A DNA stretch of 45,267 nt from a virus: positions 1 to 45,267 of the IMG/VR virus record IMGVR_UViG_3300046516_000729, one strand, 5' to 3'. The notes below the pieces were generated by a model that saw nothing but the letters and a program-made list of their open reading frames with translations, was not told the origin of the DNA and did no database searches. The number at the start of each line of letters is the position of its first letter. Within the stretch, counting starts at the first letter, position 1. The translations under genes and the position numbers were made by a program. This document shows, piece after piece, positions 1-45,267 of the stretch.

Positions 1-1404
1 GGCAACTATGCGTTGTGGGCATTGTCATCACATACTGGCTCTAGTCCTGTTCCTCACAGTGAAGGCGCTCGGGCCCCGACGGGAATTATGAACTGGCGGG
101 GCTCCATGATCTACACGGAGATACCTAATGTCGCCTCCACCCCGTTGCTCCCTATCATTCATCCCGCAGCCATCATCCGTCAATGGGACCTTCGCTACAT
201 TACAGTGCACGACTTGCGGGCGCGTGTTCCAATGGCGCTTGCCGGAAATTGGACAAACTCCGCGCCGCCAACTTACTTCGCACCGCCCACCTTCAGCCAA
301 TGCACGGATCGTCTTGACGCTTGGCTACGCCGACTTGAGGTGGGGCAACTGCGACTTAGTGCAGACATTGAGACGTATCGAGGAATCATAACCTGCCTCG
401 GAGTAGCGGACTCGCCACAGTTTGCGATGAGTATTCCGTTCGTCAAAAAGGTCAACACAGAGACGCATTTGTTGGATTCGTGGTGGACGCCAGAACAAGA
501 AGCGCAGATCGTATCTCGTTTACTTCAATTACTCAAACACCCCAACCTCGATCTGGAAGGTCAGAACTTCATCTACGACGCACAGTATATATATCATCAT
601 TGGGGAGTTCTACCGAATGTTAATTTCGATTCCATGTATGCGTGGCACGTATGTTTTCCTGGGACGCCAAAAGCCCTCGACTACCTCTCGTCGTTATTCT
701 GTCGTTACCATCGGTATTGGAAGGAAGATCACAAAGAATGGGACTTGGCCGATGGAGATGTGGCTATGCTCCTTCGGTACAATGCGGAGGACTGTGTACG
801 GACCTTCGAGTGCTGTACTGCGATCCGACAGTTCGTGGTCCAATTTGGACTATCCGATCAATGGGAGTGGATGAAACAGAAACGTGACCTTGCATTGAGG
901 ATGATGTTACGCGGCATCGCGGTCAACGAAAAACTCAGGGACAAACTCGGTTACGAATTAATGGAGAAGCATCATGAGTTGGCGACGCAGTTACTCCAGA
1001 TCATTCCCCAGAAATGGGCCGGTGAGCCCGGCAAAAGCGCCAAAACCAAAGAACCTGTATTGTGGTTCAGTTCCTCAAAGCAACTCAAGTGGGTCTTCGG
1101 TGAAATGCTCGGAATCAAAATCCCCCTCCATAGAAAAAACAAAACCGAAACCCTCGGAAAGGAAGCCTTAAATGAGCTACGTGAGAAGTATCCTATTTGG
1201 CGTCCTATGTTTGATCTACTCTCTGACATCCGTAGCGTGGGCGTCTTTATCACCCACTTCGTCCGTGCCCCTCTCGATCCTGACAGACGAATGCGATGCA
1301 GCTTCAATCCTGCGGGCACTGAGACTTTTCGTTGGTCCAGCAGCAAAAATGCCTTTGGACGAGGAGCAAATCTCCAAAATCTGCCGAAGGGTGACGAGGA
1401 CTAA
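1..1404 (+). CDS. UDG-exonuclease-DNA polymerase A, N-terminal half (continues from 44867)
   Basis: This is the 3' part of a gene that starts at 44867 and crosses the circular join; the complete product is about 593 residues. The glycosylase domain finishes here with the motif IIHPAAIIR (His about 180). A 3'-5' proofreading exonuclease follows: ADIETY (Asp248, Glu250), GQNFIYDAQ (Exo II) and YNAEDC (Exo III, about 386-390). A polymerase thumb comes next, ending in ETFRWSSSKN and NLQNLP, the signature that lies just before motif A in family A polymerases. Translation stops at 1402-1404 with no motif A, B or C; these are encoded separately at 1927-2685. The protein would act in phage DNA replication only together with that second half. 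The fusion and the split are read directly from the sequence; physical reassembly of the two halves is inference. Confidence 0.9.
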   Translation, partial: GNYALWALSSHTGSSPVPHSEGARAPTGIMNWRGSMIYTEIPNVASTPLLPIIHPAAIIRQWDLRYITVHDLRARVPMALAGNWTNSAPPTYFAPPTFSQCTDRLDAWLRRLEVGQLRLSADIETYRGIITCLGVADSPQFAMSIPFVKKVNTETHLLDSWWTPEQEAQIVSRLLQLLKHPNLDLEGQNFIYDAQYIYHHWGVLPNVNFDSMYAWHVCFPGTPKALDYLSSLFCRYHRYWKEDHKEWDLADGDVAMLLRYNAEDCVRTFECCTAIRQFVVQFGLSDQWEWMKQKRDLALRMMLRGIAVNEKLRDKLGYELMEKHHELATQLLQIIPQKWAGEPGKSAKTKEPVLWFSSSKQLKWVFGEMLGIKIPLHRKNKTETLGKEALNELREKYPIWRPMFDLLSDIRSVGVFITHFVRAPLDPDRRMRCSFNPAGTETFRWSSSKNAFGRGANLQNLPKGDED

Positions 1405-1437
1405 GGAGTGAGGACTAAAGAGTAACGACTATAAAAA
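1396..1437 (+). repeat. three imperfect 14-bp tandem repeats at the polymerase split
   Basis: GAGGACTAAGGAGT (1396-1409) is followed by GAGGACTAAAGAGT (1410-1423) and the diverged AACGACTATAAAAA (1424-1437). The stop codon of the polymerase N-terminal half lies in the first copy. The third copy runs into the AAAGGA ribosome-binding site of the dUTPase. The unit length is not a multiple of three, so gain or loss of a copy changes the frame. Confidence 0.75.
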
Positions 1438-1450
1438 GGAACGACCAATC

Positions 1451-1924
1451 ATGACATTCACCATAGCCCAACTCAAGTGTACGAGACTCTACAAAGATGT
1501 CCGACTGCCACGCGTGGCGACCGAGGCAAGTATAGGAGCTGACGTGTATGCGTATCTCAAGTCCGAACAAGGAACGCCGATCAAACTCGCCCTCCCGCCG
1601 GGACTAACTCGTATTGTTCCAACTGGACTCGTCGCAGTAGCGGAACCTCCGTATTCTATTCTTGTGTGTAGTCGTTCTAGCCTCGCCATGCGAAGCATCT
1701 TCGTTACTAACTCTCCGGGTGTCGTTGATCCAGACTACAGGGGAGAAATCAAAATACTCCTCCACAACGCCAGTGGACAACCTCATTGGATCGAACACGG
1801 CGACCGTGTGGCGCAGATCATTATGGTACCGATTCCAGTCCCAGAAGTATCAGAATCCACTATGGACCTTCGTCAACTCACGTCACTCAGGGGAGAAGCG
1901 GGCTTCGGCTCGACGGGGAGGTAG
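1451..1924 (+). CDS. dut: dUTPase (trimeric dUTP pyrophosphatase)
   Basis: Hydrolyses dUTP to dUMP and pyrophosphate, keeping uracil out of DNA and supplying dUMP for dTTP. All five trimeric dUTPase motifs are present: ASIGADVYA (1), SRSSLAMR (2), GVVDPDYRGEIKI (3), HGDRVAQII (4) and a C-terminal RGEAGFGSTGR (5), the flexible arm that closes the active site. At 157 residues it is full family length. The ATG at 1451 has AAAAGGA about ten bases upstream. It sits between the two halves of the DNA polymerase, and the next start codon is two bases after its stop. With a uracil-DNA glycosylase domain on the upstream polymerase half, this makes a compact uracil-management operon. Confidence 0.96.
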   Translation: MTFTIAQLKCTRLYKDVRLPRVATEASIGADVYAYLKSEQGTPIKLALPPGLTRIVPTGLVAVAEPPYSILVCSRSSLAMRSIFVTNSPGVVDPDYRGEIKILLHNASGQPHWIEHGDRVAQIIMVPIPVPEVSESTMDLRQLTSLRGEAGFGSTGR

Positions 1925-1926
1925 TA

Positions 1927-2685
1927 ATGTCAAAAACAACAACAATGCCGAACATTCGAAAGATGTTCGTCCCTGACGCGGGCTACACGATCTTCGACGT
2001 CGACCTCGCAGGTGCCGACGCACAAGTCGTAGCGTACGAAGCTGAAGACCAAGACCTGATTAATGCGTTCGCTCAAGGTCTTGACGTACACTCTAAGAAC
2101 GCGGAAGACTTATGGGGTACGACGTTCACTCGTCTCCCCGGAGACGCACACAATGGACCAAAAGCTAAACGACGCAAAGAATGCAAAGTCGCCGTCCACG
2201 CGACGAACTACGGAGGTGCGAGTCGTAACCTTGCCAAAATCCTCGGATGGACGGTACGCGAAACTGAAGATTTCCAACGACGGTGGTTTAGTCTTCATCC
2301 CGGAATCAAAACCAACTTCCATGGAAGAATTGAGTCTAGTATTCGCACAACACGGATGGTTACTAATCGCTTCGGCTACCGACGAGTATATTTCGATCGA
2401 ATTGAGTCGGTCTACACCGAAGCTCTCGCTTGGGTCCCGCAGTCGACAGTCGCGGAAGTCTCCTTCCGAGGAGGACTCCAGCTAGAGCGCCAGTGTCCGT
2501 GGGTAGAGATGCTACTCCAAGTTCACGATTCGTTGGTGTTCCAAGTTACTCACGAGAACGAAAATCGCCTCGCGGAGCTTCGTTCCGGACTAAGTTATCC
2601 TATACCATACGCGAAGCCTCTAACGATACAGTGGGGCCTCTCACGCTCTCGTGTTAGTTGGGGTGATTGTGAAGCGATAAAGTGA
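1927..2685 (+). CDS. DNA polymerase A, C-terminal catalytic half
   Basis: 252 residues carrying the palm and fingers of a family A DNA polymerase. Motif A is FDVDLAGADAQVVAYEAED, with the metal-binding Asp near residue 23. Motif B is the KRRKECKVAVHATNYGG region (fingers, nucleotide binding). Motif C is LLQVHDSLVF, where HDS replaces the usual HDE. The N-terminal RKMFVPDAGY is what normally follows NLQNLP in an intact enzyme, so this continues the protein that ends at 1404. The ATG at 1927 follows the dUTPase stop by two bases with GGGGAGG just upstream; the open frame extends further back but overlaps dUTPase and lacks family similarity there. Activity presumably needs association with the N-terminal half. 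Confidence 0.93.
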   Translation: MSKTTTMPNIRKMFVPDAGYTIFDVDLAGADAQVVAYEAEDQDLINAFAQGLDVHSKNAEDLWGTTFTRLPGDAHNGPKAKRRKECKVAVHATNYGGASRNLAKILGWTVRETEDFQRRWFSLHPGIKTNFHGRIESSIRTTRMVTNRFGYRRVYFDRIESVYTEALAWVPQSTVAEVSFRGGLQLERQCPWVEMLLQVHDSLVFQVTHENENRLAELRSGLSYPIPYAKPLTIQWGLSRSRVSWGDCEAIK

Positions 2686-2686
2686 A

Positions 2687-2716
2687 TGGGCAGTTAATAG
2701 CGACATTAACCGCCCA
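2687..2716 (+). repeat. TGGGCAGTTAAT hairpin, copy 1
   Basis: Left arm TGGGCAGTTAAT (2687-2698), 6-nt loop, right arm ATTAACCGCCCA (2705-2716), one mismatch. It lies just before the AAGGA site (2720) of the helicase gene. One of four full copies of a dispersed hairpin (also 23705, 32761, 37537). Confidence 0.85.
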
Positions 2717-2735
2717 CTCAAGGATACCCCCGTCC

Positions 2736-3968
2736 GTGCGCAATCACAAACACTGGCTCAAAGCCTATATGAAGTTCACCTCAGCCTCGGAGAGCCCCGA
2801 TGCGTTTCACTTCTGGGTTGGCGTTGGTACGATTGCTGGCGCTCTACGTCGCCGCGTATGGCTTGATATGCGTCATTTCCAATGGACCCCTAACTTTTAT
2901 ATTATATTGGTTGGTCCTCCAGGTATCGCTAACAAGTCTACTACGGTTCGTATCGGTACTAATTTACTCGAACAAGTCGACGGCATTCACTTTGGACCGC
3001 AGAGTATGACGTGGCAATCGCTCACTCAAACGCTAGAGCAATCTGTCGAGTACATTAAATACATTGACCATAACGGCGACGAACAACTCCAAGCGATGTC
3101 GCCCGTCACTTGTGCCATTCCGGAGTTAGGGACATTTTTGAAAATGGACGACCACGCACTCGTAGACGTACTCATTGCGATGTGGGACGGTCAAATCGAA
3201 ACGTGGGGACATAAGACGAAAACCAGTGGCAATATCGAAATAAAAAATCCGTGGCTCAACATATTGGCATGTACTACGCCAGCGTGGTTAGAGCAAAATT
3301 TCCCTACCTCGATGATTGGAGGCGGCCTCACGTCTCGCATCATGTTCATCTATGGCGACAAAAAACGTCATCTTGTGGCGTATCCCGACGAACAAATCCA
3401 CGCCGCTGATTACGCGTCACAGAAAGCGTTGCTGGTGGAAGACCTCAAACGTATCGCCCTACTGAGTGGCAACTACTTGTTGACACCAGATGCTCGACAG
3501 TGGGGCAAAGACTGGTACGCGAAGCTCTGGCAGTCACGGCCGCCCGACATGGCGAACGATCGCTACTCAGGATATATTTCGAGGAAACAAACACATATCC
3601 ACAAATTGGCAATAGTTCTCGCATCCGCGCAGCGCGACAAACTGTTGATAGAGCAACATGACCTCGAAGAGGCGGACGCTCTCCTCACAACAATCGAACC
3701 ACACATGATTAAGGTCTTCGAATCTGTGGGTGTTGTCGATGAGTCGAAGCATGTGGCGAATATCCTTGCGCATGTTCGGGCCTATGGGTGGATCGAAGCG
3801 ACGCCGTTATTTAATCTACTTCGTAATAACATGACTGAACGAGACTTTAAGAACGCCTTACGTATTGCCGTAGAACAAGGTCTTATTTCGATTGAATCTC
3901 GCGGCTTAAAGCGAGGACTGACGTTGTCGCCTCCCAACGTGACGCCCATCAAAGCCGTTAAGGTGTAA
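2736..3968 (+). CDS. DUF3987-like replicative helicase/ATPase
   Basis: A 410-residue P-loop protein resembling the DUF3987 family that serves as replicative helicase (sometimes primase-helicase) in many phages. The N-terminal HWLKAYMKFT and SPDAFHFWVG...GALRRRVWL region is typical of the family. Walker A is VGPPGIANKST (about 59-69), with a Walker B-like AIPELGTFLK (Glu about 130). The C-terminal part looks like a winged helix. I chose GTG 2736 because AAGGA lies 11 bases upstream and family similarity starts at once; an in-frame GTG at 2682 overlaps the polymerase stop but would begin before a hairpin. It is the last gene of the rightward block, and its stop overlaps the convergent giant-protein gene by 11 nt. 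No separate primase is visible, so priming may be done here or by the host. Confidence 0.85.
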   Translation: MRNHKHWLKAYMKFTSASESPDAFHFWVGVGTIAGALRRRVWLDMRHFQWTPNFYIILVGPPGIANKSTTVRIGTNLLEQVDGIHFGPQSMTWQSLTQTLEQSVEYIKYIDHNGDEQLQAMSPVTCAIPELGTFLKMDDHALVDVLIAMWDGQIETWGHKTKTSGNIEIKNPWLNILACTTPAWLEQNFPTSMIGGGLTSRIMFIYGDKKRHLVAYPDEQIHAADYASQKALLVEDLKRIALLSGNYLLTPDARQWGKDWYAKLWQSRPPDMANDRYSGYISRKQTHIHKLAIVLASAQRDKLLIEQHDLEEADALLTTIEPHMIKVFESVGVVDESKHVANILAHVRAYGWIEATPLFNLLRNNMTERDFKNALRIAVEQGLISIESRGLKRGLTLSPPNVTPIKAVKV

Positions 3969-6900
3969 GATTCGACGGAACCTTCTTAATGGTCCTCTGC
4001 GAATCAGGATACAGTTTGTCCACCTCACGACGGATCGGAATATCCTTCTTGTGAAGCGGAAGTCCCTGCTCCTGTATGATCCGGTCTCGTGCTCTGGTCT
4101 CCACGGATTTCCTCAGCGTATCACTCGATATAGCCTGCCCCTTCGCTTCAGGCGGCAAGTCTCGATTGAAGTTGACTATTGCTTCCCGCACTCTCGCCAC
4201 CTCGGCCGCGTCCTTTCCGATGGCGGCATTACCAAACTGCCTCATAAGGCCCTGCCGTCTAATGTCCCACAACTTACTTGCATCGTTAGTTGCGAGGACT
4301 TTTTCCCACTCCAGGCTCTGTCGATAGGGCGTGTATCCCGCCCCCATGCCGAGGACCTCCATCAACTGCCACGGATCACGAACATCGTATTTGACAATCT
4401 GAGAGCCTGTACTCGTTCGCTCACCACCTTCTGTTCCAACCCTATATGAATGCATGAGTGCGGAGAGACCTCGTGGTACGGCCTTCTCCCATCGCTTAGA
4501 GTCTTTCCAGTCAAGCTGTGTGTTCGTGAGGGCTTTGTAAATATCGAAGCCCGCGCCGAAAATTGCACCCGACGCTTGTTTCGCCTGACCAGCTATAACG
4601 GCGTTCTGATCTTGAGTGGGCGGGCCAAACAGTTTCCCAAGTTCTACCGGCAATAGTGTTCCAGCCGAAATCGACCGCGATCTATCGAATGTAGGCATTC
4701 GAATATCCACACCGACCGTGCCACCTAACATGTCCATGAAAGCGGGAATGCCATAGCCTTTCCGTGAGATACCATGAAGTATCAAATCGGCGTGGTTACG
4801 GCCTTCTGCGTCCTCCCCCGTAAATTGTAGTAACAGCTTCCGTGCTTCTTGATCTAAATCGAAGTCTTTTCCGAACATCCTCCAGCCAATCGCCTTGAGT
4901 ATCTCTTTAAGATCGTCAGCGCCCGGCACACCCATGAGGCCACCCAACGCGCCCATAACGAGAAGACTTCGTACCGCAGCTTGCGGGTAATTCGCGAGGA
5001 ACACAACGTAGTTTTGTATAAACGTCTTAAAGACGAATACCGTTCTCGCCTTCCCACGCATGAACCGTGGAGCGTATTCCCGTCCATACTGGAACTGCGT
5101 GGTAATCGTCGCGTCAATGGCAGCGGTATATGCTCGCGCTTGTGCCTCGGTCCAACCTTCCGCTCGTCGCTGTTCATATGTGAGCTTACGCTTTGCCACA
5201 ACATTGTTGACGTACTTCGCATTTGGATTATCTAGCGCCAACTGAAGCGCGGCGCGGAATATCAGACGCCTGTTGACCTGTTCGGCCATCTCGAACATAC
5301 CAGCGCCCAACTCGTTGAACTTCATTGCGTTACGCTGCAACACGTTCCCACCGAAACCTAGTCCCAACGTATTGCCCTCGGCGAAGCCCGCTAACTCTGG
5401 CGCCTGCGTCTCCTTGATGACGCCATCGGCCATCCCTTGGAACATCGCTTGTTGATCGAACTCTGTTGCATGTTCCAACGTCCCCTTTTTGTAGAAGGTT
5501 GTGAACTTCCTTCCGGCATTCGCCAGCGCCCCGATGGCCCTGACGTCACCAAACTGCTGAGCCAAGAATGGATAACTCGTCATGAGTGTCTGCGTCAAAT
5601 TTTGACCAGCCGCCGCAGGAGAGAACGCCAACGACCAGAGGAACGCCACACTTCGAATGGCGGCCCAATCCGACTTTGGATCGAGCCAATTTTCCAAATG
5701 GTCATTCATATACGACACAATTTCATGCCGCTTCGTAACGTCGTATTGTCCTTTCACTTCGTCACGGGTCATCGCCGTCAACGCGCGGAGACGATCAGCG
5801 TACATCGCCTTCATGAGGTGGTTCGCCCCATGAAAGAAGTAGTTCGCATACGCTCGTCGGAAATCCATCGAGTAACCCGCTGTCCGATTCTTGTGTTGGA
5901 ACCTGTGCTGGAACGATTGGGCAGGACTAAGTTCAAATTTCAACTGCTCCAACGCGTCCCTCTGAAGGGACGACAGATTAAGCTTCTGACTCATCATATC
6001 AAGCAACTGCGTCGGGACGCCCAACAACGGCCTCACCTGACGGTCCATTTTGCCAAGCTGCATGAGGTCTGTCGCCACTTGATACTTACTCTGTATCACC
6101 GCCGCAGCACGATCCCGTGTTCGACGACTCTCAAACGTCTCAAAATGAATAACCTTACCCGCCGCGTCACGAACAGTAATCGTATAGTCGCCGAAACGCA
6201 TCGACGGAAAATAAGGTTGCTTTCGCAGCGCCGCCATCTGTTTATCTATGGCGGCATTGCTCAGTCCACGTTTCGTTTCGTCTGTGATTTTGTTTGCTTC
6301 GTTCCTGAGGACCGCTTCGTATCGTGTGAGGTGTTCTTGGAAGCTGGTGGCAATCTGGCCGAAGACGGCCAGCCCTTGTTGACTGACGCCATGCTTCGTT
6401 GCCAGAGTTTGAAGCTCTTGTGGCGTAGGATGTCGAGACACTTTACGAGCGATTTCATCGGGCGTCCTATATGTCATATTAGTCACGTCATCAATCAGCG
6501 CCGACACGGCGTCAGCCTGACGTTCACCCAACCTGTTCCACGCTTTGAGTATCTCTTGTGCGCGGATCATAACTTGTTGCTTCGTGAGTTGCGCTACAGA
6601 GATGGTTTCAGTATACTCCTGTAAAGGCGCAATACCGAGATTCCTCTGCGCAACTTGATGGAGACCTAATGCCCATTTGTAGAGCCAATTAAACTTGTCC
6701 GCATACGCCATCGTCTCTTTTACTTCTGGCGTCGGATTACCCTTCGTGAGTTTATCAACGGCGTCCTTCGGTACGACGGTCTCCGGCTGCTGCGGCGCAG
6801 GCGTCTCCTCGGGCCCCATCTTCGTCTTATTATCGACGGTGGTTTGATTATTCGTCTCAGCGTTGACCTGCGAGAAAAATTCCGGCGCGCCAGTCGTTCT

Positions 6901-9900
6901 AGAATCCAACCAATCGTTCAACTCTCGTATTGGCTCAAACGGAAGTCCGAATTTTTCCTTCGCCGTACGGAACAAATTCATAATCTTGTTCCCGAGACTC
7001 GAAAAGAATTTCTCCACCAACGACAACGGCTTTTCTCTGCTCGTGCCCCATCGAGCTACTTGTTCCGCAAACCACTCCGTCTTGGACATCCAATAAATTT
7101 TCTTCTTCGGCCCAATCTGACTGAGCAACGTACTTGCGCCGAAATTTCGCATATTCTCCATATTGACGACGGCGTTGTCGCGGTTAGCAATAACAGAGTT
7201 CATTAAGGGATTCTTCCCTTGATCCTCAATGAATTTGTCGTACGCGGCGTCGACTGCGAGTCTCACATTCTGCGGTGCCTTCTGATATGCCGTCCACTCG
7301 ACGACGTGCCCCAACTCGTGAACCATTGTGGCCCAAACACTCTGAGCATTCTTATGCGTACCGACAGAGATGTGTATCTCGTGTGGTCCGCCGAAACCTG
7401 GCTTCGCCAATCCATACGTGTTGGGATATGACCTCGTCTTAAATATCCCCGGCCGATTCGGATTCGCCTCTCTCAGTTTCACGTCTTTCTCATGCAGGAC
7501 GACCTTGACGTCTGTTCCGAGATTGAGTTGCTTTATAAGTTCCTGTAGAGACTCCGTGAGTGGTTGCATCGCCGCGACGCTGTGTGGCGACACCCCCTGA
7601 GCCTCCTCCACTGTTACTTTGCCAGTCGGCTTCTCCGACGTGTGCGTCGGCATACCCGCGTTGATGTAGTCGATACCAGTCTGAGGAATAATCAGTGATC
7701 GGAACCTCGTTGGCTGATTCGGAGTATTACGGCTGATGTAGTCTTGCGCCAACGCCTCCGTAGCTGATATGGCCAAAGGCCGAGGATTCGGCCTATTCGC
7801 GTCGAACACGCCCCACTCGCCAGTCGGAAGTTGTTGCGCCTGATAATTGGGGCCTTCGATGGTTGTGTATCCGGTCGTGCCGCCAAGTCGCTTCGACCAC
7901 CGCTTGACGATCCCTAGCGTCTCACGATTGTAGAATGTTTGCATTCCAACTCGACGTTGATGCAGAGCCTCCGGCGTTGCCGCCGTGGAATACCGTCTCA
8001 TATGTTCGTCGGCGTCGGCCCACGCAACGTGACGTATTCCGTTGTCTGCCGCCCACATCAAAAAGCGTGTGACGCCGAGTTGGTGCCAACTATCCTTGAA
8101 CGGCGCGTCAGGAATCTTTCCTTCTGTCGTCGGACCATACCCGACCTTCTCTCCATATTGGTGAAGATCTGACTGAACCTCCTCAAGTAATGCCATCGGG
8201 TTGCCGTCGAGCGTCTTGCGAATCGTAGCACGAATCGCAACGACGGCATTAGGTTCTGCATAATGACCTCCAACGAAATCCCTCTGCGTCGGATCGCCCG
8301 CGACATTGCGTGACGGCAAATGCATAGTAAGTTCCACATATGCATCCCTCGGACCCGGCGTCGTTTGGTTTTGATACTTCGCCCAATTCCGATCGTCGTT
8401 CAACGCCAGATAGTCGTCATACAACTTCTGCATCTCTGGATGCGCGATGTTATACTGAGTGCCGTTTGCCAGCTTCGCTGTCGGATCACGCTGTGCGACA
8501 GCGTCCATCTGCTGAAGCAATTGAGTTTGCTTCGCCAACTTCGCCCCCGAATCAAGCGGCGTGCGAATAACCTCCTGCATCGTAATCGCATTGGCGTCAA
8601 GATGATCCAACAGGTTCTGCCGCGTCAGCGTCTCACGAGGATCAACACTCATGAGCATCTGACTCAAATTCATATCCTGCATTTCCTCAGACGTAAAGTC
8701 TTTCTGTTGCAGGATCGAATTCCATCTCTGGGCACTCGCTTTATCCGGCCCCTTCTCTTCGACCCACGAGCGGAGACGACTATATAGTCCTTCAACCGGA
8801 ACGCTCTCTGGCAACACCGCAGCTTCCGACGTCACTGGCTCTCCACGAACCTGCGGCACTTCATCGACAGAAATCTGTGGTCCCGTCGGTATCGGTGTCG
8901 GTGCAGCCCCGAGTCCCGGCGTCAATTTGGCGATCGTATGAACGTCAGGTTCCCCCGTCGGCATAACGACTGGCGGCGTCTCCGGTGGAGGTTCGCCTCC
9001 CGTCGTCGGAACATCAGTCGGCGGCCCGCCAGGTTTCTTGAGTGGTAGTCCGTCCAGCCCCTTCATTTGGTCCGCGACAGCTTGAATGTCCTCTGGCGTA
9101 ATCGGGACTCCTTTTGGTCCAGCTTTGCCAGGAAATACCCCTGCACCGCCGCCCATGACGACACCAGTCAACGCGCCACCAACGATGTTCTCTATCGCCG
9201 ACTTTCCAGTTTCTGCCGTCAGGAACGGTTTTCCCGTAACATACGATACCATAGCATTTTTGATGACGTCTTGTATCCCCTCCGTCACGCCTTCGGTTCC
9301 CGCGCCCTTCGCAGCTTCGACGGCGATGCGCTTCGCAATAGCATGATTGAGTTCTGTCTTAGCGGCACTCGTGAAGAACTTGCCCCATATCGTACCCAAC
9401 GACGCCACGTCGAGCGCCGTAATCGGACCAGCGGCTATCGCGGCGTATTTGGCGGAATTCTCTGGCGTAACTTTCTCGTCCTTGAGCGCCTTATACACTT
9501 CGCCATAGTTCAATCCGGCAGACGGAACCGCGGCGCCTGCAAGGCCTCCAGCGACCGTACCAACAGGACCAGCCAGTGACCCGACAACACCACCCGCTGC
9601 GCCAGTGACCATTGAGGGAATACTCGACGCAATGCCTTGTCCCAACATCTCACCGGCCCACGTCGTGACATCGCCAAAGTTCTTGCTATCAAACAATGCT
9701 CCGGCTTTAGTATTATACTCCTCAGGACTACTCTTAGCTAGATCTCTAAGATATTGTGATCCTGTCTGGAGCTTCCCCCTAAGGCTCTCCGGCGCCAAAT
9801 GCGACATACCTTCGAGGGCTTCCGCCATCAGTTCTGGGTTCTGCTTCAACGTCCCAGACACCAACCCGCGCATGAAGGCATTGTGTTCGGGTGGCGGACC

Positions 9901-10158
9901 CTCTGGTGTCGTCGCCGCAGGAGCCGCAGGAGCCGCAGCCGGAACCTCCGGTGGAGGCGGCCCGGCAACGTCTGGCGCAGAACTCCATGGATCATTCGGA
10001 TCAAACGGCGGCTTAGCTGCGACTGGTGTCTCCGTCGGCGCGGTCTGTGCCGTCGTGAATGGCTTATTCGGATCAAACGGAGGCTTGTCTTCGGCCGCAG
10101 CTTGTATGGCCTCAAACGGCTTGCTCGGATCAAACGCTGGCTTTACTTCCTGATCCAT
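3958..10158 (-). CDS. giant internal virion (ejected) protein with metalloprotease motif, 2066 aa
   Basis: By size, position and features this is a podovirus-type internal/ejection protein delivered into the host with the DNA. The N-terminus (1-65) has three FDPxxPF/W repeats in Pro/Ala-rich sequence. Gly/Ala-rich hydrophobic stretches near 172-205 and 320-343 could insert in membranes. A zinc-protease signature HELGH (His947, Glu948, His951) is followed by TEWFAEQVARW, a possible third ligand. Near 1315 the motif PYFPSMRFGDY matches the PLxRFG-type region of large phage internal proteins. A further hydrophobic segment lies near 1695-1730. The start ATG overlaps the previous stop (TAATG). It is the last late gene and ends 11 nt inside the convergent helicase gene. 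Enzymatic activity is inferred from the motif only. Confidence 0.88.
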   Translation of the reverse strand: MDQEVKPAFDPSKPFEAIQAAAEDKPPFDPNKPFTTAQTAPTETPVAAKPPFDPNDPWSSAPDVAGPPPPEVPAAAPAAPAATTPEGPPPEHNAFMRGLVSGTLKQNPELMAEALEGMSHLAPESLRGKLQTGSQYLRDLAKSSPEEYNTKAGALFDSKNFGDVTTWAGEMLGQGIASSIPSMVTGAAGGVVGSLAGPVGTVAGGLAGAAVPSAGLNYGEVYKALKDEKVTPENSAKYAAIAAGPITALDVASLGTIWGKFFTSAAKTELNHAIAKRIAVEAAKGAGTEGVTEGIQDVIKNAMVSYVTGKPFLTAETGKSAIENIVGGALTGVVMGGGAGVFPGKAGPKGVPITPEDIQAVADQMKGLDGLPLKKPGGPPTDVPTTGGEPPPETPPVVMPTGEPDVHTIAKLTPGLGAAPTPIPTGPQISVDEVPQVRGEPVTSEAAVLPESVPVEGLYSRLRSWVEEKGPDKASAQRWNSILQQKDFTSEEMQDMNLSQMLMSVDPRETLTRQNLLDHLDANAITMQEVIRTPLDSGAKLAKQTQLLQQMDAVAQRDPTAKLANGTQYNIAHPEMQKLYDDYLALNDDRNWAKYQNQTTPGPRDAYVELTMHLPSRNVAGDPTQRDFVGGHYAEPNAVVAIRATIRKTLDGNPMALLEEVQSDLHQYGEKVGYGPTTEGKIPDAPFKDSWHQLGVTRFLMWAADNGIRHVAWADADEHMRRYSTAATPEALHQRRVGMQTFYNRETLGIVKRWSKRLGGTTGYTTIEGPNYQAQQLPTGEWGVFDANRPNPRPLAISATEALAQDYISRNTPNQPTRFRSLIIPQTGIDYINAGMPTHTSEKPTGKVTVEEAQGVSPHSVAAMQPLTESLQELIKQLNLGTDVKVVLHEKDVKLREANPNRPGIFKTRSYPNTYGLAKPGFGGPHEIHISVGTHKNAQSVWATMVHELGHVVEWTAYQKAPQNVRLAVDAAYDKFIEDQGKNPLMNSVIANRDNAVVNMENMRNFGASTLLSQIGPKKKIYWMSKTEWFAEQVARWGTSREKPLSLVEKFFSSLGNKIMNLFRTAKEKFGLPFEPIRELNDWLDSRTTGAPEFFSQVNAETNNQTTVDNKTKMGPEETPAPQQPETVVPKDAVDKLTKGNPTPEVKETMAYADKFNWLYKWALGLHQVAQRNLGIAPLQEYTETISVAQLTKQQVMIRAQEILKAWNRLGERQADAVSALIDDVTNMTYRTPDEIARKVSRHPTPQELQTLATKHGVSQQGLAVFGQIATSFQEHLTRYEAVLRNEANKITDETKRGLSNAAIDKQMAALRKQPYFPSMRFGDYTITVRDAAGKVIHFETFESRRTRDRAAAVIQSKYQVATDLMQLGKMDRQVRPLLGVPTQLLDMMSQKLNLSSLQRDALEQLKFELSPAQSFQHRFQHKNRTAGYSMDFRRAYANYFFHGANHLMKAMYADRLRALTAMTRDEVKGQYDVTKRHEIVSYMNDHLENWLDPKSDWAAIRSVAFLWSLAFSPAAAGQNLTQTLMTSYPFLAQQFGDVRAIGALANAGRKFTTFYKKGTLEHATEFDQQAMFQGMADGVIKETQAPELAGFAEGNTLGLGFGGNVLQRNAMKFNELGAGMFEMAEQVNRRLIFRAALQLALDNPNAKYVNNVVAKRKLTYEQRRAEGWTEAQARAYTAAIDATITTQFQYGREYAPRFMRGKARTVFVFKTFIQNYVVFLANYPQAAVRSLLVMGALGGLMGVPGADDLKEILKAIGWRMFGKDFDLDQEARKLLLQFTGEDAEGRNHADLILHGISRKGYGIPAFMDMLGGTVGVDIRMPTFDRSRSISAGTLLPVELGKLFGPPTQDQNAVIAGQAKQASGAIFGAGFDIYKALTNTQLDWKDSKRWEKAVPRGLSALMHSYRVGTEGGERTSTGSQIVKYDVRDPWQLMEVLGMGAGYTPYRQSLEWEKVLATNDASKLWDIRRQGLMRQFGNAAIGKDAAEVARVREAIVNFNRDLPPEAKGQAISSDTLRKSVETRARDRIIQEQGLPLHKKDIPIRREVDKLYPDSQRTIKKVPSNLTP

Positions 10159-10844
10159 TACTTATATGTCCCATCAGGTTGGAGAACATATGTGTGTCCG
10201 CCTTGTACGACGGTCGGAGGCTTTGCCGCCGCCCCGGCTGCGCCGCCTGCGCGTTCTGTACGTATCTGCTCACGGATTTGCGACCGTGTTTTGCCCTTAT
10301 ATTTCGCCACCTCTGGATCGTTCGGATCAGCCGCAATGTCATGTACGTTGTCGTACGCGTCTTTGACGTCAGCCTCCAACTGCTTATCCGCCTCACGTTG
10401 TGCGGTCTGTGCGTCCCTCTTTGCTTGTAGCGAATCCTGACGATCGAACCGCGCCTGCGTAGTGGCAGAGATACCGCCGAGGCCGCGACGTAGTGCCGAC
10501 TTCTCCGCAGTATCCGCTCTCTGCTGCGCAATCGCCATCCGTTGATTCGCGATGTCGAGTTTGTTCTGCGACTGTTGTTCCTCCAGGTCCGCCGCCTCTT
10601 GTCGTCCCACGGCTTCGCCACCCGCGCCAATGGCTTGACCGATCTGGCCGATCCCAGTTTGACCATACGCCATCGGCTGCATCAGCTGAAGCCCCATCTG
10701 CAACAACGCCGTGCGATTCGTGGGATTATCTAGGAACCCGCTCCACTGACTCGCGACAGCACTTGGTTGTACGATGTTTTTCGTCTGTGTATCATCAGGA
10801 GTATCCGCACCACTAAGCGCAGCACCTACATCATCGTCGGCCAT
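10158..10844 (-). CDS. putative internal virion protein, coiled coil
   Basis: 228 residues, unidentified by family. It starts MADDDVGAALSG, close to the start of its upstream neighbour (MADEDVGASFTG). A Gly/Met/Ala-rich stretch (MGLQLMQPMAYGQTGIGQ, about 50-70) is followed by a long charged Gln/Ala-rich helix (about 75-165) that should form a coiled coil, and a C-terminal KPPTVVQGGHTYVLQPDGTY hairpin-like end. Its position directly before the giant protein (TAATG overlap) and the composition suggest it is a second ejected or inner-core protein, comparable in role to T7 gp14/gp15; this is inference. Confidence 0.7.
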   Translation of the reverse strand: MADDDVGAALSGADTPDDTQTKNIVQPSAVASQWSGFLDNPTNRTALLQMGLQLMQPMAYGQTGIGQIGQAIGAGGEAVGRQEAADLEEQQSQNKLDIANQRMAIAQQRADTAEKSALRRGLGGISATTQARFDRQDSLQAKRDAQTAQREADKQLEADVKDAYDNVHDIAADPNDPEVAKYKGKTRSQIREQIRTERAGGAAGAAAKPPTVVQGGHTYVLQPDGTYK

Positions 10845-10847
10845 CGG

Positions 10848-11225
10848 TTATCTCCTTCGTGACGTCTGGATCGTAGACGGCGGCAACGGCGGCTCCTCGT
10901 TGAACGAATCAACAAATTGAAGAAACTTCCTCAACTCCCTCGGAGTCGTCGCGTGTATCTTCTGTGCCCCCAACTCCGCGGCCATCGGCGACGCCAATGG
11001 AATGGGCGCATTGCGTCCCTGTTGAATGTGCTCCAAATACGCTGGCTGTACCGATTGTGGAAGCTCTTCTAACGGATCGCCTGCGTCACTTCGCATTTCT
11101 CCCAACATCGGCGCGTACGGCCACGGCTCATTGGTGCGATCCACAAGATTCGGTGATTGACGAAAAAACTCGCTGACGCTCGGATAACGCCCCGTGAACG
11201 ACGCACCAACATCTTCGTCAGCCAT
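10848..11225 (-). CDS. small virion-associated protein, MADEDVGA N-terminus
   Basis: 125 residues, no recognised domain. The start MADEDVGASFTG is related to that of the next gene. The rest is Pro/Glu-rich with a predicted helical centre (TPRELRKFLQFVDSF) and an Arg-rich end. A GAGAGGAG site precedes the ATG, and only three bases separate its stop from the next gene. Tight packing among late genes suggests a structural or chaperone role for the ejected proteins. Confidence 0.65.
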   Translation of the reverse strand: MADEDVGASFTGRYPSVSEFFRQSPNLVDRTNEPWPYAPMLGEMRSDAGDPLEELPQSVQPAYLEHIQQGRNAPIPLASPMAAELGAQKIHATTPRELRKFLQFVDSFNEEPPLPPSTIQTSRRR

Positions 11226-11238
11226 AACTCAACTCCTC

Positions 11239-11892
11239 TCATCTCCCGAGCAAACGTCCCAACGATGACGTTGGAAGAACGCCGGTCCCTTGCGGCGTTG
11301 CATTGAGCGTCTGGAGTAACTGGAGTAAATTTCCACTCTTAATTGTCCCGCCAGATTTCGGAAGTGCTGGCGTACTCACCTGCGGTACTACCGGATTCGC
11401 TGGCATCTTGACGCCCCTAAGAGCCTCCGCAAACTTATCCGCCTTCGCCGGAGCCGCCGCCGCAGCAGCAGCAGCAGTCGCCGCTGGAGGCGTTATATCA
11501 AGCGGAGCGCCCGGTGCCGACGGCCCAATAGCTCTAGGCGTCGGCATCGGGACACCACCTGCGGGGGCGCCGCCGGTCAGCGCCGCCCCGACATCTGGAC
11601 TCAACTGATCTCGCCACGACGGAAGCCCCGCCGCATTAGCCGGCGGAGGAATGCCAGCACCTGCGGCTTTCGCCGCAATAGCATCGGGAATCCCCGCTGT
11701 TGGCATCGGTGGTGTCACTGGTGGCAACTGCGGCGGCACGGGCGGAATGTTGTCACCACCGCCCACCGGAATCATTCCTGGCGGATTAGGAACTGGCGTC
11801 GGGGGATACAACTGTTTCGCTCCAGCCAACTCATCAAGAATCGAAACACCACTCACGTTGGGATCGAACAATCCACTAAAATCGTCCGCCAT
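11239..11892 (-). CDS. Pro/Ala-rich virion-associated protein
   Basis: 217 residues, low complexity, rich in Pro, Gly and Ala, including a run of alanines near the centre (encoded around 11454-11480). It starts MADDFSGLFDPNVSG and carries an internal SPDVGAALTGG, so it contains both short motifs (FDPxx and DVGAALTG) found in neighbouring proteins. AGGAGA lies 6-7 bases before the ATG. The C-terminus (LLQLLQTLNATPQ) is helical. No family is recognised; a linker or scaffold role in the inner core is a guess from location. Confidence 0.65.
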   Translation of the reverse strand: MADDFSGLFDPNVSGVSILDELAGAKQLYPPTPVPNPPGMIPVGGGDNIPPVPPQLPPVTPPMPTAGIPDAIAAKAAGAGIPPPANAAGLPSWRDQLSPDVGAALTGGAPAGGVPMPTPRAIGPSAPGAPLDITPPAATAAAAAAAAPAKADKFAEALRGVKMPANPVVPQVSTPALPKSGGTIKSGNLLQLLQTLNATPQGTGVLPTSSLGRLLGR

Positions 11893-11901
11893 AACCGTCT
11901 C

Positions 11902-12762
11902 CTATCTTGTGAGGAATGGAAGTAATGCACCGATGCCAGCGCCCGCCGCCGTCCCGACGCCCGGCATAATCGCGGACCCCAACGACGCACCCGCCGCAGC
12001 GCCGCCGAGACCTTGCAGCAGTGGATTCGACGCCGGCACATTCGACGTCGATGTCGTACCGCCTCCGGGTAGACCCGACAGGAGTGACATGATTTCCTGA
12101 CTTTGAAGGAACGGCGCATACTGCGAGTAATTGAAGTTACTCACATCCTGTCCGAGCAACGCCTGTGCCATGTTCTGCCGAATGTCACCAACGTCCGACG
12201 TCGTCGCTGCCCCGACTGTCTGTGCTCCTTGTGTTGACGGCAATAACCCTAACGCTTTGAGTTGTGCATCAACGTTCGTGTTGTACGCATTGTTGAGGAT
12301 ATTCGCTGTAGCTGATCCTTCAGCCTGTGACTCACGACCGGCCGCCAGTCCCTCTGCGATACCCTGTCTGGAGCTTCCGAAGTTTCCTGTCTGCTCTGCA
12401 GAACTTCGAATAGCTGGCAACGTCGTCTCAGTAAGTCCTTGACGCAATGGCGTGAGCGCCGCATTTATATTTCCCTGTACTATAGGCGAGTTACTCACAT
12501 CCGTTGCGCCCGGACTCAGCCACGACTCCGACGTTCCGGCGCCTGCCTGACCGAGGTCCGTCTGTGTCCCCGCCGCTGTGAGCGCCCCTTCTTGGCCCGC
12601 CACCTGACTAGGATCAAACGGCGCAATCGTGGAGCCTTGGTATCGCTGCGGTACACTCGCAGCAAACTGCGTGACGCCCGGCATCGCAAGATTCATGAGT
12701 TGCCGTTGCTCTGGCGAGAGTACCTGCGTCGTCGTCTGCTGTTGTGGCTGACCTGTGCCCAT
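11902..12762 (-). CDS. putative internal/ejection protein with C-terminal membrane segment
   Basis: 286 residues. Gln/Ser/Thr-rich N-terminal half with APFDPSQVAG (about 47-56), a central helical region (GNFGSSRQGIAEGLAAGRES), and a C-terminal Gly/Ala-rich hydrophobic segment (LLQGLGGAAAGASLGSAIMP to the end) typical of membrane-active ejection proteins. TAGGAGAG precedes the ATG and doubles as the end of the upstream gene. In composition it resembles T7 gp14-type or P22 ejection proteins, but no homology can be shown by eye. Confidence 0.7.
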   Translation of the reverse strand: MGTGQPQQQTTTQVLSPEQRQLMNLAMPGVTQFAASVPQRYQGSTIAPFDPSQVAGQEGALTAAGTQTDLGQAGAGTSESWLSPGATDVSNSPIVQGNINAALTPLRQGLTETTLPAIRSSAEQTGNFGSSRQGIAEGLAAGRESQAEGSATANILNNAYNTNVDAQLKALGLLPSTQGAQTVGAATTSDVGDIRQNMAQALLGQDVSNFNYSQYAPFLQSQEIMSLLSGLPGGGTTSTSNVPASNPLLQGLGGAAAGASLGSAIMPGVGTAAGAGIGALLPFLTR

Positions 12763-12771
12763 GATACTCTC

Positions 12772-13248
12772 CTAGTTCAATGTAACGCGAGGCACAGAAC
12801 GAGTCCACACCGCCGCCTCACGAGTGAATCCTATACCACGCAACTTCGGTTCCCACCCTAACCGTCCTCGAATCTCAATCTCATCACACGAGTTGAGACG
12901 AGCGAAATCCGTAAACGTCGCATCAAGCAACGGCAGCATGTCATCTTCGAATGCCCCAACGGCCCACGCAATGTTGAGTACCCTCATCGTCGGATACACA
13001 TTGACCATCGTCATAACAATGAGGGTCGCTTTCGGTGGTCGTCCAACGCCCCACATCTGCATCGTAGCATTAGCGATCGAGGTACAAATATATTCCTTCG
13101 TCCAATGCCGCCACGTATGCGGGACTCGATCCAGCGCAGCTTCTAAGTATTCCCAGAACTGGAAAAACTCTTCGACCGTGAATTGCGTCAACGCATATCG
13201 CGGAGCCGCATGAGCATCACTGGCATCATACGATGTTCCGATAGTCAT
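12772..13248 (-). CDS. virion-associated protein, acetyltransferase-like fold suspected
   Basis: 158 residues starting at ATG 13248, which overlaps the upstream stop (ATGA); a GTG at 13260 in frame is an alternative. The pattern IVMTMVNVYPTMRVLNI, then DATFTDFARLNSCDEIEIRGRLGW, then LRGIGFTREAAVW resembles a family of podovirus internal proteins whose fold looks like a GNAT acetyltransferase without clear catalytic residues. It lies between the tail protein genes and the ejected-protein genes, consistent with an internal virion protein. Function is not established. Confidence 0.65.
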   Translation of the reverse strand: MTIGTSYDASDAHAAPRYALTQFTVEEFFQFWEYLEAALDRVPHTWRHWTKEYICTSIANATMQMWGVGRPPKATLIVMTMVNVYPTMRVLNIAWAVGAFEDDMLPLLDATFTDFARLNSCDEIEIRGRLGWEPKLRGIGFTREAAVWTRSVPRVTLN

Positions 13249-13493
13249 AACTTCACCCACGCGGAACCTGTCCGCTGATACAGACCTCTACCACCGCCGG
13301 GATTCCAGACAGTGCCATCTGCGAACACCAGCATACCCTCAGTGATATGTGCTGGCGGAACCTTTAGGACTACGAATTGAACCCCATCAATAACGGCCGT
13401 CGACTGCGACACACGACGAAATTCTTCTTCGACCCACTTTCGAAGGTCACTTACGTTCTGTACGTCGGGGCATGTCGTCGGCAAATACGGCAT
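13245..13493 (-). CDS. small structural protein (fibre/tail-like C-terminus)
   Basis: 82 residues starting at ATG 13493, which overlaps the preceding stop (TGATG). The N-terminal half is helical and charged (DLRKWVEEEFRRVSQST). The C-terminal half (GMLVFADGTVWNPGGGRGLYQRTGSAWVKL) is the short beta-rich end common in phage fibre and tail-tip proteins. The shape, an N-terminal coiled coil with a small C-terminal head, suggests a trimeric tail or head-decoration component. Confidence 0.65.
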   Translation of the reverse strand: MPYLPTTCPDVQNVSDLRKWVEEEFRRVSQSTAVIDGVQFVVLKVPPAHITEGMLVFADGTVWNPGGGRGLYQRTGSAWVKL

Positions 13494-15115
13494 CAATACG
13501 GTCCTAGTACTTCGACATTAATTGAGTATCCATCCAGCTTCCACGCCGCGCCAGTCGTCGCAGAGAACTCTATCGAAACGGCTTTACCGCAGCCCGGAAG
13601 ACTCTCGTTTGTAATTGCATTTATCCACGAATCCGTCGTTGGATTAAATGTTGTGTAATCCTGCCACGTCAACGCCCCCTCAAGTATTTGACGAAATCCT
13701 ACACGCACCCGAATCGGATTCCCGCCACTCAATTTGGGCCACACCGAATCGACCATTTTCATTTGCTTAAAGTCATTGATCGGACTGCCATCCGTCTTTC
13801 GTCCAACAATGCCAAGGTCTTCTCGTACCAGCGTTGGCGCGAATGCCACGCCATCCCGTGTCGTACCGCTATCCAGTTGATAGAACCTATAATTGGTGTA
13901 CGATAAATCCTTCTGTGGATCAGGAGCCGACAATACGATTTTCTGTCTGAACACTTGCGACCACGCCCCCGTATCCGTGTCCCAGATGTCCGTCCCGTCC
14001 GACCAAAGTTCACCTGCCGCTCCTTGGATGTCACCAAGTACCGCATTACGGAATGTAATGTTACTCGCAAAGCTAATCGCGCCCTTTCCGGCCTTGGCAT
14101 TCCAAATAAGCGCCCTCGACGGCTGGACCTGACCAGCTTCGGGGTAGCAGAACCAAACTTCGTCTTTAACTTTATTCAGAAAAATAAAACTCGTTCCCGA
14201 CGCATCACGATTCATAGTACCAAACAGTGTCTGCCGTTGTCTATCCGTCAAAATACTATCGACGGAGTTTCCATTATGAATAATGATGTCGTCCTGCGTC
14301 ACAACAACGTGCTTCAATCCAGTAATGTCCGTACACACGCAACGTGGACCAAGTATACCCACGTCAGCGAGGAACGTATCAAACTGGAATATAAATTGTC
14401 CCCCAATAAACGTCATCTTCCAAACACTTCGTTCCTTGTAAATAAACATCGCAGCGCCCAACTGCGCTGCTTCCATAATGAAGCCTGAATTGACGTCTGG
14501 CAAATCTTTCCGCCCGCCTTCAACTGTGGGGTCGCCATAGGCCCAACTCGTCGGAACGGCCCCCGGCTGCGCCGGATTCGACCATTGTATCAGATGTGGG
14601 AACACCACACCAGTATCAGTAATGTTGAACGCAATAAGATAGCTCCCTAGATTCCGCATAATCTGCGTACGCATCGTCGTGGGCCAGTTCGCCAAGTTCT
14701 GCAACTTCAGTCCTGTCGAATACGCTCCACTCCACATTTGTGGAATGTCTACTCCATCATTAAGTATCGGCGTTCCGCCGAATACAAATCCATTCCAATT
14801 CGCCGTATCATTCGCCGCATAGTTGCCACCCGCCGTTCTGGTAATCTCGGTGTGCGTCGTCCCATCGAACACGTAACCTTTCGTGAGAGACGTGTACAAC
14901 CACCACGTCTGTGACGCACTTTTAACGGGCAACGAAAAATGAGGGGGCGCCAATGGCGTTCCAAATATCGCCGACCAACCATCCAGCACCGTCGGAGCGT
15001 TTTTGAAATAACGGACATTCTCCGCTAACGTCCACGCTTCCGGCGGAATCATGTATGGTGCTATGTCGTTGATCTGACCATATTTGGCCAGATCATTGAT
15101 TTCGACAACAGGCAT
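13493..15115 (-). CDS. tail tubular/stabilisation protein (gp12 or P22 gp10-like)
   Basis: 540 residues, all beta-type sequence, without signal peptide. The N-terminus (INDIAPYMIPPEAWTLAENV) followed by repeats of the type WWLYTSLTKGYVFDG and WNGFVFGGTPILNDG is what I expect of the propeller-like stabilisation proteins that plug podovirus tails. The QLGAAMFIYKERSVWKM and NGNSVDSILTDRQR segments fit the same family. It follows the lysis genes and precedes internal proteins; a podovirus tail tube needs one such protein and no other candidate exists here. Family placement is by pattern, not alignment. Confidence 0.75.
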   Translation of the reverse strand: MPVVEINDLAKYGQINDIAPYMIPPEAWTLAENVRYFKNAPTVLDGWSAIFGTPLAPPHFSLPVKSASQTWWLYTSLTKGYVFDGTTHTEITRTAGGNYAANDTANWNGFVFGGTPILNDGVDIPQMWSGAYSTGLKLQNLANWPTTMRTQIMRNLGSYLIAFNITDTGVVFPHLIQWSNPAQPGAVPTSWAYGDPTVEGGRKDLPDVNSGFIMEAAQLGAAMFIYKERSVWKMTFIGGQFIFQFDTFLADVGILGPRCVCTDITGLKHVVVTQDDIIIHNGNSVDSILTDRQRQTLFGTMNRDASGTSFIFLNKVKDEVWFCYPEAGQVQPSRALIWNAKAGKGAISFASNITFRNAVLGDIQGAAGELWSDGTDIWDTDTGAWSQVFRQKIVLSAPDPQKDLSYTNYRFYQLDSGTTRDGVAFAPTLVREDLGIVGRKTDGSPINDFKQMKMVDSVWPKLSGGNPIRVRVGFRQILEGALTWQDYTTFNPTTDSWINAITNESLPGCGKAVSIEFSATTGAAWKLDGYSINVEVLGPY

Positions 15116-15123
15116 TGTAGCCT

Positions 15124-15525
15124 CTATTTTTTTGAACTCGTATCGTGCATCTGCGACTTCGGAGCCTCATGAGTCTTTGTGGGATCATACGTCGACGCTG
15201 GCTGAATCTTCGGGTCTTTCGTCGGATCATGCCCCTTCGGCGCCGCCTCTGTTGCCGGAGGTCTCGCCTTCGCCTTAAGCTCTTTAAGGTCCTCCGCATT
15301 TGCCGTCCGTGCCATCATCTCGTCGGTGTCATGAATGATGACCGGTCCAATATCACGAATGACCAGTTTCTGCCCCGCCGATATGCCCGCTGTGCATTCG
15401 ATCTTCTCGCCTTCGAGTATGATCTGATTGAGGTCTTCGACCCCATTCGCATCTATCATACTGACCGCTGCCCTCGCGACGTCTTCATCGCCCGGATTCG
15501 TAACCAACTTGATTTTGAACTGCAT
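15124..15525 (-). CDS. hypothetical late protein, charged Pro/Lys-rich tail
   Basis: 133 residues, not recognised. Residues 1-75 look like a small alpha/beta domain (MQFKIKLVTNP...QNLIVI-type strands, GEKIECTAGISAGQKLVIRD). Residues 80-133 are a disordered Lys/Pro/Thr-rich tail with the repeated DPTKD/DPTKT element. It starts one base after the amidase stop, so it is probably co-translated with lysis genes, but the composition does not suggest a lysis role. Confidence 0.65.
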   Translation of the reverse strand: MQFKIKLVTNPGDEDVARAAVSMIDANGVEDLNQIILEGEKIECTAGISAGQKLVIRDIGPVIIHDTDEMMARTANAEDLKELKAKARPPATEAAPKGHDPTKDPKIQPASTYDPTKTHEAPKSQMHDTSSKK

Positions 15526-15526
15526 C

Positions 15527-16483
15527 TTAGTCTCCTTCAGTGTATGGGAATATAACTTCTACTTCGTCGTCAGTCTCCAGCCCCAAGTCCTTCATAAGTG
15601 ACGGACTAATGTCCGCCACCCGTCCCGTTTTTTCGTGCGGCCCCCAATCCGCCGGGAACGCCGTCAACGCAACTCCAGATCGCACACTTCTAACCAACGC
15701 CACACCACTGAGTAGCATCGAGTGTGGCGTTTTATCATAGTTCCACCGACACGCAATATAGTGGACGTGCGGATTAAGTCTCCTCGCGAGACCACTGGTA
15801 TCCTCTGGCTGGAACGGCAAGAACAGATGCTCCGCCTGTTCTATCTGCTGAATGAATGCTAATCCTTCATCCTCAGACACTCCCGTATCATCGGGCCCGC
15901 CAAACCACGAAACACTTCCAATCAACGCCACCAGCGGCGCATCAGTCGTTGGCGGTGACGGGGCGACGTCAGAATCTCCATACAACGCACCCGCAATAGC
16001 GAGGCAGACATCGTGGAAGTTTTTATCATACACCTGTGCGTCAGACTCGGAATCCACGAAACACACCTCAATGAGTATCGCAGGCTCACTCGTGTTGTTG
16101 AGGAAAAATAAATCAGTTCGTTTCTTCGCCCCGCGATTTACAAAGCCACAACTCGCAATCGCCAACGACACCTGACTGGCAAGTTCGTTTTGTGTCACGT
16201 ACAACACCTCAGTGCCCATCGGCTTCGTCGTCTCAACATAAGCATTGAAGTGGACAGAGACATCTAAGTCTCTCTCATGCATATTGTGAAAATCCACAAT
16301 CCGATTAAGATTCTCGTTCTGCGTCGTAGAAATATCGTCATGATACGTCGTGACTTCAACGTGAGCATCGCGGAGGCATATTGCAACCTCCTCGACAACC
16401 CTTCTGGCTTCATCGACCTCATCAATGACGCCACTGGCCCCACGAACAAACTTCCCGTGCCCCGACGACATAATGATATTCAT
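15527..16483 (-). CDS. endolysin: N-acetylmuramoyl-L-alanine amidase (Amidase_3) with C-terminal domain
   Basis: 318 residues from ATG 16483 (an in-frame TTG lies one codon earlier). It cleaves the amide bond between muramic acid and the peptide stem of peptidoglycan. Amidase_3 zinc ligands are visible: His9 in SSGHGK, Glu22 in VIDEVDE, His78 in DVSVHFNA, with catalytic Glu139 in AILIEVCF. After a Pro-rich linker (about 178-185), the C-terminal domain has TAFPADWGPHEKTGRVADIS and LGLETDDEVEVI, resembling a double-psi barrel seen fused to phage amidases, possibly for wall binding. No signal peptide, so export needs the holin. The start overlaps the holin stop (TGATG). Confidence 0.93.
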   Translation of the reverse strand: MNIIMSSGHGKFVRGASGVIDEVDEARRVVEEVAICLRDAHVEVTTYHDDISTTQNENLNRIVDFHNMHERDLDVSVHFNAYVETTKPMGTEVLYVTQNELASQVSLAIASCGFVNRGAKKRTDLFFLNNTSEPAILIEVCFVDSESDAQVYDKNFHDVCLAIAGALYGDSDVAPSPPTTDAPLVALIGSVSWFGGPDDTGVSEDEGLAFIQQIEQAEHLFLPFQPEDTSGLARRLNPHVHYIACRWNYDKTPHSMLLSGVALVRSVRSGVALTAFPADWGPHEKTGRVADISPSLMKDLGLETDDEVEVIFPYTEGD

Positions 16484-16647
16484 CAATGTACTCCCGCAAC
16501 TCTACCAAGCCCGCCAATCAACTCACTCGCGATCCACAACGCAATCGCCATCGGAAGCAAGCTCCACGCGCCCACCGCACCGATCCGCGTCGCAATACAC
16601 GCGATTACGAACGCGAACACCAGAAGTATCAAACCGAGATTCGCCAT
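16483..16647 (-). CDS. putative holin, 54 aa, two membrane segments
   Basis: A short gene with a near-perfect ribosome-binding site (AGGAGGAAATT before the ATG). The product begins MANLGLILLVFAFVIACIAT, giving a first membrane helix; a second is formed by WSLLPMAIALWIASELIGG, and the tail GLGRVAGVH is short. Its stop overlaps the amidase start by one base. Small size, two hydrophobic helices and coupling to the endolysin make it the best holin candidate. The alternative is an antiholin, with the gene upstream as the holin. Confidence 0.8.
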   Translation of the reverse strand: MANLGLILLVFAFVIACIATRIGAVGAWSLLPMAIALWIASELIGGLGRVAGVH

Positions 16648-16656
16648 AATTTCCTC

Positions 16657-16929
16657 CTACGGATTTATGTTTAGTCTCTTAGTCATCACATCTACAACTC
16701 TCTCTAATCGCTCCTTGTTCTCCTTCGTCTGACTCTCTAACACCGTCAAACGATTATCGACTACCGCTAGATGCGGACTGCCGCGCGTCTCCATCGTCGC
16801 AACTCGATTTTCCAAATTCACCATATACGACAACCCCCACGCACCACCAGACACAAGTGCAAGAGCCTGCGCAATCAGGAAATAAACCAATGTCGCATTT
16901 TCCTTAGCCCATTGCTTGAGTTGGGTCAC
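16657..16929 (-). CDS. membrane-anchored coiled-coil protein (spanin/Rz-like or holin partner)
   Basis: 90 residues from a GTG start with AAGGGTGG upstream. One N-terminal membrane segment (about 13-38, ATLVYFLIAQALALVSGGAW) is followed by a periplasm- or cytoplasm-exposed coiled coil (NLENRVATMETRG to KERLERVVDVMTKRLN). This is the architecture of an inner-membrane spanin (Rz), though it precedes rather than follows the endolysin, and no lipoprotein partner is seen. It could instead be a signal-anchor holin. It starts the lysis cassette, nine bases before the 54-residue holin candidate. Confidence 0.75.
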   Translation of the reverse strand: MTQLKQWAKENATLVYFLIAQALALVSGGAWGLSYMVNLENRVATMETRGSPHLAVVDNRLTVLESQTKENKERLERVVDVMTKRLNINP

Positions 16930-16953
16930 GGACCACCCTTCATCTTACTGAAC

Positions 16954-16992
16954 TCACTCAGCGTTAGCGGCGGCTGGAAAATCAAATGCCAT
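16954..16992 (-). pseudogene. relic of a fibre gene start (MAFDFP...)
   Basis: A 12-codon frame MAFDFPAAANAE preserves the first six residues of the two neighbouring fibre genes (MAFDFPNSPTVGQT). It is preceded by GATGCGAGATTTCTG, one base longer than the GATGCGAGGCTCTGA/A junction found before both intact fibre starts. I read it as the remains of a further fibre cassette cut off after its sixth codon. The 76 bp here otherwise hold only the ribosome-binding region of the next gene. Confidence 0.7.
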
Positions 16993-17005
16993 CAGAAATC
17001 TCGCA

Positions 17006-18088
17006 TCATGTCGCACAATACTCGGTGATGATTACAATGCCGGGAGCACCGGGAGCGCCCGCAAAACTTCCAGTGCCGTTGAACGAATTGCTACCGCCGC
17101 CACCGCCACCATAATTTCCGCCATTGCCGCCCACAGACCCCATACCACCAGAGCCGCCCATCCCAAAACCTTTGCCGCTCGTACCACCATTGCCCCCCGG
17201 AGGTGAGAATATCGAATTGATGCCGTACCCTAGCGCGGTGAAGCCGTTTTGGCCCGGTATTGAATAATCGCCGGTCCCAGATACACCTCCCGCACCACCG
17301 AAAACCGGAGTATTGCCGGGAACACCAGTTGACCCGGTCGCACCCTTCCCGATGCACAATGCGCCGACGCTGGTGTCACCACCATTGCCGCCCGTTCCAG
17401 CGGCGGCAGCGCCACCGTTGCCACCACCGCCAACAGTCACTACCAGCGAGGCACCAATCAGTGCCGCCGTCGCAATCTTATATGAGTAACCGCCGCCGCC
17501 GCCGCCGCCACTAGCGGCCCCATTGCCACTTGTCGAGGCTGCACCGCCAGACCCGCCACCGCCGCCAACGCACTCGATAGTCGCGTAGAGCAATCCGGGT
17601 GATGGCGTGTAAGTACCACTGGCGGTGAATTTTTGGACTTTGACGGTGCCAACGCCTGCAATGTTCCGCCGCGCCTGCGCCTGTTGTGGTCCTGTCAGCG
17701 TCTGTACAATATCGTTGCGCACACCATTCGTTGCGAGCCATCCCGTTGTAGGCACCTTCGCACTATTATCTGCAACAGGTGGTGCCTGCGATATACTCAC
17801 TTCGCCTGTAGCAGCACCAACAAGTACAGAGGCTCCACGCGTTATATCATCTAAAGTGAAACTACCATCGTAGCTACTAACAGCCCATCCATATGTGTGT
17901 ACAGGTGCGCTTGTATTCCCTAAAATGAACTCGTAATAACCGTCAGAACGAAACGCATAAAATCCCGTTCCATTCAAATTGCCACCACTTACCGCGGCGC
18001 TTCCCTGCACCTGCCACGCCAAGCCGTCCCAGACATAGCCTAAGTATGTCTGACCAACTGTAGGCGAGTTAGGGAAATCGAATGCCAT
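17006..18088 (-). CDS. fibre/adhesin with Gly-rich distal domain
   Basis: 360 residues. The N-terminus MAFDFPNSPTVGQT is shared with the upstream fibre. A middle section has LTGPQQAQARRNIAG, matching LTAAQQVQARQNIYA in that fibre. From about 165 the protein becomes a Gly-rich domain with many GGGGG and GGNGG runs, ending APGIVIITEYCAT. Gly-rich distal domains followed by an IVIIxEY strand occur in receptor-binding tips of phage fibres, where polyglycine helices form a sandwich. It starts by overlap with the previous stop (TAATG). Confidence 0.82.
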   Translation of the reverse strand: MAFDFPNSPTVGQTYLGYVWDGLAWQVQGSAAVSGGNLNGTGFYAFRSDGYYEFILGNTSAPVHTYGWAVSSYDGSFTLDDITRGASVLVGAATGEVSISQAPPVADNSAKVPTTGWLATNGVRNDIVQTLTGPQQAQARRNIAGVGTVKVQKFTASGTYTPSPGLLYATIECVGGGGGSGGAASTSGNGAASGGGGGGGYSYKIATAALIGASLVVTVGGGGNGGAAAAGTGGNGGDTSVGALCIGKGATGSTGVPGNTPVFGGAGGVSGTGDYSIPGQNGFTALGYGINSIFSPPGGNGGTSGKGFGMGGSGGMGSVGGNGGNYGGGGGGSNSFNGTGSFAGAPGAPGIVIITEYCAT

Positions 18089-19464
18089 TAGAGCCTCGCA
18101 TCAAATTTAAGACCGGGGTGTGCTGTCAGAAACGCTGTCAGGTTTCCGGTCATGCCGCTAAACCCACCCGCGTTGATCGTGCCGCCCGTCAAGTCGCCCG
18201 CGCCGATGGTAGGTGCCGCCGTCGAATTGAAAGTCCCATTAGCATAAACGCTGACCGTGCCAGCCGGTGCCAATAGAATTGGAGACACGCGTTTGATAGT
18301 ACGAAATGCCGTTGATAGAATTACGGTGCTTGTTGAGGATACTTGTCCAACCGACCCCATCGTAATCGGCTCCAGATAACGCTGGCACAGCAGCAGCTCC
18401 TGATCGAACGGTCGCATGATGAAGGGCGCGCGCGCGACGGATGGGGCTTCGATGCCGGGGAGAACGACCAAGCCGGTGATGCAAACGACGTTATTTGTCG
18501 TCACGAAGAAATTTGTTTGCGCTGACGACCCAAGGAAAAGACTGGAACCCCAGACATTCGCGGTCCCTTGAAGGGCAGCGTCACAGCCACAGCAAAACCG
18601 CAAGCGCAATCCAATTCCGTTCGTGTTTAACCAAGTGCCACTTATGTCGCCGGGGATGGTGACAGTCTTAAACTCCCACGTCGCCGCACTGTTGATGACA
18701 ACATTTGCAAAACAATTCCTGTTGCCTGCGCTGTTGCCAAGTTGCACGCCCATTGTGCCAGCGATAGTGGTATATACCCAAAACCCTATGCTTATGGGCT
18801 GTGCTGCTGAATTGCCAAAGCCGAGGCGAGCAACGCGATAACCTTCGAGGTTTTGGGCTATCGTAAAACTCTCTCCCGCCGAAGGCGTGCCCCCCGTCGT
18901 GGCCTTCATCTGCAAACAACTCTGAAAAGCCGCTCCGAACGACGGTGCTCCGGGTGGCACTATCTGCTGTAAAGAAAACACACCTGCGCTTGACGCCGCA
19001 TAACCGATAAAGCCATCTATTGTTTGTTTCACCACGCCGTTTGTCAGTGGGATAGAAGTCGTCCCGTTCTCCTGACTGACCTCCATCGAGCCGTTGATTT
19101 GCATGCCGCTATAGGCGAGCGCATCGAACGGTGCGGCATAGATGTTCTGCCGCGCCTGAACCTGCTGCGCTGCCGTCAGCGATTGCGCGCTATCATAACG
19201 TACTGTGCCAGGCGTCAAACCAGCAATCGCCACCCACTGAGTAGAATTGCCATCATAATAGTTGACGTAGAGTATTCCAGTATCGCTCTCCCACCACAAC
19301 GAACCCGGCGGCGCTGCCGGTGGATTGTCATTGACGTAGATCGGTCCGAACGCCGCGCCGCTCGTCCACTTCTCGCCATCCCAAGTATAGACCGGCTGGC
19401 CCGAGACAGGCGTCGTAGGCCACGTCTGACCAACAGTCGGACTATTGGGAAAGTCAAAAGCCAT
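18088..19464 (-). CDS. modular tail fibre protein, second cassette
   Basis: 458 residues. N-terminus MAFDFPNSPTVGQTW plus a WDGEKW element. From PPGSLWWESDTG (about 50) through QARQNIYAA, MQINGSMEVSQ, ARAPFIMRPFDQELLLCQRY to the final FDARL it parallels the last 390 residues of the upstream 852-residue fibre, including the identical LWWESDTG and DARL ends. It is therefore a duplicated C-terminal fibre module with its own start. Overlapping start/stop (TGATG) on the upstream side. It likely forms a second trimeric fibre or a partner that changes receptor choice. Confidence 0.83.
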   Translation of the reverse strand: MAFDFPNSPTVGQTWPTTPVSGQPVYTWDGEKWTSGAAFGPIYVNDNPPAAPPGSLWWESDTGILYVNYYDGNSTQWVAIAGLTPGTVRYDSAQSLTAAQQVQARQNIYAAPFDALAYSGMQINGSMEVSQENGTTSIPLTNGVVKQTIDGFIGYAASSAGVFSLQQIVPPGAPSFGAAFQSCLQMKATTGGTPSAGESFTIAQNLEGYRVARLGFGNSAAQPISIGFWVYTTIAGTMGVQLGNSAGNRNCFANVVINSAATWEFKTVTIPGDISGTWLNTNGIGLRLRFCCGCDAALQGTANVWGSSLFLGSSAQTNFFVTTNNVVCITGLVVLPGIEAPSVARAPFIMRPFDQELLLCQRYLEPITMGSVGQVSSTSTVILSTAFRTIKRVSPILLAPAGTVSVYANGTFNSTAAPTIGAGDLTGGTINAGGFSGMTGNLTAFLTAHPGLKFDARL

Positions 19465-22022
19465 CAGAGCCTCGCATCAACATTGAGATTGCCGCCCGCG
19501 CCCTGATAAGTCGTCACCGGCCGGGCTGCCGTCAGACCGGCTGCGATGGTGGCATCTACCTCTAGCACCGTGGGTGTCGAATTGTTGGTTCCGATGGTGG
19601 TGCAGGTCGAAGTAGCCGCACCGTCGAATACCGGGAGCGCAGCCGTCATCGCCAGCGTCGGTGTCGCCCGCATTTGAACCGGGTGATTGGCTGACAACCG
19701 GAATGCGCTGGTCGCTGGACTTGAGACAACGCCCTTAATCGACGGCACCCCGTTGTAGAAGTATCGCTTGCAAAACTGAATTTCCTGGTCGAATGAGCGC
19801 ATAATCAGCGGCGCGCGGGCTGCGGACGGCAAATCGACACCGGGAAGAATGATAAGCCCCGTTACTTCAAATGTGTTGCCGACGGTCGCGGCAATGTTCA
19901 TGGCACCACCTGTCATCGGGACTATACTTAAAATCCCGCCAAGGCCGTTCGTTTTCGATCCGCCCCAACTTGCCTGTGCAGGGAATGTAGCCGTAACAAA
20001 TTGTGGGGTATTGGCGGCGATGATGGTGACATTGATCGAGGGGGCTACTGATATGTTGTCAGTGAGCTGAAGGACCAACACCCCCGCAACCGACGATTTG
20101 ACCCACATTGCCGCTGAAATCGGCTGCGCAACGGCCGTGCCCCAACCGGCCTTTACAAGCCTGTAACCTTCGATCCGATGCTGGAGGCCAATGCTGTCCG
20201 ATCCGATAGTGGGTTGTGCGGTCGTCACCGTCAGCTTCATTTCGTTGTTGTAACCGGGAAATGCCGAAGCCGCCAACTGCACAGTAAAGGCATTGACGCC
20301 GGTTTTGGTACAACTCCAACTGTCCGCCAAATAGGCAAAGCCACTTCCCGCAGGGAGCGCAACAGCCGCGCCGCCATTGGGCTGATCTACCTCGTATGAG
20401 CCGTTGATCTGGATGCCATTATATATCAGCGCATCTACTGGCGCGGCATAGATGTTCTGTCTCGCCACTGTCTGTTGCGCCACCGTTGGCGCTTGTGGCG
20501 TGTACGCAACCGCGCCAATTCCCGCCGCACTCACAGCGGGGGACGCAAGTACCCACTGACTCGACGTCCCATCATTATAGTAGATATAAAGGTTGCCAGT
20601 ATCACTCTCCCACCAAAGGTTGCCAGCACTTGGACTTCCCGGCGGAGTATCACTAATCGTGACGCTCGCGCCACCTCCGCCACCACCTCCTGGCCAAGTC
20701 GAAAGAAGAACCTTCTTATGTGTGGACGAAGCGGCGTCGTAAATAACTCCATAGTCGGTTCCAGCAGGCGTCGTTTTCACCGTGAGCCCATTGACGTCCA
20801 ACTTCAACGTTCGTGTCGCCGCAATCGTCCCGCCACCTTGTATGCCTTCAGTGGTAGCGACAGACACAGCACTATGGTCAATATGCTGATTCGCCACATA
20901 GTTGAGCAACGCATTATGGTCAATGATACCATTGAGCGTCGCGATTGACGCTTTGCGCGGCCCGCCAGCTGCGACGTTATGGAATGGAATAAAATCCACA
21001 GCCGCCGGCGTCAACGTCGTCAGCGAGTTTATATCCAACGAGAGAGACCTCGACGTCGTAATATCGCCACCACCTGATAGGCCAGTACTCGCAACTATCG
21101 ACACTCCACTATGGTCGATGTGTTTATTCGCGACCCAATTCAACAACGTATCATGATTGATGACGCCATTAACGACAGACCCCAACACGCGTCGTGGACC
21201 ACCCGCGGCGAGGTCCATTATGAAGTAATCTGTCAGAACCGGACCAGCGTTGACCGTCAGTTCAACTGGAGCGAAATCAAATGTCCTACTCGTCGTAATA
21301 TCGCCACCGCCCGTCAACGCGAGTCCCGCCGTGAGCGTTACTGTGCTATGGTCAATATGTTTATTGGCAACAAAATTCAACAACGCATTGTGATCGACAG
21401 AACTTTCAATCACATCAAAATCGGCATTATCTCCAAACGTCGCTTGATTGTTCGTAATAACAATCCCGACACTTCCACTCGACGATCGGAACTGAAATGT
21501 ATCCGTTCCGGCCGCCGTCGCCGTATTCGTTCCATCGAACATGAACTTAAACGTATCAGCCGACGGTGCGCCACTAACTATAACCCACGCCCCATCGTCC
21601 CGAAGGAACAACGAACCCGGCGCGCCGCTATGTGGCGCGGGAACCAGCCCGTCATGCACATTCGTAAATACGCCATAACCTCCACCATTCACCGAATATC
21701 CACTTCGACTGACCGACCAATTCGTATCATTCGAATACAGCGACGCCATCTGAGTCGGCTCAATCGTCGTGACAACATTTGCCAGCGTATCCGTTACGAC
21801 GAGATTTCCCACCGTCCCAATGTTATTCACAACGTAGAAACGACCAGTCTCAAACGGCGGCAAGAATACTTGCCGATCCGCGCCATTCGCATCCAACGCA
21901 CTAACGACCGCCCCATTCTTTGTAATCGACACAGGTCCACTTAGCAGCTTCGACGAATGCGAATACCTAATACTCTTCATATGAGTATTAAAGGCTTTCG
22001 TATCTTCTTGGTCGAGACGCAT
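19464..22022 (-). CDS. main tail fibre protein, 852 aa, with triple internal repeat
   Basis: The N-terminal part (1-130) is unlike the other fibres and probably attaches to the virion. Three repeats of about 75 residues follow, each with DHNALLNFVANKHIDHS-like and GGGDITTSR-like blocks (about 205-425), suggesting a repetitive shaft. A Gly7 linker (encoded near 20670-20695) leads to a C-terminal receptor-binding module (GSPSAGNLWWESDTG to the DARL end) shared with the next gene. Base composition changes inside the gene near 20450-20640. TAAGGGG lies 5' of the start at only moderate strength. Confidence 0.85.
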   Translation of the reverse strand: MRLDQEDTKAFNTHMKSIRYSHSSKLLSGPVSITKNGAVVSALDANGADRQVFLPPFETGRFYVVNNIGTVGNLVVTDTLANVVTTIEPTQMASLYSNDTNWSVSRSGYSVNGGGYGVFTNVHDGLVPAPHSGAPGSLFLRDDGAWVIVSGAPSADTFKFMFDGTNTATAAGTDTFQFRSSSGSVGIVITNNQATFGDNADFDVIESSVDHNALLNFVANKHIDHSTVTLTAGLALTGGGDITTSRTFDFAPVELTVNAGPVLTDYFIMDLAAGGPRRVLGSVVNGVINHDTLLNWVANKHIDHSGVSIVASTGLSGGGDITTSRSLSLDINSLTTLTPAAVDFIPFHNVAAGGPRKASIATLNGIIDHNALLNYVANQHIDHSAVSVATTEGIQGGGTIAATRTLKLDVNGLTVKTTPAGTDYGVIYDAASSTHKKVLLSTWPGGGGGGGASVTISDTPPGSPSAGNLWWESDTGNLYIYYNDGTSSQWVLASPAVSAAGIGAVAYTPQAPTVAQQTVARQNIYAAPVDALIYNGIQINGSYEVDQPNGGAAVALPAGSGFAYLADSWSCTKTGVNAFTVQLAASAFPGYNNEMKLTVTTAQPTIGSDSIGLQHRIEGYRLVKAGWGTAVAQPISAAMWVKSSVAGVLVLQLTDNISVAPSINVTIIAANTPQFVTATFPAQASWGGSKTNGLGGILSIVPMTGGAMNIAATVGNTFEVTGLIILPGVDLPSAARAPLIMRSFDQEIQFCKRYFYNGVPSIKGVVSSPATSAFRLSANHPVQMRATPTLAMTAALPVFDGAATSTCTTIGTNNSTPTVLEVDATIAAGLTAARPVTTYQGAGGNLNVDARL

Positions 22023-22032
22023 ACAAAGCCCC

Positions 22033-23013
22033 TTAACAGGCTCGAATTATCTTCTGTGTCACAATCGTCGGTGGCATATTCGAATGCGCTGTACCAGCAA
22101 GACCAGCCCCGCCATCCGTCGTGAAGTTGTGATTGTGAGCTTGATTTTCGACGGGTGTTGCCGTTGTGGTGGGGCCGCCGGTCCAGAAAAACGCCGACGC
22201 GCCGCCTACGACTGTCGCTTGAGTAATATAACTAGTAGGGGTATTATAATTATGGTTGTGATTTTGGTTCTCGTTACCTGTTGCTCCAGAGTGCGTATGC
22301 CCCGGAAGTTGACTAGCCGCCAACGCAATGGTCTCTGACCCACCAACCGATCCATTAGTCGTACCTATGATGCTACCTAATCGTCCTGCTCCGCCATCGA
22401 CACCCGCCTCGAGTCGTCCACGTTTATCGCGCAACGTAGCCGTCCCCAACATAGCGAACAACTCTGCAAACGTCGTAGAGTTGTACACACTACCATCCAA
22501 CGTGAGATGGCCCGGCGGCAGTCCCGGTCCATCAAAATTAACCGTCGCGCCGATCATCGGTCCCGGCTTCATGCAGAACCACGTCGAACCGCTCCAAACA
22601 AATCTCGCGGGCTCGCCAACAACGCCAACTCGAATCGTCGCCGTTACACCCGACTTAGAACTAATCGTCCCACTCGCCGGTGACACCATAATGCCGTTTG
22701 TGTCGATCGACGTCTTCATAATCTCGCACGACCATCCCGCATCGCCTGCGGCGAGCGTCGGCAACGACACCGTGAGGTCTCCACTCGCCGTACCGAGCAT
22801 CACGATCCGGTTCATGTCCGACGCAACGAGTATAACAGCCGCCGTCCCTACCGTCGCGACAGGAAAATAAAGAGCCTTCGACGCATTAGGGAAGGTACTC
22901 TGCAACACACTCTTGATGAGCCTCAAATGATCGTCACCTTGAGACTTAAGGTCTGTTGTCGTAGGCCACGCCGCCGTCAAGCCAGATATAAATGTTGATA
23001 CCTCGAGTGCCAT
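22033..23013 (-). CDS. tail collar-domain fibre protein
   Basis: 326 residues. N-terminal STFISGLTAAWPTTTDLKSQGDDHLRLIKSV is the usual virion-attachment start of this fibre type. The second half has a phage tail collar domain: GATVNFDGPGLPPGHLTLDG, NSTTFAELFAMLG, LRDKRGRLEAGVDGG, then His/Asn-rich segments (GHTHSGATGNENQNHNHNY) that can bind metal along a fibre axis, and the ending NMPPTIVTQKIIRAC characteristic of collar fibres. The start overlaps the adaptor stop (TGATG). It may be the fibre closest to the neck. Confidence 0.88.
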   Translation of the reverse strand: MALEVSTFISGLTAAWPTTTDLKSQGDDHLRLIKSVLQSTFPNASKALYFPVATVGTAAVILVASDMNRIVMLGTASGDLTVSLPTLAAGDAGWSCEIMKTSIDTNGIMVSPASGTISSKSGVTATIRVGVVGEPARFVWSGSTWFCMKPGPMIGATVNFDGPGLPPGHLTLDGSVYNSTTFAELFAMLGTATLRDKRGRLEAGVDGGAGRLGSIIGTTNGSVGGSETIALAASQLPGHTHSGATGNENQNHNHNYNTPTSYITQATVVGGASAFFWTGGPTTTATPVENQAHNHNFTTDGGAGLAGTAHSNMPPTIVTQKIIRAC

Positions 23014-23675
23014 CAGTTGTTCCTCCCCATAATGAGAGGACGGCCCGCCAACTCATCCTCAATGACATCCCCAAGGAACGCCTTGCCGCCCATTTTTGCC
23101 ATCATAGAGAACTTGTCCATCGCCCCCTTATCGCGAAGGTCTCCCGCCACGTGTATTCCCGCCAACCCCACCACGTAGTTCGCAGCATTCGCGAGCCACG
23201 CATTTTCAATCTCAGTATCCAACGTCTGCGCGGCTTTATAGTACGTCAAATACGCCGTGAACGAAACTGCCGGTGTTGGTACAAACGTGAACTGTATTTT
23301 CGAATCCTGCACGAACACCTGCGGATACGACGACGTAAGCGTATCCACCGAGTCATCCTCGCTGCCACTCGCAACGTAGGCTTGATACGCTTCTACAGCT
23401 TGTTTCTTCGGGATAAACACTTTCGCTCCAGTAGAACTAAGATAATACATCGGGTAATCTTCGTGTACCCTCAAGAACCCCGTCGGCGGCACAACAACGG
23501 CTGTTCCAGCTGTGATTGCTATGGGAGCATCAAACGTCAGAAGCCAATTAGGAAGCGTAGAACCACTCTCGAGGTCCCGTTGCACCTGCTTCAATGCTGC
23601 AATGATTGCAAGGTCTTGTGTCTGCCGGAACCCTAGACCGCGCTTGATAATCGTTATGGCCTCTGAGCGCATCAT
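23013..23675 (-). CDS. head-tail adaptor protein (DUF6682-like)
   Basis: 220 residues. The pattern ALKQVQRDLESGSTLPNWLL, GFLRVHEDYPMYY, PKKQAVEAYQAY and AYLTYYKAAQTLDTEIENAWLANAANYVVGLA fits small podovirus adaptors that dock under the portal (role like T7 gp11 or P22 gp4). CGGAGGA lies eight bases before the ATG, and a GGGCGGTTAA-type hairpin lies 30 bases upstream. It comes after capsid and decoration genes, as adaptors often do. Confidence 0.8.
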   Translation of the reverse strand: MMRSEAITIIKRGLGFRQTQDLAIIAALKQVQRDLESGSTLPNWLLTFDAPIAITAGTAVVVPPTGFLRVHEDYPMYYLSSTGAKVFIPKKQAVEAYQAYVASGSEDDSVDTLTSSYPQVFVQDSKIQFTFVPTPAVSFTAYLTYYKAAQTLDTEIENAWLANAANYVVGLAGIHVAGDLRDKGAMDKFSMMAKMGGKAFLGDVIEDELAGRPLIMGRNN

Positions 23676-23704
23676 GACCGAGTTCCTCCGTTGTGGGAAC
23701 GAAA

Positions 23705-23734
23705 GGGGCGGTTAACGGCGTTATTAACCGCCCC
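23705..23734 (-). repeat. GGGGCGGTTAA hairpin, copy 2
   Basis: Perfect 11-bp arms GGGGCGGTTAA (23705-23715) and TTAACCGCCCC (23724-23734) around an 8-nt loop, between the decoration and adaptor genes and just upstream of the adaptor's ribosome-binding site. No T-run follows on the minus strand, so it is not a standard terminator. Confidence 0.85.
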
Positions 23735-23741
23735 TACTCAA

Positions 23742-24092
23742 TCATAGTCCGCCAGTCCATCCACCAACACCGAGCGTACTGTCTCCAAGACACACAAACA
23801 TACCCGTCGCGCCGATCGTCGCAGGAACGACGCCTATCGCAACCGCCGAAGCGTTGTTGACCGTCACGGCGAACGCCGCTCCATTGACGAGATAGTACGT
23901 CAGCCCTCTCATGTCTATCGTCACCGCCGGAAGCGTCAACGTTCTTGCCGCGCCCGGAGTAATCGACAGTACCGGCCCCATATCGAGCGAGATTGTCGAA
24001 TTCGCATCTGGCAACCTCGACACACCAAGCTTCATCCTCGACTTAATAATTGGCGCCGTCAGGATGACATCGTCTAAGTTTACGCGTGACAT
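23742..24092 (-). CDS. putative head decoration protein
   Basis: 116 residues, beta-rich (SISITPGAARTLTLPAV-like, YYLVNGAAFAVTVNNAS, GATGMFVCLGDSTLGVGGW). Sequence of this kind, following the capsid gene, usually encodes a capsid decoration or head-fibre protein; the final GVGGWTGGL resembles ends of such proteins. A GAA-loop hairpin (24108-24122) lies 15 bases upstream of the ATG. Function is inferred from position. Confidence 0.68.
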   Translation of the reverse strand: MSRVNLDDVILTAPIIKSRMKLGVSRLPDANSTISLDMGPVLSITPGAARTLTLPAVTIDMRGLTYYLVNGAAFAVTVNNASAVAIGVVPATIGATGMFVCLGDSTLGVGGWTGGL

Positions 24093-24107
24093 TGTAACTC
24101 TCTTTCT

Positions 24108-24122
24108 CGGAGCTTCGCTCCG
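24108..24122 (-). promoter_or_regulatory. GAA-loop hairpin 5' of decoration gene
   Basis: On the minus strand CGGAGC-GAA-GCTCCG, a perfect 6-bp stem with a 3-nt loop, just before the GAGAAAGAGAG leader. It matches in design the hairpin before the capsid gene (25441-25455) and may mark an mRNA processing or stability site. Confidence 0.6.
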
Positions 24123-24186
24123 TCAGTGTTAGCGCAGCATCAGCATAGCGTGGTAGTGAGCGCGTGAGTGAGTGAGTTACGTCGTA

Positions 24187-25425
24187 TTACGTCTTGCTCA
24201 TGTTCCCGAAGTACGCCATCGTCAGTCCACCATAATCGACCTCGATGCCTGCCTCCGTCATAAAAAAGCCCCGACGAACATCTTCGTCCTCGGTCTGAAC
24301 ATCGTCACGAGCCTTCGTGTCCCGACCATCGAGCGGAGCCCACTTGAGAGCATCAAAGTCCAGCACGAACGCCGACTTCGTATAGATGCCATGACGAGAC
24401 ATCAACGGGTGCGTCTTCAAAAGCACCCTGCCTTGCGGCACGAGCATTTCCTCAAAGTCAATTCCATAGACTCGAACCCGTTCGGTGGAATTGATCCTGA
24501 CGTTTGTGTTCGCGTTCATGATCTTCCCAAGCTCCATCGCGAACTGATTTCCACACAGCATCGCGCGGGTATTTCCAGCCCCAGTGTTAAAATCAAACAC
24601 TGGAGCCAAATCCGTCAGAAACTGATCCGACGACACAGCACCAGAGTAAATGTGCGTGTTGCTGGCCGGAATGAATGTCCGCAGCCCGCCCATCGTCCGC
24701 TTCGGTTTTCCGTTGTCACCCGTACCTTCGAAGCGACGACCAAACAATATCGACATCTCGATGTCTCGACTATGATCGTACGCCTTCCGCTTCTTGTCGT
24801 TCGACCACGGATTCCCCGTCCGGAACGTCGTCTTATCGACCGTCCCCGTCAGTTCATACGTGTTCTTGAAGATCTGCGTATAATTGAAGAACTTGATCGG
24901 ATTGCGGGATACTGCTCGGGGCGCGCCCGTACCTTCCGCGTAGGAGCTTCCAATCAACGTAAGATTCGACGTTGCTGCAATCGTACCAGCCGTAGTGCCT
25001 GCGGCGCCCCGCTTCGCCGTGAACTGCGTGTCAGACAGCACGTTGTCCACTTCGATTATTTCCGTCATACCACCTGTCGGTTCCGGTACGACCTCAACCT
25101 GTAACAGATCACCCGGCTTGAGATGCGTCGCCGTCCCATAGTTGACGCCAAGCGTCGTGCTCGTCGGATCGGCGGAGCCAATCGTGAACAACGTGTCGCC
25201 CGCCGCGTACGTGGGCGCGGTGGTCTGAACTCTTACTAGGGCGTTCCCCTCGCACCACCACGCGAACTCCGGATCCTTCACCACCCTCTTACCGGCCTTC
25301 GCGGACAACGCGAAAATCGGCGCCTCGCCGTTCGGATTGAAGAACAGAATGTTCTCCCTAAAGTCCTTCGGGCGTTCGTCCACTCCAAAGTCTCCGGTTC
25401 CCCGGAGCCCTGCAATACCTGACAT
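24187..25425 (-). CDS. major capsid protein (DUF5309/SU10-like)
   Basis: 412 residues forming the icosahedral shell, HK97 fold by family. The N-terminus (GTGDFGVDERPKDFRENILF), an inserted beta region (about 65-140), then SRNPIKFFNYTQIFKNTYELTGTVDKT and AYDHSRDIEMSILFGRR are typical of the DUF5309 capsid proteins; the C-terminal HPLMSRHGIYTKSAFVLDFD and EAGIEVDYGGLTMAYFG also fit. AAGGA lies nine bases before the ATG, with a hairpin in the leader. It follows the scaffold gene as expected. Confidence 0.93.
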   Translation of the reverse strand: MSGIAGLRGTGDFGVDERPKDFRENILFFNPNGEAPIFALSAKAGKRVVKDPEFAWWCEGNALVRVQTTAPTYAAGDTLFTIGSADPTSTTLGVNYGTATHLKPGDLLQVEVVPEPTGGMTEIIEVDNVLSDTQFTAKRGAAGTTAGTIAATSNLTLIGSSYAEGTGAPRAVSRNPIKFFNYTQIFKNTYELTGTVDKTTFRTGNPWSNDKKRKAYDHSRDIEMSILFGRRFEGTGDNGKPKRTMGGLRTFIPASNTHIYSGAVSSDQFLTDLAPVFDFNTGAGNTRAMLCGNQFAMELGKIMNANTNVRINSTERVRVYGIDFEEMLVPQGRVLLKTHPLMSRHGIYTKSAFVLDFDALKWAPLDGRDTKARDDVQTEDEDVRRGFFMTEAGIEVDYGGLTMAYFGNMSKT

Positions 25426-25440
25426 GATAGTATCCTTTCA

Positions 25441-25455
25441 CGGTGCTTCGCACCG
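25441..25455 (-). promoter_or_regulatory. GAA-loop hairpin 5' of capsid gene
   Basis: On the minus strand CGGTGC-GAA-GCACCG, with flanking CTTTC/GAAAG that can lengthen the stem, directly before the capsid AAGGA site. Same design as 24108-24122. A role in mRNA stabilisation or RNase processing of the most highly expressed gene is inference. Confidence 0.6.
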
Positions 25456-25465
25456 AAAGACAGAA

Positions 25466-26500
25466 CTAATCGTAGTTCTGCCCGAGACCCGCCCACTCAC
25501 TAGGCGGCTCGGCTGCTATGGGGGCTCCCCCACCACCATTGACGGCAGGACGAAACGGCGTGCCACCTCGAGGAGCGAGCGCAGCGGGCGCAGCGGGCAG
25601 AACGCCTGCTGGAGCCGCTGGTGGCGCATTGATACGCAGACTTGCCATGACCATCGGACCGACCTCTTGAATAAGCTGATCCAACGGAATGCCTGGGTTC
25701 GCCTGCCTATACAACGACGCAATTCGTACCGCAGTCTGACGATGTTGAGGATTGTTGCGATCTAGCGCCGCATGGGCTTTGAAGAACTTCTCCTCCGCCC
25801 CTTGATTGGCGCTCGTAACAGTATTGTACTGTTTTATCATTCCCGGCACAGCTTGCGCCAGAAACTTCTGCATCGACACCTGACTCTCAAGGAACACCCT
25901 CGCGAGCAACTTCGGCACCGCTACATTGACATCAGTATCGAGGTCTCTGATGTCCTCCTCCGACAACGCGAATTTGGTCTGTGCCAAATGCGTCGTGATA
26001 GCCTCACGGTTGGCTTCAATGCCTTCCGCAATTCGCCACGGTTCAGCCGCCGACAGCGGGCGGGCTTCGCCCTCTGCTGGAGGTTGCGGCTGCGCAGCCG
26101 GAGACGGCGCTACTGGTGCCTGCGGAGCAGGTGCGACTGGCGCAGGCTGCTGAGGCTGAGGTGGCGTCACCGCCGAAGGCTGTGCGGCTTTTGTCGCCGC
26201 GTCAGCCTGAATCTCAATAAAATCCAAATCGTCCGACGATCCAAGATTACTCCAATCCGGCGCCGCAGCTTCGGGAGTCGCTGGCGCGGGCGAAGCGGCG
26301 GGAGCAGGACTACCGCTAACCCCGCCCCCGCCGTCGGTTGAGGGTGACGGACTGGCCACGGAAGAACCAGCTGGAGACGCCGTTGTGCCGCCTCCACCGC
26401 CATCACCTCCACCCCCTGACGGGGACGCACTCGGAGCGGCGCCGCCACCGTCATCGGGAGAGAACAACATCTGAGGATACCGCCATTTGAATACATACAT
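25466..26500 (-). CDS. capsid scaffolding protein
   Basis: 344 residues from ATG 26500, which has a GAGGAGG site nine bases upstream; the frame extends 16 codons further but overlaps the previous gene. Residues 1-180 are disordered and rich in Gly, Ala, Pro and Gln. The remainder is helical: HLAQTKFALSEEDIRDLDTD, ARVFLESQVSMQKFLAQAV, EKFFKAHAALDRNNPQHRQT. Position directly before the capsid gene, low complexity N-terminus and helical acidic C-terminus identify a scaffold. The C-terminus ends NYD after EWAGLGQ. Confidence 0.85.
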   Translation of the reverse strand: MYVFKWRYPQMLFSPDDGGGAAPSASPSGGGGDGGGGGTTASPAGSSVASPSPSTDGGGGVSGSPAPAASPAPATPEAAAPDWSNLGSSDDLDFIEIQADAATKAAQPSAVTPPQPQQPAPVAPAPQAPVAPSPAAQPQPPAEGEARPLSAAEPWRIAEGIEANREAITTHLAQTKFALSEEDIRDLDTDVNVAVPKLLARVFLESQVSMQKFLAQAVPGMIKQYNTVTSANQGAEEKFFKAHAALDRNNPQHRQTAVRIASLYRQANPGIPLDQLIQEVGPMVMASLRINAPPAAPAGVLPAAPAALAPRGGTPFRPAVNGGGGAPIAAEPPSEWAGLGQNYD

Positions 26501-26504
26501 GGTA

Positions 26505-26807
26505 CTATTCCTCCTCTGGCGCTGAGCGCCGAAGTTCCTGCGCCTCATTAATCTTCAGTCGAGGTATCGCGGTAGCAAGACTAAGACCAGAGAGCACACC
26601 CTTCGCAAATTCAATCTTCGTCGCTTCGAAGACATTTTCCAATGGCTTCATAATTGTGCCGTGATAATTTTGTCCGATCGTCTCGACCAGCGCAATATAC
26701 TTCGACCAACCCGGATGCGCCATTAGCGACTCAAACAGTTCCGCGACCTTACGGACTTGTATCCGCTCCTCACGCTGCTTGCGTTCAATATCGTCAATAG
26801 CATCCAT
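26505..26807 (-). CDS. hypothetical protein between portal and scaffold, helical
   Basis: 100 residues, nearly all helical and charged (IDDIERKQREERIQVRKVAELFESLM). AGAGGA precedes the ATG and overlaps the portal stop codon. Its last codons (EEE and stop) overlap the scaffold's GAGGAGG ribosome-binding site. Phages with this gene order often have a small conserved protein here, possibly a capsid-assembly factor; I do not recognise the family. Confidence 0.72.
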   Translation of the reverse strand: MDAIDDIERKQREERIQVRKVAELFESLMAHPGWSKYIALVETIGQNYHGTIMKPLENVFEATKIEFAKGVLSGLSLATAIPRLKINEAQELRRSAPEEE

Positions 26808-26822
26808 TCGACGTAAAGTCCT

Positions 26823-28775
26823 CTAATATGCTGGCGGCGGCGGGGCCATCGCGTTATTGCCACTCACCGTAGAACTATTAGCTCCGGGCAACGGCTTAGG
26901 CGCTCCCGGCGGCGGCATCGGAATAACATTTCCAGCCTGTACCTGATTGGTCATGTCCATACCTGGCGGAAGTACCTGTACCTTGAATTGGTTAATGTTT
27001 TTGAGTCCAGCCAAGCTTCCTACCCACGAAAAAATCTTAATCCAATCAAAGCCCTGAGCCACTTGCGGCGGCATCATCCGAAGATTACCCATCATGTCTT
27101 TCCAGAGATTCGCCTGCGCCGTACGGTCAATCGGAAGCGTTCCATCGACTGTCACAAAATTAAAGAACCCCATAATGATGTCCGGCGTCACATTCAGAAA
27201 ATTCGGTCCCGCCGCCGCCGCAAGGTCTCCGACGATCTTCAACTTGAGATCAGACTCGTAAAACTGTTGCGAATTTTGGACCAGCTTTTGCGAGTGACGC
27301 GAGAAACCCATTGCCGACATGTACTCGGTGTTGGTCTTGAGTCGATTTGTCCCGAAGCCCGCGGCAGTACGAATCTCGGTTGCCGTCTTACGACCGCCCG
27401 TATTGAGGACGCCCATGATCTGGTCATTTATGCCAAGCGTCCTTTCACCAAGATTGAACATCTGTTGTATGTCTGCCATATTCGTTCTGGTCACATCCGT
27501 CACAGCGACCTGATGAAAGATACTCCGAATGTCCGTCCCGAACGCCTCCGGCCGCAGCCTCCAGATGAATCCCGGCTCACCCGCCTCGACATCTTTTAGG
27601 ACTAACTTCGACGGATCAACAATGAACTGATTATTCAATGCGGCGCGCACATTATAGAAGTGACTATTAAGCAACCAGTCCATCGTATTCTGAAGGGGAG
27701 TGACAATCTCCGGTATCCCTCGCGCCTCGCGAGCGTAGCCCTCGACCTCCGGCTCGAGTATCGAGAACGGAAACTTCGCATGCATGTAACCAAGCGGCGT
27801 CGCCCCGATGATGAGAGCATAGTCCTCGGTTATCGTGAAGCACCACTTCTGCGGGAAACTCTCTGGTCCGACGCCCCAATCCTTCGGAACAAGATCGACA
27901 TAAAACTCATACGCGAAGGCCGCGGCAGGATGCCTCGCGCCTTCCTTCTGGCCAGTGGGGTCCCAGTCCGCCGTGAGCACTGCCGTGGCCCAGTCGGGCC
28001 GCTTAAGCGTCGGGGCGTTGTCATCGGAATGCCTCGTCGTCGCATGACGTTTTAGATCGTCAATGTTCGTATAATACCCTGACGAGGCGCGCCGCAACAC
28101 GTCATTCCAGAGCATCCGTTTGAGGACGAAACAAAACTCGCCATCTTGGAAGTTCTTCATCGGGACGCGTGGGTCACGCCAAAAATCAAACGGATTAATG
28201 TTGTAGACTTTATTCCCGGTGTAGCCAGTGAGTTCCACTGTTGCCTGATACAGCGACGAAGCCCCAGTCATCGGATCGGGCATCTCAACCAACTGGCCGT
28301 ACGCAATCTTCTCAACGTCCCAATACTCTCCCAGAATCCCACACCCGTACTTGCCAGAGTCGTACAGCCAAATATAATACGGCCCGAGCATCTGGCCGAC
28401 CTCAATCTGGTAGTCGATCAACGCCTCGATGGCTTGTACCTGCATCTCCGTCTCGCCGTGGCGGCCCGAGTACTGATGGATCGGCGTCCGACCAAAAAAC
28501 ACACTCGTCCAATACGTGTGGGCGGACATCAGGAGCGCGTAGCTATACGGCAGCATTATTGTCGTATACGCCGGCTTCCCCTCAAGGTCCCGCTTATTCC
28601 TCCTAACTCTATCCGCCTCCTGTTCAGGAAGATACGCCAGCGTCCGTTCCTCGGCGCGCCGCCAAATTTCTTCTTGATCCGTACGATCAGCTTTTGCCAA
28701 CTGGATACGCGACTGAATCATCGTACACAACTTCTTGTGTAGATCCGAATCTTTCGCTAATTTGAGTGTTGGCAA
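26823..28775 (-). CDS. portal protein
   Basis: About 650 residues from a TTG start at 28775: AGGAG lies eight bases upstream, and upstream in-frame sequence overlaps terminase and is not protein-like. The dodecameric ring through which DNA enters and leaves. RTDQEEIWRRAEERTLAYL and YTTIMLPYSYALLMSAHTYWTSVFFGR, then YDSGKYGCGILGEYWDVE and HAKFPFSILEPEVEGYAREARGIPEIVTPLQNTMDWL-type blocks (N- to C-terminal) match podovirus-like portals. The C-terminus is Pro/Gly-rich (NVIPMPPPGAPKPLPG). It follows large terminase with a 64-bp gap. Confidence 0.87.
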   Translation of the reverse strand: MPTLKLAKDSDLHKKLCTMIQSRIQLAKADRTDQEEIWRRAEERTLAYLPEQEADRVRRNKRDLEGKPAYTTIMLPYSYALLMSAHTYWTSVFFGRTPIHQYSGRHGETEMQVQAIEALIDYQIEVGQMLGPYYIWLYDSGKYGCGILGEYWDVEKIAYGQLVEMPDPMTGASSLYQATVELTGYTGNKVYNINPFDFWRDPRVPMKNFQDGEFCFVLKRMLWNDVLRRASSGYYTNIDDLKRHATTRHSDDNAPTLKRPDWATAVLTADWDPTGQKEGARHPAAAFAYEFYVDLVPKDWGVGPESFPQKWCFTITEDYALIIGATPLGYMHAKFPFSILEPEVEGYAREARGIPEIVTPLQNTMDWLLNSHFYNVRAALNNQFIVDPSKLVLKDVEAGEPGFIWRLRPEAFGTDIRSIFHQVAVTDVTRTNMADIQQMFNLGERTLGINDQIMGVLNTGGRKTATEIRTAAGFGTNRLKTNTEYMSAMGFSRHSQKLVQNSQQFYESDLKLKIVGDLAAAAGPNFLNVTPDIIMGFFNFVTVDGTLPIDRTAQANLWKDMMGNLRMMPPQVAQGFDWIKIFSWVGSLAGLKNINQFKVQVLPPGMDMTNQVQAGNVIPMPPPGAPKPLPGANSSTVSGNNAMAPPPPAY

Positions 28776-28839
28776 ATCACAAACTCCTAAGCATGAATGG
28801 GACGGGCGAGGCAGAATTGGGGGCTGGACACCCGTCCCA

Positions 28840-30354
28840 CTATGGAGCCCCACGGATAACATGGAGTGGTTCCACATCCGCAAATGTGGACGAATCTTCG
28901 CCGCCTGCCGCGTATGGGTTGATAAGGGCCCCAAGCGCAATACTTGCGGCGTCCAACTCATCGTCATGGTCCACAGACGGATACGTATCAAACTGACTAA
29001 TGAACGGCGTATCCTCGGGACGAACGAACAAATGCCCGTGACTAGCTTGTGGCGCCAACGTCGCGAGTATCCTCGCGTATTTGTTCCCACCAATAAACGG
29101 CACGACAACAAAATACTGTCGCCTTCTGGCCATTTCCTTCTCGAGCAGCCACTTGAGGGTCCTCTGATATGCGACGGACTCTACCACGACGCTTACGACC
29201 CGATACTTCATGGCGAGTTCAAACACATTCACTATCGTCCAGTCCGGCGACTCGCCCCGAACCGAACGTCGTTCTTGGAGATAATAGTTGTCGCCGCGGC
29301 GTCCCCACACATGGATGCATTCGAAGTCGTCTCCCACAAATCCCTTTTCAATTTGCTTCTCAGACGGCGGCGGCGTCGGATCGACAGACAACACATTGAC
29401 CGCGCCCTTGATCGGGCCTTCGTCAGTGAAGTAATTCAACCACTCCGAGCGGAATGCCGCAAGCTCTGGCGAGGTCAGTCGAAGTTCCATTTCCCGCGAG
29501 AACACACTCAGCTTGTTAATCGCTATGGCGGCGCGTTTTTCGTTCCTGAGATCCGCTGTAGGGTATCGTTCTGGCCAGACCGACTCTTGATGGTCCACAG
29601 CGACGTCAGCCGTCTCACGCGTCCAACAGCCAACCTCGATGGTCTTCCACGTAGGATCACCACGAGCCACAGACGATACGTCTTCACGATGCTGTGGAGT
29701 CACGAGCATAGACATCTTTGCGTTCGGATCGTCGACCACCGGAGCAAGTGACTTTTTGAGCGCCCCGTGAACCAAGTCACTCACTTTTTCCCTCTGCTCG
29801 TGTGTGGCGCAGTTCTCGTCAGTCAAAATATCATCGAGCACTATATAGTCGGGCCGATAATCGTCGAAGTTGATGCCTCGAATATTTCCGGTGATTCCCA
29901 CGAAGAGACACCAAATATTCGTCTTAAGGGTGTCGTGCCAGACTTCAAATTCAATATCGGTCCATTTGCGGCCAGGACTAAGAGCGAACGTCTGGCTCCA
30001 GAGTTTATTTCGCTCGACGTTATTACGGAGCCAAGCTCCAGACCTAGCAGCCGCGCCCTCTGATGCGCCAACATAGAGGATTGTTTTTGACACTCCATAG
30101 GCAATCCGTTTGGAAGTGTTAACTCGAGCGATAGTTGTCTTTGCGCCTCCTCGGAAAATTCGCTGATTGGAGTATCGGACAGAGGGATCATTGAGGTCAC
30201 GCCAAATATCCTTCTGGAACGCCGGAGATGGCTGACGGAACGTGTTCGGAAAAAATGTTCGCGCGTAGATGTCATTATCCACGCCCCCGAGTTTGACGGC
30301 TTCTTGTATAGTGAGTTTTACCTTGGGGGTCGTCAGAGGCGTCAGATCTTCCAT
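28840..30354 (-). CDS. terminase large subunit (TerL)
   Basis: 504 residues; packaging motor ATPase plus headful nuclease. ATPase: Walker A-like RGGAKTT (68-74), Walker B YIVLDDI (Asp174, Asp175; Asp replaces the usual Glu). Nuclease: first metal Asp325 in LSVDPTPP, Glu392 in VVVESV, and the acidic DHDDELDAA (about 462-470). It overlaps the PD-(D/E)XK nuclease gene upstream by 13 nt, with AGAGG before the ATG. Packaging mode cannot be read from sequence; the circularly closed assembly would fit either headful packaging or lost terminal repeats. Confidence 0.94.
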   Translation of the reverse strand: MEDLTPLTTPKVKLTIQEAVKLGGVDNDIYARTFFPNTFRQPSPAFQKDIWRDLNDPSVRYSNQRIFRGGAKTTIARVNTSKRIAYGVSKTILYVGASEGAAARSGAWLRNNVERNKLWSQTFALSPGRKWTDIEFEVWHDTLKTNIWCLFVGITGNIRGINFDDYRPDYIVLDDILTDENCATHEQREKVSDLVHGALKKSLAPVVDDPNAKMSMLVTPQHREDVSSVARGDPTWKTIEVGCWTRETADVAVDHQESVWPERYPTADLRNEKRAAIAINKLSVFSREMELRLTSPELAAFRSEWLNYFTDEGPIKGAVNVLSVDPTPPPSEKQIEKGFVGDDFECIHVWGRRGDNYYLQERRSVRGESPDWTIVNVFELAMKYRVVSVVVESVAYQRTLKWLLEKEMARRRQYFVVVPFIGGNKYARILATLAPQASHGHLFVRPEDTPFISQFDTYPSVDHDDELDAASIALGALINPYAAGGEDSSTFADVEPLHVIRGAP

Positions 30355-30866
30355 CGAAGGACCTCTAATGGCGCCCGTCCCGCGCGATGGAGTGAGTCAA
30401 TCAACTCGTGAGGGCCTGGAAGGACTATCGCCGGATCATACGAGCGACAAATCTCGACCGTCCGCACGCGCCGCCGAGGTTCAAGAACTCGGACCAACGC
30501 GGCATATCGGAGCACCAACTGCTCCCACACGAGTTCGGTATGCGCGAGTTTAACTTCAATAACGATGATCTCGTCCTTAAGCCACAGTATTCCGTCGGGT
30601 ATCGCGGCCCGACGAGAGTCTCGAACTCTATACCGAATGATGGGCGACGGTGTATATCCAACGGTATATATCGCGGCGAGAACATCATGGACCCGTCTCT
30701 CATAATCTAGTCCTAGTTTCTTTACTCCACTCAATCGACGAGCTTTGTGTGGCGGATCATCGGACCACCGAACATCGTGGACGAGTGGCATTTGCGGGGG
30801 CCCGGTGAGGGGCTTGTAGCGACGTTTCGACGTGACAGTAAAGACGTCCGAATCGAACACCGTCAC
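30342..30866 (-). CDS. PD-(D/E)XK nuclease-like protein between TerS and TerL
   Basis: 174 residues from a GTG start that overlaps the TerS stop (GTGA). The core DYERRVHDVL (Glu56), AIPDGILWLKDEIIVIEVKL (Asp91, Glu104, Lys106) is a clear PD-(D/E)XK nuclease signature with the usual helix-strand-strand spacing. Residues 1-45 are basic and Pro-rich. Placed between the terminase subunits it may cut or trim DNA during packaging or act as a resolvase; no phage precedent is assigned here by name. The signature is seen; the role is inference. Confidence 0.8.
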   Translation of the reverse strand: MTVFDSDVFTVTSKRRYKPLTGPPQMPLVHDVRWSDDPPHKARRLSGVKKLGLDYERRVHDVLAAIYTVGYTPSPIIRYRVRDSRRAAIPDGILWLKDEIIVIEVKLAHTELVWEQLVLRYAALVRVLEPRRRVRTVEICRSYDPAIVLPGPHELIDSLHRAGRAPLEVLRWKI

Positions 30867-31495
30867 GGGTCGATACTCTTGAAGGTTTCGACCGACTCTT
30901 CACTGTCGGGCTCCGGCCCAAGAGCCGAGGACTCGGGCGAATTAACGGCGGATGGCCCCATTCCCGGCGTCACGTCGATGAGCTTCTCCTGATTGCGCCG
31001 CAAGGCAGCGCGGGCCACTTCGAGGTCATCTAAAGAAACGGCAACGTGGACCGTAGAGGGTTGACCCACGTTGACCGTCACCCCGGCACCGGGAGGCGTG
31101 GCGCCGTAGCCGAGGTTTTTGAGAGACGAGTCGGTGATACGTTGGAGCATTTCCAAGGGGATCGTATCACGTTTCTTGTCCAGGACCTCGAGCATATAAT
31201 CGAGAGATTTGTCGGAGACTTTGAACAATTTGTCCCTGACTGTCTCGTCGAGCTTCTCGGCGTGTACGTTACGACGTTGGCGATAATACGCCTTGAAGGC
31301 GTCAGTGTTGATGATGGTCGAGATCGTTGCCGGGGCGCGGCCGAAGTGGGCGGCGATGTCGTTTTGTGTCGCCGAGGGGTGAGCTACCATGAAGTCGGCG
31401 AGGGACTCGTACCACCAGCGCATTTTGCGGGTGGATTTGCGGAACTCGTGGATGCTGCCACCCGAGGCGGCGATTGCGGCTTCTGTGGTGCTCAT
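30863..31495 (-). CDS. terminase small subunit (TerS)
   Basis: 210 residues. A helix-turn-helix at about 33-60 (ATQNDIAAHFGRAPATISTIINTDAFKAY) is typical of DNA-recognising TerS. A helical oligomerisation region follows (LDETVRDKLFKVSDKSLDYMLEVLDKK), then a beta strand TVNVGQPSTVHVAV and an acidic tail. No clear ribosome-binding site precedes ATG 31495; an internal ATG at 31423 is an alternative. It heads the packaging operon with a 10-bp stem-loop 25 bases upstream. Confidence 0.85.
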   Translation of the reverse strand: MSTTEAAIAASGGSIHEFRKSTRKMRWWYESLADFMVAHPSATQNDIAAHFGRAPATISTIINTDAFKAYYRQRRNVHAEKLDETVRDKLFKVSDKSLDYMLEVLDKKRDTIPLEMLQRITDSSLKNLGYGATPPGAGVTVNVGQPSTVHVAVSLDDLEVARAALRRNQEKLIDVTPGMGPSAVNSPESSALGPEPDSEESVETFKSIDP

Positions 31496-31520
31496 GTGGG
31501 GAGAGTAGCGACGTTCGGAT

Positions 31521-31544
31521 TTATGCGCCCGGTGGGGCGCATAA
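31521..31544 (-). promoter_or_regulatory. 10-bp perfect stem-loop upstream of TerS
   Basis: TTATGCGCCC and GGGCGCATAA around GGTG. The adjacent 31545-31556 (TGGGCAGTTAAC) is a half copy of the dispersed GGGC(A/G)GTTAA element. No T-run follows on the minus strand, so a leader or operator function is more likely than termination. Confidence 0.6.
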
Positions 31545-31656
31545 ATGGGCAGTTAACTTACGACCTCTTCGCGCGTCGGGAACGGGCATCAAAAAAAAGC
31601 GCGAGGCCCCCATGCCGGGGGTAGTACGGCGGTCCGATAGCTGGCAACGCAGGCAT

Positions 31657-31686
31657 AAAAAAAGACTGCGGCAAAATGCCGCAGTC
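31657..31686 (-). terminator. rho-independent terminator of the 184-aa gene
   Basis: On the minus strand a 10-bp perfect stem GACTGCGGCA/TGCCGCAGTC with a 3-nt loop is followed at once by seven T residues. It lies about 50 bases past the stop of the 31739-32293 gene. A second GC stem (31611-31625) with an eight-T tract further downstream may be a backup. TerS and later genes therefore probably have their own promoter or depend on readthrough. Confidence 0.9.
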
Positions 31687-31738
31687 CCAAGTCTCTTGAC
31701 TTTACAGGCTGCCCCGGTGGGGGCTGCCTGTACTGGTG

Positions 31739-32293
31739 TCACACCAGCGCGTCGATCGCTGCGCCAGTCTTGCCAGCGCGCTTGCGGTATTCCGCCTTGA
31801 TGGCATCATTCGAGAGAACCTTACGAATGTAACCATCCTCGGACTCCAGCCGCGCAGTGTAGTCCGCCACGGTTCCCTTTGCCTGACTGCCAAGCATTTC
31901 AACAAGTACCTGCGCCAGCAGGGCCTTGTCAGTTCGGGAACCGCCGCCGCCTTCGGCTTTCTCGCGCCAAATGCCCTTCGTCAGGTTTTCGAAAACCTCA
32001 TCAATGGCTTCCATCTGGGCAGTCGTATCGCCGCCCTCGCCGTTGCGAATGCGCGATGCCTCATTAGTCGCCTTTGTCTTAGCCCCGAACAGCGCCAACA
32101 TAGTCAACGCCGTGCCGGGCTGCGCGCCCGGTATCAGGTACTCAAACACATTGCCCGACTTACGATCAGTGTAACGAATTCCCGTCGCCGTAAGCATATC
32201 AGTGTGCGGGCCTTTGGACTCCGCGATCAACTCGTGCTTGGCAACAGATTCCCGCTTATCGGCGGGCGCAGCAGTCGTGGTGATATCTGACAT
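31739..32293 (-). CDS. hypothetical protein, first gene of the leftward block
   Basis: 184 residues from ATG 32293 with GGAG eight bases upstream; longer in-frame starts are rejected because their residues are not protein-like. Not recognised. It is soluble and helical, with an alpha/beta start (GIRYTDRKSGNVFEYLI), helix LTMLALFGAKTKATNEASRI, a Gly/Ser patch (AEGGGGSRTD) and a basic end (AEYRKRAGKTG). It is monocistronic with a strong terminator next to the control region, so it may be expressed separately from the packaging genes, for instance as a regulator or DNA-binding protein. Confidence 0.78.
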   Translation of the reverse strand: MSDITTTAAPADKRESVAKHELIAESKGPHTDMLTATGIRYTDRKSGNVFEYLIPGAQPGTALTMLALFGAKTKATNEASRIRNGEGGDTTAQMEAIDEVFENLTKGIWREKAEGGGGSRTDKALLAQVLVEMLGSQAKGTVADYTARLESEDGYIRKVLSNDAIKAEYRKRAGKTGAAIDALV

Positions 32294-32402
32294 TATAGAA
32301 CTCCGTGTGAAACGCGGCGCAATCCGCCGCAACCCCAATATAGCGCGGCGCAAGCCGAATACAAGCCACCACCACAAAATAATTTGCGACTCGGCCTTTA
32401 GG

Positions 32403-32423
32403 TGTGGGCGGTTAACGCCCACA
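32403..32423 (-). repeat. stem-loop with GGGCGGTTAA core
   Basis: TGTGGGCG and CGCCCACA (8 bp) enclose GTTAA. It resembles the dispersed GGGCGGTTAA hairpins but with a shorter loop, and lies 110 bases upstream of the 184-residue gene. Confidence 0.55.
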
Positions 32424-32435
32424 GCCGCGCCCGCC

Positions 32436-32456
32436 CTAGCGCCAAACTGGCGCTAG
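32436..32456. repeat. 9-bp perfect hairpin CTAGCGCCA
   Basis: CTAGCGCCA, loop AAC, TGGCGCTAG. Strong stem with no T-run on either side; function unknown, likely leader structure or transcription block between the array and the leftward gene. Confidence 0.6.
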
Positions 32457-32544
32457 ACCGCCCCTACGATGCCCACAAACGGCGCGTGGCGCGTTTGGAG
32501 TCCAAAAGCGCCGCATAGGCGGGCCCGCAAACCGCAGTCCATAC

Positions 32545-32595
32545 GTTCTCTCATACGGTGCCCCCATACGCTAACCCCATACGGTGCCCCCATAC
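32545..32595 (-). repeat. left array of 13-bp repeats
   Basis: Read on the minus strand: GTATGGGGGCACC (32583-32595), GTATGGGGTTAGC (32570-32582), GTATGGGGGCACC (32557-32569), then GTATGAGAGAAC. The unit order and even the closing GAGAAC-type unit mirror the right array. Confidence 0.88.
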
Positions 32596-32760
32596 ATGCC
32601 CCCGCCCCAGAATCGCGACTCGCCTGACCCCCCCCCCGCCGGTGCCGCCGCCCCGCCACTCGTGACGTCAGGGACCACGTGACGTCCCTCTACTCTACGA
32701 CCTCTCATTTTTTTTACTTCTATAGTAGTAGAGAAGACAGTACACACGACGTCCCGACAA

Positions 32761-32790
32761 GGGGCGCTTAATAGCCCTATTAACCGCCCC
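32761..32790. repeat. GGGGCGCTTAAT hairpin, copy 3
   Basis: Arms GGGGCGCTTAAT (32761-32772) and ATTAACCGCCCC (32779-32790), one mismatch, 6-nt loop. It lies between the two repeat arrays in the control region. Confidence 0.8.
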
Positions 32791-32834
32791 GCCCCGCCGC
32801 CCTGACTCGCCCGCAAAAATCACGTCGGGGGCAA

Positions 32835-32885
32835 GTACGGGGGCATCGTACGGGGTCACCGTACGGGGGCACCGTACGAGAACTC
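32835..32885 (+). repeat. right array of 13-bp repeats
   Basis: GTACGGGGGCATC (32835-32847), GTACGGGGTCACC (32848-32860), GTACGGGGGCACC (32861-32873), then GTACGAGAACTC. Junctions form the 8-bp palindrome CCGTACGG. It is the inverted counterpart of 32545-32595, with 239 bp between the inner edges. Confidence 0.88.
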
Positions 32886-32956
32886 CCAACAACAAATGCT
32901 GCGCCGCAACAAATTACATGCGACACTTTGCCGCACCATATCGCGTACCTGCCCCC

Positions 32957-32985
32957 TTGCAATACCTTTGCCCCATCCTTATCCT
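32957..32985 (+). promoter_or_regulatory. sigma70-like promoter candidate for the rightward block
   Basis: TTGCAA (32957-32962), 17-bp spacer, TATCCT (32980-32985); four of six matches in each box. It would start transcription near 32992, about 50 bases before the vWA gene. It lies 70 bases beyond the right repeat array, so a protein bound to the array could reach it. Confidence 0.5.
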
Positions 32986-33043
32986 ATCAGGTGGCCCCGC
33001 ATTCCGCGGGCAACTACCGACGTCCAACACGGAAACCTCCCAA

Positions 33044-33706
33044 ATGTCACAACTCGCACACCGCACCGGAACCCTACAAGCCCCGCAACTCGACTACTTC
33101 CTGATCGACGGCTCTGGCTCTATGCAAACTAAATGGTGGGACTCAATGGCCGCCCTCGATGGCTTCAGCGACGTATTGAAGTCCCAAAACATCGCCTCCC
33201 ACGGCATCGTCACAGTATTCGACTCCTTCGATCTTGCCAGCGTCCAGCGTGACGGACTAATAGGAGATTGGCAAACCTTCTCCGCCGACCCCCTAGCCGC
33301 CCACTGGGGCTCCACGCCCCTATACGACGCCATCAACCTGATGGGCCGCGAACTACGCGAACTCAATCCGTCCCGCTGTAGTATCGTCATAGTGACCGAC
33401 GGCGACGAAAACGGCTCCCGTCACACCGACCACTCTCAGGCCCGTGCCATTTTAGATTGGTGCCGTGCTCAAGGCTGGCAAGTGACCTTCCTCGGCGCCG
33501 ACTTCAACAACTCCCGCCAAGCGAAGCTATTAGGCGCAACCGAACAGAACTCCCTCGGCGTCCAAGCCCAACGCCTCATCGACGCCGGAAAGGTCCTCGG
33601 CCAAAAACGCGCCCGCAACGCCCTATACGGCGACGACATCAGCTTCACCGACGACGAAAAACGCGACTTCGGCGGGTACCTGACCGACGGCACCAACGGA
33701 AAATAA
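33044..33706 (+). CDS. von Willebrand factor A (vWA) domain protein
   Basis: 220 residues, first gene of the rightward block. The metal-ion-dependent adhesion site is complete: DGSGSM (Asp22, Ser24, Ser26), GSTPLYDAI (Thr91), and VTDGDENG (Asp119). It is a single-domain, cytoplasmic-type vWA without signal peptide. ATG 33044 was chosen because the similarity starts there; upstream in-frame codons are not protein-like, though the ribosome-binding site (ACGGAA) is weak. vWA proteins usually mediate metal-dependent protein binding, often with AAA+ partners; none is adjacent, so a host target is possible (inference). Confidence 0.9.
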   Translation: MSQLAHRTGTLQAPQLDYFLIDGSGSMQTKWWDSMAALDGFSDVLKSQNIASHGIVTVFDSFDLASVQRDGLIGDWQTFSADPLAAHWGSTPLYDAINLMGRELRELNPSRCSIVIVTDGDENGSRHTDHSQARAILDWCRAQGWQVTFLGADFNNSRQAKLLGATEQNSLGVQAQRLIDAGKVLGQKRARNALYGDDISFTDDEKRDFGGYLTDGTNGK

Positions 33707-33708
33707 TA

Positions 33709-34218
33709 ATGGCCGAAGAACTTCCCAAACAGGAACTTCTCATCAAGCTCCTCAAGATGACCACATCCGACAACGATGGGGAGAGCCTAACGGCTCTCCG
33801 CAAAGCGAACGAGTTCCTCAAGACCGCCGGTTGGGACTGGGAAAAACTAGTCCGCGGACGAATAACCGTCATCGCGGACCCCTTCCAGAACCTCACCGAA
33901 CCCCGCCGCAACAACGGCGTCGGCTCTCCCGGCCACACCGTCCCAAAACCACCACCACCACCATCGCCGCCCCCGCCGCCGCCTCTTCGCGGCAGCCCGT
34001 CAAATCCTATCTCACAATCACCCAATCGTTTCGCCGGCTTCTGTCACTGCTGCGGCATAGAAGCCGTGACTAACGCCGGTTTCATCTTCAAAGTAAAGCC
34101 CTCCGACTCCACTTACAAAGTCATCTGCGCGTCCTGCAACACCTCCGCACACGTCCACGCATACGCCGCCCCGCCGCGCCGCCAACCACGCAAAAAAGCT
34201 GTCTCCGACCTCGCATAG
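33709..34218 (+). CDS. DUF2786-like N-terminus plus zinc ribbon, (V)SDLA end
   Basis: 169 residues. The first 45 residues (LLIKLLKMTTSDNDGESLTALRKANEFLKTAG) resemble the DUF2786-type helical domain seen in phage and plasmid proteins. A Pro-rich linker with runs of prolines follows (about 80-95), then a zinc ribbon with FCHCCG and ICASCN (CxxC pairs). The C-terminus is basic (RRQPRKKA) and ends VSDLA, like two other early proteins. Starts two bases after the vWA stop. Confidence 0.78.
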   Translation: MAEELPKQELLIKLLKMTTSDNDGESLTALRKANEFLKTAGWDWEKLVRGRITVIADPFQNLTEPRRNNGVGSPGHTVPKPPPPPSPPPPPPLRGSPSNPISQSPNRFAGFCHCCGIEAVTNAGFIFKVKPSDSTYKVICASCNTSAHVHAYAAPPRRQPRKKAVSDLA

Positions 34219-34228
34219 GAACACCGTC

Positions 34229-34633
34229 ATGTCCATCGACCTCAACGCCGTACCTAACGGTTACGTGCTCCACACCCGCAAAATAGCCTGCCGCGCCTGC
34301 GGCACAACGTCACATCGCAGCGAGTTTTATTCGCTGTATTATCTCAAATCCCGCATCAACGGCAAGCCAGAGCGTCATCTAGTCGCCTGCAAAGTCCCAA
34401 TGTTCAACGTCCCCTGCGAGCGCATCGTACTCGAGCCCATGACACTCCCCTTCTGCGCCGAGTGCGAAACCATCGACGTATCGGCGTTACCCACGCCCCC
34501 GCAAGCCGCGCTGTTATATGACCTCGATGGGCCCGCCCTCCGAATGGGGCCATCCGCCGTTAGGACAGGGCCAAAGTCACCCACCGCAAAGTCACCCACC
34601 ACCACGAAACCCACCATCGGAGACCTAGCATGA
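34229..34633 (+). CDS. zinc-binding early protein, IGDLA end
   Basis: 134 residues. IACRACG and PFCAECE provide two CxxC pairs flanking a beta-rich middle with a further Cys pair region (VACKVPMFNVPCER), probably a treble-clef or ribbon zinc fold. The last third is a disordered Thr/Lys/Pro-rich tail ending TIGDLA. The stop overlaps the next start (GCATGA), and the codons of the ending also carry that gene's GGAG site. Function unknown. Confidence 0.72.
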   Translation: MSIDLNAVPNGYVLHTRKIACRACGTTSHRSEFYSLYYLKSRINGKPERHLVACKVPMFNVPCERIVLEPMTLPFCAECETIDVSALPTPPQAALLYDLDGPALRMGPSAVRTGPKSPTAKSPTTTKPTIGDLA

Positions 34634-34962
34634 GCGACCATCAAGACCCTCAACTACCGCCCCACGACGACGACTTCGACGACACCCGCCGCGTATTCGC
34701 CGTCCCAGTGTCCTACATCGTGAGCGCCGAAACTTACATATTGGCCCACGACATCGTCGAGGCCCGCAAGACGGCTCGTGACCTCAATCTGAATGACAAC
34801 ATCGTCATTGATCCAGAACAGTTCTACGTCGATGCCACCGACCGCGTCAAACTACTTGACGTGATACCCGCTGTCATCGACTTAGTGACGGTGCATCCCG
34901 TCAACGTGACTGACTACGACCCCACGGACCACCCGGACTGGTGCACAGTCCCAACAGCTTAA
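34630..34962 (+). CDS. hypothetical early protein
   Basis: 110 residues. Acidic N-terminus (PPHDDDFDDTRR), then a small alpha/beta unit: VPVSYIVSAETYILAHDIVEARKTAR followed by strands ending VVIDLVTVHPVNVTDYD. The VSYIVSAETYILAHDIVEA element resembles host-takeover or DpdA-neighbour small phage proteins only in shape; no family is recognised. Starts by ATGA overlap with the upstream gene. Confidence 0.68.
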   Translation: MSDHQDPQLPPHDDDFDDTRRVFAVPVSYIVSAETYILAHDIVEARKTARDLNLNDNIVIDPEQFYVDATDRVKLLDVIPAVIDLVTVHPVNVTDYDPTDHPDWCTVPTA

Positions 34963-34974
34963 GAGGCCCCTATC

Positions 34975-35223
34975 ATGTCTCGTCACACGGAAATCCCCGC
35001 CCTCGTCTACGACACACTACGCAACATCAACGCGTCACGTGTCCGCCGCCACGACGACGAACTCGCCATCCCGAACTTTACCAACCACCAGATCTTCCTG
35101 ATGATGCCGGATCACGAAGACCTTATCTGGACCGCCCCGGCGCAACCAGCGATAACGTCAGCCACACTGGCCGCGATGTTCGCACACTCCGCAGAAGGAT
35201 TATACCGCAATGAACGACTCTAA
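34975..35223 (+). CDS. hypothetical early protein
   Basis: 82 residues, not recognised. Mixed alpha/beta with the strand IFLMMPDHEDLIW in the middle and a helical C-terminus. AGAGG precedes the ATG by about eight bases. Its last 14 bases overlap the start of the next gene. Confidence 0.65.
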   Translation: MSRHTEIPALVYDTLRNINASRVRRHDDELAIPNFTNHQIFLMMPDHEDLIWTAPAQPAITSATLAAMFAHSAEGLYRNERL

Positions 35224-35497
35224 ACACGAAACTTTCGCCAACTATCTCACCAGCGAAGTCAAACGCCTTCGTAAAATATTTTCTGACCATAACATGCCAA
35301 AGCTTCAACTAACCATCGACGCCTCTGGACGCACCGACGGCGAAGACATTCGCATCATGTTCACTATCGACTCCGACTACAACACCAACGCCGTCACAGG
35401 CGACTCTATCGACGCTTGTGTAGATGAATTCTTCCGCCGCAACACATGGCAGAAGGCCCATAATTACCTCGCTCTCCCCAACGTAACGAGCGAGTAA
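35210..35497 (+). CDS. hypothetical early protein
   Basis: 95 residues. Helical start (NYLTSEVKRLRKIFSDH), then a beta hairpin KLQLTIDASGRTDGEDIRIMFTIDS and a helix VDEFFRRNTWQKAHNYLAL. Not recognised. AAGGA nine bases before the ATG, inside the previous gene. A 9-bp hairpin follows the stop. Confidence 0.7.
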   Translation: MNDSKHETFANYLTSEVKRLRKIFSDHNMPKLQLTIDASGRTDGEDIRIMFTIDSDYNTNAVTGDSIDACVDEFFRRNTWQKAHNYLALPNVTSE

Positions 35498-35501
35498 CCG
35501 G

Positions 35502-35524
35502 GAGGCGGGCATCCTGCCCGCCTC
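35502..35524 (+). promoter_or_regulatory. 9-bp stem-loop after an early gene
   Basis: GAGGCGGGC, loop ATCCT, GCCCGCCTC. No T-run follows, so it is more likely an mRNA 3'-end stabiliser or partial attenuator than an intrinsic terminator. Confidence 0.6.
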
Positions 35525-35544
35525 ACAACGCCGAGGAGACCACA

Positions 35545-35742
35545 ATGTACCAAGTGAATACCAACGAAGCCCTCATCTACGCCCTCACGGGCTACATGAT
35601 GGAACCGAAGAAGCCCAACCAAGTGCCCCCCGGCGACATTTCCGACGCCGTCGGTGAACACGACGAAACGGACTTCCAAGAAGCCGGTTTCGACGACGAC
35701 GACGAGTACGACGACGAAGACGAAAACGACAACGACGACTAA
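35545..35742 (+). CDS. small very acidic early protein
   Basis: 65 residues. The last 20 are almost entirely Asp and Glu (DDDDEYDDEDENDNDD end). Such DNA-mimic-like acidic tails occur in small phage anti-host proteins that bind nucleic-acid-binding enzymes; here there is no family match. GAGGAG seven bases before the ATG. Confidence 0.75.
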   Translation: MYQVNTNEALIYALTGYMMEPKKPNQVPPGDISDAVGEHDETDFQEAGFDDDDEYDDEDENDNDD

Positions 35743-35751
35743 CTCAACCTC

Positions 35752-35788
35752 GGGGGCGGCCCTCTCGCCGCCCCCCTCTCGCCGCCCC
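35752..35788 (+). repeat. hairpin with duplicated right arm
   Basis: GGGGGCGGC (35752-35760) can pair with GCCGCCCCC at 35767-35775. The unit CCTCTCGCCGCCCC occurs twice in tandem (35761-35774, 35775-35788), so the left arm has two alternative partners. Confidence 0.7.
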
Positions 35789-35814
35789 CACACCCACACG
35801 CCACAGGAGTAATA

Positions 35815-35994
35815 ATGTCTCACGACCCCCGCCGCATGACTCACGTCTGCGAACGCTGCCGCCGCGTGAGTGCAAGTGATGAACTCACTCATTGTAAATC
35901 CGTTGACGAATACCTCTGCGAAGACTGTATCATGCTATTGGCCATCGAGCATTATGAGAGTGTACAAAAGGACACAGACGATGCAGACGTATGA
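35815..35994 (+). CDS. 59-aa zinc ribbon protein
   Basis: Begins MSHDPRRMTHVCERCRRVSA. Two CxxC pairs (VCERC and LCEDC) spaced about 24 residues apart define a zinc ribbon or treble clef. CAGGAG lies eight bases before the ATG. The last 14 bases overlap the next gene. Similar tiny zinc proteins occur elsewhere in the early block (33709, 34229, 39740). Confidence 0.78.
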   Translation: MSHDPRRMTHVCERCRRVSASDELTHCKSVDEYLCEDCIMLLAIEHYESVQKDTDDADV

Positions 35995-36160
35995 CTTTTT
36001 CATTTGGGGCGGCATCATCGCCTCAGTGTGTTATATCCTCTTAATGTTCCACGCCGAAGCCACTAGCCACCTCGATCACCCGATCGTCGCGACGGTGGTG
36101 TTTTTCCTCATCGCCGCCTTTATCGTCGTGGGCGCCGTGCGGGAGCACGGACCATTATGA
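35981..36160 (+). CDS. 59-aa membrane protein, two membrane segments
   Basis: Starts at ATG 35981 (AAAGGA upstream). FFIWGGIIASVCYILLMF and VATVVFFLIAAFIVVGAV are two membrane helices joined by a short acidic/His loop. It has holin-like topology but sits in the early block, far from the endolysin, so superinfection exclusion or membrane modulation is an equally good guess. Confidence 0.75.
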   Translation: MQTYDFFIWGGIIASVCYILLMFHAEATSHLDHPIVATVVFFLIAAFIVVGAVREHGPL

Positions 36161-36249
36161 CAAACCTCAACAGCGTCTTAGCATTACTGACGCTAGGACT
36201 ATTTCTCTTTCTCGTATACCGCATCATTCGCACCATCATCGGAGCATAA
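36157..36249 (+). CDS. 30-aa single-pass membrane peptide
   Basis: MTNLNSVLALLTLGLFLFLV followed by YRIIRTIIGA: one membrane helix and a short basic tail. The start overlaps the previous stop (ATGA) and the stop is four bases before the next gene, whose GGAG site lies in its last codons. Arrangement supports a real co-translated gene despite its size. Confidence 0.6.
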   Translation: MTNLNSVLALLTLGLFLFLVYRIIRTIIGA

Positions 36250-36253
36250 CCAC

Positions 36254-36643
36254 ATGACCACACTCGTACCGCCCGACACCATCGACCACGTCGCCTACGC
36301 CCCCGCCAACGAACGACGAGCGGCGGCCCTTGCCGACATCCAACAAATGCACGACGATCTCATGTTGTCCTACGACACCATAGGCCAGCTTAAAGCTGAC
36401 CTCAATCGTTGCCACGACCGGATTGACCTCCTCATCGAAGACCGCAACCGCCATCGCGCCGAGGCTTTGTTGTTCCGCTCGAAGCTAATCGAACTGGCAA
36501 CACAAATGTCCAGCATCGGCCTCATGTGCATCAAAGCACAAGAACTCATGACCACGGTCGAGGAACTCACCACCAAAGCCGAAACACCTACCGCAAAGGT
36601 CCTTGATGACCTCGAACACACCCTCAACGGAGCCGCCAAATGA
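36254..36643 (+). CDS. coiled-coil early protein
   Basis: 129 residues, almost wholly helical. RAAALADIQQMHDDLMLSYD to LNRCHDRIDLLIEDRNRHRAE and ELMTTVEELTTKAETPTA read as long coiled coil. No family recognised. GGAG nine bases before the ATG; the stop overlaps the next start (ATGA). Confidence 0.75.
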   Translation: MTTLVPPDTIDHVAYAPANERRAAALADIQQMHDDLMLSYDTIGQLKADLNRCHDRIDLLIEDRNRHRAEALLFRSKLIELATQMSSIGLMCIKAQELMTTVEELTTKAETPTAKVLDDLEHTLNGAAK

Positions 36644-37074
36644 CACACACGCCCCGACTGTACTGCGCCTCAAAATTCCACAACGCCTTCATGTGGCGCA
36701 ACTGGAAGGAACATTTACCAAACGTCATCGAAATCGTCTCAACTTGGCACGACAACCTCAATATCGCCGCCGACGACCTCGATGAGAACATCTGCCGTCG
36801 TGAGTGGATCAAGAATCGTACCCAAATACTCTACAGCGCAGAACATTTTCTCGCGTACGGCTCCCGCAACGACGCCCTCAATGGTACCCTCGTCGAAATC
36901 GGCATGGCCCTCGCCGCGGACATGAATGTCCATCTGGTCGGAACCTATCCTTGGGCCACTTGGCGTCATATGCGTCAGGTTAAAATCCACCAGTCGTTGC
37001 ATCATGCTTTGTTGAATATAACAAAGTCTGAACACATCGACTTTGAAGGAGTAACTCTCAATGACACGCCCTAA
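36640..37074 (+). CDS. nucleoside 2-deoxyribosyltransferase-like protein
   Basis: 144 residues. LYCASKFHNA (9-15 region), VIEIVSTWHDN (Trp/Asp), and NGTLVEIGMALAADMNVHLVG (Gly82, Glu86 as the expected catalytic Glu) follow the order of nucleoside 2-deoxyribosyltransferase and related N-glycosidase families, which move or release bases of deoxynucleosides. In a phage with dUTPase and a uracil glycosylase domain, this could serve nucleotide salvage or release of modified bases. Fold assignment is fairly sure, reaction is not. Confidence 0.78.
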   Translation: MTHTPRLYCASKFHNAFMWRNWKEHLPNVIEIVSTWHDNLNIAADDLDENICRREWIKNRTQILYSAEHFLAYGSRNDALNGTLVEIGMALAADMNVHLVGTYPWATWRHMRQVKIHQSLHHALLNITKSEHIDFEGVTLNDTP

Positions 37075-37486
37075 ACTGTCCCGATCCCCCGTCAGTAGTT
37101 TTAGTCCCGAACTTCTAGTAGCCCTACTAAAAGGCGCTCGTGAAAAAGTCGAGATACCTTGCCCCGACCAACGTACGATGCAATATCTCCAAATGCGCAT
37201 TCAAATGTTGCGCGGCGCAATGGGGCGCGAAGGTCATCCTCAATACGCACTCGTCACACGCGCCCGCACAACCCGCACGTGGAACGCAAAAGTATCCAAA
37301 AACACTGACTGCGTCCTCGTGATCCAACCCAACGACTCACAATTTAACAAAGTCTTAAAAGATGCTGGCATCGAAGCCACGCAAAACGACCAAGATTTAC
37401 TCGACGAAACCATCACACCATCCATTGATCCCAATGATGACGACTCAATAACGTCACCTATTGATCCGTACGCCAAGTTCAAATAA
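37061..37486 (+). CDS. hypothetical early protein, acidic tail
   Basis: 141 residues. Helical and basic start (VALLKGAREKVEIPCPDQRTMQYLQMRIQMLR region), a beta middle, and an Asp/Ser/Pro-rich C-terminus with DPNDDD and repeated SPIDP/PSIDP. Not recognised. AAGGAG nine bases before the ATG, which lies inside the previous gene. Confidence 0.7.
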   Translation: MTRPKLSRSPVSSFSPELLVALLKGAREKVEIPCPDQRTMQYLQMRIQMLRGAMGREGHPQYALVTRARTTRTWNAKVSKNTDCVLVIQPNDSQFNKVLKDAGIEATQNDQDLLDETITPSIDPNDDDSITSPIDPYAKFK

Positions 37487-37506
37487 GGAAACTTCGAAAA
37501 TAACAC

Positions 37507-37535
37507 TTGACAGCGTTTCGACATAGGGTTAATCT
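37507..37535 (+). promoter_or_regulatory. promoter candidate for the secreted-protein cassette
   Basis: A perfect -35 box TTGACA (37507-37512), 17-bp spacer, and a weak -10 TAATCT (37530-37535). Transcription would start at about 37541, inside the left arm of hairpin copy 4. Confidence 0.55.
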
Positions 37536-37536
37536 A

Positions 37537-37566
37537 TGGGCGGTTAACGCAACTGTTAACTGCCCA
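37537..37566 (+). repeat. TGGGCGGTTAAC hairpin, copy 4
   Basis: Arms TGGGCGGTTAAC (37537-37548) and GTTAACTGCCCA (37555-37566), 6-nt loop, one position that would be G-U in RNA. It lies between the promoter candidate and the ribosome-binding site of the next gene, 20 bases before the ATG, the same distance as copy 1 to its gene. Confidence 0.88.
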
Positions 37567-37586
37567 CTTCCACACAAGGAGACCAT

Positions 37587-38258
37587 ATGAAGCGCCTTTT
37601 ATTAATGTCTACTGCCTTAATTGCATTAACGGCGGGAACCCCCGCCAAGGCCGACGTCGTCATCGACCCGCATCTGAGCGGCACCGGCGACAACGTGGTG
37701 TTCGACAGCTTCAACAGCGTCACCAACGTCGCTGTTGGCAGCTTCAACGGCACCCATACCGGTCTCGTTGACTTCAGTTGCTTGGGTGGTTGCGGTGGCT
37801 TCACCGGCGCCGCCAATGGCAACGACATCAAGATCGCCGACACCAACGACTTGAAAGTTCAAGTCTTCAACAGTGCTGGCACCCTCGTACTGCCCACTGC
37901 CACCGACGTGTTCTCGCTCAAAGGCAGCGGTGACGCAACAGCAATCGTGGTTGCCAACGAAATCGGCGGCGGCACCATGCTGTTCACGTTTGACCTCGGA
38001 ATGCTGAGCGCCTCTGCTCAGTCCGGGTTCACCCTGAGCGCCATCAACGGCGAAACGATCGACTCATTCAGGGTCGTCACAACCGGTAACATCACCGACT
38101 TCGAACACTATCGTATCGACATCGCGACACCCACCGTTGCTGTTCCCGGCCCCATCGTGGGCGCTGGTATTCCCGGCCTACTCAGCGGAGCTTTAAGTTT
38201 GCTCAGTCTGAATTTCTGGCGTCGTTGGCGGCGTAACAACGGCGTACTGACCACGTAA
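37587..38258 (+). CDS. secreted protein with PEP-CTERM-like sorting tail
   Basis: 223 residues with a strong ACAAGGAGA site. Signal peptide MKRLLLMSTALIALTAGTPAKA, cleavage after AKA. The body is Gly/Asn/Asp-rich and beta-type. The C-terminus has the tripartite sorting plan of PEP-CTERM-like proteins: VPGPIVGAGIPGL, a hydrophobic stretch (LSGALSLLSLNF), and an Arg cluster (WRRWRR). Hosts use such tails for exosortase-type processing and surface display. With its promoter and different base composition, it looks like a moron taken from a bacterium. Possible roles are surface masking or receptor blocking (inference). Confidence 0.85.
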   Translation: MKRLLLMSTALIALTAGTPAKADVVIDPHLSGTGDNVVFDSFNSVTNVAVGSFNGTHTGLVDFSCLGGCGGFTGAANGNDIKIADTNDLKVQVFNSAGTLVLPTATDVFSLKGSGDATAIVVANEIGGGTMLFTFDLGMLSASAQSGFTLSAINGETIDSFRVVTTGNITDFEHYRIDIATPTVAVPGPIVGAGIPGLLSGALSLLSLNFWRRWRRNNGVLTT

Positions 38259-38317
38259 GGGGACACGTCCCCCACGTCCTCGCTCTCTGTCCTCACACCT
38301 CTCAGGAGTAACTACCA

Positions 38318-38869
38318 ATGAACCTAAAACGATTACTACTTGGTACCGTCGCGCTGCTCGCTCTTACCGGCGCAGGCAACGCGAACACCATCCAAGACTT
38401 CGGTCTTGATCCTACCTCCGCTACTGGTGCCTTCAATCATTCGCTGGGCACTAGCACGTCATTCTTTGACGACCAGTATACATTCACGTTGGACCACTCG
38501 ATGACGCTGACGATCGCCTCAGTGACCAACGTGTTTGCTCAACCATCTGACTTCATCACTAGCTTCACCGGAGCGGTGTTCGCCGGTACTCCGGCATTGC
38601 CGGGAGCAGAAATCATTGGCCCTGTTTTGGCGACATCACCTTGCCAGTTCATTGCGAGCTGTCAGGGCTTCGCAGGCAGCGCCATCCTTGGTCCGGGGAG
38701 CTACTTCCTCGACATCAGCGGCACGGCCGGGGGAACCAGCGGCTACGGGGGCAACCTCGCCACCTTCGCCGTCGCGGTCCCCGGTCCCATCGTCGGAGCG
38801 GGACTTCCCGGCCTGATCGCGGCTTGCATGGGCCTGTTCGGAATAAACCGCTGGCGGCGGCGCACCTGA
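38318..38869 (+). CDS. secreted protein with PEP-CTERM-like tail, second
   Basis: 183 residues, CAGGAG before the ATG. Signal peptide MNLKRLLLGTVALLALTGAG, cleavage near NAN. The body has FFDDQYTFTLDHSMTLTIASV and GPGSYFLDISGTAGG, patterns common in PEP-CTERM-type surface proteins. The tail VPGPIVGAGLPGLIAACMGL followed by INRWRRRT matches the upstream gene. One Cys pair (SPCQFIASCQ) could form a disulfide outside the cytoplasm. It is related to its neighbour only through the signal and sorting ends. Confidence 0.85.
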   Translation: MNLKRLLLGTVALLALTGAGNANTIQDFGLDPTSATGAFNHSLGTSTSFFDDQYTFTLDHSMTLTIASVTNVFAQPSDFITSFTGAVFAGTPALPGAEIIGPVLATSPCQFIASCQGFAGSAILGPGSYFLDISGTAGGTSGYGGNLATFAVAVPGPIVGAGLPGLIAACMGLFGINRWRRRT

Positions 38870-38871
38870 GC

Positions 38872-39105
38872 GTGCGGATCAAAATCCCGCTTCCAGTCGT
38901 CAGAGCCGCAGACTGCTTTGGCGACTGGTTGAACGTCATCCTGATCCGGCGCGGTCGGTTGGTCGTCCGATGGGTCGACATCATTGTCGGCGCGATAGGG
39001 ACAATCAACGTGATCTGGTGGTACGAGGTCGCTGGCTGGTGGGGCGCGCTGGAGGGTGTTCTGATGTTCGTCCTCGTCACGATGATCGTCGTTTGGTTTT
39101 TTTAG
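38872..39105 (+). CDS. small membrane protein of the secreted cassette
   Basis: 77 residues from GTG 38872, two bases after the previous stop. WVDIIVGAIGTINVIWWYEVA and GALEGVLMFVLVTMIVVWFF are two membrane segments, the second ending the protein. No good ribosome-binding site, so translation would depend on coupling. The base composition matches the two secreted genes, and it likely travelled with them. An exosortase it is not: too short and lacking catalytic Cys/Arg/His. Confidence 0.6.
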   Translation: MRIKIPLPVVRAADCFGDWLNVILIRRGRLVVRWVDIIVGAIGTINVIWWYEVAGWWGALEGVLMFVLVTMIVVWFF

Positions 39106-39115
39106 GAGCCTCAAA

Positions 39116-39271
39116 ATGTCCTGCCAATCATCTCCTGAGAACGAACTTCAACCGCTTTATGTGAAGCGGTGGCGCACGATCATCATGGTTCCGGCTGCAA
39201 TCAAGGACGAGGTTGATGCCGTTCGAGCGCCTGCTGCCCCTCGCGAAAAACTCCCTCTACCTCCACTATAA
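39116..39271 (+). CDS. 51-aa hypothetical protein
   Basis: Begins MSCQSSPENELQPLYVKRWR; then TIIMVPAAIKDEVDAVRAPA. TAGGAG lies seven bases before the ATG, overlapping the previous stop. Composition is unremarkable and no family is recognised; the strong ribosome-binding site and tight spacing to the next gene (12 bases) support it. Confidence 0.65.
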   Translation: MSCQSSPENELQPLYVKRWRTIIMVPAAIKDEVDAVRAPAAPREKLPLPPL

Positions 39272-39283
39272 GGACCTCTATTG

Positions 39284-39520
39284 ATGTCCCGTCCATTCAA
39301 TCCGGACCTGACGAAGAACTGGAAAATCTCCCTACCGGCGACACTCGCGGGTACAGTGGAATTCTATCTGTTCGATCCTCTCCACAAAAAACCCCTCTAC
39401 GGTTCCCGCGGTCGTCTCATCGCCGCCTTACTTGAACAATGGGTCAAAGAACAACAAGAAGCGTCTCGCGCCGCGCAAGCCAATCTCACTCCACAAGGAC
39501 ACGACAATGCCCGAAATTGA
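39284..39520 (+). CDS. ribbon-helix-helix-like DNA-binding protein
   Basis: 78 residues from ATG 39284 (a TTG lies one codon earlier). WKISLPATLAGTVEFYLFDP is a possible ribbon and first helix, and KPLYGSRGRLIAALLEQWVKEQ the second helix, the layout of small phage ribbon-helix-helix repressors. AAGGA precedes the start. It may regulate the surrounding small-gene operon or the dispersed inverted repeats (inference). Confidence 0.65.
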   Translation: MSRPFNPDLTKNWKISLPATLAGTVEFYLFDPLHKKPLYGSRGRLIAALLEQWVKEQQEASRAAQANLTPQGHDNARN

Positions 39521-39743
39521 CATCGCTGTTTACGACAAGATACCGCCAGTAGACCTTGAGCAGCGTCGCCGCGTCATCGTAGCGAAGGCGGCCGGACAAC
39601 ATGACAATTTGTCGATCGACGAACTCCACGAACTGGCCGCGATAACCGGCGTCCTACGGCGTCGAGCGTCTGGCCCGCCGAAGGCCGTTCGCGCCCCTCG
39701 CGCGCCGCGCAACGCCAAAGCCACAGTGACGGACCTCGCATGA
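39507..39743 (+). CDS. small early protein, VTDLA end
   Basis: 78 residues. N-terminal helical domain (VDLEQRRRVIVAKAAGQHDN, IDELHELAAITGVLRRR), then a Pro/Ala/Arg-rich tail ending KATVTDLA. The ending is the third instance of (V/I)xDLA in the early block. It overlaps the gene before by 14 nt and the gene after by ATGA. Confidence 0.7.
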   Translation: MPEIDIAVYDKIPPVDLEQRRRVIVAKAAGQHDNLSIDELHELAAITGVLRRRASGPPKAVRAPRAPRNAKATVTDLA

Positions 39744-40078
39744 CCCGCAAACCTCCACTCAGCGTCCCGCCGCGCAATCCATGGTCCACCCAATGCTGGA
39801 ACTGTGGCTACAAATGTGACTCCGTATTTCACGTTGACTCTGGCGGAAAACCCGTTCAGCCGGAAAACGGCGACATTTCGGTCTGTTTCCGTTGTAAGTC
39901 TCCAGCCATATTTGACCGCACAATGCCCGACGGCGTACGAAAGCCGTCGCCACGAGAAATGGATGAACTAGAAGCTAGTGCAAAACTTCGTAGAGTATGG
40001 GCAGCAGCAGAGGACCATGCCGCAGCAAAAAAACAACACGCAGCAAAAAAACAACACTCCGCAAAACAAGTTCATTAA
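39740..40078 (+). CDS. zinc ribbon early protein
   Basis: 112 residues. QCWNCGYKC and VCFRCKS give two CxxC pairs around a short beta segment, a zinc ribbon. A charged helix follows (PREMDELEASAKLRRVWAAAED) and the C-terminus repeats AAKKQHAAKKQHSAKQ. GACGGA precedes the ATG. Similar zinc ribbon/helix proteins are common but uncharacterised in phages. Confidence 0.78.
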   Translation: MTRKPPLSVPPRNPWSTQCWNCGYKCDSVFHVDSGGKPVQPENGDISVCFRCKSPAIFDRTMPDGVRKPSPREMDELEASAKLRRVWAAAEDHAAAKKQHAAKKQHSAKQVH

Positions 40079-40102
40079 AGCCTCCCTAAAGCCTCCCTTA
40101 CG

Positions 40103-40246
40103 ATGACTCGCTTAGTTAGATTTATTGTCGCGTTCCTGCTCGGCTTCACAATAATGTGGGGTGTATTCGGAACAATCGACGCCACAAGGAAACTCCTCTA
40201 TGGCAAAGAAACCTCCGCTCAAATCACCATCGCCACCGCCAACTGA
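40103..40246 (+). CDS. 47-aa membrane protein (tentative)
   Basis: MTRLVRFIVAFLLGFTIMWG is one membrane helix with basic start; the rest (VFGTIDATRKLLYGKE and on) is short. It overlaps the next gene by 47 nt and has no clear ribosome-binding site, only the repeated AAAGCCTCCCT upstream (two copies, 40077-40099). It fills an otherwise empty gap, so it is offered with low confidence. Confidence 0.4.
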   Translation: MTRLVRFIVAFLLGFTIMWGVFGTIDATRKLLYGKETSAQITIATAN

Positions 40247-40376
40247 AGGACTCAAAGACAAAGTGGCAAAACAGCGAGATACTCGCGACGGCGCCGGTTA
40301 TACCGGACCATACCGCGAGCCAAAAGGGCCTTCAGGCCCGCCGTTCCCACATCAGCCGCCAGAGAAGAAAAAGTAA
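40200..40376 (+). CDS. 58-aa basic Pro-rich protein
   Basis: MAKKPPLKSPSPPPTEGLKD, then KVAKQRDTRDGAGYTGPYRE and a C-terminal PPEKKK. Disordered and basic; no family recognised. AAGGA lies nine bases before the ATG, a good site, which supports it over the overlapping membrane frame. Confidence 0.65.
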   Translation: MAKKPPLKSPSPPPTEGLKDKVAKQRDTRDGAGYTGPYREPKGPSGPPFPHQPPEKKK

Positions 40377-40406
40377 CTCACAACTCACAACACGGAAACT
40401 CACAAC

Positions 40407-41348
40407 ATGACACTCATACCGCAACTACCGCAACACATCGACTCGACTATGACATCCTGCTTCCGCAGTTGCCCAAGGAAGTTCTATGACGAGTTTGTTC
40501 TTGGCCTCCGCCCGCCGGGCCTATCCATCGACCTCCATGCTGGCGGGGCCTTCGCCCACACGCTTGATGTAGTACGTCGAGAAACCTTCCTTAGCGGACG
40601 AAGCCTTCAAGAAGCCCTTCTCCGAGGTCACGCCGCCTTCCAAATCTATTGGGGAGACTTCGAAATACCCGACGGCAAAAAAACAACCAAACGACCTGAG
40701 CGCGTTTGGGAAGCCGTCGAAAGCTACTTCGCGATGTATCCCCCACTGAGTGACCATATACAACCTTACTTCGTTGATGGCAAGCCCACATTTGAGTTTA
40801 CCTTCGCGATACCTCTGGAGACCATTGATCCGGCGAAGCCGTGGCCCCTTCATCCAGTGACGGGCGATCCATTTTTGTACTCCGGTCGATTTGATCTGTT
40901 AGGCGAATACATGGGACTACCGATTGTGTGCGACGATAAGACGTCTGGCACCGGCCACTACGCTAACTGGAGCGAGAAATGGGACCTCAGGGGTCAATTC
41001 ATCGGATATACTTGGGCCGCGAAAGAACTTGGTATCCCCGCCGATTCATGTGCTGTACGAGGTATCGGCATTCTCATGCGGAGCATCGAACACGCCGAGG
41101 CCATAAAGCCGTACAGCGACGACTTACGCGCAAAATGGCTCGAACAGCTTCGCCGCGATTTGTGGCGGATAGTGAAAATGTGGAACGACAATTACTTCGA
41201 CTACAACTTTGCCGAGTCCTGTACCGCTTACGGAAATTGCATCTTCTCCACAGCATGTCAATCGAGTAACCCTGACGCGTGGTTGAGTAACTTCGAAGTA
41301 CGTCGTTGGAATCCTACCGCGATCGACCCAACTAAAGCGGCCGTGTGA
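40407..41348 (+). CDS. RecB/Cas4-like PD-(D/E)XK exonuclease with Fe-S cysteines
   Basis: 313 residues. FRSCPRKFYDEF at the start (Cys22), GGAFAHTLDVVRRE helix, YSGRFDLLGE (Asp163), VCDDKTSG (Asp176, Lys178) and QFIGYTWAAKELG define a RecB/AddB/Cas4-type nuclease. Cys22 with Cys272, Cys278 and Cys284 would bind an iron-sulfur cluster as in Cas4 and AddB. There is no Cas1, Cas2 or CRISPR array, so it is a phage recombination exonuclease, generating single strands for the Sak4-like ATPase downstream. Confidence 0.88.
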   Translation: MTLIPQLPQHIDSTMTSCFRSCPRKFYDEFVLGLRPPGLSIDLHAGGAFAHTLDVVRRETFLSGRSLQEALLRGHAAFQIYWGDFEIPDGKKTTKRPERVWEAVESYFAMYPPLSDHIQPYFVDGKPTFEFTFAIPLETIDPAKPWPLHPVTGDPFLYSGRFDLLGEYMGLPIVCDDKTSGTGHYANWSEKWDLRGQFIGYTWAAKELGIPADSCAVRGIGILMRSIEHAEAIKPYSDDLRAKWLEQLRRDLWRIVKMWNDNYFDYNFAESCTAYGNCIFSTACQSSNPDAWLSNFEVRRWNPTAIDPTKAAV

Positions 41349-41367
41349 GGGAGAGGAGTATCACTCG

Positions 41368-41646
41368 ATGATCCCAGAGCGCCCCCTCACATCACCCGAA
41401 TACGAACAACAAATCCTCGACAAATACTCGACGCCCGGTCTCCGCCGCAACAAATTGAAAGACACACCCGCCCATGAACGCCCCAATACCAAATCCAGTC
41501 AACACATTGATCCTCCAACCGCCGTCAGTCCTATTGGAGGGCGCGAGCGGCAGCGGCAAGACCTCGTCGCTAGTCACCGCCCTCGCAGCCGGTCTAGAAT
41601 TATTCGTGATTGGTACAGAGCCCGGTTACGTAGACTCTTTGATTGA
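41368..41646 (+). CDS. possible small gene overlapping the Sak4-like ATPase
   Basis: 92 codons from ATG 41368, which has a strong GAGAGGAG site. The first 37 residues (MIPERPLTSPEYEQQILDKY...) look protein-like and fill the 125-bp gap. The last 57 codons overlap the ATPase gene in another frame and are Arg-rich, as out-of-frame sequence would be. It may be a real overlapping gene, a leader for coupling, or the remnant of an ATPase N-terminus moved out of frame. Confidence 0.4.
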   Translation: MIPERPLTSPEYEQQILDKYSTPGLRRNKLKDTPAHERPNTKSSQHIDPPTAVSPIGGRERQRQDLVASHRPRSRSRIIRDWYRARLRRLFD

Positions 41647-42373
41647 CCGCTGTAGAGAGTTGAAACTTCCGCTCGACAACTTACACTGGATGTCAGTCCT
41701 TCCCGCTACCGAAGGCTGGGAAGCTCTCGACGAAATGGTCTCCAAGATTGGGTCACTCGACTTCGAAGGCGTATCCAAACTGAAGGGCGTTGGCAAAGAC
41801 AAGACCCGCGTTCCAGCAACAAAGTTACTTGGAGCCCTGAAGGATTTCCGCTGTGAACGCTCGAACCAGTCGTTTGGAAGCTTCACAACGTGGGACGGAT
41901 CACGCATGCTGGCCATAGATTCCCTCTCTGGCCTCTCCACGATTGCGTGGTATCTCACTGTGGGACATAAACCCACTGGCGCGCCCGGCGAATGGAACAT
42001 CGCAATGAACTTCATCGAGGCATTGTTGATGAAGATCAACTCCGATCGCCATTGTTACTTCACACTCACGGCCCACGTAGAAAAGGAGATGGATGAAATC
42101 TCCGGCGTCAATCGGATCATGACGAGTACGCTTGGACGTAAACTCGCCCCAAAGATTCCACGGTTCTTTGGCGAAGTAATCTACGCTCAACGGACGACTG
42201 TTGCGCCGCAATTCCGGTGGAGCACCATTGATGCTAACGCCGACCTCAAAAATCGGGTTCTCCCCGTCTCCAACATGCTATTGCCGACTTTCGTTCCCAT
42301 CGTCGAGGGCCACAAGAAACGAATAGTACTCGCCACAGGAGTAACGCCGCCCACAGGAGTAACGCCGCCGTGA
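41474..42373 (+). CDS. Sak4-like RecA-fold ATPase
   Basis: 299 residues. Walker A LEGASGSGKTSS (23-30), Walker B MLAIDSL (Asp149), and HCYFTLTAHVEKEMDEISG as the following strand place it with phage Sak4/AAA_24 single-strand annealing or strand-exchange proteins. Next to a Cas4-like nuclease and an SSB-like protein this forms a recombination module. The ribosome-binding site is poor (GAAAG), so it may depend on coupling to 41368. The C-terminus ends with a tandem TGVTPP repeat caused by an 18-bp duplication. Confidence 0.85.
   Translation: MNAPIPNPVNTLILQPPSVLLEGASGSGKTSSLVTALAAGLELFVIGTEPGYVDSLIDRCRELKLPLDNLHWMSVLPATEGWEALDEMVSKIGSLDFEGVSKLKGVGKDKTRVPATKLLGALKDFRCERSNQSFGSFTTWDGSRMLAIDSLSGLSTIAWYLTVGHKPTGAPGEWNIAMNFIEALLMKINSDRHCYFTLTAHVEKEMDEISGVNRIMTSTLGRKLAPKIPRFFGEVIYAQRTTVAPQFRWSTIDANADLKNRVLPVSNMLLPTFVPIVEGHKKRIVLATGVTPPTGVTPP
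42333..42368 (+). repeat. 18-bp tandem duplication containing a ribosome-binding site
   Basis: CCACAGGAGTAACGCCGC occurs at 42333-42350 and 42351-42368. Each copy contains AGGAG; the second serves the GTG start at 42370. The duplication adds TGVTPP to the ATPase C-terminus without shifting the frame. Confidence 0.85.
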
Positions 42374-42684
42374 AGATTTCAGACGAATTTCTCACGAAAC
42401 TATCTCGTACCCTCGCCGATCAGGGCAAACTAATCGAAGCTGGATGGATCAGCCTTCGCTTAGCTGCTATACCGCGCGACGCGACAGAGATACAAATTAA
42501 CGAAATGCGAATGGCCTACATGGCCGGAGCGCAACATTTATTCTCCTCCATCATGGTCGTAATGGACGACGATCATGAACCAACCGAAAGCGATCTCAGA
42601 CGTATGGATTTGATCCACAAAGAGCTAGAGGCTTTCGGCGAGGAATTAAAACTTCGCATCGTCGCCAGTTCCGGTAACGCCTAG
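42370..42684 (+). CDS. hypothetical protein of the recombination module
   Basis: 104 residues from GTG 42370, overlapping the ATPase stop (GTGA), AGGAG ten bases upstream. Helical: LSRTLADQGKLIEAGWISLR, EIQINEMRMAYMAGAQHLFS and DLIHKELEAFGEELKLRI. Small helical proteins of this kind are commonly found beside Sak4-like genes in phages, function unknown. Confidence 0.75.
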   Translation: MKISDEFLTKLSRTLADQGKLIEAGWISLRLAAIPRDATEIQINEMRMAYMAGAQHLFSSIMVVMDDDHEPTESDLRRMDLIHKELEAFGEELKLRIVASSGNA

Positions 42685-42697
42685 AGCCACGTCATTT

Positions 42698-42724
42698 GTG
42701 TGTGGGTCACGGAGGACCACACAC
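42698..42724 (+). promoter_or_regulatory. stem-loop upstream of the SSB-like gene
   Basis: GTGTGTGGGTC pairs with GACCACACAC with one bulged G. It lies in the 83-bp gap before the SSB-like gene; no T-run follows. Confidence 0.5.
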
Positions 42725-42767
42725 GAATACTCGAAACACAAAACCTCCCAACACGTAAGGACAAGAT

Positions 42768-43262
42768 ATGTCACAGACACATACGTTCGATGCCGACGCC
42801 TTTATGCAAACAACTGTCGATGACGCAATGTCGACGCAGTTACAAGGTGTACCTGAAGGCGAATATACTGCCGTTATCGGGGATTTTGATTCAACGGCTT
42901 TCAAGACTGTCACCACGACAGTCAAAGCTACTGGCGGTCAATTGGATCGGCCCGTCCTCGAAGTCCCATTCGTCATCCAAGACGAAGCCCTTAAGCTGAA
43001 ACTTGGACGCGAACAGATCACGCACCGTGAGACGTACTGGCTGGACTTCGGTCCAGACGGCAAACTCGATACTGGTCCCGACAAGAACGTCAGGCTCGGT
43101 CAACTCCGATCGGCGCTTGGTCAAAACTCGAAGGGCGTTCCGTGGGCCCCTACGATGCTTCGTAACATGGGGCCATTGAGGATCGTCATTAAAACGACGT
43201 CGGATAAACGTGACCCCGAAAAGAAGTACACGAACATCACCAAATACGCGAAGATCTCGTAG
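42768..43262 (+). CDS. single-stranded DNA-binding-like protein
   Basis: 164 residues. The plan GEYTAVIGDFD, PVLEVPFVIQDEALKLKLGR, ETYWLDFGPDGKLDTGPDKN, LGQLRSALGQN, IVIKTTSDKRDPEKKYTNI fits an OB-fold-like phage protein family found beside Sak4-like ATPases and presumed to bind single-stranded DNA. It lacks the acidic DDDIPF-type tail of host SSB. AAGGA seven bases before the ATG. Confidence 0.7.
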   Translation: MSQTHTFDADAFMQTTVDDAMSTQLQGVPEGEYTAVIGDFDSTAFKTVTTTVKATGGQLDRPVLEVPFVIQDEALKLKLGREQITHRETYWLDFGPDGKLDTGPDKNVRLGQLRSALGQNSKGVPWAPTMLRNMGPLRIVIKTTSDKRDPEKKYTNITKYAKIS

Positions 43263-43278
43263 TCGCCCACTTCGCGTA

Positions 43279-43340
43279 GAGGGGGACGAATTGGACGGGT
43301 AGTCATACTCTGTTCGTTCTGTTCGTCCCCCTCACTTTTT
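43279..43340 (+). terminator. long stem-loop with T-run before the methyltransferase gene
   Basis: Perfect 12-bp arms GAGGGGGACGAA (43279-43290) and TTCGTCCCCCTC (43322-43333) enclose a 31-nt loop and are followed by A and C then five T. It looks like an intrinsic terminator or attenuator between the SSB-like and ParB-methyltransferase genes. Confidence 0.65.
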
Positions 43341-43352
43341 AAGGATACTTCG

Positions 43353-44732
43353 ATGACACAATATATTCAACTTGATTGGATCTCCATCGGGCCGCGCCAA
43401 CGCAAGCGACTTGAAACGACACCGCTGGCTGACCTTGAGGAATCTATTCGCCAGCGTGGGTTGATCCATCCACCGACGTTCCGCGAAATTGAAGGAGACT
43501 CTGGCACGGTTTGGCAACTCATCGTAGGGGAACGGCGTACTACCGTCATGAAGAGGCTTCATGAAAAAGGCATCCAGTTCTATCACAATGGCGAACTCGT
43601 CCCTCGGGGACAAATACCCATCCTCACGTTACATGAGAATCTCACCCGTGCTGACCTTAAACAGATTGAGTTCGATGAGAATAAAATCAGAGAGCCCCTT
43701 CCGTGGCAAGACGAAGCCGAGGCGCTGTCTGAAATCCATAGACTACGCTTGGCCGAAAACCCCACGCAGTCTCGCCTTGCGACAGCACAACAACTTATTG
43801 ATGAGAAAGTTGTCGAAACGAACACTTCCGCCCATGCTCTTGCCCAACGCATTCAACGTGCTACTGCTATCTCTGAGAACCTCAACAATCCAACGATTGC
43901 GAAGGCGCGGAATGAAACCGAAGCGTATAACCTCATACTCAAGTCTGAAGAAGAAAAAATCAATGCGACCATCGCCAAGCGCCGTTTGGCGGCCACAACA
44001 GGGATTCCGGACATCGTTATTCGCCAAGGCGACTGTATTGAGATTTTATCAAGACTTGACTCAAACATGGCTGATCTTATACTCGCCGATCCCCCATTCG
44101 GTATCGGTGCAGATGCAGGAGGTTTCCGCCAACGAAGCGTCCATCATCATAACTACGAAGATACGCCAGAAAATGCTCACAAAGTGGCACAAGCGATTAT
44201 TCTCGACGGGTTTCGTGTAGCAAAGCCTATGGCTAATATGTGGATATTTTGTGACATAGATATGTTCTTTATCCTTCGAGATATGTGTAAGCGCGTCGGA
44301 TGGGTTCCGTTCCGTACACCGATCATTTGGCGAAAGTCCGCCAGCGAAGGAATGGCTCCGTGGCAAGGAAAAGGTCCCCGCCGAACTTATGAGTTGATCC
44401 TCTACGCCACAAAGGGCCAGCGCGGCCTCATCACGAGCCCCGTAGATATACTGGATTTCTCCAGAGTATCCCGGTCCGAACGTGTTCACGCTGCTGAGAA
44501 GCCTGTGGAACTTCTCGAGGCTCTTATCGGTTGTTCTACACTTCCAGGCGATTTCGTACTCGATCCATGTTGCGGAAGTGGTAGTTCCCTCGTCGCAGCG
44601 AATAACCTCAAACGCACTGGCATGGGCATTGAGATTGACGACACGTTCTACAACACCGCCATGAGTAACGTGTACAAGACCATTACGACGACTCCAGGGC
44701 TAAAGGACTCTCCGCTCGATGCGCTTGCGTAA
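43353..44732 (+). CDS. ParB-like nuclease domain fused to DNA methyltransferase
   Basis: 459 residues. N-terminal ParB/Srx fold: LADLEESIRQRGLIHPP (26-41) and WQLIVGERR (54-62). A helical linker (about 110-215) follows. The methyltransferase part has GDCIEIL, catalytic motif IV DPPFG (246-250), TPIIWRK, EKPVELLEALIG, and AdoMet-binding motif I DPCCGSGSS (404-412), so it is a beta-class (motif IV before I) N4-cytosine or N6-adenine enzyme. ParB-methyltransferase fusions are known in phages and probably protect DNA from host restriction. AAGGA nine bases before the ATG. Confidence 0.93.
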   Translation: MTQYIQLDWISIGPRQRKRLETTPLADLEESIRQRGLIHPPTFREIEGDSGTVWQLIVGERRTTVMKRLHEKGIQFYHNGELVPRGQIPILTLHENLTRADLKQIEFDENKIREPLPWQDEAEALSEIHRLRLAENPTQSRLATAQQLIDEKVVETNTSAHALAQRIQRATAISENLNNPTIAKARNETEAYNLILKSEEEKINATIAKRRLAATTGIPDIVIRQGDCIEILSRLDSNMADLILADPPFGIGADAGGFRQRSVHHHNYEDTPENAHKVAQAIILDGFRVAKPMANMWIFCDIDMFFILRDMCKRVGWVPFRTPIIWRKSASEGMAPWQGKGPRRTYELILYATKGQRGLITSPVDILDFSRVSRSERVHAAEKPVELLEALIGCSTLPGDFVLDPCCGSGSSLVAANNLKRTGMGIEIDDTFYNTAMSNVYKTITTTPGLKDSPLDALA

Positions 44733-44925
44733 GTTGTTCGACATCAACGTGGAGTTTGTCCACGAGACGGCGAAAGCCGTCAAATACACTGACGGCGATT
44801 ACGAGTTTTGGGTTCCCAAATCCATAATAGGTCCAGACGGATACATTCAAGTCGAGGCAAATGCTGATGGAACTTTCACTCTTACAGCGCCAGAGGACTG
44901 GCTCAACGAACGAGGCCTTATTTGA
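44719..44925 (+). CDS. small hypothetical protein
   Basis: 68 residues, beta-rich (VEFVHETAKAVKYTDGDYEF, VPKSIIGPDGYIQVE, FTLTAPEDWLNERGL). Sequences of this type occur in many phages next to replication genes, without known function. AAGGA precedes the ATG, which lies within the last codons of the methyltransferase. Its 3' end overlaps the polymerase gene start by about 59 nt. Confidence 0.75.
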   Translation: MRLRKLFDINVEFVHETAKAVKYTDGDYEFWVPKSIIGPDGYIQVEANADGTFTLTAPEDWLNERGLI

Positions 44926-45267
44926 AGGCACTAGCGGACCATACGACGCAGAGATCGTCATCGTTGGCGAGGCGTGGGGTTACGAAGAATCAGCGGCGCA
45001 CAAGCCATTCGTCGGAGCCAGCGGCTCGGAGTTGACGCGCATACTCGCTGACGCTGGGCTGGACCGCTCGAAGATACTCCTGACGAATGTCGCTGCCGTC
45101 CGGCCGCCTGACAATGAGTTTTGGAGACTCTTCGATGGCGAAACTAACGTCCGCGGCCTATATCCGGGTTCGTTCGTTTTGTCTGAATTGCAACGTCTCT
45201 ATAATCAGATGGCTGCGTATCCACGACGACTCATCATCGCAACAGGCAACTATGCGTTGTGGGCATT
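44867..45267 (+). CDS. UDG-exonuclease-DNA polymerase A, start (continues at 1)
   Basis: The 5' part of the gene that continues at base 1 and ends at 1404. The N-terminal domain is of the uracil-DNA glycosylase superfamily: IVIVGEAWGYEE (Glu35), KPFVGASG (46-53), TNVAAVRPPDNEF, and later HPAAIIR after the join. GEAWG replaces the GEAPG of family 4 enzymes. I prefer ATG 44867 (GAGG nine bases upstream) over ATG 44861. The domain would recognise uracil in DNA, or only bind it if inactive. Phase is preserved across the join: bases 45245-45267 equal 1-23, and codons read through. Confidence 0.88.
   Translation, partial: MELSLLQRQRTGSTNEALFEGTSGPYDAEIVIVGEAWGYEESAAHKPFVGASGSELTRILADAGLDRSKILLTNVAAVRPPDNEFWRLFDGETNVRGLYPGSFVLSELQRLYNQMAAYPRRLIIATGNYALWA
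45245..45267 (+). repeat. 23-bp terminal overlap marking a circular contig
   Basis: GGCAACTATGCGTTGTGGGC plus ATT is identical at 1-23 and 45245-45267, and lies inside one uninterrupted coding frame. It is an assembly overlap, not a natural terminal repeat, and shows that the contig is circular with 45244 unique bases. Confidence 0.95.

Follow-up and report, generated by a model that had tools for sequence, protein, structure and literature searches.

Phage genes for secreted proteins with exchangeable PEP-CTERM-class C-terminal tails

The virus record IMGVR_UViG_3300046516_000729, analysed here over 45,267 bases (hereafter the window), carries two tandem genes, P1 and P2, for secreted proteins that end in a C-terminal sorting tail, followed by a third gene, P3, for a small membrane protein. 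By the features that Haft et al. (2006; PMC1569441) described for PEP-CTERM substrates, namely a signal peptide, no other helix, a Pro motif, a hydrophobic helix and a basic C-terminal cluster, the predicted P1 and P2 products are PEP-CTERM-class sorting-tail proteins with a variant motif. Relatives occur in more than 100 other viral sequences, so viruses probably exploit a bacterial route of surface delivery. We estimate a probability of roughly 60% that a C-terminal sorting route of the host brings these phage proteins to the infected cell's envelope or matrix.

Results

The cassette and its surroundings

By its gene content the window is clearly a phage. No close relatives were found among named phage genomes, whether by DNA or by protein. 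The P1-P3 cassette shares its strand with the replication and non-structural genes, whereas every structural gene recognised in the window is on the other one (Table 1). The "lytic" label of the first-pass annotation is at most putative: the window contains no tyrosine integrase, but one is present in 8 of 48 viral records bearing the P1 family.

Two other genes of this phage deserve mention. After P1, the gene that most often recurs in the other phages with P1 is the endolysin, at 47-64% identity, a sign that these phages may share a type of host envelope. The 2066-aa protein matches both DarB-like antirestriction and virion structural families; it is a candidate for a large protein that is carried in the virion and serves host takeover.

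Table 1. Position of the cassette, its elements and other phage genes in the window.
Feature	Position	Strand	Remarks
DNA polymerase, primase/helicase, exonuclease, ParB-like/DNA methyltransferase		+	Phage genes of the window
Terminase, head, tail fibre, endolysin, 2066-aa DarB-like protein		-	Phage genes of the window
2066-aa DarB-like protein	3958-10158	-
Endolysin	15527-16486	-	About 21 kb from the P1-P3 cassette
Promoter candidate TTGACA-17-TAATCT	37507..37535	+	Read from sequence; weak
Leader hairpin, 12 bp, GTTAAC arms	37537..37566	+	Immediately precedes the P1 ribosome-binding site; RNA fold z = -2.7
P1, secreted beta-sandwich protein with GAGLPG-type tail	37587..38258	+	223 aa; relatives, structure model, dN/dS
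P1 sorting tail VPGPIVGAGIPGL-LSGALSLLSLNF-WRRWRR (motif, hydrophobic helix, Arg cluster)	38142..38255	+	Sequence; helix in model
P2, secreted protein resembling the FxDxF PEP-CTERM family	38318..38869	+	183 aa; NF038126 match, viral relatives
P2 sorting tail VPGPIVGAGLPGL-IAACMGLFGI-NRWRRR (motif, hydrophobic helix, Arg cluster)	38777..38866	+	Sequence
P3, two-helix membrane protein	38872..39105	+	77 aa; GTG start 2 nt past the P2 stop

The signals claimed earlier for the region upstream of P1 held to different degrees. The TTGACA box is present, but its -10 element (TAATCT, 17-nt spacer) is poor, the pair did not reach the cut-off used in the promoter scan and it is not conserved in relatives. 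The leader hairpin is real in the window phage, but it is not clearly conserved: hairpins of at least 10 bp were found in 12% of 50 P1 leaders versus 5.5% at other ORFs, a mild difference with too few cases to support a claim, on which grounds a conserved regulatory leader in the P1 family was rejected. Some P1 relatives have other leader hairpins, which are not significantly commoner than at other genes. As to the "foreign composition" of the cassette, a shift exists (GC 57-60% against 54 +/- 3%) and the GC3 of P3 lies about 3 s.d. above the mean, but for P1 and P2 the GC3 excess is a modest 1.4-2 s.d., which makes composition weak evidence.

P1 is a mobile gene of a virus-specific family

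The architecture first proposed for the two tandem genes, a signal peptide and the motif VPGPIVGAG(I/L)PGL with a hydrophobic segment and clustered Arg residues behind it, was confirmed in both P1 and P2. Signal-peptidase-I-type sites can be read in the sequences of P1 (..PAKA|DVV) and P2 (..GNA|NT), and no membrane helix lies between signal peptide and tail in either protein, as judged from the sequences and the P1 model. Among the P1 homologues, a signal-peptidase-I-like site was found in 72 of 73 and a lipobox-like Cys in one. The structure predicted for P1, of high confidence (pLDDT 89.6), shows a beta-sandwich and, after it, a C-terminal helix. Its fold matches, to carbohydrate-binding modules and FlaA1, are weak (TM below 0.5), and the assignment of a function from the fold was rejected for this reason.

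A scan of viral contigs with P1 retrieved 86 relatives, and at least 140 were obtained when the family alignment was used. The same alignment gave one match only in 84,980 cellular species, in a scan that used two short peptide patterns and could therefore miss distant cellular relatives. This match (L091:1253-1357), in a MAG labelled Rhizobium, is a stretch of some 35 codons that resembles the P1 N-terminus and opens an unrelated autotransporter-like region; its DNA identity exceeds 90% across part of its length, and it looks like a transfer relic or an assembly artefact. By these scans the P1 family appears to be virus-specific. It also appears to be mobile: most of the whole P1-bearing contigs (n = 29) share with the window just P1, sometimes with P2 or P3 matches, and the endolysin, which indicates that the P1 gene moves between otherwise unrelated phages. 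The description of the cassette as a moron is thereby borne out, as its genes are phage genes and P1 is common to phages that share little else. The dN/dS values of P1 and P2 against their relatives (0.08-0.2) denote purifying selection on the cores.

The C-terminal tail is an exchangeable module

The motif VPGPxxGAGxPG, used as a degenerate DNA pattern, was found in at least 119 places in viral contigs. Among the matches listed (80 loci), VPxPxxGAGxPG lies 27-40 residues from the stop codon in all 87 complete ORFs, and the ORFs with the GAGxPG motif fall, by their core sequences, into a dozen or so clusters, an approximate figure obtained by single linkage. The tails of the window reach the cut-off of no curated PEP-CTERM or variant model, and P1 gave no match to these models. 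Three tail classes were observed in the P1 homologues, GAGLPG, VPE(P/T/A)xTW-AMM and (V/T)PLPA. The Pfam PEP-CTERM model PF07589 matched 14 of 45 P1-family members (6e-9), PEPxxWA-CTERM (NF035944) matched tails of P1 homologues at 4e-9, and VPLPA-CTERM (TIGR03370) reached 5e-5 in P1 homologues and 5e-8 in relatives of P2, all of these being E-values and not calls against a cut-off for each member.

Changes of tail class were mapped on a tree of 73 P1 cores from which the tails had been left out. At least 13 changes were counted; when only branches with strong support are considered, no fewer than four remain necessary for the GAG and PEP labels and two for VPLPA. The nearest relative of the window P1 (L025) has a VPETATW tail and agrees with the window protein in 86-87% of the core but in 21% of the tail; conversely, in a second pair of proteins (L020 and L152) the tails agree in 91% and the cores in 46%. 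Judged by sequence, then, the tail is an exchangeable sorting module, and one type of core carries GAGLPG, VPEPxTW or VPLPA tails. Hybrid tails were also observed at two loci (L067:214-906 and L086:7950-8642), where VPGPVAGVPEPxTW joins the start of the GAG motif to the PEP-CTERM motif.

Up to three unrelated tail proteins were encoded by one phage. Different tail proteins of the same contig were of the same class in 20 of 21 contigs, compared with 8.6 expected by shuffling, the classes and partner proteins having been curated by hand. This agreement was never reached in 20,000 shuffles, in which the related contigs were not independent of phylogeny; a phylogeny-corrected test was left with two independent pairs only and had no power. 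The classes disagree only in a contig of 80 kb, which encodes a GAG protein and a PEP protein.

P2 and P3

The core of the window P2 matches NF038126, the NCBIfam model of the FxDxF family of PEP-CTERM proteins, with an E-value of 2.8e-10. All 12 aligned members of the P2 family match this model, the best at 2e-17, which likens them to that family; the window P2 differs from it in its score, 40.7 bits against the curated cut-off of 50, and in its tail motif. The only other match, to IPTL-CTERM, is below the cut-off. Eight viral relatives of P2 were detected by scan. The predicted structure of P2 is poor and provided no function from its fold.

The two-helix membrane protein downstream, as the first-pass annotation had it, proved to be a real and recurrent member of the cassette. 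Of 30 whole contigs, for which the presence of P1 was the sole criterion of choice, ten contain P3-like ORFs (nine with E below 1e-18 and one at 4e-3). Each of these ORFs follows a tail gene of the same strand at a distance of 5-984 bp, and none was found elsewhere in those contigs. A tail gene also lies upstream, by 233-236 bp, at three mutually close loci that came from a P3 query alone. Cassettes with P3 are of the GAG class and, in some cases, of the VPLPA class, whereas no pure VPEP cassette in the whole contigs had P3 next to it. It was by profile searches that P3 could be recognised as a family. A search of viral contigs with the window P3 alone gave no relative, conservation in the family alignment is low, and profile searches in Pfam or PHROGs found almost nothing that matches the family, for which there is no Pfam model.

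Exosortases have about eight helices and conserved Cys, Arg and His residues. P3 was rejected as an exosortase, being a protein of 77 aa with two helices and an alignment lacking conserved Cys or His.

Cellular carriers of the tail and the sorting enzyme

No exosortase (TIGR02602) was detected in 47 viral records, so that any sorting must be carried out by the host. GAGLPG tails are rare in cellular genomes, and the exact pattern was absent from 385 Alphaproteobacteria. With a tail profile, part of the candidates being scored in each genome so that the counts are lower bounds, at least 8 of 249 genomes were positive in the family of the MAG with the P1-like stretch, two of them strongly, with six and two copies, and at least 4 of 397 in the order. 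The exosortase domain PF09721 was present in 6 of the 249 genomes, but the carriers of strong GAGLPG tails, which include fragmented assemblies, gave no match to it; co-occurrence of exosortase and GAGLPG tails was thus not seen in this family.

The first-pass annotation had proposed that the host be checked for similar proteins and for an exosortase-like enzyme. In Rhizobiales-type genomes with strong GAGLPG tails the former were found, and an exosortase was not detected. One genome (G584; loci L383, L384 and L386) encodes several secreted GAGLPG proteins, three of which are 46-62% identical to tail proteins of P1-bearing phages, and PF09721 was not detected in it; this genome possibly has an unrecognised sorting system. 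For the GAGLPG genomes as a group, either such an enzyme exists, or the assemblies are incomplete and lack the exosortase gene for that reason, or the tail serves there as nothing more than an anchor. The GAGLPG-tailed cellular proteins point to a Rhizobiales-type host, as a lead and not as an identification.

Two further genomes of the order Rhizobiales without PF09721 (G899 and G933; loci L393, L394, L396 and L397) encode secreted proteins of small size whose C-terminus reads VPGP(I/V)AGAGLP-helix-RRRR, a tail related to the GAGLPG type that lacks the second PG. A frameshifted remnant of a VPGPIVGAGLPGL...WRRRR tail was found in an 8.2-Mb cellular genome (G512, L253:1201-1663).

Discussion

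P1 and P2 are like the substrates of the PEP-CTERM/exosortase (EpsH) system of Gram-negative bacteria in their signal peptide, Pro motif, helix and basic C-terminus, and also in having cores without known homology; the models of the PEP-CTERM, PEPxxWA and VPLPA variants match tails of P1 homologues. They differ from that system in that they are encoded by a phage and that the window tails stay below all model cut-offs, and no exosortase was found either in the phages or in the genomes with strong GAGLPG tails. The PEP-CTERM-like route proposed for the cassette is partly supported: tails of homologues match PF07589, PEPxxWA and VPLPA, but for the GAGLPG class of the window phage, whose strong cellular carriers have no detected exosortase, the enzyme may be a different one.

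The possibility that the tails are plain inner-membrane anchors, with P1/P2 kept on the periplasmic side of that membrane and acting there with P3 as an injection block for superinfection exclusion or as an envelope device that involves neither cleavage nor surface delivery, would agree with the missing exosortase in genomes with strong GAGLPG tails and with a two-helix protein of inner-membrane type directly downstream, and a tail helix with a basic end does suffice as a stop-transfer anchor. An anchor, however, needs neither a Pro/Gly motif at a fixed distance of 27-40 residues from the C-terminus nor agreement of class within one phage, and the exchange among exactly the recognised classes of sorting tail would be left unexplained. 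We regard this explanation as unlikely, although it keeps some weight. Unimolecular spanins are lysis proteins with a lipobox, a beta-rich periplasmic part and a C-terminal membrane helix joining two membranes. The general layout of P1 (export signal, beta-rich part, C-terminal transmembrane helix) fits such a protein, but P1 was rejected as a unimolecular spanin on the lipobox count (one of 73 homologues). Neither is there a link to lysis genes, the window endolysin being distant and on the other strand. Up to three unrelated tail proteins occur in one phage, and a spanin has no need of sorting motifs that fall into classes; the probability left for this role is minimal.

A role as virion components, such as decoration proteins exported or attached to capsid or tail, might be read into some weak fold matches to phage tail proteins and carbohydrate-binding modules. 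It is hard to reconcile with the signal peptides and C-terminal anchors of P1 and P2, with a cassette placed opposite the structural genes or with a P1 gene that moves between phages with unrelated virion genes, and is considered very improbable. We give equally little credence to the view that PEP-CTERM genes of bacteria were picked up by chance, or that bacterial DNA was wrongly filed under viruses, with no function for the phage. P2 does come close to a PEP-CTERM family of bacteria, cellular homologues exist for some tail proteins and a few tail-bearing IMG/VR fragments may indeed be bacterial; the window, however, is clearly phage and P1 virus-specific by scan, and the low dN/dS, the repeated exchange of tails and the linkage of P3 argue for selection in phages.

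Delivery by the host sorting route is thus the reading that we prefer. During infection, P1 and P2 would cross the inner membrane by Sec and be held there by the C-terminal tail, until a host intramembrane sorting enzyme cuts it off, presumably an exosortase for VPEP and VPLPA tails and another enzyme for GAGLPG. The cut proteins would be passed to the outer envelope or the exopolysaccharide matrix, where they would change the surface of the infected cell to the benefit of the phage, and P3 may be a membrane partner in this scheme. Candidate effects are the exclusion of other phages, a smaller loss of progeny to bound matrix and the remodelling of the matrix; the blocking of competitor adsorption, which the first-pass annotation had put forward, is one of several possibilities. 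As a bacterial parallel, PEP-CTERM proteins together with exopolysaccharide are reported to be necessary for floc formation (PMC9012009). A wider proposal, to which we give somewhat less than even odds, is that phages have adopted the Gram-negative sorting code as a widespread and mobile strategy, in which the virus-specific beta-sandwich family swaps its tail to fit the enzyme of the current host, the GAGLPG enzyme is an unrecognised one and P3 is a dedicated partner.

Surface-modifying and superinfection-exclusion morons such as P22 SieA and gtrABC encode inner-membrane or O-antigen-modifying proteins. The P1 cassette is like them in being accessory, located outside the structural block, mobile between phages and, as predicted, directed to the envelope. 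We know of no superinfection-exclusion moron that uses a host C-terminal sorting tail. Titles and abstracts, with most subscription journals and bioRxiv outside the scope of the search, contained no earlier report of phage-encoded PEP-CTERM-class substrates. The tail class and surface-altering morons are each known; as far as we found, a mobile and virus-specific family that combines the two is new.

The occurrence of the GAGLPG class in Rhizobiales-type genomes where no exosortase was detected suggests a sorting enzyme that has so far escaped recognition, and the tail swaps are natural experiments on recognition by each sorting enzyme. If the proteins do reach the surface, infected bacteria would wear surface proteins made by the virus, which would have consequences for the adsorption of other phages, for aggregation and for biofilm.
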